Shown piece by piece: positions 1-39,843 of a stretch of 39,843 bases of DNA. Position 1 is the first letter of the stretch. Each line of letters opens with the position of its first letter. A model generated the notes under the pieces. It did no database searches. It had not been told where the DNA came from and worked only from the letters and a program-made list of their open reading frames with translations. Source of the DNA: Nitrospira sp. GTDB lineage: Bacteria; Nitrospirota; Nitrospiria; Nitrospirales; Nitrospiraceae. The position numbers and the translations under genes were made by a program. The DNA lies in contig SWDG01000023.1 in assembly GCA_005116965.1 (NCBI GenBank), positions 280,007 to 319,849 on the forward strand, in the 5' to 3' direction.

Positions 1-2
1 AG

Positions 3-449
3 ACCATTGCATTGGCGGTGGAGGCAGCAGCGACTGGGCATCTGGTATTCGGGACGCTGCACACGGAGAACGCCGCCAAGACCGTCGACCGCATCATCGA
101 AGTCTTTCCTGCTTCAGAGCAGTCACAGATTCGCAACACCCTGTCCACCGCGCTACGCGTCGTGGTCGCACAGAATCTTTTCAAGCGAATCGATCAGAAA
201 GGACGGTGTGCCGCACTGGAGATTTTGGTCTGTACCCCGGCCGTCAGCAATCTCATCCGGGACGCCAAAACCGTCCAGATCGCCTCGCAGATGCAGACCG
301 GAAAGAACGTCGGCATGCAGACCCTGGATGACGCGATTCAGGATCTCCTCACGAAGAAATGGATCTCTCCCGAAGAGGCATACGAGAAATGTATCGACAA
401 GAATCGCTTCGCCAAGCTCCTTAAAACCCCGCCGGATGTGCTGCAGTAG
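3..449 (+). CDS. pilT: PilT-type twitching ATPase, C-terminal part
   Basis: The gene enters from the left edge, so only the last ~148 codons are present and the start lies outside the window. PilT is the hexameric cytoplasmic ATPase that powers retraction of type IV pili. The visible part begins in the conserved block TIALAVEAAATGHLVFGTLH, the His-box region of the secretion/retraction ATPase family. It continues with the AAKTVDRIIEVFP segment and the helical C-terminal domain (EILVCTPAVSNLIRDAKT, followed by the DDAIQDLL region) that is typical of PilT rather than PilB. The Walker A and most of the N-terminal PAS-like domain are not visible. PilT versus its paralogue PilU cannot be separated from this fragment. 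A long ORF in another frame over the same bases is a shadow. Confidence 0.9.
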   Translation, partial: TIALAVEAAATGHLVFGTLHTENAAKTVDRIIEVFPASEQSQIRNTLSTALRVVVAQNLFKRIDQKGRCAALEILVCTPAVSNLIRDAKTVQIASQMQTGKNVGMQTLDDAIQDLLTKKWISPEEAYEKCIDKNRFAKLLKTPPDVLQ

Positions 450-621
450 CCTCGAGCCACACCGTCATAGAGAACAATACGCGATTCGCTTACAACTAGT
501 CCGTTATGGCCTCCCAGTTAGCGTAGTGTCTAACCGAACAAGAGATGAACCTTCTTTGCCATTCGAGGTTGATGGGTCGGCACAAGAGACATTGAAACAA
601 TGGCCTGACGTCGCAAAAAAA

Positions 622-840
622 TCAGGATGCCCACTTGAGCGCCAGCTTTTTCTGGTTGATGGCACAATCCCTCAGGTACAGGTTGATAAGATGCTGATAC
701 GGCATGCCAAGCTCATCGGCCAGTCCTTTAAAATAAGATATTGTTGTGCCGTCCAATCGAATCGTAATGGGCTTCTTGAGCAATTTCCGGTAGGGATTCC
801 GAACACCCTTCATCTTCGAAAAGTCGTATTGTTCTCTCAT
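622..840 (-). CDS. brnA: BrnA-family antitoxin
   Basis: A 72-residue basic protein with a ribbon-helix-helix-like C-terminal half: KKPITIRLDGTTISYFKGLA, then a GMPYQHLINLYLRDC helix and a terminal LKWAS. This pattern is characteristic of BrnA/CopG-like antitoxins that neutralise BrnT and repress their own operon. Its ATG is 3 nt past the brnT stop, and the ribosome-binding site GAGAGG overlaps the end of brnT, so translation is probably coupled. The order toxin-then-antitoxin is usual for brnTA. The gene is transcribed on the minus strand, away from the pilT end. No truncation is evident. Confidence 0.85.
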   Translation of the reverse strand: MREQYDFSKMKGVRNPYRKLLKKPITIRLDGTTISYFKGLADELGMPYQHLINLYLRDCAINQKKLALKWAS

Positions 841-843
841 CTA

Positions 844-1128
844 TCACCTCTCATAGTTTCTGGTTTCACTTCGGGTGGCTTTCCGTGCCGAGATGATCCG
901 GATAACTCGATCACTTTCCCTGTAGCAATGACAGACAATCAGAATGCGCAGCCTGAAGCTGATACCCAGCATGAGAAAACGATCTTCGTCGCCGGAGTGA
1001 TCAGGATCGTAGAATCTGATCGCATGATCATCGAGAAACACCGTCTGTGCCTCTTCGAATGCCACGCCGTGCTTTCTTGTATTGCTGCGATTCTTTGCTT
1101 CATCCCATTCGAAGCGCAACTCATGCAT
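844..1128 (-). CDS. brnT: BrnT-family ribonuclease toxin
   Basis: A ~94-residue protein with the BrnT signature FEWDEAKNRSNTRKHGVAFEEA, followed by F-x-D and a C-terminal RVIRIISARKATRSE-NYE block. BrnT is a RelE-fold ribonuclease toxin that inhibits translation and is held inactive by BrnA. An upstream in-frame ATG at 1143 would add MYTVH, but those codons are just the translation of the palindrome at 1128-1144. I therefore prefer the ATG at 1128 (MHELRFEW), although no clear Shine-Dalgarno precedes either start. Expression is probably autoregulated through that palindrome. The pair sits between a housekeeping pilus gene and prmA/MOSC, which suggests insertion as an accessory module. Confidence 0.88.
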   Translation of the reverse strand: MHELRFEWDEAKNRSNTRKHGVAFEEAQTVFLDDHAIRFYDPDHSGDEDRFLMLGISFRLRILIVCHCYRESDRVIRIISARKATRSETRNYER

Positions 1129-1144
1129 ATGTACAGTGTACATA
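1128..1144. promoter_or_regulatory. Candidate BrnA operator upstream of brnT
   Basis: The bases form a perfect 7-bp inverted repeat with a 3-nt spacer (TATGTAC-AGT-GTACATA) exactly at the 5' end of brnT. Type II antitoxins with a ribbon-helix-helix fold, including BrnA, bind palindromes at their own promoter. The role as operator is inferred from position and symmetry. Confidence 0.6.
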
Positions 1145-1302
1145 ACTTACCACACTGTCCGAATTTCCGGGGCCCCCTCTCGCCTCTACTTGCTTCGGGT
1201 CGTCCATGAGTTCTGGCTCAAGTACTCGATCCATCATCTGCACCCTTCGTCGTTCGGGAAGCGTATCTCGGGAGCAACGGTGAGCCTCCTACGTCCAGCG
1301 CT

Positions 1303-1334
1303 TCACACTTCACGAAATACGCTTCACGATTTCA
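1303..1334. repeat. Short Nitrospira-like 'cttcacg' repeat
   Basis: The 3' flank of the MOSC gene holds CTTCACACTTCACGAAATACGCTTCACGATTTC, in which the unit CTTCACG recurs in quick succession. A related sequence in the opposite orientation (CGTGAAGCGTGAAACGTG...CGTGAAACGT) follows the fused acyltransferase gene at 8068-8099, and a third fragment lies at 8205-8222. No coding function is seen. Confidence 0.4.
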
Positions 1335-1803
1335 TTGCCACAGCATCTCCTGGCCGTACCACACCACCACGCAGCACTTTCGCGTAGACCCGGCTCCACC
1401 CTGGGTTCACTTTCTGGGACATGCGAGAGAAATCCTCATCGCGAAACCAACGTCCATTGTGGCTGCAGGGCGTCGTATAGCTCGTCACCTCCAGTTGGAC
1501 CTCCGGGCCGATGGTTAACCTGACGCCAGGACGCACCTGGTCCCATTCCAAGCCGGACAGGGTCAGATTTTCTCCGGTGGATCCTGGATCAATGGGATGA
1601 CCTTCTTCTTGTAGTTGCTCAATCCGTTCAAGCGAATACACACAGACGGCACGGTCAGGCCCGCCATGGAACTTCAGATTCCGCTGGCGATCGCCATCTA
1701 CTCCTTTGTGACTCACCGTCGCTTCCAACACGGGAAGCTTCGGAACCCCACCATCGGAGACGTTGATCTGATGTACATATGGATAGGGTGGCCTATTCAA
1801 CAT
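1324..1803 (-). CDS. MOSC-domain protein
   Basis: A 159-residue single-domain MOSC protein, the sulfur-carrier fold named after the C-terminus of molybdenum-cofactor sulfurase and related to YiiM. Diagnostic features are the start VHQINVSDGGVPKLPV, the FHGGPDRAVCVYS motif around residues 45-58, GSTGENLTLSGL near 75-86, and a conserved Cys in the TTPCSHNGRWF segment thought to carry persulfide or contact the cofactor. It overlaps the end of prmA by 7 nt (1797-1803), so the two are probably co-transcribed and translationally coupled. Substrate is unknown; stand-alone MOSC proteins take part in molybdoenzyme handling or detoxification of N-hydroxylated bases. Confidence 0.85.
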   Translation of the reverse strand: MLNRPPYPYVHQINVSDGGVPKLPVLEATVSHKGVDGDRQRNLKFHGGPDRAVCVYSLERIEQLQEEGHPIDPGSTGENLTLSGLEWDQVRPGVRLTIGPEVQLEVTSYTTPCSHNGRWFRDEDFSRMSQKVNPGWSRVYAKVLRGGVVRPGDAVAMKS

Positions 1804-2687
1804 TGTGAGATTTCTCCATCGCAGGATTCCGGCCTGAGGAATTTCATCGCCACCCAGCCTTCGTCTTCACGCCGTTCCACACACGCGAGACCAAGACTGG
1901 ACAACCGATCCATGATCTCAGCTCGTTGTTCGACCAGAATGCCGGAGACCAAGATGCTCGCCCCGCCCAGGGCAGAACAGACCAAATCATCTGCGAGGTT
2001 CAAGACCGTCTGCCGATCAAGATTGGCAAGTACCAGATCAGCAGTTGTCCGTCTCCCTTGTGGCAGATCAGCCAACGTGCCGCATAGGACTTCAATCCGA
2101 TCCGCCAAGCCATTCAGCTCCACATACTCTTTCGCACAATCGACCGCAACAGAATCAATCTCGACTCCAATGGCGGAGGCTGCGCCCAGCTTGACCGCAG
2201 CCATCGAAAGGATCGCGCTACCGGCACCCACATCCAAGACCTGCTCTCCACCGCGGATACCCTCTTGGAGCCACTCCAGCAACATGCGCGTCGTCGCATG
2301 ATGGCCGGTGCCGAAGGCTTGCTTCGGGTCCAGCACGATCTCGATGTCCCGTGGACCCAACTCAGCCGGCTCCCAGCTCGGGCGAATCACTAATCGACCG
2401 AGGCGAAGCGGTTTCACCGAACGAGTCCATGCCTCATTCCAATCCTGAGAGGGCACTCGCTGCACCGAGAGAGCGATCGCCCTGCTTGACTCCACGAGAT
2501 CTGCAAGAACTGACTGTACCGAAGCCAGCTTTTCCTCATTCCATTGGTCTTCCGCCCAATAGAGATGAACCACTCCTTCATCTTCCCAGGCGCCCTGAAC
2601 GGCAGCATCATCGAGCCTGCTCAATAACTCGCCGGCATCGAGGCGTTCCTGGATACAGATATCAACCCAGTCGTTCGGCATCGTCAT
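1797..2687 (-). CDS. prmA: Ribosomal protein L11 methyltransferase
   Basis: PrmA methylates lysines and the N-terminus of ribosomal protein L11 using S-adenosylmethionine. The 296-residue protein has the usual two-domain plan: an N-terminal L11-recognition domain with the W-x-W-TRSVKPLRLG region, and a Rossmann methyltransferase domain. Clear motifs are DPKQAFGTGHHATTRMLL just before the domain, the SAM-binding motif VLDVGAGSAILSMAAVKLGA, the acidic strand-2 end GVEID, and the catalytic-loop DLVLANLD (NxxD-type). Length is normal. Starts at 2687 (MTMP) and 2681 (MPND) are both possible. It precedes and overlaps the MOSC gene. Confidence 0.93.
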   Translation of the reverse strand: MTMPNDWVDICIQERLDAGELLSRLDDAAVQGAWEDEGVVHLYWAEDQWNEEKLASVQSVLADLVESSRAIALSVQRVPSQDWNEAWTRSVKPLRLGRLVIRPSWEPAELGPRDIEIVLDPKQAFGTGHHATTRMLLEWLQEGIRGGEQVLDVGAGSAILSMAAVKLGAASAIGVEIDSVAVDCAKEYVELNGLADRIEVLCGTLADLPQGRRTTADLVLANLDRQTVLNLADDLVCSALGGASILVSGILVEQRAEIMDRLSSLGLACVERREDEGWVAMKFLRPESCDGEISQC

Positions 2688-2779
2688 TGCTCACTCGTGA
2701 TTGGCAACACACATCGCCCGACGCCAGAGACGCATCAGGATTTGACGTCCCCCGTCCGTTCCCAGTAAGGTCGCCTGTT

Positions 2780-4612
2780 ATGACACGCTCCCGCACGGTC
2801 CAGCTCGAAACGGCGGTCCGGCGAACAGATCGCCTGATCGCTCAAGGCACCCAGGTCAGCGCGACCTTCACGCGCTGGCGACTGGCTATTTTCCTCATCG
2901 GCCTCGTCACCACCGTGACCCTCTATAAGCTCGATTGGTATCACAGCGGCAATTGGGCCCTCGGCCTCTTCTTGGCCGTCTTCATCGCCGTGGCTGCGTA
3001 TCATAACAGGGTGGAAACCGGGATTCATCGGCTTCGACAATGGAAGCAGATCAAACTGGCTCATCGTGCACGCATCGCCTTGGATTGGGCAGCCATTCCG
3101 CCAAGACCCGGCGAAGCTCCGACAGCTCACCCCTACGCCATCGACCTCGATCTCTTTGGAACTCATTCCTTGGCCCATCTCCTCGACACCACCGTCTCGG
3201 ACCATGGCCGAGAGCGCTTGCACGGCTGGTTGTTGAACCAACCCCCTCCCCCTTCACAGTGGGAAACACGGCAGTCGTTGGTGAAGGAACTGGCGCCTCG
3301 CTCTTTATTCCGGGATCGCTTGACTCTTGAGGCCAAACTGACAGGAGAGCAGGAAATCAACGGCAAGCGGCTGGCCGCTGTGCTTGAGCACCCAGTCGGT
3401 CTGCCCAACCTGAATGTGCTGCTGGTCATCCAGAGCCTCTTCGCCTGCACCACGATCGCCCTTGCATCGGCCACGTTGTTCGGCCAGCTCCCTGGGTATT
3501 GGATGTTCTCATTCGCGGCATATGCACTGATCTACTTCATGACCGATCAAGGGGAAGAGCTCCTGGAACATGCGGTCGGCCTACACCATGAAACCGAACG
3601 GCTTGCCATCGTCCTGGGCTACCTCGAGCGTCAGGCTCGGCGACAAGGCACCGCCCTCGCCTCGGTCTGTGCGAATCTGATAGGGGGAGCCAGTCCCACC
3701 CTGCATCTCAAGCAGGCCGCACGGACGCTGCATGCGATCAGCATCAAGGCCCATCCCCTTGTCCATCTGGCCGTCAACGCGTTATGCCCATGGGATCTCT
3801 GGTTCACTCGACAACTGATTCACTCCCAGCGCGAGATCAAGCATGCGCTCCCGCAGTGGTTGGACTGCCTGGCAGAAGTCGAAGCAGCATCGGCTCTGGG
3901 AACCTTTGCCTCTCTCCATCCCGATTACGCATGGCCGACACCCATCATCTCAACCGGTGAGCAGAACGGCGCAGCAGCCGTTCTGCAGGCCACTCACCTT
4001 GGCCATCCACTCCTCTCTACAACGAGTCGTATCGCAAACGATGTCGGTCTAACCGGACTCGGCTCGATCCATCTGATCACGGGCTCGAATATGTCGGGCA
4101 AGAGTACGTTCCTGCGAACGATCGGCATCAATCTCTGCCTGGCGCAAGCTGGAGGGCCGGTCTGCGCACAGTCGTTTACATGGACCTGGAGCCGCCTGGC
4201 CTGCTGCATTCGTGTCGATGATTCACTCGACGCCGGCCTTTCGTTTTTCTACGCTGAAGTCAAACGACTGAAGACCATTCTCGATGCCACCAAGGAACGT
4301 GCCGCACCACCGGTGCTGTTCCTGATCGACGAGATCTTCAAAGGCACCAACAATCGAGAGCGGCTCATCGGCAGCCGGGCCTACATCACCGCACTGTCGC
4401 AAGGACACGGCTTCGGCCTCGTGAGCACCCATGATCTGGAGCTAGCGGATCTGGAGCTAGCCGTCCCCGGCTTGATCAATGCCCACTTTCAAGAAACTGT
4501 CTCGGCCGGCGCACTGGAGTTCGATTACCGAGTCAGACCGGGCCCCTGCCCCACGACGAACGCCCTGAGGATTATGGAGCTGGAAGGATTGCCTATTCCC
4601 CCGGCTCCTTAA
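2780..4612 (+). CDS. Membrane-anchored MutS-like ATPase
   Basis: A 610-residue protein with a MutS-type ABC ATPase domain at its C-terminus but none of the N-terminal mismatch-recognition domains. Walker A is GSNMSGKST at residues 435-443. Walker B is FLIDEIFKGTN with D517/E518, followed by the GLVSTHD switch histidine. The N-terminal half has two hydrophobic pairs at about residues 34-50/57-74 and 211-232/238-255, so it is probably anchored in the membrane. Its middle resembles the MutS lever/clamp region. The open frame extends to 2351, but that part mirrors prmA on the other strand; the ATG at 2780 has an upstream TAAGG. The family occurs in many bacteria and its function is not established; a mismatch-repair role should not be assumed. 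Confidence 0.85.
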   Translation: MTRSRTVQLETAVRRTDRLIAQGTQVSATFTRWRLAIFLIGLVTTVTLYKLDWYHSGNWALGLFLAVFIAVAAYHNRVETGIHRLRQWKQIKLAHRARIALDWAAIPPRPGEAPTAHPYAIDLDLFGTHSLAHLLDTTVSDHGRERLHGWLLNQPPPPSQWETRQSLVKELAPRSLFRDRLTLEAKLTGEQEINGKRLAAVLEHPVGLPNLNVLLVIQSLFACTTIALASATLFGQLPGYWMFSFAAYALIYFMTDQGEELLEHAVGLHHETERLAIVLGYLERQARRQGTALASVCANLIGGASPTLHLKQAARTLHAISIKAHPLVHLAVNALCPWDLWFTRQLIHSQREIKHALPQWLDCLAEVEAASALGTFASLHPDYAWPTPIISTGEQNGAAAVLQATHLGHPLLSTTSRIANDVGLTGLGSIHLITGSNMSGKSTFLRTIGINLCLAQAGGPVCAQSFTWTWSRLACCIRVDDSLDAGLSFFYAEVKRLKTILDATKERAAPPVLFLIDEIFKGTNNRERLIGSRAYITALSQGHGFGLVSTHDLELADLELAVPGLINAHFQETVSAGALEFDYRVRPGPCPTTNALRIMELEGLPIPPAP

Positions 4613-4635
4613 ATCAGGCACAATACCCCTCACGG

Positions 4636-7600
4636 ATGACCACCTCAGCCGGGCCTGAACCCCAGTCTTGCTCCCATCCCCTGCGCGGCCTCCTGATCGC
4701 TCAATTCTGCGGGGCATTCAACGACAACGCCTGGAAGCTGATGGTCGCATTGCTCGCGATACGGCAAGCCACTGTCGGCCTAGCACCAGGCCCCAAGCTG
4801 GAGACCGTTGCCCAAACACAAACGGCCATGGCGTTCGTCATTTTCACGCTGCCGTTGATGCTCTTGTCTCTTGTCGGAGGCACATTGGCCGATCGCGTCA
4901 GTAAGCGGACGGTCATCATCTCGATCAAAGTGGTCGAGGTTTTTCTCATGGCCGCCGGCACTGCCGCTCTCTGGCTGAATCCAGCCGGAGGAATCTTACC
5001 CTTGATCGTCTTATGCGGCATGGGCGTGCATAGCGCACTCTTTAGCCCATCAAAGTACGGCATTCTTCCGGAATTGATTCCCCATGAACGGCTTGCTGCC
5101 GGTAACGGGTTGTTGGAGATGTGGACCTTCGCCGCGATCCTGACTGGAACCGCCGCCGGAGGCTTTCTCTTGCAACTAGCAGGAGATCAGACCTGGGTGG
5201 CCCCCTTCGCGTTAACCCTGCTGTCGGTGGTCGGTCTTATCACATCGTTTTCCATCCCCCCCGTGTTACCCGCCCGCGAAACCGGTGGCATTGATGCAAC
5301 AGTTCGCGGAGCGTGGGCGGCGATTCGGACTGAGCCGATGCTGCGGATGGCCATTCCGATGGAAATCTGTTTTTGGACGATCGCCAGTCTGTTTATGCAA
5401 AACGTGATCGTCTATGCGAAAGCCGTGCTTCTACTCTCCGACGCGATGTCAGGTTTACCGCTCACGCTCTTGTCGATCGGCATCGGCATCGGCGCCATCC
5501 TGGTCGGAAAGATTTCGCGCAACCGCGTCGAGTATGGGTTGATCCCGTTGGGCGCCATCGGCGTGTTTCTGGCCCTCTTGTTGCTCGGCCTGGTCGCCCC
5601 CCCGTTATCAGGAACATTTCTCCTATTGGGAGCCCTTGGAGTTTCTAGTGCCTTCATCTTTGTGTCGTTGAATGCCATCCTTCAATGGAAATCACCGCCA
5701 GACCGGCGCGGCGCCGTCATTTCGTTCTCCAACACCTGTGTCTTCACCGGTATCTTGCTGGGGTCACTGGCCGGTGGGTCCCTCGCTAATGTTGGTGTCT
5801 CGACGACCGGCATTTTCTTGGCTGCCGCCGCCATGACCCTGGCCGGTATCGCATGGGCCCTCTGGCTGTTGCCCGATACATTACTTCGCTTGGTGCTGAT
5901 CATCCTCACCAATACCCTGTATCGTCTCCGCATCATCGGCGAGACTCATGTACCAAAATCAGGTGGCGCACTCCTCGTCCCCAATCACGTCTCCTTTATC
6001 GACGGCTTTCTCCTAATCGCCAGCGTGGATCGCCCCGTGCGATTTGTCGTCGACGCTCAGTATGCCGACCAGCCGATCTTCAGACCCTTCATGAAAGCGC
6101 TCGGGGTCATTCCCATTTCCTCGCACGGGGGCTTGCGAGTGATCTTACGGGCGCTCCGCGATGCGGGTGCGGCCATCGACAAGGGAGAACTCGTCTGCAT
6201 TTTTCCTGAAGGCCAGATCACGCGCACCGGCACACTGTTGCCGTTTCGACGGGGCTTCGAACGGGTCGTGAAGGGACGGACGGCCCCCATCATTCCAGTC
6301 CACCTCGACCGTGTGTGGGGCAGCATCTTTAGCTTCAATCGCAGGCGCTTTCTCTGGAAGATACCGGAACATCTTCCTTATCCTGTCACCGTGTCGTTCG
6401 GCACACCGCTACCGCCAAGTACGACCACCCACGAACTGCGCGCGAAGATCCGAGCACTCGGCGAAGCGGCCTGGCAACTCCGGAAATCGCATCGCCAACC
6501 GCTCCATCGTGGATTCATCCGATCTATGCGCCGCTATCCGTTCCGCTTCGCCATGGCTGACCAGAACCGTTCAAGAGTCTCAGCCCTCCAGGCCTTGATC
6601 GGATCAATCGTTCTGGCCAGAACGCTCAGACCCTACTGGGAGGGACAAGACCAGGTGGGCGTGCTGCTGCCACCGACCGTCGCCGGTGCACTAGTGAACG
6701 TGGCTGCTCCGCTGTGTGGCAAAACCATCGTGAACTTGAATTACACCGTGGGAAAAGCAGGGCTGGAGGCAGCGGTACGTCTTGCCGGCCTACGCACGAT
6801 CGTCACCAGCCGTACGTTCATCGAGAAAGCCAAACTCGAATTACCCGACGGACCATCAGTGATCTGGCTCGAAGACGTCGCCAAGACGATTGGGACAGGC
6901 ATAAAAGTGACGGCCGCCCTGCTGGCACTCTTTGCTCCTTGCCGTCTTATCGAACGAGCCTGCGGGCAAACAACCCCACTCACGCCCGATAGTCTGGCGA
7001 CCATCATCTTCAGCAGCGGCAGCACCGGAGAGCCCAAAGGCGTCATGCTCTCCCATTTCAGCGTCGACTCCAACACTCAGGGCGCGACACAAGTGCTCCA
7101 TCTCTATCAGGACGAACGTGTTCTCGGCATTCTGCCGTTCTTCCATTCTTTCGGATACATGGTGTTTTGGTTCGTCATGTTCAACAACGCGACGATGATC
7201 TTTCACCCTTCTCCGCTCGACGTGGCGGCCATCGGCGAACTGATCAGAAAATATCGCATCACCTTCCTCGTCACAACACCGACGTTCTTACAGCTCTATT
7301 CCCGTCGTTGTACCCCTGAACAATTTAGTTCGGTACGGGTGATCCTCACCGGTGCTGAAAAACTGCAGGCGCGACTCGCCCAGGCGATCGAAGATACGTT
7401 CGGAGTCGGACCGATCGAAGGCTACGGAGTGACGGAATGCGCCCCTGTCATTGCCGTCAATTGCCCGGACTTCCGCGCAGCCGGCTATTATCAACCGGCT
7501 TCACGACGTGGAACTGTGGGTCAGCCACTTCCTGGTGTGTCGGTACAGATTGTCGATCCTGATAGTTACACGCCACTCCCGGCAGGCACACCGGGCATGT

Positions 7601-8079
7601 TGCTCGTGAAGGGACCGAATGTGATGAATGGCTATCTTGGGCGCGAAGATCTGACCGCTCAGGTCATACGGGATGGCTGGTATATTACCGGTGACATCGC
7701 CACCCTGGATGAAGAGGGATTTTTAACGATTACCGACCGGCTGTCTCGGTTTTCAAAAATCGGTGGCGAGATGGTCCCCCACGGCAAAGTCGAAGAAGCC
7801 CTGCAACAGGCTGCTGAAGCTGACACACAAGTCTTTGCCGTGACCGGTCTGCCTGATGAGAAAAAGGGAGAGCAACTCGCAGTTCTCCATACGCTGGAAG
7901 AATCCCGCATTCCCAGCGTCCTGGAAAAGCTCTCAGCCAGCGGCCTGCCTAATTTGTTCATTCCTGGAAAGCACCAGTTCGTCAAGGTTGATGCGTTACC
8001 GGTTCTTGGGACCGGCAAACTTGATTTGCGAGGCGTGAAGCGCATTGCGGCGGAGCGACTCTCTTCGCGTGAAGCGTGA
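4636..8079 (+). CDS. MFS transporter / PlsC acyltransferase / acyl-ACP synthetase fusion (LplT-Aas type)
   Basis: A 1147-residue three-domain fusion. Residues ~14-415 are a 12-helix major-facilitator transporter like LplT, beginning QFCGAFNDNAWK. Residues ~430-600 are a PlsC-type acyltransferase with the HX4D motif NHVSFIDG (H451, D456) and FPEG at 523-526. Residues ~640-1147 are an AMP-forming acyl-activating enzyme with the P-loop IIFSSGSTGEPKG (790-802), GYGVTECAPV, and a YITGD/DR region. Together these would flip lysophospholipid inward, activate a fatty acid on acyl carrier protein and reacylate the lipid, recycling lysophosphatidylethanolamine and possibly lipids left by lipoprotein acylation. 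In E. coli LplT and Aas are separate. It starts 23 nt after the MutS-like gene. Confidence 0.9.
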   Translation: MTTSAGPEPQSCSHPLRGLLIAQFCGAFNDNAWKLMVALLAIRQATVGLAPGPKLETVAQTQTAMAFVIFTLPLMLLSLVGGTLADRVSKRTVIISIKVVEVFLMAAGTAALWLNPAGGILPLIVLCGMGVHSALFSPSKYGILPELIPHERLAAGNGLLEMWTFAAILTGTAAGGFLLQLAGDQTWVAPFALTLLSVVGLITSFSIPPVLPARETGGIDATVRGAWAAIRTEPMLRMAIPMEICFWTIASLFMQNVIVYAKAVLLLSDAMSGLPLTLLSIGIGIGAILVGKISRNRVEYGLIPLGAIGVFLALLLLGLVAPPLSGTFLLLGALGVSSAFIFVSLNAILQWKSPPDRRGAVISFSNTCVFTGILLGSLAGGSLANVGVSTTGIFLAAAAMTLAGIAWALWLLPDTLLRLVLIILTNTLYRLRIIGETHVPKSGGALLVPNHVSFIDGFLLIASVDRPVRFVVDAQYADQPIFRPFMKALGVIPISSHGGLRVILRALRDAGAAIDKGELVCIFPEGQITRTGTLLPFRRGFERVVKGRTAPIIPVHLDRVWGSIFSFNRRRFLWKIPEHLPYPVTVSFGTPLPPSTTTHELRAKIRALGEAAWQLRKSHRQPLHRGFIRSMRRYPFRFAMADQNRSRVSALQALIGSIVLARTLRPYWEGQDQVGVLLPPTVAGALVNVAAPLCGKTIVNLNYTVGKAGLEAAVRLAGLRTIVTSRTFIEKAKLELPDGPSVIWLEDVAKTIGTGIKVTAALLALFAPCRLIERACGQTTPLTPDSLATIIFSSGSTGEPKGVMLSHFSVDSNTQGATQVLHLYQDERVLGILPFFHSFGYMVFWFVMFNNATMIFHPSPLDVAAIGELIRKYRITFLVTTPTFLQLYSRRCTPEQFSSVRVILTGAEKLQARLAQAIEDTFGVGPIEGYGVTECAPVIAVNCPDFRAAGYYQPASRRGTVGQPLPGVSVQIVDPDSYTPLPAGTPGMLLVKGPNVMNGYLGREDLTAQVIRDGWYITGDIATLDEEGFLTITDRLSRFSKIGGEMVPHGKVEEALQQAAEADTQVFAVTGLPDEKKGEQLAVLHTLEESRIPSVLEKLSASGLPNLFIPGKHQFVKVDALPVLGTGKLDLRGVKRIAAERLSSREA

Positions 8080-8099
8080 AACGTGCCCCGTGAAACGTA
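8068..8099 (+). repeat. Short direct 'cgtgaa(a/g)cgt' repeat
   Basis: The 3' end of the acyltransferase fusion and the following bases contain three spaced copies of CGTGAA(A/G)CGT. It matches, in reverse orientation, the sequence at 1303-1334. This looks like a dispersed short intergenic repeat of the host genome. Confidence 0.4.
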
Positions 8100-8144
8100 T
8101 CTCAGAAGAACAAGGACTCGGCTACCAGGGCAGAGCGCCGACCG

Positions 8145-9212
8145 ATGACTTATTCGGAACAACGATTCACGAACGACGCTCGCCTCGCTGAGCGGGCGAA
8201 GCGGGCTTCACGAGATACGGTTCAAAAATCCTTGATCGATTGCCATGTCCATCTCGCGGCGCTGCCCGATGGCGACAATGGGTGCTTCATCTCCCCGAAA
8301 CTCCTCCGAAGTCCCCTCTTTCGCTTCTTGCTGTGGAAACATGATCTCTCACCGACAGAGCCACGAGAGGCCAATCAGCGATATCTGGATCACCTCCTCA
8401 CGGAGTTACGCACCTCTCACCATGTCTCACAGGTGGTACTGCTTGGCATGGACGGGTTCTACGACCAGACCGGCCTGCTCAATCGCCAGCATACAGACTT
8501 TCTTGTCAGCAACGACTACGTCTTCAAAACCGTGCAGGCCCATCCCGATGTTTTTTTGGCCGGCCCTTCGATCAATCCGCAGCGTGCAGATGCCATTGAT
8601 GAAGTTCACCGCTGCGCCGATGCCGGCGCTGTCCTGATCAAAGTCTTACCGAACGCCCAGCACTTCAACCCGGCTGATCAGAAGTACAAACCGTTCTACC
8701 GCGCACTGGCCCAGAGAAAGTTGCCGTTTCTCAGCCATGTCGGCTACGAGTTCAGTCTGATCGGTAAGGATCAATCACTCGGCGATCCTGATCGACTTCG
8801 CCTGGCATTAGACGAGGGTGTCACCGTCATCGCCGCCCATGCCTGCAGCTACGGCCTGATGTTGCATGAGAAGTTTCTGCCCACCTTTCGTAAACTCGCG
8901 CAGCGTTATCCGCACTTCTACGCCGATATTTCAGCCCTGACTCAGCCTCACCGGTTGAAGATGCTGTTGCATCTCAGACATTACCCAGAGCTTCATTCAC
9001 GCCTCCTCTTCGGAACAGATTACCCGTTGTCCGTCTTTCACATGGCTGCCTGGGGTCGTGTCGGCCTTGGCACGTTATGGAACATAATCCGCACACGAAA
9101 CCGCTTCGATCGGCAAGTTGAGGTCTGTAACGGGCTCCGTCTTGGTTTTCGCTCACTCGGAGACATACTGCCGCATTCACAACTTTCCAGGGCGACGCGC
9201 AATGAATCGTGA
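8145..9212 (+). CDS. Amidohydrolase-family metal-dependent hydrolase
   Basis: A 355-residue TIM-barrel hydrolase of the amidohydrolase-2 type. Candidate metal ligands appear in order: HxH in LIDCHVHL on strand 1, LSHVG, VIAAHAC, and the strand-8 aspartate in LLFGTDYPL. The family hydrolyses or decarboxylates small ring or amide substrates; the substrate here cannot be read from sequence. The first ~29 codons before LIDCHVHL look unlike the family and partly overlap a host repeat motif, so an internal TTG at 8232 is an alternative start. It stands alone between the acyltransferase fusion and the sigma-factor remnant. Confidence 0.78.
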   Translation: MTYSEQRFTNDARLAERAKRASRDTVQKSLIDCHVHLAALPDGDNGCFISPKLLRSPLFRFLLWKHDLSPTEPREANQRYLDHLLTELRTSHHVSQVVLLGMDGFYDQTGLLNRQHTDFLVSNDYVFKTVQAHPDVFLAGPSINPQRADAIDEVHRCADAGAVLIKVLPNAQHFNPADQKYKPFYRALAQRKLPFLSHVGYEFSLIGKDQSLGDPDRLRLALDEGVTVIAAHACSYGLMLHEKFLPTFRKLAQRYPHFYADISALTQPHRLKMLLHLRHYPELHSRLLFGTDYPLSVFHMAAWGRVGLGTLWNIIRTRNRFDRQVEVCNGLRLGFRSLGDILPHSQLSRATRNES

Positions 9213-9441
9213 TCAGATACTGGCCACCCTTCGCGAAAGGATCCTCGCCTTCGCGACATCACGGGTATCGAGGGACCATACTGAGGACTTGACGCAGGAC
9301 ACAATGCCAGTTCTGCATGAGAAGTATTCCATGGTGAGTATAATCAAGAATCGGTTGAGGGTCTGCCGCTCGCCGATACCGGGGACGATCCCGTGACTCA
9401 ACTCGATCAGAAACAGCGTGTCGATCGACTTCTCTCAGCCG
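9202..9441 (+). pseudogene. Remnant of an ECF-like RNA polymerase sigma factor
   Basis: Frame 1 from the ATG at 9202 reads MNRDQILATLRERILAFA, then an RVSRDHTEDLTQDT helix and LHEKYSMV, which resembles sigma region 2 of sigma-70-family ECF proteins. At about 9337-9342 the homology jumps to frame 3 and continues NQESVEGLPLADTGDDP, then LDQKQRVDRLLSA, which looks like the linker before region 4. Most of region 2 and all of region 4 are missing. I read this as a gene broken by an internal deletion plus loss of its 3' end. It abuts a lipoprotein-sorting gene that lacks its own start. Identification rests on recalled family pattern only. Confidence 0.55.
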
Positions 9442-10056
9442 AATATGACCACCTATTCAAAGTTGCGTCCGAGTGGGACGGAGCTGAGCTTGGTGGTCAA
9501 GTTTAACCTGCCGGTTGACGTCCAAGGGACCACGTTCTTGCAAATACAGAATGCCGATACCGATGACGATATGTGGATTTATTTGCCGGCCTTAAAAAAA
9601 ACACGGCGTCTCGTATCGGCTAACAAACGAGATAGCTTTGTTGGGTCTGATTTTGCCTACGGCGATGTCCTGACGTTGAGCCCAAAGCTGTTTCAGCATG
9701 TTCTCGTGAAGTCAGAGGTCTACGACAATGTTGAGTGTTTCGTGGTCGAATCTGTTCCAAAAGATCAATCGAAAGTTGAGGATTTTGGCTATACCAAGAA
9801 AGTCACCTGGTTGCGCAAGGATAACTATTTAGAATCCAGGGTGGAATACTTTAACGACCGCAATGAGCGAATCAAGACACAAACGACCAGCAATCATCGA
9901 TTGTTGCAGGCGCAGCCCCCACGATGGATTGCGATGAAACGAGAAATGGTCAACCATGAGAGTGGGCATAAAACCATTGTCCTGGTTGAGAAGACAGATA
10001 CCGAAAAAGAGCTGGAGGATAACCTCTTTACTGTACGCTCGATCGAGACGAAATAG
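9418..10056 (+). pseudogene. Outer-membrane lipoprotein-sorting protein, N-terminus missing
   Basis: About 205 recognisable residues of the LolA-like 'outer membrane lipoprotein-sorting protein' family: TTYSKLRPSGTEL, then DDDMWIYLPALKKTRRLVS, KRDSFVGSDFAYGDVL, and the C-terminal VNHESGHKTIVLVEK. Full-length members are exported and have a signal peptide plus roughly 60-70 residues before this point. Here the frame opens with a fortuitous GTG inside the sigma-factor remnant and has no signal sequence, so the product would stay in the cytoplasm. Homology appears to start near 9440. The reading frame is otherwise intact, suggesting recent damage. Such proteins usually sit with an RND/MMPL exporter and a beta-barrel partner; the barrel follows here but no exporter is present. 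Confidence 0.6.
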
Positions 10057-10076
10057 TTCAACGGTCCTGCCACTTC

Positions 10077-11426
10077 ATGATGATTCCCAGACCAGGTCAT
10101 GGTTTGCAATGGGCTATCCTGGCCATACAGAAAGGTGTGACGGCCTGTAGAAATGCCCTCGTCCTGCTTGTCGCATTTGTATTCTTCATTTCGGGAGTGA
10201 TCAGGGCGGAAGGAACGAGCATACGTAGGGCACCGAGGGAAATGGTGGATTGGCTGCAAGTGGACTATTCCCTCCGTGGCGCCTACTGGAGTTCAGATCG
10301 CCAGCTCAACTCAGCGAATCACTTTGGGGTGAGTGAGCTGTGGCTACGTTCGCAACCCAAACTCGGGGAGAATCTCTCTGGTCGGTTTGAGGGGTGGCTG
10401 ATCGATCAGGATTTGTTCCGGGGGGCGAGCCCCAAGTTTGAGCTCCGTGAGGGCTATCTGAATTATCGAGGGAATGCCTTCGACGTGAGTGTTGGCCGAC
10501 GTATCGTGGTCTGGGGCCGTGCCGATAGCATTAATCCCACAGATGTGATCAGTTCACGTGATCGAACGTTATTGTTCCCTGAGGATGATGATCAGCGGCG
10601 CGGAAATTTCATGGTCACGGGCAACTATGCGCTCACCGACAACAGTACGGTGAGTCTCTTCTGGTTGCCGGAATTTCGGCCCACGATTCTTCCCATTGCG
10701 GCAACACCCGGCACGTTCAATCAGGGACAAGACACCACTACCGAACTCGTGCAGTTTGCTGCCAAGTATGACTACGCGGGCAAAGGCGGCGATTGGTCGA
10801 TTTCTTATTTTGATGGCCTGGATCGAAACCCAAACCTTGCGGTGACCGCCATTAACCCCTTGGGTGTGTCATTTGTTCAGCGGTATTACCGAATCCGTGC
10901 GATTGGGGTTGATGCCGCAACCACGATTGGGCGATACGGACTAAGAGGCGAAGTGGCTTACGTGAGAACCCAGGATGAGAAAGGAAACAACCCAGAAATC
11001 TTCAATCCATACCTCTTTGCCGTGGTTGGTGCAGAACGGGATGTCGTACAGAATTGGAATATCAATGTGCAATATCTGTTTCACTATACCTTTTCCTATC
11101 AGTCCCCACAGGTTATTCAGAGTCCGATTTCCCGGGCCATTGGTGAAGCGAATAACCTCCTATCACTTCAAACCCATCAAACGCTCCATGGGCTGTCGTT
11201 GCGCCTCAATCGTAAATGGCTCAATGACTTCTTAGAAACGGGACTGACCAGCGTGGTCTTCTTTAATGATGGGGATGTGCTCGTAACCCCAAAAGTGACC
11301 TATAAGGTCACCGATAATCTGCGCATTACAGTTGGGGGGGATTATTATTCTGGTAGTAGCAATACCGTATTGGGGCGATTGAAGGGTAACAGCACTGCGT
11401 ACCTCGCAGTGAGGATCGGATATTAA
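10077..11426 (+). CDS. Outer-membrane beta-barrel protein, DUF1302-like
   Basis: A 449-residue exported protein with alternating aromatic beta strands throughout (e.g. GRFEGWLIDQDLFRG, then LNYRGNAFDVSVGRRIVVWG) and a C-terminal strand ending in an aromatic residue (AYLAVRIGY), the signal for outer-membrane insertion. The GRRIVVWGRADSINPTDV motif resembles DUF1302/alginate-export-like barrels. A hydrophobic segment (NALVLLVAFVFFISG, then VIRAEG) is the likely signal peptide. It lies ~25 residues in, so a GTG at 10137 is a plausible alternative start that would place the signal at the N-terminus. It follows the truncated lipoprotein-sorting gene by 20 nt, and the two were probably one operon. 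Transported substrate is unknown. Confidence 0.75.
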   Translation: MMIPRPGHGLQWAILAIQKGVTACRNALVLLVAFVFFISGVIRAEGTSIRRAPREMVDWLQVDYSLRGAYWSSDRQLNSANHFGVSELWLRSQPKLGENLSGRFEGWLIDQDLFRGASPKFELREGYLNYRGNAFDVSVGRRIVVWGRADSINPTDVISSRDRTLLFPEDDDQRRGNFMVTGNYALTDNSTVSLFWLPEFRPTILPIAATPGTFNQGQDTTTELVQFAAKYDYAGKGGDWSISYFDGLDRNPNLAVTAINPLGVSFVQRYYRIRAIGVDAATTIGRYGLRGEVAYVRTQDEKGNNPEIFNPYLFAVVGAERDVVQNWNINVQYLFHYTFSYQSPQVIQSPISRAIGEANNLLSLQTHQTLHGLSLRLNRKWLNDFLETGLTSVVFFNDGDVLVTPKVTYKVTDNLRITVGGDYYSGSSNTVLGRLKGNSTAYLAVRIGY

Positions 11427-11766
11427 GGATAATGGAACGGACGGTGCTACAGATCCTTCGTCAATCTCCGACGGGGCAGCTGAGACAGAAGCACCTCCCT
11501 CAAGCGCTCACCCCCATGATCCCCGTATATGAACAGCAACATAATCGAGGTTCTCTCTCATCAGCCTCTTGCATATCCGTACTGACGGCGTTCCGCCCAT
11601 TCCCATGAGTCATAGTTTCACACACGCACCTTACACCGCGTCAAAGAGCGAGGGGCGGTTCAGGGCCGAGCAACCCAATTCGGGGACGCGCCCCAAAATG
11701 AACGGGCCGTTCTCCCTTGAAGGAGAACGGCCCTTGGTATTGCCGAGGAACTGATCGCGATCTGAT
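11427..11766. other. Intergenic region with terminator hairpin
   Basis: This 340-base gap lies between two convergent genes. Short ORFs in it lack coding character and I recognise no RNA. The only structured element seen is the perfect hairpin at 11704-11733, annotated separately. Confidence 0.5.
11704..11733. terminator. Strong hairpin between convergent genes
   Basis: GGGCCGTTCTCC and GGAGAACGGCCC form a perfect 12-bp stem with a 6-nt loop. It stands about 30 nt past the stop of the minus-strand lipoprotein gene and 280 nt past the plus-strand barrel gene. On the minus strand it is followed by GTTCATTTT, a weak U-tract, so it most likely terminates the lipoprotein gene. Confidence 0.7.
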
Positions 11767-12453
11767 CTACGGCATAACAGAGATCCGATCTTTGATCAGA
11801 TCAAAGGTTTCTTTTGGAACCACGTTTTTCGCGACCAATTCACCCTTCACGCGATAAGGACGATTGCTCACGATGCGATCGGCCTCGTCCTGCTTCAGGC
11901 CGAGAAAGAGAATCATGTCGTTTGCTGAAACCTTATTAATATTCATCGCCGCCGATGCAGCGACGGGAGCAACCGTCGCGGTTCCGGATGGAGCCTGGCT
12001 TGGTGTCAGTGTCGCTGTTTGAGCGGTCGCCCCGGCAAGGGAACGATCCTTGAGCTCTTTTTGATACCGCGCAACCAATGATTTCAGTGTGTCATTATGA
12101 CGTTTCACATCCTGATATTCCTGCCGCACATTCTTATTCTGCGCTGATAACGCCTTGACTTTATCCTCAAGTTCTTTGGTTCGTCCCTCGCTCGTGCCTC
12201 GCTCCGCATCACGTCCGTGCTCAATGCGCTGGAGTTCATCACGGGCCGCTTGCGCCTCATTGCCGAACTTCACGTTCAGTTCCTTGAGGGTTCGGACCTG
12301 CTGTTCCATGGCGCCCTTCTGTTGGCGAGTCTTCTCCAGTTCCATCTTGACGTTGTCTGCCTCGGCCAACGCGCCTTGGTACTTCTTGTTGGATACGCAG
12401 CCCGTGGCCAACACCGCCCCAACCAACACCATCGCCGTCCACTCGCGTCTCAT
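11767..12453 (-). CDS. Coiled-coil lipoprotein with helix-hairpin-helix C-terminus
   Basis: A 228-residue predicted lipoprotein. The N-terminus (MRREWTAMVLVGAVLATGCV) ends in a lipobox with C19. Residues ~28-135 are a long heptad-rich coiled coil, rich in E, K, Q and R. A low-complexity Ala/Thr/Pro linker follows, and residues ~172-228 contain INKVSANDMILFLGL and DRIVSNRPYRVKGEL, which resemble the ComEA-like helix-hairpin-helix that contacts DNA or protein. Lipid attachment would follow LspA, encoded nearby. It could tether something to the envelope, but no function is established. A hairpin terminator follows the stop codon. Confidence 0.65.
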   Translation of the reverse strand: MRREWTAMVLVGAVLATGCVSNKKYQGALAEADNVKMELEKTRQQKGAMEQQVRTLKELNVKFGNEAQAARDELQRIEHGRDAERGTSEGRTKELEDKVKALSAQNKNVRQEYQDVKRHNDTLKSLVARYQKELKDRSLAGATAQTATLTPSQAPSGTATVAPVAASAAMNINKVSANDMILFLGLKQDEADRIVSNRPYRVKGELVAKNVVPKETFDLIKDRISVMP

Positions 12454-12724
12454 GCGATCCTCCCTCCATCAAATCTTACGGCTTGCCCGAGCATCATATT
12501 GAACATTCCGCCGACCCGGCTGAGACCGTAGTTCTTGCGGTTTCTTTCCTTGTGTGTATGCCAACATCCCAGCATTGTCAACATATTTGCCGTTGTAGGA
12601 ATCGGTTCGGGTCAGACCTGACAACCATCTGCCGCTTGACGGATTGTCGTCGCTCTGTGATCATCCCCCACATTCTATCGGTGATGGCCGTAACCGCTCA
12701 CTTACTATTTGATGTGGGGTACGC
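12454..12724. other. Divergent intergenic region
   Basis: This 271-base gap separates the divergently transcribed lipoprotein gene and uppP, so it should hold both promoters. I could not pick convincing -35/-10 pairs by eye, and short ORFs here have no recognisable product. Confidence 0.4.
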
Positions 12725-13600
12725 ATGAACGAATGGGGCCCAATGCTCGCCGTGATACTGGGGATCGTCGAAGGACTCACAGAGTTTCTCCCCGTCTCGT
12801 CCACGGGACATCTTATTTTGGTAGGCCATGCCCTCGGCTTCACTGGTGACGTCGCTGCCAACGCGGAAATCTCTATCCAGCTGGGTGCGATTTTGGCCGT
12901 GATCGTCTTTGAACGCGAGAAAATCAGCCGGCTGCTGTCCGGCGCATGGCAGGAGCAGAAGGCCTTGCGTGCAACCTCGGCAAACCAGCCTCCCACCGCA
13001 TGGTCCGACCGCGTCAAGGCCTCGATGCGGAATCATCCCAACGTATGGTTCCTGCTGGGACTCGGGATTGCCTTTTTGCCCGCAGCCATACTCGGTCTGT
13101 TGGCTCACGGGTGGATCAAGTCGCATTTGTTCACTCCTCTGACAGTGGCTTTAACGTCGATCCTGGGGGGTATTATCATCCTCATCGTGGAAGCGACGAA
13201 ACGGACCACCCATGCCAAGAGTCTGGATCAGGTGTCGGCTGTCCATGCCTTCTGGATCGGGCTGGCACAATGCGCGTCCCTCATCCCCGGCATGTCTCGC
13301 TCCGGCTCAACGATCATCGGAGGCCTGCTCGCCGGACTCGACCGAAAAGTGGCCACAGAATACTCCTTCTTTCTCGCGCTCCCGACCATCATCGCTGCGA
13401 CAGTCTACGAAACATGGAAAGCACGAGGAGCGTTCACTGATCAGGATTATATGGCGCTCGGCCTCGGCATGCTCATCTCATTTTTGGTGGCCTGGGCCGT
13501 CATCGCCGTCTTCCTGACCTATGTCCAACGGCATACCTTGCGAGTCTTTGCATACTATCGTATTATCCTCGGAGTGTTGGTCATGTTGGTCGTCCGCTGA
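12725..13600 (+). CDS. uppP: Undecaprenyl-diphosphatase
   Basis: UppP (BacA) dephosphorylates undecaprenyl pyrophosphate at the cytoplasmic membrane so the lipid carrier can be reused for peptidoglycan and O-antigen synthesis; overexpression gives bacitracin resistance. The 291-residue protein shows both signature regions: GLTEFLPVSSTGHL near residues 18-31 (the E/S/H catalytic cluster) and LIPGMSRSGSTI near residues 184-195. It has about eight hydrophobic helices and normal length. The DUF2024 gene starts 12 nt after its stop, so the two are likely co-transcribed. Confidence 0.95.
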   Translation: MNEWGPMLAVILGIVEGLTEFLPVSSTGHLILVGHALGFTGDVAANAEISIQLGAILAVIVFEREKISRLLSGAWQEQKALRATSANQPPTAWSDRVKASMRNHPNVWFLLGLGIAFLPAAILGLLAHGWIKSHLFTPLTVALTSILGGIIILIVEATKRTTHAKSLDQVSAVHAFWIGLAQCASLIPGMSRSGSTIIGGLLAGLDRKVATEYSFFLALPTIIAATVYETWKARGAFTDQDYMALGLGMLISFLVAWAVIAVFLTYVQRHTLRVFAYYRIILGVLVMLVVR

Positions 13601-13612
13601 AAGGAGCTGTTC

Positions 13613-13873
13613 ATGTCTTCGGATACGATTCACGTCTACGACACTTGGGTCACCGGCAAGAGCGGTCGCATTCACTTCGACGTCATGACGACGGATGAAG
13701 CCACCGCCCTCAAACTTGCCAAGGAGTACCTCATGAGCATCGGAGAACCGACTGCGACACTCACCACGAGGGAGTGCCAATTCTGTCACAGTGAACCGCT
13801 GGTCATGTTTACGGCGGAGCAGCAAAAGCAAGTCAAGGAACAGGGCGGATTTATCGTTCGCATGCCGGCCTGA
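13613..13873 (+). CDS. DUF2024-family small protein
   Basis: An 86-residue protein that fits DUF2024: an IHVYDTWVTGKSGRIHFDVM start, a central helix (ALKLAKEYLMSIGE), and a CQFCHSEP segment with a CxxCH pattern, then QGGFIVRMPA. The CxxCH lies in a protein with no signal peptide, so haem attachment is unlikely and metal binding is possible. A good Shine-Dalgarno (AAAGGAGC) precedes the ATG. It is spaced 12 nt from uppP and is probably its operon partner. No biochemical function is known to me. Confidence 0.75.
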   Translation: MSSDTIHVYDTWVTGKSGRIHFDVMTTDEATALKLAKEYLMSIGEPTATLTTRECQFCHSEPLVMFTAEQQKQVKEQGGFIVRMPA

Positions 13874-13901
13874 TTCCCAGTTCGTGGTGTTGAGTGTTGC
13901 C

Positions 13902-13932
13902 TTGTGAGTGAGTGAGCGATCGACACTCACAA
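13902..13932. terminator. Hairpin between convergent DUF2024 gene and lspA
   Basis: TTGTGAGTG and CACTCACAA form a perfect 9-bp stem around a 13-nt loop, midway between the two converging stops. No U-tract is visible on either strand, so termination is inferred only from position. Confidence 0.4.
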
Positions 13933-13958
13933 CATCAAAACCAAAACTCTTGATTGGA

Positions 13959-14474
13959 CTAACGTACCGAGGATATCTCCGACTCGGGAGGAGGATCTGC
14001 CTGCTTTTCGAAGGCAAAGTGAATGATGAGGAAAATGACCCCAATGGTGATCGCGGAATCCGCAACGTTGAAAGCGGGCCAATGGTAGGTTTCAATGTAG
14101 ACATCTAGAAAATCGATCACCTCGCCAAAGCGAAGCCGATCGATCAAATTGCCGATCGCCCCGCCCAATATTCCCGCGACACTGATACGGCCCACCCAAT
14201 CTTCCTCCGGCATCCGCAGCAGAATCGTGCCCAGCAACCCAAGGGCAAAAATCGAGGTCAGGCCGAAGAACACCATCCGGAATGCGTTGCTGCTCCCGGC
14301 CAACAGACCGAATGCCGCGCCAGGGTTCCGAATATAGGTCAGACTGAAGAGGTTGGGAATGACTGGGATCGATTCATGCAACCGCATCGTGTGCATGATC
14401 TGCTGCTTGGTCAGCTGATCGAGAAGAATAATACCGCCGGTCATCGAAGCGAGTGCGAGGTTGCGAAGACTCAA
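13959..14474 (-). CDS. lspA: Lipoprotein signal peptidase (signal peptidase II)
   Basis: LspA is the aspartic membrane protease that removes signal peptides from diacylglyceryl-prolipoproteins. The 171-residue protein has four hydrophobic segments and the conserved motifs in order: an N-terminal [30 protein letters not shown](R)[11 protein letters not shown] (first catalytic Asp region), and [11 protein letters not shown] (second catalytic Asp). Its start is a TTG that overlaps the ileS stop in TTGA, a 4-nt overlap, so translation is coupled. The ileS-lspA order is common in bacteria. Several lipoproteins in this window would be its substrates. Confidence 0.95.
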
Positions 14475-17284
14475 CGGACAGCCTCCACACAGCGATCACA
14501 CAGCATCGGATGGGTCGCATCTTTGCCGACCGCTTCTCGATAGTTCCAACAACGTTCGCATTTCGCGGCATCCGACCTCTCAACCGTGATCCGAATATCC
14601 GCAGGTCCCATCTCTGCCTGTTTCACAGTCACCCGCGACACGATAAAAATTGCACTAAGATCTCCGCCATACGCCGTCAAAAATCGATAGGCCTCAGGTC
14701 CTGCCTCGATCTGGACATGCGCTTCAAGTGACGACCCGATCACCTTGTCTCGGCGTCGGATTTCCAAGTCTCCCTGAACACGGGATCGATAGGCCAGTAG
14801 CGTTTCCCACCGAGCCGTGAGCTCTTCGTCTCGCCAGACAGGCTCACCCTCGGGAAACGAGGTGAGATGCACACTCGTCGCGTCCTTGCGCGCAGCATCC
14901 GGCAGCATGCGCCAGATCTCCTCGGCAGTAAAACTAAGAATCGGCGCCATGAGTTTCGCCAGGGTCACGGTAATTTCACACAGAACAGTCTGGGCCCCTC
15001 GCCGCAGTGGAGCGTCGGCTCGGAATGTATACAGTCGATCTTTCAGAATGTCGAGATACACCGCACTGAGATCCACCGAACAAAAGTTGTTCAAGGCATG
15101 GAAGATGGCGTGAAACTCAAACTCTTCGTAGGCGCGGCGTACTTTCGTGATGAGTTCACCAAGCCGCGACAGCACCCATCGGTCCAACTCCGACAGGCAG
15201 TCATAGGGAACACGGTGTATCGCCGGATCAAAATCATACAAATTACTCAGCAAGAACCGAGACGTATTGCGAACTTTCCGGTACGCTTCGATCAGATGAT
15301 TTAGAATTTCCTGCGAGATGCGCAGATCTTCCCGATAGTCCTGGGCCGCCACCCACAGACGGAGGATTTCCGCGCCCGACTGTTTGATGACATCTTGGGG
15401 CGCCACAACATTCCCGGCCGATTTGGACATCTTCTTCCCCTGCCCATCGACAACAAAACCATGGGTCAACACCGCCTGATAAGGCGCCCGATGATCCGTG
15501 GTCACACCGGCGAGCAGCGCGCTATGGAACCAGCCCCGATGCTGATCGGAACCCTCAAGATATAAATCGGCCGGCCACCACTTCCGTGGTTTCAGAACAG
15601 CTGCAAAGCTGACCCCGGATTCAAACCAGACATCCAGAATGTCACGTTCCTTCTCAAATGTGGTTCCTCCACACTTCGGACAGGTTGTTCCTGTGGGTAA
15701 CAGATCACGAGCCGCCCGTTCGAACCACACATCGGCGCCCGTGGATTCCATCAACGCGGCAAGATGCTCGATGACGACCTGGTCAGCAAGCACATGGCGA
15801 CACCCTTCGCAGGTAAAGCCTGGGATGGGCACACCCCACACACGTTGCCGCGAAAGACACCAGTCAGGCCGGTTGTCGATCATGCCGAAGATCCGATCAC
15901 GGCCATAGGCTGGAATCCATCGAACCCGCTCAATTTCCGCCAGGGCTTCCTTCCGCAATTCATTGGTCTCCATCGACACGAACCACTGCTCGGTCGCGCG
16001 AAAGATCACTGGATTTTTACACCGCCAACAGTGGGGATACGAATGCCGGAGCGAGCCATGCCCGAGCAAACGCCCGTTCGCCTGAAGGTACTCGACAATC
16101 TTCGGATTGGCCTTCAAGACCTGCTGTCCGGCGAACTCTGTGACGATCGAAGTAAACCGTCCACCGTTGTCCACCGGTGCGACAATTTCAAGACGCTCCC
16201 CTGTCGAGGCTTTGGCATTGTGATCAAGCACGAGCAGATAGTCTTCCATCCCGTGTCCCGGCGCAATGTGAACACACCCTGTCCCTTGATCGAGCGTCAC
16301 AAAATCGCCTAATACGATTGGTGACAGACCGGTGGACAAGGGCCGTTGCGTCTCCAAGCCTTCGAATCCATCTCCGCCTTTTTTCACACCGACCACGCGA
16401 TAGTGCTCGATCGCACAAGCTTTCACCACGCTATCCAAAAGTTTTTCCGCCACAATCAGCAACTCGTCGCCGACCTCAACAAAGGCATAGTCAAAATCTC
16501 GATGGAGGCAGACAGCCTGATTCGCCGGGAGCGTCCAGGGCGTGGTCGTCCAGATGACGACGGAGACCAACTTCATCCCTTCCGGAAAGGAGACACCTGG
16601 GAAGGTGCGGTTGAGAACGGTCGGCGATGTGACGACCGGAAACTTGACGTAGATCGACGGGGACGTATGGTCCTCGTACTCGACCTCCGCTTCCGCAAGC
16701 GCCGTCTGATCTTGCGTACACCAGAGAACCGGCTTGAGCCCCTTATAGACCCCCCCACGCTCGACAAATTTCCCGAATTCACGAATGATCGTGGCTTCAT
16801 ACCCAGGAGTCATCGTCAGGTAGGGATGATCCCATTCTCCCAACACCCCCAGCCGCTTGAATTCCTCTCGCTGCGTCTTCACAAACCGCTCGGCATACTC
16901 GCGACAGAGTCTGCGGATCGCCACAACATCTAAGTCTTTCTTCTTGTCCCCCAACTCCTTCATGACTTGATGCTCGATGGGCAACCCATGGCAATCCCAC
17001 CCCGGCACATAGGGTGCCTGAAAACCAGCCATCGTCTTTGACTTGACGATAATGTCTTTCAAAACCTTGTTCAGCGCATGTCCGATATGGATGCGGCCAT
17101 TGGCATAGGGAGGGCCATCGTGCAGCACATACCGAGGCCGTCCCTGCCCTTTCGCCTGAATCTGGTCATAGAGCTTCTGCTCCTCCCACCAGGCCAACAT
17201 GTCAGGCTCCCGCTGCGGCAGATTGGCCTTCATGGGGAAATCGGTTTTCGGAAGGTTGAGCGTGGCTTTGTAATCCATAGACAA
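14471..17284 (-). CDS. ileS: Isoleucyl-tRNA synthetase
   Basis: A class I aminoacyl-tRNA synthetase charging tRNA-Ile. The 937-residue protein has HIGH (H66-H69, in the [17 protein letters not shown] block), [10 protein letters not shown], the editing domain with the TTPWTLPAN region, KMSKS at 618-622, and a C-terminal zinc finger of four cysteines (C909, C912, C929, C932). That set marks the bacterial IleS1 type, which is typically mupirocin-sensitive; this last point is family knowledge. It starts [12 protein letters not shown] with a nearby alternative ATG. It overlaps lspA by 4 nt. Confidence 0.97.
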
Positions 17285-17377
17285 AGGGATCCGAGTATTT
17301 ACATGGTGATCATACGGAATCGAGGGAATATACAGGAATGACTGGCGAGGTACTAGTCCTTACCCAATGTTGCAAAA

Positions 17378-17490
17378 TCGTGAAAAACGTCTTCAGGCAA
17401 AACCGCAGCGAGCGAGCATGCAAGACGTACCCTTGCGGTACATTGAGCTTGCGAACGACGTGAGAACACAGCGGGAAGCGTTTTTCACGA
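17378..17490. repeat. Fold-back intergenic repeat, copy A
   Basis: Outer 12-bp perfect inverted repeat TCGTGAAAAACG / CGTTTTTCACGA about 113 bp across, with an inner palindrome GTACC-CTTGC-GGTAC followed by ATTGAGCTT and GAGAAC. The inner core resembles that of copies B (20907-21027) and C (21876-21998): a GTAC palindrome, then TTGAG, then an A/G-rich GAGAAC-like block. It lies just past the nadA stop and could serve as a terminator. Confidence 0.6.
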
Positions 17491-17496
17491 CCCCAG

Positions 17497-18600
17497 CTAG
17501 CTGATAGCCATCATGCGGTCCAAGGCGATCTTTGCCCAGTGCTTGTCGTCCTCTGGCACCACAATGTGGTTCACGACATGGCCTTCGGCAAGATTTTCCA
17601 TCGCCCAGCAGAGATGCGCCGCATCGATGCGGAACATCGTGGCGCACTGGCAGACCGTCGATGAGAGAAAGAACACTTTCTTATCGGTGAGTTCGTGCTT
17701 TAATCGATTGACGAGATTCAGTTCCGTCCCAACCGCCCACGTCGTGCCGGCTGGTGCAGCGGTGACTGTGCGAATGATGAACTCGGTCGATCCGATAAGA
17801 TCCGCCTTGTTCACCACATCCTCATGGCACTCGGGATGGACGATGACCTTCCCATCCGGATACTGCTTGCGGAAATGATCCACATGCACAGGCTGAAACA
17901 TCTGGTGGACGCTACAATGACCTTTCCATAAGATCAGTTTAGCCCGCTTAATGGCATCCTTTGTATTCCCGCCATTGGGTTGATAGGGGTCCCACACAAT
18001 CATCTGCTCACGAGGAATCCCCATCTTGTTCGCCGTATTGCGGCCTAAATGCTCGTCGGGGAAAAAGAGGATCTTTTCGCGCCTGGCCCAAGACCACTCA
18101 ATCACCGCTTTAGCATTGGACGACGTGCAGGTGATGCCCCCATGCTCGCCACAAAATGCCTTAAGCACCGCCGCCGAATTGACATAGACCGCCGGCATTA
18201 CAGTCTCTTCGACTGGCACCACACGTCCCAACGCTTCCCAACACTGGTCAACCTGTTCAATCGCCGCCATATCGGCCATCGAGCAACCAGCCGCCATGTC
18301 TGGCAAGATCACTGTTTGTTGAGAACGGCTGAGGATGTCCGCCGTCTCGGCCATGAAATGCACGCCACAAAAAACGATGTGAGGCCGTTCGGAACGTTCA
18401 GCGGCGAGCTTGGCCAGCAACAGCGAGTCTCCTCGAAAGTCGGCATGTTGAATGACTTCATCACGCTGGTAGTTATGACCGAGGATCATCACGCGCTCGC
18501 CAAGCACTTGCTTAGCCAACACCGTCCGGCGAAATAACTCCTCTGCCGACAACGTCTGATACTCGGTGATTGGCTTCGGTAACGTCGCAGTAACCGTCAC
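17497..18600 (-). CDS. nadA: Quinolinate synthase
   Basis: NadA condenses iminoaspartate with dihydroxyacetone phosphate to quinolinate, the second step of de novo NAD synthesis, using an oxygen-sensitive 4Fe-4S cluster. The 367-residue protein shows GHNYQRDEVIQHADFRGDSL, FCGVHFMAETADIL, VYVNSAAVLKAF, SSNAKAV, FFPDEHLGRNTA, HPECHEDV, and a C-terminal STVCQCATMFRID. The cluster cysteines are among C in FCGV, HPEC and VCQC. I chose the GTG at 18600 because GGAGG lies about 7 nt upstream; the longer frame to 18669 has no ribosome-binding site. nadB and nadC are not in the window. Confidence 0.95.
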   Translation of the reverse strand: MTVTATLPKPITEYQTLSAEELFRRTVLAKQVLGERVMILGHNYQRDEVIQHADFRGDSLLLAKLAAERSERPHIVFCGVHFMAETADILSRSQQTVILPDMAAGCSMADMAAIEQVDQCWEALGRVVPVEETVMPAVYVNSAAVLKAFCGEHGGITCTSSNAKAVIEWSWARREKILFFPDEHLGRNTANKMGIPREQMIVWDPYQPNGGNTKDAIKRAKLILWKGHCSVHQMFQPVHVDHFRKQYPDGKVIVHPECHEDVVNKADLIGSTEFIIRTVTAAPAGTTWAVGTELNLVNRLKHELTDKKVFFLSSTVCQCATMFRIDAAHLCWAMENLAEGHVVNHIVVPEDDKHWAKIALDRMMAIS

Positions 18601-18730
18601 AATGATTCCTCCACACGTAAGGGAATTCATTCTACGATAGGCTCCTTCCACAATCAACGAATCGACCATTGAGGAAAAGTCCTAGTCACCCGCCCAAAAG
18701 GAGAGGAAACGGAATGGGTCTAATAGCCGA

Positions 18731-18759
18731 TTGACTTCGCGGTCTCGGAGTAATACCAT
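18731..18759 (+). promoter_or_regulatory. Sigma70-like promoter for the thiamine leader
   Basis: TTGACT (18731-18736) and TACCAT (18754-18759) are separated by 17 nt, close to the sigma70 consensus. Transcription would begin near 18766, directly at the riboswitch. This fits expression of thiC. Confidence 0.65.
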
Positions 18760-18764
18760 CACCC

Positions 18765-18855
18765 ACTATCGCTAGGGGAGCCTTGAGGCTGAGAGTCCGA
18801 ATGATCGGACGACCCTCACAACCTGACCTGGGTAATACCAGCGTAGGGAAGCCGG
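18765..18855 (+). ncRNA. TPP (THI-box) riboswitch aptamer
   Basis: The sequence carries the conserved TPP-aptamer blocks: GGCTGAGA at 18787-18794, ACCCTC near 18812, ACCTGA at 18821-18826, and the closing GGTAATACCAGCGTAGGGAA at 18831-18850. Such aptamers bind thiamine pyrophosphate and shut off thiamine genes. It is followed by an intrinsic terminator and then thiC, so control is probably transcriptional attenuation. A well-placed promoter lies just upstream. Confidence 0.95.
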
Positions 18856-18880
18856 ACATCAACGGATCGCGTGAGGAATC

Positions 18881-20906
<2,026 letters not shown>

Positions 20907-21027
20907 GGCTGCTCAAAATGGTCCTCCGGCAAGTCCGCAGGAGAGACCAAACCGGAGGCGTACTCTCCGGGGTACGTTGAGGATTTGGGCGAACCGAGAA
21001 CGAAGCCAGAGGCCATTTTCAGCAGCC
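20907..21027. repeat. Fold-back repeat, copy B
   Basis: Begins on the base after the thiC stop. Terminal inverted repeats GGCTGCTCAAAATGG / CCATTTTCAGCAGCC match at 14 of 15 positions. The inner core is GGCGTACTCTCCGGGGTACGTTGAGGATTTG, then GAACCGAGAAC. It shares the core and end design with copy C (21876-21998), the two bracketing the thi4-like gene. It is ~120 bp, with no coding potential, and resembles a miniature palindromic element dispersed in such genomes. Confidence 0.75.
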
Positions 21028-21045
21028 GTCGAGGGAGAGATCAGC

Positions 21046-21849
21046 ATGGGAAAGCCAACACCAGCTCCGTTACGGGAACGCGACATCACCCGGCACATTG
21101 CTCGGGAATACTATAAAGAGTTCGATCAATTGATCGAAAGCGACGTCATCATCGTTGGCGCGGGACCATCAGGGCTTATTTGCGCGCACGACTTGGCTGC
21201 GCTGGGATTTCGCACGCTCCTCATCGAGCAAAGCCTGGCTCTCGGAGGGGGATTCTGGTCCGGCGGGTATCTCATGAACAAGGCGACGATCTGCGAGCCG
21301 GCGAATGAGATCCTCGAAGAAGTCGGTGTCCCGTGCAAGCAAATCAAAGAATGCGAAGGCATGTACATGGTCGATCCTCCACATGCCACCAGTGCCCTGA
21401 TCGCGGCCGCGTACAAAGCTGGTGCGAAGATCATGAACCTGACACGTGTGGTGGACTTAATCCTACGCAACGATAGCTCACTGGAAGGCGTCGTCGTCAA
21501 CAGCACCACCGTCGAGATGGCGGGGCATGATATGATCCACGTCGATCCCATTGCCCTCGAGAGCAAGATCGTGGTGGACGCCACCGGCCATGATGCCGTG
21601 CTGGTCGAACTCCTTCACAAACGGAACCTGTATAAGAAGGTACCGGGAAACGGCGCTATGTGGGTCGCCCGATCTGAAGAAGAAGTAATGGATCGTACGG
21701 GGGAAGTGTATCCCAATTGCTTTGTTATCGGATTGGCTGTCGCCGCCGTGTATGGCACCCCAAGAATGGGCCCCGCCTTCGGCTCAATGCTGTTGTCCGG
21801 ACGATATGGCGCGGAATTGATTGCGAAGAAATTGAAACAGGAGCCATGA
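21046..21849 (+). CDS. Thi4-type thiazole synthase, His variant
   Basis: Thi4-family enzymes make the adenylated thiazole of thiamine from NAD and glycine. The 267-residue protein has an N-terminal FAD/NAD fold (DVIIVGAGPSGLICAHDLA), GGGFWSGGY, and the C-terminal RMGPAFGSMLLSG motif. In yeast the sulfur donor is a cysteine in a TCMDP context. The aligned segment here reads MIHVDP, with H165 in its place. Archaeal Thi4 with His uses free sulfide catalytically instead of sacrificing its own sulfur, so I infer a sulfide-dependent enzyme. The start at 21046 follows GGGAGAG; the upstream frame extension lies in repeat copy B. It lies downstream of thiC, separated by that repeat. Confidence 0.9.
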   Translation: MGKPTPAPLRERDITRHIAREYYKEFDQLIESDVIIVGAGPSGLICAHDLAALGFRTLLIEQSLALGGGFWSGGYLMNKATICEPANEILEEVGVPCKQIKECEGMYMVDPPHATSALIAAAYKAGAKIMNLTRVVDLILRNDSSLEGVVVNSTTVEMAGHDMIHVDPIALESKIVVDATGHDAVLVELLHKRNLYKKVPGNGAMWVARSEEEVMDRTGEVYPNCFVIGLAVAAVYGTPRMGPAFGSMLLSGRYGAELIAKKLKQEP

Positions 21850-21875
21850 GACAGAGCGGTATGTTGGCAGCCTGT

Positions 21876-21998
21876 AGGCTGATTAAAAAGGTCATCCTAC
21901 AAAAGGCCGCAAGAAGTGCGAACCCAGCGGCGTACTTCTTAGTACGTTGAGGAGTTTGTACGACCGAGAGCAACGTAGGGTATCTTTTTCAACAGCCT
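21876..21998. repeat. Fold-back repeat, copy C
   Basis: Inverted ends AGGCTGATTAAAAAGGTCAT(CC)TAC and GTAGGGTATCTTTTTCAACAGCCT. The core GGCGTACTTCTTAGTACGTTGAGGAGTTTG, then GACCGAGAGCAAC is clearly kin to copy B. It occupies nearly all of the gap between the thi4 gene and the TPR gene. Confidence 0.75.
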
Positions 21999-22002
21999 GA
22001 CT

Positions 22003-22518
22003 ATGGATATTCAAGATTTTTTGATCCAAGGCGAAGGGCGCGAGGAAGACAAGCGCCAAGCGTGGGATCTCTTTCAGCAGGCCTATGAGCAACAGATGAA
22101 GCGTGAACTGGAAGAAGCCATCAACCTGTACAAAAAGTCGCTGGCCACCCATCCCACGGCCGAGGCCCATACGTTTCTGGGATGGACCTACAGCTGGATG
22201 GGGCAGATTGACGAGGCCATTGAGGAATGTCACAAGGCCATCGCGCAGGACCCGGACTTCGGCAACCCCTACAATGATATTGGCGCCTACCTGATCGAGA
22301 AAGGTGAATTCGACGAGGCCATTCCCTGGTTTCAGAAGGCGATACAGGCCAGGCGTTACGAGAATCCGGCCTATCCGCACCTGAATCTCGGTCGCGTGTA
22401 TGAGCGAAAAGGGAACTGGACGGAGGCCATCGACTCGTATAAGAAAGCACTCGCACTGGATCCAACCTACGCGCTGGCCAGAAAAGCGCTCGGACGGTTG
22501 GTCAGCTCATTGAACTGA
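22003..22518 (+). CDS. TPR-repeat protein
   Basis: A 171-residue soluble protein with three consecutive tetratricopeptide repeats (e.g. AEAHTFLGWTYSWMGQIDEA, GNPYNDIGAYLIEKGEFDEA and AYPHLNLGRVYERKGNWTEA) after an acidic/basic N-terminal helix. TPRs are protein-binding solenoids, and the partner is unknown. It has no signal peptide. It is followed 6 nt later by the receiver-like gene and then by ygfZ, so the cluster may be one transcript. The gene starts just after repeat copy C. Confidence 0.8.
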   Translation: MDIQDFLIQGEGREEDKRQAWDLFQQAYEQQMKRELEEAINLYKKSLATHPTAEAHTFLGWTYSWMGQIDEAIEECHKAIAQDPDFGNPYNDIGAYLIEKGEFDEAIPWFQKAIQARRYENPAYPHLNLGRVYERKGNWTEAIDSYKKALALDPTYALARKALGRLVSSLN

Positions 22519-22524
22519 AATCAT

Positions 22525-22914
22525 ATGTCCATGCAGAAAACCATTCTTGTCGCCATCACTGATCTGTTCTTCTACACCAAAGTCCGTGACGCACTCCGCC
22601 AACCGGACTACCAGCTTGAAAAAGCACGGATACAGCAGGATATCGTCGACAAAGCCCTGTCGGCGAACCCAGGCGTGATTATCTTCGACATGAACGACCT
22701 GACCCTGAACGCCTTTCAGGCGTTGGAAAAGCTGAAAGCCGATCCACAGTTGAAGGGCATTCCGACGCTGGCCTTTGCCAATCATGAAGAAGTTGATACG
22801 TGGAACCGTGCGAAAGTACTCGGCGTGACGAAGATCGTCTCCCGCAATGAGTTTTCAGCCAAAACGAGAGCGTTGGTCGAAGAATTGATGGCCGGTCATG
22901 TCCTCAAGTCGTAA
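22525..22914 (+). CDS. Stand-alone receiver-like (CheY-fold) protein
   Basis: A 129-residue alpha/beta protein resembling a response-regulator receiver. The strand-3 aspartate appears to be D55 in VIIFDMND, and a C-terminal VTKIVSRNEF could contain the conserved lysine. The usual strand-1 acidic pair is reduced to one Asp in ILVAITDLF, and the strand-4 Ser/Thr position reads as Ala (TLAFANHEE), so phosphorylation is doubtful and it may be a phosphorylation-independent receiver. No output domain is present. It has no clear Shine-Dalgarno; ATGs at 22525 and 22531 are both possible. Confidence 0.65.
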   Translation: MSMQKTILVAITDLFFYTKVRDALRQPDYQLEKARIQQDIVDKALSANPGVIIFDMNDLTLNAFQALEKLKADPQLKGIPTLAFANHEEVDTWNRAKVLGVTKIVSRNEFSAKTRALVEELMAGHVLKS

Positions 22915-22982
22915 CGCCGGAACGTCGTCATCTCCTATGACTTTCGACTTGAAGACTTCTAGACTATTTTGCTGAACTGAAT

Positions 22983-24074
22983 ATGAAACAATCTCGTCTT
23001 TACGCCCAACACGCCCAACTTGGAGCCACGTTTGAGGAAGTCACCGGTTGGGAAATACCGATCCACTATGGCGATGTCGCAGCCGAATATCGCGCTGTCC
23101 GCCAGGCAGTCGGGATCGCCGATCTCTCCCATCGTGGCAAACTCAGGGTTACAGGCGAGGATCGCGTGAAGTGGCTGCAAAGCGTCATTAGCAATGACAT
23201 CCTTCCCCTCCAACCAGGGCAAGGCCGCTACTCCAGCTTCTTGACCCACAAAGGTAAGATGCTCACGTACTTCCGCCTGTACATGCAGACGGAAGCCGTC
23301 ATGTTGGAAGACGTGGGCGAGATCGGGGACACCACGTTCCAGGCCCTACGTAAATTCCTGCTCTACGGGGTCAAAGCCAAGATGGAAAACTGTGCCGAGA
23401 GTTGGGGGCTGCTGTTGATCAGCGGACCAAAGGCCGCGCATGTGGTGCAATCCGCGTTCGGCGTGGACGTCACGGACTTGACGCCGGTCGATTTTGTCAC
23501 GGCCCAGATCGGTGGGCATCATGCGCTGGTGTTATGCACCGAAGAAACGGGAGAAGTGGATATCGAGGTGCTGCTTCCTGCGGATAGTCTCCTGACCGCC
23601 TGGACCGGTATCATGCAAGCCGGAGAGAAGTTCGGCATCAGGGCGATCGGGAACCACGCGCGCGAGGCCTTGCGGATCGAAGCCGGCCTCCCGAAGGCCG
23701 GGCCTGATTTGAACGAGGAGATCGTCCCACCCGAAGCCAATCTTGAGGATAAAGCGTTCAGCCTGAGCAAGGGCTGCTATCCAGGGCAAGAAGTCGTGGC
23801 ACGCATGGATACCTACGGCAACGTACGCCGCAAGCTGGCAGGGCTAGTCCTTCACGATTCAGTTGTTCCGTCTCATGGAGCTAAACTGTATAGCGGCGAC
23901 CGTGAAGTGGGCTGGATCAGTAGTGCTGTCCGTTCCCCCCACCTCAACAAGGCCATTGCGTTCGGATTTCCTCTGCGCGACTTCAGTAAACCGGGGACGG
24001 AACTGACCGTGGAATTCGAAGGTGGCAGACATCCAGCGACTATTCAGACCCTGCCCTTCTACACCAAGCAGTAA
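22983..24074 (+). CDS. YgfZ/GcvT-fold protein
   Basis: A 363-residue folate-binding-fold protein of the aminomethyltransferase superfamily. The motif KGCYPGQEVVARM (K263, G264, C265) is the YgfZ signature, where the Cys is essential in YgfZ. YgfZ proteins aid assembly or repair of certain 4Fe-4S enzymes in a tetrahydrofolate-dependent way. The N-terminal GWEIPIHYGDVAAEYRAVR region is shared with GcvT. The surrounding glycine-cleavage genes are absent, supporting YgfZ over GcvT. It is followed 19 nt later by a haemoglobin gene. Confidence 0.85.
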   Translation: MKQSRLYAQHAQLGATFEEVTGWEIPIHYGDVAAEYRAVRQAVGIADLSHRGKLRVTGEDRVKWLQSVISNDILPLQPGQGRYSSFLTHKGKMLTYFRLYMQTEAVMLEDVGEIGDTTFQALRKFLLYGVKAKMENCAESWGLLLISGPKAAHVVQSAFGVDVTDLTPVDFVTAQIGGHHALVLCTEETGEVDIEVLLPADSLLTAWTGIMQAGEKFGIRAIGNHAREALRIEAGLPKAGPDLNEEIVPPEANLEDKAFSLSKGCYPGQEVVARMDTYGNVRRKLAGLVLHDSVVPSHGAKLYSGDREVGWISSAVRSPHLNKAIAFGFPLRDFSKPGTELTVEFEGGRHPATIQTLPFYTKQ

Positions 24075-24093
24075 CATCCCCCCCTGACGACCT

Positions 24094-24513
24094 ATGTCCG
24101 TTGATGAACAGGCAGCCAGCACACAAACCACTCCGTATCTGGCAGCGGGGGAACTTGCGGGAATCACTCGTTTGGTGGACGAATTTTACGTCAATATGGA
24201 TACCTTGCCGGAAGCCAAAACCATCAGAAACATGCACCCGGAGGATCTAACTGAATCACGGAAAAAGCTCACCTACTTCCTCAGTGGTTGGCTTGGGGGG
24301 CCACGGCTGTTTCAGGAACACTATGGACCGATCAGCATTCCTGGCGCTCATAAACGATTTCCCATAGGCTACGAAGAACGCGATGCCTGGTTACTCTGCA
24401 TGCAACGAGCCCTTGCTGTTCAGCCATACAGTGACGAATTGAAAGACTACCTCTTGGCAGCTCTCAGCATCCCAGCCGAACGAGTCAGGGAAGTGAACGC
24501 AGGGGAATTCTAG
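24094..24513 (+). CDS. Group II truncated haemoglobin
   Basis: A 139-residue 2-on-2 globin. The proximal His lies in GAHKRFPIG, and GYEERDAWLLCM supplies the conserved Trp G8 and Asp-Trp of group II proteins. FYVNMDTLPEAKTIRNMHPEDL is the B-C-E corner. These bind O2 and NO and are often linked to nitrosative or oxidative stress. It follows the YgfZ-like gene by 19 nt and they are probably co-transcribed. The distal-pocket identity was not worked out. Confidence 0.9.
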   Translation: MSVDEQAASTQTTPYLAAGELAGITRLVDEFYVNMDTLPEAKTIRNMHPEDLTESRKKLTYFLSGWLGGPRLFQEHYGPISIPGAHKRFPIGYEERDAWLLCMQRALAVQPYSDELKDYLLAALSIPAERVREVNAGEF

Positions 24514-25276
24514 GGTTGCACGCCCCCTATTCACCCTAGCCGATCCTTCGCTCTATCCCTCCACACTCACATTTTGATACATCTCTGAATCCTTCTGGAT
24601 ACAGGACCTTGAGCTTCATAAGATCCGTCTGAGGAACTGGTACCCTTCAAAATCAACGTGATGAATGAAGAACTCTACCTACCCTGTCCAATTGTTCATG
24701 TGGCATTCTCCTTGCTGTAGCTAAGAATGGGAACGAATCGGTTCATGATTCACGGAACCAGATTGATTCGGGCAAACCTGAGAGATGCTCCGAAAGCCAC
24801 AGACCTACTAGAGAGGAATAGGCTGTCAGTGAATCGGCATTGTAAGGTGAGGACTGGTTCTCAATGGTTCACAAGATGAATTTCATTTCACAGAACTCTG
24901 CACCGCCTGGACTCACCACTTCGATCGGGTCGGAACTGAACTCGATCGGCTGCGAAGCCTGGATCGACGTGGCCCGGTTTGGTAGCAGAGAAAAATCGCT
25001 GTCAGCGGTCACTGCAGATCCCAGGGCCTCTCAAAGCTCCCTGAGAAAATCGGTCGCCGGTCTACGTAGGAGATTCCGGAGACGAACTCCCGAAGATCTC
25101 GATTAGCTGCAACCACAACTCCATCCGTTTCCCATATAGTTACTCAGAATCTGCACTTGACGAACCATCCACACCGGGAGGATTTTCTAATCCACGAAAG
25201 AAAGCCAGCAGCGCACGGCAGCTCGGACTCGTAACATGAGCGCACCTTGCAACGGTGCGCTCGTGTTACTGAAAAC
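24514..25276. other. Long intergenic region with hairpins
   Basis: A 763-base gap between convergent genes. Two structured spots stand out. At 24734-24835, CGAATC (24734-24739) can pair with GATTCG (24765-24770), while GATTC can alternatively pair with GAATC (24831-24835), around a GGGCAAACCTGAGAG and GAAAGCCACAG core. At 25231-25269 there is a 16-bp hairpin. An 80-codon ORF at 24864-25106 has no recognisable product. No other gene seen. Confidence 0.45.
25231..25269. terminator. 16-bp hairpin near the minus-strand stop
   Basis: GTAACATGAGCGCACC pairs with GGTGCGCTCGTGTTAC along 16 bp (one wobble) around the loop TTGCAAC. It ends 8 nt from the stop of the adjacent minus-strand gene and is most easily read as its terminator. 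There is no U-tract, so it could instead be a stabilising 3' structure. Confidence 0.55.
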
Positions 25277-25759
25277 TCAGCGCTCTGGATTGCGTGCAGC
25301 TGTGACCGCTGAGGCAAACTTCAGGAGACTCGCCCGTTCTTCATCGTCCAAGGCCAATAGCAGATGCGCCTCGTCTCCATGCATCAAGCGCAGGCTCAAG
25401 AACGGCTCTTCACGGCGCTTTTCCTTGTTGTCCCACATCGCGTCGATCAGCTGCACCTTATCCAGTTGGCCGACCGACACAACATCGTACCGGAAATAGG
25501 AATCGCCGATGACGATGTCGAACACCACATTGCCGGCCGTTACCAATACCAGGTTGAACCGGCCTTGCTCCTCGTACCCTTCCGGCAGGAACTTATTGAC
25601 GTGGCAGAGCGAAACCTTTCGGTCACCCAATGCCTTGCGAAACTTCTCCTTCAATGCCTCATAATCTATCTGCAGCGCCTTTTCATCTAGCCCGGTCGCC
25701 GCTACGGCCGCCGCTTCCGCTTTCGAAAAAATATCATCGGCGGACATCAATCCTGACAT
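25277..25759 (-). CDS. Conserved-looking hypothetical protein
   Basis: A 160-residue soluble protein I do not recognise. It has an acidic N-terminal half, MSADDIFSKAEAAAVAATG, a Lys-rich helix (YEALKEKFRKALGDRKVS), then an alternating hydrophobic beta-rich core (RFNLVLVTAGNVVFDIVIGD) and an acidic C-terminal helix. No signal peptide or membrane segment. The ATG at 25759 has an upstream AAGGGGG; the longer frame to 25846 has no ribosome-binding site. Ordered composition and codon use look like a real gene. Confidence 0.7.
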   Translation of the reverse strand: MSGLMSADDIFSKAEAAAVAATGLDEKALQIDYEALKEKFRKALGDRKVSLCHVNKFLPEGYEEQGRFNLVLVTAGNVVFDIVIGDSYFRYDVVSVGQLDKVQLIDAMWDNKEKRREEPFLSLRLMHGDEAHLLLALDDEERASLLKFASAVTAARNPER

Positions 25760-25869
25760 GACATGTGCCCCCTTGTTGTCGTTGAATTTGGACTCACTGA
25801 TGAACTCGGGAGCCGTACGGTAACCGGCTATCTGCAGCAAAAGCAAGGGCCTTGAGCAGTGAGGCTGGC

Positions 25870-27231
25870 CTACGGCCTAGCCGGCACGGCGTGAGAAAAT
25901 CGCGTATTCCCGACCTCGTCAACCACTGCTACGGCAAACTTGTCCTTGGTAACCCGGACAAGACCGAAATTGTCAAAGCCCGACTCGTAATAGAGCTGGG
26001 TCGGATGAAGTCCATCATCTGTCGCGGTCAGCTTCCCATGCCGGGCAGACAATGGACCAGTGACATATTCATGAAAATCGATCACACCGTCCCGATCAGG
26101 ATCATAGGCAGTGACCTGTGCGAGATGTACATCGCCCGCAAGAAACACCACGTTCTTCAGTTTGTCGCTGAGAATCGTAGCGACAATCACTCGCCGCTCC
26201 CGTTCAAAGCCCGTACCGTCCGGCCCTCCTGCCCAACCATCGTTGCCGGGCACCGTGGCGTCGCCACCCTTTGGAATCGAGAGCGGAACGGACGTCACGA
26301 TCACTTTCCATGTGGCAGTCGACGTGCGCAACCCATCGAGCAGCCACGCCAATTGCGCTGCGCCGAGCATGGTCTTGGCAGGACCATCTGGATCAGCATT
26401 GCGACTCCGGTATTGCCTGGTATCTAAAATGAAGAGTTCAAGATCGGCACCATACCGTACGCGTCGATACAGACGATGCGGATCGTCTACTGGAGAAGCG
26501 ATGGGCCAGTACTCCCGCAACGCCTGCCTACCGGCCGGCATCTGTTCCTCAAACGGCCCGGCAAAATTGTTCCGAACCTCATGATCATCCCAGACCACAT
26601 ACACCGGCGTGGTCTCCAGGAATTGACGCAGAGCCTCTGCCCCACGTTGATAGCGATGGCGAGCCCGATAGGTCTGCAGCGTGGTCGCTTTGAAGTCGGC
26701 ACCCAGCTCGTTCGGCGGGGAGGGGCAGATATCATCGCTGTAAATCGTATCGCCGAGGAAGAGCTTCTCATCCGGCAGCGTGGTGAATTCGCCCCTAGCC
26801 ACAAGACCCGCAGGAAGCTGCCTTGTGGTTTGGTCGGCAGAGCCGACCAGGACACGATAACGATAGCGCGTGGCAGGGCTCAGACCTTCGAGTGGAATTG
26901 TCAGGGTATAGTCCGTCTCCGAGGTCGTTGTGATGGACACCGTTCTCGACACCGGTGCCACGACCGTCGCAAGTTTCGAGGCCTGCTCCCATCGTGAGAT
27001 TGTGGCCCACTCAATCTGAACCGAGACCGGACCGTTGGTCCGCAGCCAGAGCAAGGCGCTTTGCGAACTGACATCGCCAACCGCAACACCTTGGGACAAG
27101 AAATCTGAGCCTACGAAAAGCGTTCCCTCCGACGAGCTGCTGGATCGAACACGCTCACCAGAAAAAGCAGGACAACCGACGAGAAAGGAGCCCAGCAGTA
27201 GAATACCGGCCGATAGAAGGAATGGACGCAT
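25870..27231 (-). CDS. PhoD-like phosphodiesterase lipoprotein, core segment apparently missing
   Basis: A 453-residue predicted lipoprotein (lipobox LLGSFLVGC, C20). Residues ~45-150 are a fibronectin-like domain typical of PhoD/purple acid phosphatases. The metallophosphatase part keeps LFLGDTIYSDD (D161), VWDDHEVRNN (D215-H217) and a late GDVHLAQ. Between ARGEFTTLPDE and KLFLGD, family members usually have about 30-40 residues that include the first metal ligand; here FTTLPDE joins KLFLGD directly. Without the first metal-binding aspartate, activity is doubtful. The reading frame is intact. Stand-alone, no operon partner. Confidence 0.75.
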   Translation of the reverse strand: MRPFLLSAGILLLGSFLVGCPAFSGERVRSSSSSEGTLFVGSDFLSQGVAVGDVSSQSALLWLRTNGPVSVQIEWATISRWEQASKLATVVAPVSRTVSITTTSETDYTLTIPLEGLSPATRYRYRVLVGSADQTTRQLPAGLVARGEFTTLPDEKLFLGDTIYSDDICPSPPNELGADFKATTLQTYRARHRYQRGAEALRQFLETTPVYVVWDDHEVRNNFAGPFEEQMPAGRQALREYWPIASPVDDPHRLYRRVRYGADLELFILDTRQYRSRNADPDGPAKTMLGAAQLAWLLDGLRTSTATWKVIVTSVPLSIPKGGDATVPGNDGWAGGPDGTGFERERRVIVATILSDKLKNVVFLAGDVHLAQVTAYDPDRDGVIDFHEYVTGPLSARHGKLTATDDGLHPTQLYYESGFDNFGLVRVTKDKFAVAVVDEVGNTRFSHAVPARP

Positions 27232-27341
27232 CCGGCAGTCCTATCCTATGTAGTGGTTCAGGTCAAGCAGCGGAGCGCGACGGCAGGCTTGATAATCGGC
27301 ATAGCCGAACGGCATACTAAACACATTCATAGGAGCCCACG

Positions 27342-27578
27342 ATGTTGGATACTAGTTGCTGTGTGACCAATTGCCTGGAGAGACCCTATGCTCCGGCCGG
27401 TACGCGTTCCGTCTGCAAAGACCATTTCCTGAGTTTTCTCACCTGGCGTCGTCGCCGTGGCGCTCAGATGTTCCACACCTACGCCGGCATGTCCATGGAA
27501 GAGCGCAATACCATCGCCGCCGAATGGATGAAAACCATCCGCACGGATGATGTCCAGGCTACCGCACCAAAACTCTGA
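27342..27578 (+). CDS. Small Cys-rich hypothetical protein
   Basis: A 78-residue protein beginning MLDTSCCVTNCLERPYAPAG with further C and H residues (SVCKDHF), then WRRRRGAQMFHTYAGMSMEE. The Cys/His spacing (C6, C7, C11, C37, H40 by count) could bind a metal. A downstream helix contains NTIAAEWMKTI. No family recognised and no membrane segment. An AGGAG stands about 7 nt before the ATG, supporting a real gene. Confidence 0.6.
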   Translation: MLDTSCCVTNCLERPYAPAGTRSVCKDHFLSFLTWRRRRGAQMFHTYAGMSMEERNTIAAEWMKTIRTDDVQATAPKL

Positions 27579-27872
27579 CCACCTTTTCCTTTCTCACTTG
27601 AATCGGCGTCCTGGTGGTTTCCTCACTGCGCACATCCAATCCAGGATCTTCTGAGACCGTGAGTTGAAGATTCACTCCTATTGTTTCCTTCTCTAAGGCG
27701 GGGGGTTGTGTGGTTTTCTCCTGCGCGCATTGAGCGAGCGCCGTCAATCTCTTTTTCGCCCTCTCGAAGCGGGCGGCCTGGTGATCTCCTAACTGCGCGC
27801 ATCCAACGAGGGCCTTCTGAGGCCGCGCGTTGGGCGAGCACAGGAGATTACCAGGCTGCCCGCGCCTCCCCC
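27579..27872. repeat. Clustered imperfect repeats
   Basis: Four copies of a motif related to CCTGGTGATCTCCT(AA)CTGCGCGC (plus strand reading) occur within 260 bp: near 27610-27636, 27711-27735, 27777-27802, and one in inverted orientation at 27842-27863. The third and fourth form a 22-bp inverted repeat (20 of 22 matching, arms 27769-27790 and 27842-27863) around 51 bp holding a GGCC-TTCTGA-GGCC hairpin. The first and third form an ~50-bp direct repeat with ~36 matches. A 118-codon minus-strand ORF passing through these repeats is a by-product. Confidence 0.55.
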
Positions 27873-28265
27873 TCACCCCATCACCGGCGACCCGTGGTGA
27901 TGAATCATCAGCCACTCATCGCCGATAAGTTCGAACAGGTTCGTTGCGAGAACCTTGGCTTGCTGTGGTTCGTCGGATTGTTGAGTGATGAGATTTTCCA
28001 CGCAGATGACCCAAGCCATCTCGCCGGCCACCTGAACCATCACGTCGGTGAGCTCGAACTTCATCGAGAAGGTGTTGTTGAAGATCAGCACCCAGGAATC
28101 GCGGACGGCAGGCCACCCGGAACGAATCGTCCAGCCCGGGTGAATACAGGTGATGTATTCTTGATGGGCCCAGAGCTCGTCCATCTTGGCGATGTCGAGG
28201 CTCTCAAACGCGTCATAGAATTTCTGATTGGCTTTCGTGACAGCTTCGATACGCTGTTTCAACAC
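27873..28265 (-). CDS. SnoaL/NTF2-like protein
   Basis: A 130-residue protein that fits the nuclear-transport-factor-2 fold, SnoaL-like: NQKFYDAFESLDIAKMDELW, HQEYITCIHPGW, and the C-terminal LIGDEWLMIHHHGSPV. Members are small cone-shaped enzymes or ligand-binding proteins, and the Trp/His-rich pocket residues are present. No signal peptide. Substrate unknown. It is convergent with the small Cys-rich gene, across the repeat cluster. Confidence 0.8.
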   Translation of the reverse strand: MLKQRIEAVTKANQKFYDAFESLDIAKMDELWAHQEYITCIHPGWTIRSGWPAVRDSWVLIFNNTFSMKFELTDVMVQVAGEMAWVICVENLITQQSDEPQQAKVLATNLFELIGDEWLMIHHHGSPVMG

Positions 28266-28500
28266 GGCTGGGCCTCTCAGTCAGCGGAGCCGTATCATAC
28301 TGCAAGCGAGCCTGGCACGGCGAGAACATTTCTCAGGGGGGTCAACAGGACAAAGACTACTGAGACAAACCGAGTGCTGACGAGACTCGTACCCTACTGC
28401 CTCGCCAGATCGGGAGTAGTAGATCGCCAATAGGTTCGTTCGGGGTCAGAGCAATCACAAACCGCTTGGTCTCAGGAAACCGCCAGTCCTTGAAGAACAT

Positions 28501-28935
28501 CTATAGCTTGCCAGATTGTTGGAGGCTGTGCGCAGTCTCCTTACCAGAAGAAACGCCATGGCTATGCTCAAGCAGCCTTGGGAGATTCCTAAACAAGTCA
28601 TGCAGTGTAGCCAGAACTCCACCAGTGATTTTTCGAAGCTCTCCTTCCGTATACTGCAGCGGAACCAGCCGCCGCTGCCAGCCTCGGAGAGAGAAGGTTC
28701 CACCCAACTGCCTATAGGGAGGCTCACACACCAGCACGAATTCCCTCCCTTGGTTGTCTTCAATAATGAACGTTTGGTTCAGCTTAGGTAGAGCTTGGTG
28801 ACAGGTCGAACAGGACTTTTCTGTCTGCCGACTGAACGCAGGAATAGCTTCTGCCGTCTTTGGCGCTATGACTGCCGATAACCCTGACGCCATAACGCTC
28901 AGCACAACCGCACACAACAACATTCTCATCCGCAT
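28501..28935 (-). CDS. Small haem-c protein with novel C-terminal part
   Basis: A ~144-residue exported protein. A signal peptide (MRMRMLLCAVVLSVMASGLS to about residue 30) is followed by AIPAFSRQTEKSCSTCHQALPKLN, a single CxxCH haem-c site. The AIPAFSRQ-xxx-CxxCH-PKLN pattern opens larger haem porins in related bacteria, but here it ends and an unfamiliar ~80-residue tail follows (REFVLVCEPPYRQLGGTFSL, then WQRRLVPLQYTEGELRKITG). I took the ATG at 28935 because GAGAGGGGAAACAG precedes it. It sits 33 nt downstream of the cytochrome stop, so co-transcription is likely. Could be a genuine small protein or a gene fragment. Confidence 0.55.
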   Translation of the reverse strand: MRMRMLLCAVVLSVMASGLSAVIAPKTAEAIPAFSRQTEKSCSTCHQALPKLNQTFIIEDNQGREFVLVCEPPYRQLGGTFSLRGWQRRLVPLQYTEGELRKITGGVLATLHDLFRNLPRLLEHSHGVSSGKETAHSLQQSGKL

Positions 28936-28968
28936 TCTGTTTCCCCTCTCTGTCTCCATCATTCATAA

Positions 28969-29391
28969 CTACTGCATCGTAAATTTTCGAATGTAGTGGA
29001 CCAGCGCCCACATCTGTTCCTCAGAGAGCTTTTTCTTGTATCCGGACATCTCAGTCGCCTCCGGATCACTCCCGTTCGCGATGATCCAGAAGAGTTGCCC
29101 ATCCGGGATTTTCTCCATCACGTTTTTGTCCCGATAATTTCTCGGTTTGACATCCAATCCTTTCGTGGCAGACCCTTTCCCATCGCCCTTGTCCCCATGA
29201 CATTTGCTGCACTTGTTTTCATAAATGCTCGGAGCCTCCTGCACCACCTCTGAAGTCGGCGGTATCGGGTTCGACGTCTTGAGGACTTCCTCCGGAGCAA
29301 CCGGGGTCTTAAAATCTCCGGCGATGACTGCTGTCGGCCACGCCATGATCACCGCGCCTAACACTGAAAGGCTCAAATGTCTAACATTCAT
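28969..29391 (-). CDS. Exported monohaem cytochrome c
   Basis: A 140-residue protein with a signal peptide (MNVRHLSLSVLGAVIMAWPT) and a class I cytochrome c domain: CSKCHGDKGDGKGS haem-attachment site, and the axial Met in ATEMSGYKKKLSEEQMW with YIRKF at the end. It would act in the periplasm as an electron carrier. AAGGAGGGAGG lies 8 nt before the ATG at 29391, so that start is preferred to 29415. Followed by the second haem protein. Confidence 0.88.
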   Translation of the reverse strand: MNVRHLSLSVLGAVIMAWPTAVIAGDFKTPVAPEEVLKTSNPIPPTSEVVQEAPSIYENKCSKCHGDKGDGKGSATKGLDVKPRNYRDKNVMEKIPDGQLFWIIANGSDPEATEMSGYKKKLSEEQMWALVHYIRKFTMQ

Positions 29392-30633
29392 GTTGTCCTC
29401 CCTCCTTATGGACACCTCTATTGATCGTTATTAAAGAAGAAGTCCGCGGTGCCTATTCCAGGTCGAAACTTCCCGATTGCCCTGGCACCAGATGCAGGCC
29501 ACCTCTCCTTTGTTTGGCGTGCATGGGCTCGTCTCGGTCGGGCATGTCTAGAGAGAGACAGAGCAATCCCTGCACGGGATACGATCATTTTCAAACATGA
29601 TCACCCCACACGCACCAGTCCAATCACGCTTATTTGGCTTAGTTGTCTCTTACGCGGATCGATGATTGGCGCTACGTAAACACACCAGGCATGACAAGAC
29701 ACCTCTACGGTTAGTACTGATCAACACATGCTTGGAGTATCTACACGCAAGTGCGATGCCGCGCTGAATGCATGCGTGACGCACATCACGAATATCGACG
29801 TACGATCTTAATACTCTCAAGGAGTTACGAGTCCATACATCCACGAAGGATGTGAATACCAGGAAGATACGTAGAGCATTTCGCGATACGACTATCGCAT
29901 GGCAAGAACTACAGCCGCACACCAGGATCGAGCGATACACACACCGTCAGTTCACAAATCGAAACGGGTTCACGATTTTCACTATTGGGATTACTATCCC
30001 AATTTTATAACCGCTTACGTATTCCAGGGCGGACACCCAGCCAGAAAGAACCGTGCCGAACAATGCGTGCGCGTTGCTGCTCCACAACATGTCGGGAACT
30101 GCATACACCAGAACAACCGCTCCATACACAACCGCGAGACCGTCATGAACATTTCCCGATTGACTTCAATTTTCAATATGGGATAATTTTCCCATATTGC
30201 ATATCCGCAGTCTCACAGGCAATGATACGTACACAGTCCCGCCTGACGTGTGTATACACTTCGAATGACGCGCACGAGCGTGCAGCCATCGCCTTGGGAG
30301 CAAAACAATGGAAGAGCCAGAACCGCTAGGCGCGCGCGTGAGATGTAGATGTAACGGAGAGGAGAACTTGCCCTGAAAGGATGGACGCAGTAAGCTATCA
30401 AGGCCCGACCTCCATCGGACGTTCAAGCCAAAGCATCGGCGGACCGATCTTCTGCAATTGCAGATGGCAGCTAGGACTATTTCCGTGAGTCACTGATGCA
30501 GGACGAGCCTCGGCAGGAGCCTCTCTGCTGGAACGTTCGAAGTCGAGGTCCGAAGAGGAGACGATCTGCCCTATATCATGATTGTCACTGCGTCGGGAGA
30601 CGACTAGGGGCGGACAGTTAGCCTCCCATGGAA
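29392..30633. other. Gene desert with paired palindromes
   Basis: No convincing gene in 1242 bases. Five inverted repeats are visible: GATCAT...ATGATC at 29583-29602; CGTGACGCACATCACG, a CRP/FNR-like 5-6-5 dyad, at 29775-29790; ATTGGGAT-TACT-ATCCCAAT at 29984-30003; AATATGGGA-TAATTT-TCCCATATT at 30175-30198; and short ones elsewhere. The third and fourth share GGGAT-N6-TCCC spacing. A minus-strand hydrophobic 60-codon frame at 29947-30129 lies between the two and is not recognised. The 29.4-29.8 kb part would hold the cytochrome promoter. Confidence 0.5.
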
Positions 30634-31737
30634 TCAGCAAACAGGGACCGTTGAATCCCCGCAAGGCAAGCGAGCGCCGGTTGAATTGACCATTGTCGGT
30701 TCGGCGTGATCCTCTTCTTCTCTTTCGAACTTCACTTTCGTCGCATTCACAACCCCGTCGACTAACGGACCGTTTACCACCAGGCGAATGCCGACTTGAA
30801 CGTCGCTCGGGGTTCCGCCTTCGAATACTGTCCCGGGACTTGTCTGTACACGGACAATGCCCATCGAAAAGTCGCTTAAATCACGTACGTGGGTCACAAA
30901 TGCTTCCACTTTGGCGTTCTCACTATCCTTTGAACCCAGCGTTTCTGGCCATACGAGGTTCGCTTTCATACGAACGCCGGACGAACCTGGGTCTCCAGAC
31001 GACACCTGGTCTCCTGTCGCATCGACTAACAACCCGTTCCAATCATCGCCGCTTATTTGGCCCGGCATGTCGTTCAACCTCGCATCGCTGTACTCGATGG
31101 TCAGGGCGCCGATCTCGAAGGTTTTTTGAGCAGCATTGTGGTTCTTGATGAAACCTTTGACCTCATAGTCAGGAACCTGCGTGTTCATATCGAGAGTTCT
31201 CAACTCTATGAACGTTCCCATGATCGCACCATCCCCCGTGACAAACCCGCTGACCTCTACGAGATCTCGACCTGGCATGAGACTGAGAACATTACGTCCA
31301 GGAATACTGGCATCGACAACCGTCGACGTCGTTATGGCGACGGTCTGACCCAAGACAACCAGGCTTGACCCATCCGAGGCTACCGATTGCACGACCCCTT
31401 CGACCGTATCCTCGTACAGCAATGTGTTCGCCGCGCGCTGCAGCACGTCATGTGTATCGTAACGCTCCGTTACCGTCGCGTTAACACGCACCAGCATCCC
31501 CTTTTTGAGATCAGTGAGGCTGCCGGATTTCCCATCGACCATCATCGACGTACTGCCGGTCTCGTACTCGTATCCGGAGACAAACACACTGCCGAACCCG
31601 GTGATTGCCCCAGAAACTACCGACGCGATCTGGCCTGTCCCACCGATCCCACCTCCGGCTTGTGGACCCGGACCGCACGATGCCAGTAAGAGGCACAGGG
31701 CGATCGCCCCAAGAAAGTTTTGATCGAGCTTCAGCAT
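30634..31737 (-). CDS. DUF5666 lipoprotein
   Basis: A ~367-residue predicted lipoprotein: a lipobox LLLASC (C21) follows MLKLDQNFLGAIALC, then a Gly-rich stretch (GGGIGGTGQ). The rest is a chain of DUF5666-like beta units, with recurring patterns such as VSGAITGFGSVFVSG, VDGKSGSLTDLKKGMLVRVN, and VEGVVQSVASDGSSLVVLGQ. The frame also opens at a TTG (31791) inside the DUF6502 gene; the ATG at 31737 is cleaner for a lipoprotein, although no strong ribosome-binding site precedes either. It directly follows the DUF6502 gene and is likely co-transcribed. Function unknown; probably surface-facing. Confidence 0.75.
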   Translation of the reverse strand: MLKLDQNFLGAIALCLLLASCGPGPQAGGGIGGTGQIASVVSGAITGFGSVFVSGYEYETGSTSMMVDGKSGSLTDLKKGMLVRVNATVTERYDTHDVLQRAANTLLYEDTVEGVVQSVASDGSSLVVLGQTVAITTSTVVDASIPGRNVLSLMPGRDLVEVSGFVTGDGAIMGTFIELRTLDMNTQVPDYEVKGFIKNHNAAQKTFEIGALTIEYSDARLNDMPGQISGDDWNGLLVDATGDQVSSGDPGSSGVRMKANLVWPETLGSKDSENAKVEAFVTHVRDLSDFSMGIVRVQTSPGTVFEGGTPSDVQVGIRLVVNGPLVDGVVNATKVKFEREEEDHAEPTMVNSTGARLPCGDSTVPVC

Positions 31738-31765
31738 TATGACGAGGGATTTATTCAGGCTGAAA

Positions 31766-32590
31766 TCAGTCAGATCGTTCTTGTTCTTCAAAATGATAGA
31801 TCCCTAGCCCCACGCGCACGCGACCGCTCCCCTTTGATGCTGGGTTCATATCACGATCCCGATGAGAGAGCCACCGATCGAACTTCTCTAAGAGTTCCTG
31901 TCCTTCTGCAGACGCCAGCGTGCGAAATTCCTTCGCGGTCTCTAACGAGACGTTGTCATACATGACCTTGCGTTGGAACCGAGGCTTCGACGGCTTCAGA
32001 TGGACGTTATGATCGATGGTTGAAATAAGATCAGCAGTATCGGCTCCAAGTACCTGCAATTTTTCAACCGAACCTTTCTGAGGAACGTAGCCGCGAGAGA
32101 GCAGACAAATTCGCCCATCTTTCAATTGCTTAACCGCACCGACCCGTAACAACTCATCCAACAAGGCCCTCACCGGGATGTCTCCACTGTAGCGTTTCAC
32201 CAACACACTGAATGAAGCTCCCCGCCCCTCCATTCGAAGTGGTCGAGGATGGCCCTTTCCATCTCCGAAATCGGAGTCCCGGATCCAGCCGGTGATCACT
32301 CGTGAAGCTCGATGGTACTCTTCATTTATAATGGATCGAGAATGAGGCGGGAGCGTCAAGATCCGTTGCACTTCCTTGCGCGTCAATCCACTGAGGATCG
32401 CGATCCGCGACACCGTCTGCTTCTTACCATGAATTCCAAACTCAGCGTTCGCAACCTCCACGTAGACCTGCTTGGCCAGCTCGGCGAACGTCCGATGGGA
32501 CACATTGTTCCGAAGAAGAATCCGCACCAACGGTCGAAGAAGCTGGAGGGTGGCGTGAGAAAGTGCTTGTCCGTGCTTGGACTGAGCCAT
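31766..32590 (-). CDS. DUF6502 protein, putative regulator
   Basis: A 274-residue cytoplasmic protein that fits DUF6502. Residues ~25-80 look like a helix-turn-helix: NNVSHRTFAELAKQVYVEVA, then KKQTVSRIAILSGLTRKEVQ. A second winged-helix-like part around residues 85-170 includes VKRYSGDIPVRALLDELLRVGAVK. No signal peptide. A palindrome (ATTACAA-N5-TTGTAAT) lies 54 nt upstream, consistent with autoregulation. The downstream DUF5666 lipoprotein gene follows within 30 nt, or overlaps if its TTG start is used. I infer a transcription regulator with a linked surface lipoprotein. Confidence 0.72.
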   Translation of the reverse strand: MAQSKHGQALSHATLQLLRPLVRILLRNNVSHRTFAELAKQVYVEVANAEFGIHGKKQTVSRIAILSGLTRKEVQRILTLPPHSRSIINEEYHRASRVITGWIRDSDFGDGKGHPRPLRMEGRGASFSVLVKRYSGDIPVRALLDELLRVGAVKQLKDGRICLLSRGYVPQKGSVEKLQVLGADTADLISTIDHNVHLKPSKPRFQRKVMYDNVSLETAKEFRTLASAEGQELLEKFDRWLSHRDRDMNPASKGSGRVRVGLGIYHFEEQERSD

Positions 32591-32914
32591 ATTGGGACTG
32601 AGCCTTAATTTAAGGGGGGAGTATACAACCTCCTTAGGCTCTCATTACAAGTGCGTTGTAATTGCATGTGCGGTAGTCGCAGCCTGGAATAGCGGGACAT
32701 TGCCATGCCACAGCCACGTTGCACAGACGTGAGTCTCAGAACTTGTCCATGGTTGAAGGCATTTACGTGTGAACGCGAATGAGCGTATTGCCGCAGCAAT
32801 CAATATATGGCAAGGTTCGAAAGATAATTGAGGTGAGACAGCGTTGCGTTCGTCGAGACACCGATCATTGATGGCAGCCGACACTTCGTAGCAGTCTTAG
32901 GAAAGGAAGGTGCC
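32591..32914. other. Divergent promoter region
   Basis: A 324-base gap between divergent genes (DUF6502 on the minus strand, methyltransferase on the plus strand). It holds the palindrome at 32644-32662 and a GGACTGAGCC direct repeat spanning the DUF6502 start (about 32578-32605). No extra gene seen. Confidence 0.45.
32644..32662. promoter_or_regulatory. Candidate operator for the DUF6502-DUF5666 operon
   Basis: ATTACAA-GTGCG-TTGTAAT is a perfect 7-bp inverted repeat with a 5-nt centre, 54 nt upstream of the DUF6502 start. Inferred as a regulator-binding site from position. Confidence 0.45.
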
Positions 32915-33541
32915 GTGATCCACAAACTCCTGCCCGCACAGATTAACGTACTGTTGGTTATCCTAGGGCTCACCGGTTGTGCCCAATGGAACTATCAAGA
33001 CCTGAGCGACCCCTCACGGGATGTATGGCAGAAACCACAAGGGGTCGTTGAAAAGCTGTCCATCGCGCGGGGAGCAAGGGTGGCAGACTTGGGTGCCGGC
33101 GGAGGCTACTTTACCTGGCACCTGGCCAAGGCGGTCGGGGCCAGAGGAACAGTCTATGCGGTTGATACCAAGGAGAGCTCGATCAACATGATCATCAAGG
33201 AAATGGTTGCCCGAGGGACCCCGAATGTCCGGCCGGTCCGGGCCGAGCCGCACGATCCAAGACTTCCGGAACCCGTCGATCTGGTGTTCAGTTGCGATGG
33301 CTATCATGACATGAACGATCGAGTAGACTATTTTCGATCCCTCGCCTCATCGCTACGACCGGGCGGTCGCGTCGCGATTCTCGATTTTCACCCTCGTGGA
33401 TTCTTTTCCAGTATGTTCGTTCACAGAACCGCGAAAGAAGAGGTCCGACGCGAAATGGAGGCCGCCGGCTATCAGCTTCTGAACGATTACGATGTCGTCG
33501 ACAGTCAGCACTTCCAGGTTTTCGCGAAGGCGGAGCGGTAG
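32915..33541 (+). CDS. Lipoprotein-type class I SAM methyltransferase
   Basis: A 208-residue Rossmann methyltransferase with a lipoprotein signal: MIHKLLPAQINVLLVILGLT followed by GC (C22). The fold shows motif I VADLGAGGGYFTWHLAKAVG, acidic D in YAVDTKE, and DLVFSCDGYHDMND, RPGGRVAILDF, and a C-terminal FQVFAKAE strand. SAM is a cytoplasmic cofactor, so an enzyme with a lipobox is odd; many bacteria have this arrangement. The GTG start at 32915 has a strong AGGAAAGGAAGG. It stands alone, divergent from DUF6502. Confidence 0.75.
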   Translation: MIHKLLPAQINVLLVILGLTGCAQWNYQDLSDPSRDVWQKPQGVVEKLSIARGARVADLGAGGGYFTWHLAKAVGARGTVYAVDTKESSINMIIKEMVARGTPNVRPVRAEPHDPRLPEPVDLVFSCDGYHDMNDRVDYFRSLASSLRPGGRVAILDFHPRGFFSSMFVHRTAKEEVRREMEAAGYQLLNDYDVVDSQHFQVFAKAER

Positions 33542-33600
33542 AAGCCAGTTACTCTGGGTGCACGGCTCGGTCACAGAGGTTTCGACCAAGCTATCCCTTC

Positions 33601-33963
33601 CTACGTCTCCATCATTTCTAACCGAGGATCAAACTCGTGTCCGCAAGCCGTGCACCGGATGCAATCTGACTCCACCGTGAATTCGTCGGAACGGATACCC
33701 ATGCCGCCACAATCCAGACACCGGGTGAGGTGAACTTTCTGATCATTCACCGTTTCGTATTGCACTCCGTGTAGGCAGTACACCGGTTTCCCGTAAAGCA
33801 GCCATGATTTGCCAGCATTGTCGACCACGGGTAAGACGAGGTAATGATGGTTCACGTAGTCCTCTAGCTCGCCACGACTCGTGAAACCGTCTTTGATCAG
33901 TTTGCCGGACACTGCCTCGTACAGCCCGCCGCCGTTCACGATCACTTTGGTCGGTCCCATCAT
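33601..33963 (-). CDS. Zinc-ribbon hypothetical protein
   Basis: A 120-residue protein: MMGPTKVIVNGGGLYEAVSG then a body with VNHHYLVLPVVDNAGKSWLL, and a C-terminal ribbon-like pair CLDCGGMG...CIRCTACGHEF. The last four cysteines could bind zinc. It uses the ATG at 33963 (GGGGAGGTGCA upstream). It lies 28 nt downstream of the CBS-domain gene and is likely its operon mate. No known family. Confidence 0.65.
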   Translation of the reverse strand: MMGPTKVIVNGGGLYEAVSGKLIKDGFTSRGELEDYVNHHYLVLPVVDNAGKSWLLYGKPVYCLHGVQYETVNDQKVHLTRCLDCGGMGIRSDEFTVESDCIRCTACGHEFDPRLEMMET

Positions 33964-33991
33964 TGCACCTCCCCGATTGACGTGAAGCTGG

Positions 33992-34762
33992 TTAGACCAC
34001 ACCTGAATAATAGCGGAGAATATTGGAGACGGAAATCACGCCGATAATTTGGCCGTCCTGCGTCACGGCCAGATGCCGGGTTGCTTGGTCTTTCATCATG
34101 CGCACGGCATCAATGATCGGACGATCACCTTCGATGGCCACGACCGGCTTGCGCATGCACGTCTTGACAGGAGTAGTGTTGGGATTCACCCCGTTGGCCA
34201 CCACCTCACGCGACAGCGCCGAATCCGTGATGAAGCCGACATAGGACTGGTTGTCGGTCAGGAGGAGTGAGCCGAGCTTCCACTTCTGCATGAGCTGCCC
34301 CGCTTCTCGCAGAGTGGCCTCCTGCGAGAGACTCCGGACTTCCGACGACATATGCTCGGCGATTTGCGGGCCGACGAGAGTCCGCCCAACTGTCTTCTGT
34401 TTCGGCTCAGCAGCCCGACGCGCTTCGAGCTCCGACACGCAGCTTTCCAACACCCGGTACCGTTGCAGGAGACTCTGCCGATGGCTATCCATGCCGGTGC
34501 CTTCCGGCGCCTCGTCCGTCATATTCACCAACCCACCGGCCTCGCCCAATTCGGCGTATTCATACGCATGCAGCAAGTCGGAGGCCTGCCCCAGCAAATC
34601 GCCGATCAACTGTTCAGTGTCCAGATCGAATTCCTCCAGACTGCGGACCGGCTTCCCTTTGCCCAGAAACTGGGCCAGTTCAGCCAACTGTTCCCGCATC
34701 CGTTCGATGCTGCGGTCGAGGGACATCCGTGTCGATTTTGGATTGGTGCGCGTCGTGGCCAT
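33992..34762 (-). CDS. CBS-domain protein
   Basis: A 256-residue cytoplasmic protein. Residues ~1-125 are helical, acidic and possibly coiled. Residues ~135-256 contain two CBS motifs: MSSEVRSLSQEATLREAGQL, then LLLTDNQSYVGFITDSAL, and a second around MRKPVVAIEGDRPIIDAVRM and HLAVTQDGQIIGVISVSNIL. CBS pairs bind adenine nucleotides and regulate attached partners. Likely operon with the zinc-ribbon gene 28 nt downstream. Confidence 0.85.
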   Translation of the reverse strand: MATTRTNPKSTRMSLDRSIERMREQLAELAQFLGKGKPVRSLEEFDLDTEQLIGDLLGQASDLLHAYEYAELGEAGGLVNMTDEAPEGTGMDSHRQSLLQRYRVLESCVSELEARRAAEPKQKTVGRTLVGPQIAEHMSSEVRSLSQEATLREAGQLMQKWKLGSLLLTDNQSYVGFITDSALSREVVANGVNPNTTPVKTCMRKPVVAIEGDRPIIDAVRMMKDQATRHLAVTQDGQIIGVISVSNILRYYSGVV

Positions 34763-35049
34763 GGCACCTCCTCTTTAGGCAAGTATGGATGATACTACCT
34801 CCATCTAAAGTAGCGAGGCAAGCCTGTTCGGTCCGCGTCTTGTATCGCAGAGCCAACACAGCTATTCCGGCGACTGCAATGAACGACGGAGGCTTGCGCC
34901 TCCTTCCAGCGAATTGAGCTTCACGCCGTAGAAACCGGAACGGTGGTTCTTGGAGAAGGGACTACGGGAGATTGAGGGCTGAGAGTTAGGACTCACCCGG
35001 CGTTGCGTGAAGAAAAGCGAGTTGATCGCTAAAGTGGATCCAACATTGA
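34763..35049. other. Intergenic region with small hairpin
   Basis: A 287-base gap between minus-strand genes. GGAGGC-TTGC-GCCTCC (34888-34903) is a perfect 6-bp hairpin; no gene recognised. It should contain the promoter of the CBS-domain gene and the terminator of glutamine synthetase. Confidence 0.4.
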
Positions 35050-36486
35050 CTAGAACTGATTCCAGAGCAGTTGATTCGTGACTTCGTGGTGAAAGAGAAC
35101 TTCCGAAGCCTTCACCATCGTACCGAGTTCTCTCGGAGATCGATCTGCCACTAACTGCTTGAAGCTAGAATATTTCTGCTTGCTGTCCTCGCCAAGAATA
35201 TCGGTGATAAACTTCGACTCATTAAATAGCGCGATAGCATCATTGATGCTGCTTGGAAGGAATCGTGCACAACCATCCGTCGTCTCTTTCTTTTCCAAGC
35301 GCTCCCCTCCAAAGCCGGTCTTGAGCATCGTGTACAGGACGAGGTAGGGGTTCGCATCGGGAGCGACTGAACGCAGTTCGATACGGGCCGTCTTTTCATT
35401 GGCCATCGGAATACGGATCATGGAGCCGCGATCGATCGCCGAAACCTTGATCTGATTCGGTGCTTCAAAGTGCGGATCGAGGCGGCGATACGCATTCACC
35501 GACGAGTTAAATACCAGGCAGATCTCCGGCGCATGATTCAAGAGTTTGAGGACGAAGTCCCATGCGACATCGGAAAGTCCATCTTTCCCCTTCGCGTCGT
35601 GGAAAATATTCTTGCCATTCCTGCTCAAAGAAAAGTTGGTGTGCATACCGGACCCATTGATTCCAACGAAAGGCTTCGGAAGAAACGTGGCCGTGTGCCC
35701 CATGGATCGGGCCACCTGGCGGCAAATCAACTTGTACAGCTGCACGTGATCTGCAGCGCAAACCACATCGGCATAAGAAAAGTTCATTTCGAACTGCGAG
35801 GGCGCGACCTCCGGATGATCTTTTTCGTTCTTGAAGCCCAGAGCCCGCTGTGCCTCCGCCGACTTATCGATAAACTGACGGAGTGTGTCCAGCGGAAGTG
35901 AGTGATAGTACCCACCCGTTGAAATGAGCTTAAACCCGTTCTCACCGTAACGTTGCTCGGCGTTCTGCCCTTCCACAAGGAAACCTTCAATTTCACTGGC
36001 AGCGTGCGCTGTAATACCCTTCTTCCCGAGATCCTCCGTATAGGATTTCAGCATCCCACGGAAGTCGCTGTGATACGGCGTCCGATCGCTGTTCAACACA
36101 GACGCAAAGAAAATCACCTTCCCTGCGCCAATCACATCGGCCGGTAGATATCGGATGGAGGACCAGTCGACGGCAAGACGCAGGTCCGACTCATGTTGCG
36201 GCGTGAACCCACGGATAGATGACCCGTCAAAGGTCAGATTGCCCAACGACTCCAGCAGGTACTTCTTGTCGTAATCGAGCATGTGGAGCCGTCCCTCGAT
36301 GTCTGAGAAACACAACGTCACGGCCTTGATGTGCTTCTCTTTTTTTAACCAAGTCGTATATTCCCGTTCGAGACTTTTTGCGCTGGCTGTCTTGGCGCGC
36401 TCCGCCGCCTTGAGATTCATTTCCTCGAGCTCGTCATACGGAATTTCGAGGAAACTCTTGAGCTCAGCTGCAGTATTTGTATCCAT
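35050..36486 (-). CDS. glnA: Glutamine synthetase, type I-like
   Basis: A 478-residue GSI-fold enzyme that ligates ammonia to glutamate using ATP. Conserved blocks are FDGSSIRGF (86-94), a variant EIEGFL of the E-x-E metal site, APSQFEMNFSYAD, KPFVGINGSGMHTNFSLS, FEAPNQIKVSAIDRGSMIRI (normally NRSA-IRIP) and RIELRS. The adenylylation loop (NLYDLP) of GSI-beta is absent, so no adenylylation control is expected. The divergent active-site segments (Asn to Asp before Arg-Gly) could mean a glutamine synthetase-like enzyme of another substrate. ATG at 36486 has GGAGGTGAACC upstream. Monocistronic in this window. Confidence 0.8.
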   Translation of the reverse strand: MDTNTAAELKSFLEIPYDELEEMNLKAAERAKTASAKSLEREYTTWLKKEKHIKAVTLCFSDIEGRLHMLDYDKKYLLESLGNLTFDGSSIRGFTPQHESDLRLAVDWSSIRYLPADVIGAGKVIFFASVLNSDRTPYHSDFRGMLKSYTEDLGKKGITAHAASEIEGFLVEGQNAEQRYGENGFKLISTGGYYHSLPLDTLRQFIDKSAEAQRALGFKNEKDHPEVAPSQFEMNFSYADVVCAADHVQLYKLICRQVARSMGHTATFLPKPFVGINGSGMHTNFSLSRNGKNIFHDAKGKDGLSDVAWDFVLKLLNHAPEICLVFNSSVNAYRRLDPHFEAPNQIKVSAIDRGSMIRIPMANEKTARIELRSVAPDANPYLVLYTMLKTGFGGERLEKKETTDGCARFLPSSINDAIALFNESKFITDILGEDSKQKYSSFKQLVADRSPRELGTMVKASEVLFHHEVTNQLLWNQF

Positions 36487-37067
36487 GGTTCACCTCCACA
36501 GTCTCTGACGCAAAATGGTCAATCTCGACTCCCCGCCAAGCATCCACTACCATCTGCTTCTTGGGCCCACAAACACTCTTTCGTGAGCTTACCAAGAAGA
36601 GACGACCAAGTAGTGATTTAGTCTGTCACACCCTCTTAGAGGCATGCAATGTCGGCTGTATGCTGTCTTACGGGTCAGTTGAGACTACCTCTTTCCTTCA
36701 CGCTATGCCTGCGCCTTGCGCACTCACGCAACAGGAGCCGCGACGGCGTCATTCGGATCAGCTCCCAGCGGATGCAGATAGGTGCCGATGAAGAGCAATA
36801 TCGCCCCGACGATGGCGCTCATAGCTCCAACTCTGCTTCTGTTCATGACAGCACAGTTCCCCAAGGAAACATTTGTTACGCTGGGATATCCTGCGCTTAC
36901 AAAAACGGGGCAATTGCTAACTGCGGATAGACCACCCGATGTCGATTTTGGCATGGCCCAACGACTATCTTACGAGGTAGCTGATAGCCAATAGCGAAAA
37001 ATCAAAAGCCGATAGCGTAGGCTAATGGGTCATACAGGAGCAGAGGACGTCAAAATAGGGGGAGACC
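36487..37067. other. Divergent intergenic region with a gene fragment
   Basis: A 581-base gap between glnA (minus) and the VOC gene (plus). It holds a minus-strand fragment at 36724-36846 and a GATAGC-rich stretch (AGCTGATAGCCAATAGCG, then GCCGATAGCG) at 36981-37018. No clear promoter pair or complete gene seen. Confidence 0.4.
36724..36846 (-). pseudogene. N-terminal fragment of a small membrane protein
   Basis: From ATG 36846 the frame reads MNRSRVGAMSAIVGAILLFI, then GTYLHPLGADPNDAVAA, and stops after only 40 residues. The sequence looks like the N-terminal helix of a longer inner-membrane protein whose continuation is missing. It sits between glnA and the VOC cluster. Recognition is from memory of related bacterial proteins. 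Confidence 0.4.
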
Positions 37068-37481
37068 ATGGCAAAGAATGCTCAAAAGCGCAAAGCGAAG
37101 AACCCGAAGATGCCGGCAAGTATCTGCTGGTTCGAAGTACCAGCCGATGATTTGGGACGAGCGAAGAAATTCTACGGGTCGTTGTTCGGTTGGAAGTTTG
37201 CCAAACTGCCGGCTGCCGTACAGAACTATTGGCATATCGACACCGGCGGGAAAGATGCTTCACCGGACGGAGGGGTTTTCCCACGCATGCATCCGAAGCA
37301 GACCATCACCGTCTATGTATCCGTGCCGTCGGTCGACAAGGCCATGGTCAAGGTCAAGAAACTAGGAGGAACCGTCTGCGCGGGGAAAACGGCCGTGCCA
37401 GGGATGGGTTATTTCGCAATTTGTGCGGATCAGGAGGAAAACGTCTTTGCGCTATGGGAACCGAACGAACGAGCCAAGTAA
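37068..37481 (+). CDS. VOC-family (glyoxalase-like) protein
   Basis: A 137-residue protein of the vicinal-oxygen-chelate fold: ICWFEVPADDLGRAKKFYGS, LFGWKF, TVYVSVPSVDKAM, KKLGGTVC and GYFAICADQEENVFALWEP. VOC proteins include glyoxalase I, dioxygenases and antibiotic-binding proteins; the metal triad residues were not confirmed. A basic N-terminus (AKNAQKRKAKNPKM) is unusual. It opens the VOC-YciI-ECF42 cluster; an AGGGGGAGACC is just before the ATG. Confidence 0.82.
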   Translation: MAKNAQKRKAKNPKMPASICWFEVPADDLGRAKKFYGSLFGWKFAKLPAAVQNYWHIDTGGKDASPDGGVFPRMHPKQTITVYVSVPSVDKAMVKVKKLGGTVCAGKTAVPGMGYFAICADQEENVFALWEPNERAK

Positions 37482-37530
37482 CTGGACGCATTGGTTTACC
37501 TCATATACACCCATCACCCTGGAGGTCATG

Positions 37531-37890
37531 ATGAAATATCTCTGCCTGGTGTATCTCGAAGAAAAAGTCTTGAATGCATTCCCAAGCCACGAGCGGCGCG
37601 CGATTTCTGATGAAGCCATGTCCTACTGCGAGAAGCTGAAGAAAGCCGGCCAGTTGCTCGCCGCCTCCCCGCTTCATCCGGTGGAGACTGCCACCACCGT
37701 GCGGGTCAGAGAGGGTAAGACCTCGACCACCGATGGACCATTTGCTGAAACCAAGGAACAGTTAGGCGGGTTTCTCATGATCGATGTCCCGGACCTGAAT
37801 GATGCGATCCGTATCGCTGCCCAGTTTCCAGCCGCTCGCTTCGGCAGCGTGGAAGTCCGACCGATGAAAGAATTGGGGTGTGCAGACTGA
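37531..37890 (+). CDS. YciI-like DGPF-domain protein
   Basis: A 119-residue alpha-beta protein with the DGPF motif: KTSTTDGPFAETKEQLGGFL. YciI/DGPF proteins are small ferredoxin-fold proteins that frequently neighbour ECF42 sigma factor genes, as here. GGAGG is 5 nt before the second ATG (37531), which I prefer to the first ATG at 37528. The ECF42 gene begins about 7 nt downstream, or overlaps if the GTG at 37880 is used. The biochemical function is unknown. Confidence 0.88.
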   Translation: MKYLCLVYLEEKVLNAFPSHERRAISDEAMSYCEKLKKAGQLLAASPLHPVETATTVRVREGKTSTTDGPFAETKEQLGGFLMIDVPDLNDAIRIAAQFPAARFGSVEVRPMKELGCAD

Positions 37891-37897
37891 TGGTTGT

Positions 37898-39151
37898 ATG
37901 AATGACGACACATCAACAAGAGCCCGCGTCAAGATTGACGAGGTCTTCAGGTCCGAATCGCGGCAGGTGCTTGCCACGTTGATCCGGCTGCTCGGTGTTT
38001 TCGACACAGCTGAGGAAGCCTTACAGGAAGCCTTCGCGGTTGCGCTAGAGCAATGGCCACGTGAAGGCATCCCGGCCAATCCACGTGCCTGGCTGGTCTC
38101 TACCGGACGGTTCAAGGCCATCGACGGCATGAGACGGCGCGCCCGCTATGATGCATCGTTAAACGAACTCGCCACACACATCGAGAGCACCACCAGCGAT
38201 CCATTGGAACAGACAGACGAGCCCATCGAGGATGACCGTTTGCGTTTGATCTTCACCTGTTGCCACCCGGCTCTCTCGCAGGACGCACAACTCCCCATGA
38301 CGCTGCGCGAGGTCTGTAATCTGACAACGGAGGAAATCGCCCGTGCCTTCCTCAGCAAACCAACAACGATTGCGCAACGAATCGTCCGGGCCAAAGCGAA
38401 GATCCGCGATGCGCGCATCCCGTACGAGGTTCCTCCGCCATCCGAGTTGCCGGAACGCATTGAGGCCGTCCTACGCGTGGTGTATTTGGTCTTCAACGAA
38501 GGATACTCGGCGTCATTCGGCACATCACTCACCAGAGCGGATCTCTCCGGTGAAGCGATCAGGCAGGGAAGAGTCCTCTTACAATTGCTCCCTGAGCCAG
38601 AAGTCATGGGACTGCTCGCGTTGATGCTCTTGCACGAATCGCGAAGACAGTCACGTACCTCGGCCAACGGCGATCTCGTGCTCTTGGAGCAACAGGACCG
38701 GTCATTGTGGAACCACGATCTTGTCAAAGAAGGTATCACCCTCGTCGAACGGGCACTCGCATCAAAACGCATCGGCCCCTATACCTTGCAAGCCGCCATC
38801 GCCGCCGTCCATGCAGAAGCTCCCAGCGCAGGAGAAACGGACTGGGCGCAAATTGTCGCCTTGTACGATCTTCTTTTGCAAACGGAACCTTCACCCATCA
38901 TCGAGCTGAACCGGGCGGTCGCAATCGCCATGCGTGATGGACCGGCCAAAGGCTTAGAGCTGGTCGATGCACTTCTGGAGCGCGGTGAGTTAGCCCAGTA
39001 TCACCTGGCACACGCCACACGAGCCGACTTCTGCCGAAGACTCGGCAGGAAAGCCGATGCACGCGCTTCGTACGAACGAGCGCTGGCCCTGGCGAAGCAA
39101 GAACCGGAGAGACGATTTTTGGAAAAACGGCTGGAGGAGTTGCTTGACTAA
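37898..39151 (+). CDS. ECF42-type RNA polymerase sigma factor
   Basis: A 417-residue extracytoplasmic-function sigma factor with a C-terminal extension. Region 2 includes DTAEEALQEAFAVALEQWP and the WLVSTGRFKAIDGMRRR helix. Region 4 is MTLREVCNLTTEEIARAFL and IAQRIVRAKAKI. Residues ~200 to the end form a TPR-like helical extension (NEGYSASFGTSLTRADLSGE, then AIAAVHAEAP and LTERDELxx-like repeats) known in ECF42, which lacks a conventional anti-sigma factor and is thought to be controlled through this domain. A GTG at 37880 would add six residues and overlap the DGPF gene. Targets are probably the upstream DGPF gene and related ones. Confidence 0.9.
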   Translation: MNDDTSTRARVKIDEVFRSESRQVLATLIRLLGVFDTAEEALQEAFAVALEQWPREGIPANPRAWLVSTGRFKAIDGMRRRARYDASLNELATHIESTTSDPLEQTDEPIEDDRLRLIFTCCHPALSQDAQLPMTLREVCNLTTEEIARAFLSKPTTIAQRIVRAKAKIRDARIPYEVPPPSELPERIEAVLRVVYLVFNEGYSASFGTSLTRADLSGEAIRQGRVLLQLLPEPEVMGLLALMLLHESRRQSRTSANGDLVLLEQQDRSLWNHDLVKEGITLVERALASKRIGPYTLQAAIAAVHAEAPSAGETDWAQIVALYDLLLQTEPSPIIELNRAVAIAMRDGPAKGLELVDALLERGELAQYHLAHATRADFCRRLGRKADARASYERALALAKQEPERRFLEKRLEELLD

Positions 39152-39531
39152 GGTGGCAACTCGTCCTCGCAATCAAGTCTCCCTACGTCTGACCGCTGAA
39201 CTTCAGCAAGCATCTTGGGCAGAGGCAACTTTCCCCTTTACCTAAATACGGGAGAGCACCATCGGGGTCGGCCCACTTCCGTTCATCAGCACCCCGTCAT
39301 AGATGCCGAGGATGTACCCGGCCGGTACGAGCATCCGCAGATTGACGAACAGCCTAAAGAACGTGGTGGTCAGAAATGACCGACGCAGATTGGACAACTC
39401 ACACATCAGATATGTCCCCCGGGTAGCGCTATTCGGCTTTCGCCGTGTCCATACAATAGGATTGCACAATCTCCATATCGTCCCCCGCCGGGTGCCCATC
39501 TCTGGGAGCGCCTGGCTTGGAGGCATGCTGC
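39152..39531. other. Intergenic region
   Basis: A 380-base gap between the ECF42 gene and the RTX-like C-terminus. A 94-codon minus-strand frame (39242-39526) ends in DGVLMNGSGPTPMVLSRI; I cannot identify it and do not call it a gene. No repeats or promoters recognised. Confidence 0.4.
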
Positions 39532-39843
39532 TTACAGGAGGATATCGGTGCTCGCTCCTCCGACGACAAGTGCTGGAGTGCCGACGAGCTGAATCTGGAA
39601 CTCCGGTGTCGCATCCCCATCGATGTTGCCGTTCAGGATCCCGCCCGCATACCAGAGGTGTCCCGCCGTATGAGGACCACCAAAAATAAAGGCTTGGTTG
39701 CCGGCCACCAAGCCATTGGCATCGATCGTGGTCAGATCGATCCGGTCGCCGACACCCGCACCATTACCCGTAAAGTCGACAATGCGATCCCGGCCCGTGC
39801 CGGCAGGGCTCTCGCTGACCGCGTTGTAATCGAAGCGATCGGC
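39532..39843 (-). CDS. RTX/serralysin-type C-terminal domain, partial
   Basis: The minus-strand frame is open to the window edge and ends at 39532, giving 103 residues; the start is outside. It reads DRFDYNAVSESPAG, then GRDRIVDFTGNGAGVGDRI, NQAFIFGGPHTAGHLWYAGG and ends GASTDILL. This matches the M10 serralysin C-terminal / haemolysin-type calcium-binding domain, where D-R-I-x-D-F is the core motif; such proteins are exported by type I secretion. No GGxGxD repeats fall in the visible part. It has no start codon inside the window. Confidence 0.8.
   Translation of the reverse strand, partial: ADRFDYNAVSESPAGTGRDRIVDFTGNGAGVGDRIDLTTIDANGLVAGNQAFIFGGPHTAGHLWYAGGILNGNIDGDATPEFQIQLVGTPALVVGGASTDILL

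Follow-up and report, generated by a model that had tools for sequence, protein, structure and literature searches.

In a 39,843-nucleotide stretch of Nitrospira sp. DNA, referred to here as the window, a predicted regulator gene of the DUF6502 family is followed by a gene for a DUF5666-type lipoprotein and preceded by a perfect palindrome. The question raised by this locus is which DNA site the regulator recognizes and which genes it controls. To our knowledge no function has been described for the family (PF20112). A literature search returned no paper naming DUF6502 and none of the operator sequences searched and, as a preliminary description of this DNA had supposed, no described function for the pair; DUF5666 has one or two mentions in each of four papers. 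The operator, partner and regulon set out below for PF20112 are newly proposed here.

The gene pair and its distribution

The DUF6502 gene (31766-32590, reverse strand) encodes a protein of 274 aa that matches PF20112 at 512.9 bits (gathering score 27, E 1.6e-154) over positions 2-268 of the 268 in the model and is a full-length member of the family. This match, an AF2 model and structural matches to HTH domains and to HetR mark it as a predicted two-HTH transcription factor. The lipoprotein gene (30634-31737, reverse strand) encodes 367 aa with a lipobox (LAS-C21) and tandem OB-like barrels; PF18914 (DUF5666) matches the protein in two stretches at 64 bits (gathering score 27). After the lipobox lies a GGGIGGTG motif (31633-31656, reverse strand), a mark of DUF6502-linked proteins. 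Neither of the two proteins was matched in NCBIfam. The genes had been described as lying within 30 nt of each other or overlapping by 26 nt depending on the start, and the coordinates agree: a TTG start at 31791 gives the 26-nt overlap and an ATG at 31737 a 28-nt gap. The TTG start was rejected and the ATG, with a gap of 27-28 nt, is favoured because a 98%-identical ortholog (G016) has no open frame ahead of the ATG. Very probably one gene of the pair encodes a regulator that binds DNA and the other a lipoprotein that is exported. Two minor features of the surroundings may be mentioned, a divergent gene at 32915-33541 (forward strand) whose product has a methyltransferase domain and possibly a lipobox (LTGC), and an abrupt change of sequence upstream of DUF6502 in G016 (L008).

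The nearest locus in a scan of genome contigs was that of Nitrospira sp. RSF5, in which DUF6502 is 98% identical, and a second DUF6502-DUF5666 pair is found in the same genome as the window on contig C12. Further relatives were found by the scan in the Nitrospirota, in gamma-, beta- and deltaproteobacteria and in SAR324; within a phylum sample of 245 Nitrospirota genomes DUF6502 was present in 36, two of these being weak matches. Loci were dereplicated at 90% identity, which left 73 with enough sequence for adjacency to be counted. In 67 of these, from Nitrospirota, Proteobacteria and SAR324, a DUF5666-type lipoprotein gene starts at most 300 nt after DUF6502, and in two further loci it lies at about 840 nt. 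The coupling of a regulator to a beta-rich lipoprotein that the preliminary description had proposed is accordingly supported as a conserved adjacent pair. A third gene conserved after the pair across phyla was looked for and none was seen.

PF18914 was matched by all 31 partner proteins scanned. A GGxGGTG-type motif near the lipobox is present in 62 of the 70 proteins encoded downstream as compared with 1 of 560 background frames. It is absent from the only DUF5666 lipoprotein in the window's genome that is not encoded beside DUF6502. In a diverged DUF6502 subfamily of the Burkholderiaceae many partners have no DUF5666-type match, yet they carry a lipobox and a GPGTGGTG-like motif. Judged from these sequences, the motif seems to be more constant among the partners than the DUF5666 domain, and DUF6502 gains a partner that is nearly constant and can be recognized by this motif. 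In the Burkholderiaceae loci L237-L256 the gene after DUF6502 mostly encodes a protein with the GPGTGGTG-like motif.

Palindromes upstream of DUF6502

The palindrome seen at the outset, ATTACAA-GTGCG-TTGTAAT, is present at 32644-32662, 53-54 nt before the DUF6502 ATG, and is perfect, as had been described. It had been taken as the element governing a two-gene signalling or adhesion module. No second exact copy exists in the genome, and the proximal arm could serve as the -35 element (TTGTAA) of a promoter with TATACT at 32620-32625 and a spacer of 19. The palindrome is, however, not conserved. ATTACAA-N5-TTGTAAT with three or fewer mismatches was found only upstream of L002, L007, L008 and L060, which constitute one species-level cluster, and it is eroded in the next relative, L022. 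In addition, the window is rich in short inverted repeats: 33 with perfect 7-bp arms and loops of 3-8 nt were found, roughly twice the 14.6 expected, and the chance expectation of such a repeat in any 150-nt upstream stretch is 0.055. A bare inverted repeat is weak evidence for an operator here. Given that the conserved operator of the DUF6502 family has a different sequence, a module governed by the palindrome at 32644-32662 is very improbable.

Side-by-side reading of the upstream regions revealed this different palindrome, TTTGGGA-N6-TCCCAAA, whose consensus is ATTTGGGAATATATTCCCAAAT. It was quantified in 75 dereplicated loci with the probe TTGGGA-N6-TCCCAA, which has 12 scored positions, allowing at most two mismatches. 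The probe was matched exactly before DUF6502 in 35 of the 75 loci and with no more than 2 of 12 mismatches in 56, against rates of 0.4% in shuffled upstream regions and about 1% elsewhere within these loci. In several loci that lack a site directly before DUF6502 the site instead precedes an upstream gene on the same strand, such as an extra lipoprotein gene in L134 and a nine-CxxCH cytochrome gene in L138. The diverged Burkholderiaceae subfamily (L237-L256) has no TTGGGA-N6-TCCCAA directly upstream, and some of its members have TCCCACG-like half sites.

In most lineages DUF6502 is preceded by a TTGACA-N17-TATAAT promoter whose -10 box and the palindrome overlap. A TTGACA-like -35 element matching in at least 5 of 6 positions was found in 44 of 57 cases; its commonest start is 16 nt ahead of the palindrome, within which TATAAT then lies at a 17-bp spacer. 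The commonest distance from the palindrome to the ATG is 2 nt. Because of this arrangement of promoter, palindrome and start codon, the transcript of the DUF6502 operon in canonical lineages is probably leaderless and its operator would occlude the -10 box.

Occurrence of the motif was subsequently compared with that of the gene. Among the Nitrospirota the exact motif was present in 23 of 36 genomes with DUF6502 and in 11 of 209 without it (p=3e-15), and a reversed control pattern was present in about 17 of 245. In the Burkholderiaceae it was found in 7 of 10 genomes that have the close DUF6502 subfamily versus 5 of 190 others (p=4e-8). These p-values overstate independence as the genomes are related; the two separate phyla nonetheless agree. 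The co-occurrence bears on whether some other regulator binds the palindrome, DUF6502 and the lipoprotein being mere members of that factor's regulon. Binding by DUF6502 is read from sequence, and the site also stands before cytochrome, lipoprotein and glycosyltransferase genes where there is no DUF6502 gene, both of which would be compatible with another factor that co-occurs with DUF6502. On the other hand, the motif is at chance level in the Nitrospirota that lack DUF6502 (11/209, the reversed control giving roughly 17/245), and in a second phylum its occurrence again follows that of the close DUF6502 subfamily. DUF6502 is, moreover, the gene constantly found behind the site, and its product has HTH segments. 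Another regulator is therefore quite unlikely, and we hold it highly probable that DUF6502 itself recognizes TTTGGGA-N6-TCCCAAA. Two genomes, G221 and G304 (L155, L178-L183), carry 6-8 exact operator copies each; some of these are extended to long palindromes (e.g. in L178 near 3027) and two lie at contig positions 57-74.

Structure models and the direction of control

The AF2 model of DUF6502 is of medium quality (pLDDT 76, pTM 0.42). It supports the HTH-like segments previously noted in the protein. The first HTH (32354-32413, reverse strand) comprises residues 60-79 with helices at 60-67 and 71-79 and is the most conserved stretch of the family; R62, G68, L69, R71, K72 and E73 are invariant in 40 DUF6502 sequences. 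A winged-HTH-like segment (32102-32212, reverse strand) follows at residues 127-163 (H127-135, H140-149, E153-155, E161-163). Winged-helix regulators of the MarR, DtxR and IclR types match residues ~90-170 with Z 5-6, but only through this one domain and with the rest of the protein uncovered. The best full-length fold match in the PDB was instead HetR, the cyanobacterial heterocyst regulator (4hri, 4j00, 4yrv), with a Foldseek E of 4.7e-4 (prob 1.00) and a VIA Z of 8.5 over 215 aligned residues (model 7-270, chain 9-297); matches ranking after HetR covered single domains only. The Z of 8.5 is marginal, as values under 8 may reflect a common arrangement only, and the superposition on HetR, whose fold has three domains (DBD, flap, hood), has an rmsd of 15 Å on a model of pTM 0.42, which suggests that the domain arrangement of the two proteins differs or is badly modelled. 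In the lipoprotein model (pLDDT 84.7) OB-like barrels follow one another, with resemblance to S1, CusF and PilY2.

HetR is a dimer that requires GGG-N5-CCC and is freed from DNA by the PatS peptide (PMC4649674, PMC4192349), and it binds its own promoter (PMC4192349). Both proteins are linked to GGG..CCC palindromes, with N5 in HetR and N8 in the DUF6502-associated sequence, in different hosts and with different targets. HetR matches PF03574 and PF18460 (HetR_C), whereas the DUF6502 protein matches neither, PF20112 being its sole match at E up to 0.001. Sequence homology of DUF6502 to HetR was rejected, as hhalign with 40-127 DUF6502 sequences gave a probability of 0.1, which is not significant, and the HMM search score fell within the range of shuffled HetR. 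The best local alignment is colinear (114-192 with HetR 140-238) and likewise not significant. A PDB sequence search with both profiles returned nothing useful, and no HetR relatives were found in plasmids and viral contigs. Because Z is marginal and the sequence tests give no support, the resemblance is treated as a lead and not as family membership; it raises the question of whether HetR has fold relatives outside cyanobacteria. By analogy, DUF6502 could be a diverged regulator of the HetR superfamily that senses the GGxGGTG segment of its partner as a PatS-like peptide signal and so couples the state of the envelope to cytochrome expression, an idea that we regard as speculative and would not expect to hold.

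The proposed mechanism takes DUF6502 to be a sequence-specific, probably dimeric transcription factor with DNA-binding segments in a HetR-like order. Consensus promoters whose -10 box lies under an operator are typical of repression. From the overlap of the operator with the -10 box, a few bases before the start codon of DUF6502 in most lineages, repression of the protein's own operon is therefore the most likely mode of action. The transcript of this operon is probably leaderless, and the operon includes the gene for the exported GGxGGTG lipoprotein, in which DUF5666 OB-folds are usual. The converse, that DUF6502 is an activator like HetR, is an unlikely reading: HetR, its nearest fold, does activate its targets (PMC4649674) and some promoters in the clade of the window are non-consensus, but the promoters whose -10 box is overlaid by the operator already possess consensus -35 and -10 elements and a 17-bp spacer. 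Repression as the main mode of control is thus somewhat the better supported by promoter geometry.

Sites at other promoters and the cytochrome genes of the window

Sites that do not precede DUF6502 were investigated by reading 20 non-self sites from other genomes together with 60 control windows from the same genomes. A gene with at least four CxxCH motifs was found within 1.5 kb of 9 of the 20 sites and of 2 of the 60 controls (p=3e-5), although L164, L166, L167 and L169 have the same operon type, so that some of the nine sites are not independent. Two of the cytochromes were scanned and match cytochrome c7 and c3 models, and one of them also matches an MtrC/MtrF model above the cut-off. Other non-self sites precede genes for ankyrin-repeat proteins, EpsL-like outer-membrane proteins or a DUF5666-like paralog, and some precede glycosyltransferase-like proteins identified by eye. 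The theme of the regulon is loose, since no haem gene lies close to half of the non-self targets. In L164, L166, L167 and L169 the operator is followed by a gene for a membrane protein (..PVIYEPGKGIWHxLGWxGSGMM..) and then by a gene for a cytochrome with 16-26 CxxCH motifs; the conserved membrane protein from L164 had no Pfam or NCBIfam match.

Taken together, these results make it likely that DUF6502 regulates itself and the lipoprotein gene of its operon and, in many lineages, cytochrome genes as well, probably by repression. The same operator at other promoters would define a small regulon, consisting in many Nitrospirota of operons for multihaem or mono-haem c-type cytochromes and in other lineages of further lipoproteins, glycosyltransferases or outer-membrane proteins. 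That the cytochrome operons are physiological targets is, on balance, favoured, and a role in surface electron transfer may be suggested. Of the simple two-gene signalling or adhesion module in the preliminary description, the conserved pair stands while the restriction to two genes does not, as a small candidate regulon with cytochrome genes is indicated. Two families of unknown function that extend across several phyla gain in this way a testable function, a defined operator and a candidate regulon, and if the proposal is true it offers a handle on the control of c-type cytochrome operons in nitrifiers and their relatives.

The Nitrospira clade of the window departs from the canonical arrangement in that its own DUF6502 promoters lack the conserved operator. 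Operator-like sites are instead found downstream of the pair, ahead of a cytochrome c operon. The first site, TTGGGA-TTACTA-TCCCAA (29985-30002), is the sole exact TTGGGA-N6-TCCCAA in the genome, and the second, ATGGGA-TAATTT-TCCCAT (30178-30195), is one of two exact ATGGGA-N6-TCCCAT, the other lying in the second DUF6502 locus on C12. These three are the only exact symmetric copies in the 3.7 Mb genome, and each of them has a DUF5666 gene on one side and, on the other, an operon that contains genes for a cytochrome c and a Cyc2-like protein. The same layout is seen in L199, L201, L202 and L203.

The cytochrome c gene of the window (28969-29391, reverse strand), the predicted target downstream of the operator-like sites, has a homolog in L203 that matches PF00034/PF13442, and the gene order is conserved in L199-L203. 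It is followed by a truncated copy (28501-28962, reverse strand) of the Cyc2-like gene, which encodes a beta-rich protein with CxxCH and whose identity to the L200 protein ends after 61 query residues. The gene is intact in L200, L203 and L204 (412-446 aa) and also at the second DUF6502 locus of the genome. Cyc2-type cytochrome-porins combine an N-terminal CxxCH with a subsequent outer-membrane barrel. The L200 protein has CxxCH near its N-terminus and a C-terminal Phe, and the Cyc2-like neighbour had no Pfam or NCBIfam match. On C12 a TTGACT-N18-TATATT promoter points towards the cytochrome genes; in the window a distance of 0.6-0.8 kb separates the sites from the cytochrome gene, and the -35 elements on the strand of that gene are weak. 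G015 has about 695 bp (L200 ~3420-4116), placed after the operator sites and ahead of the cytochrome c gene, that are absent from the window, which is either an insertion in G015 or a deletion in the window.
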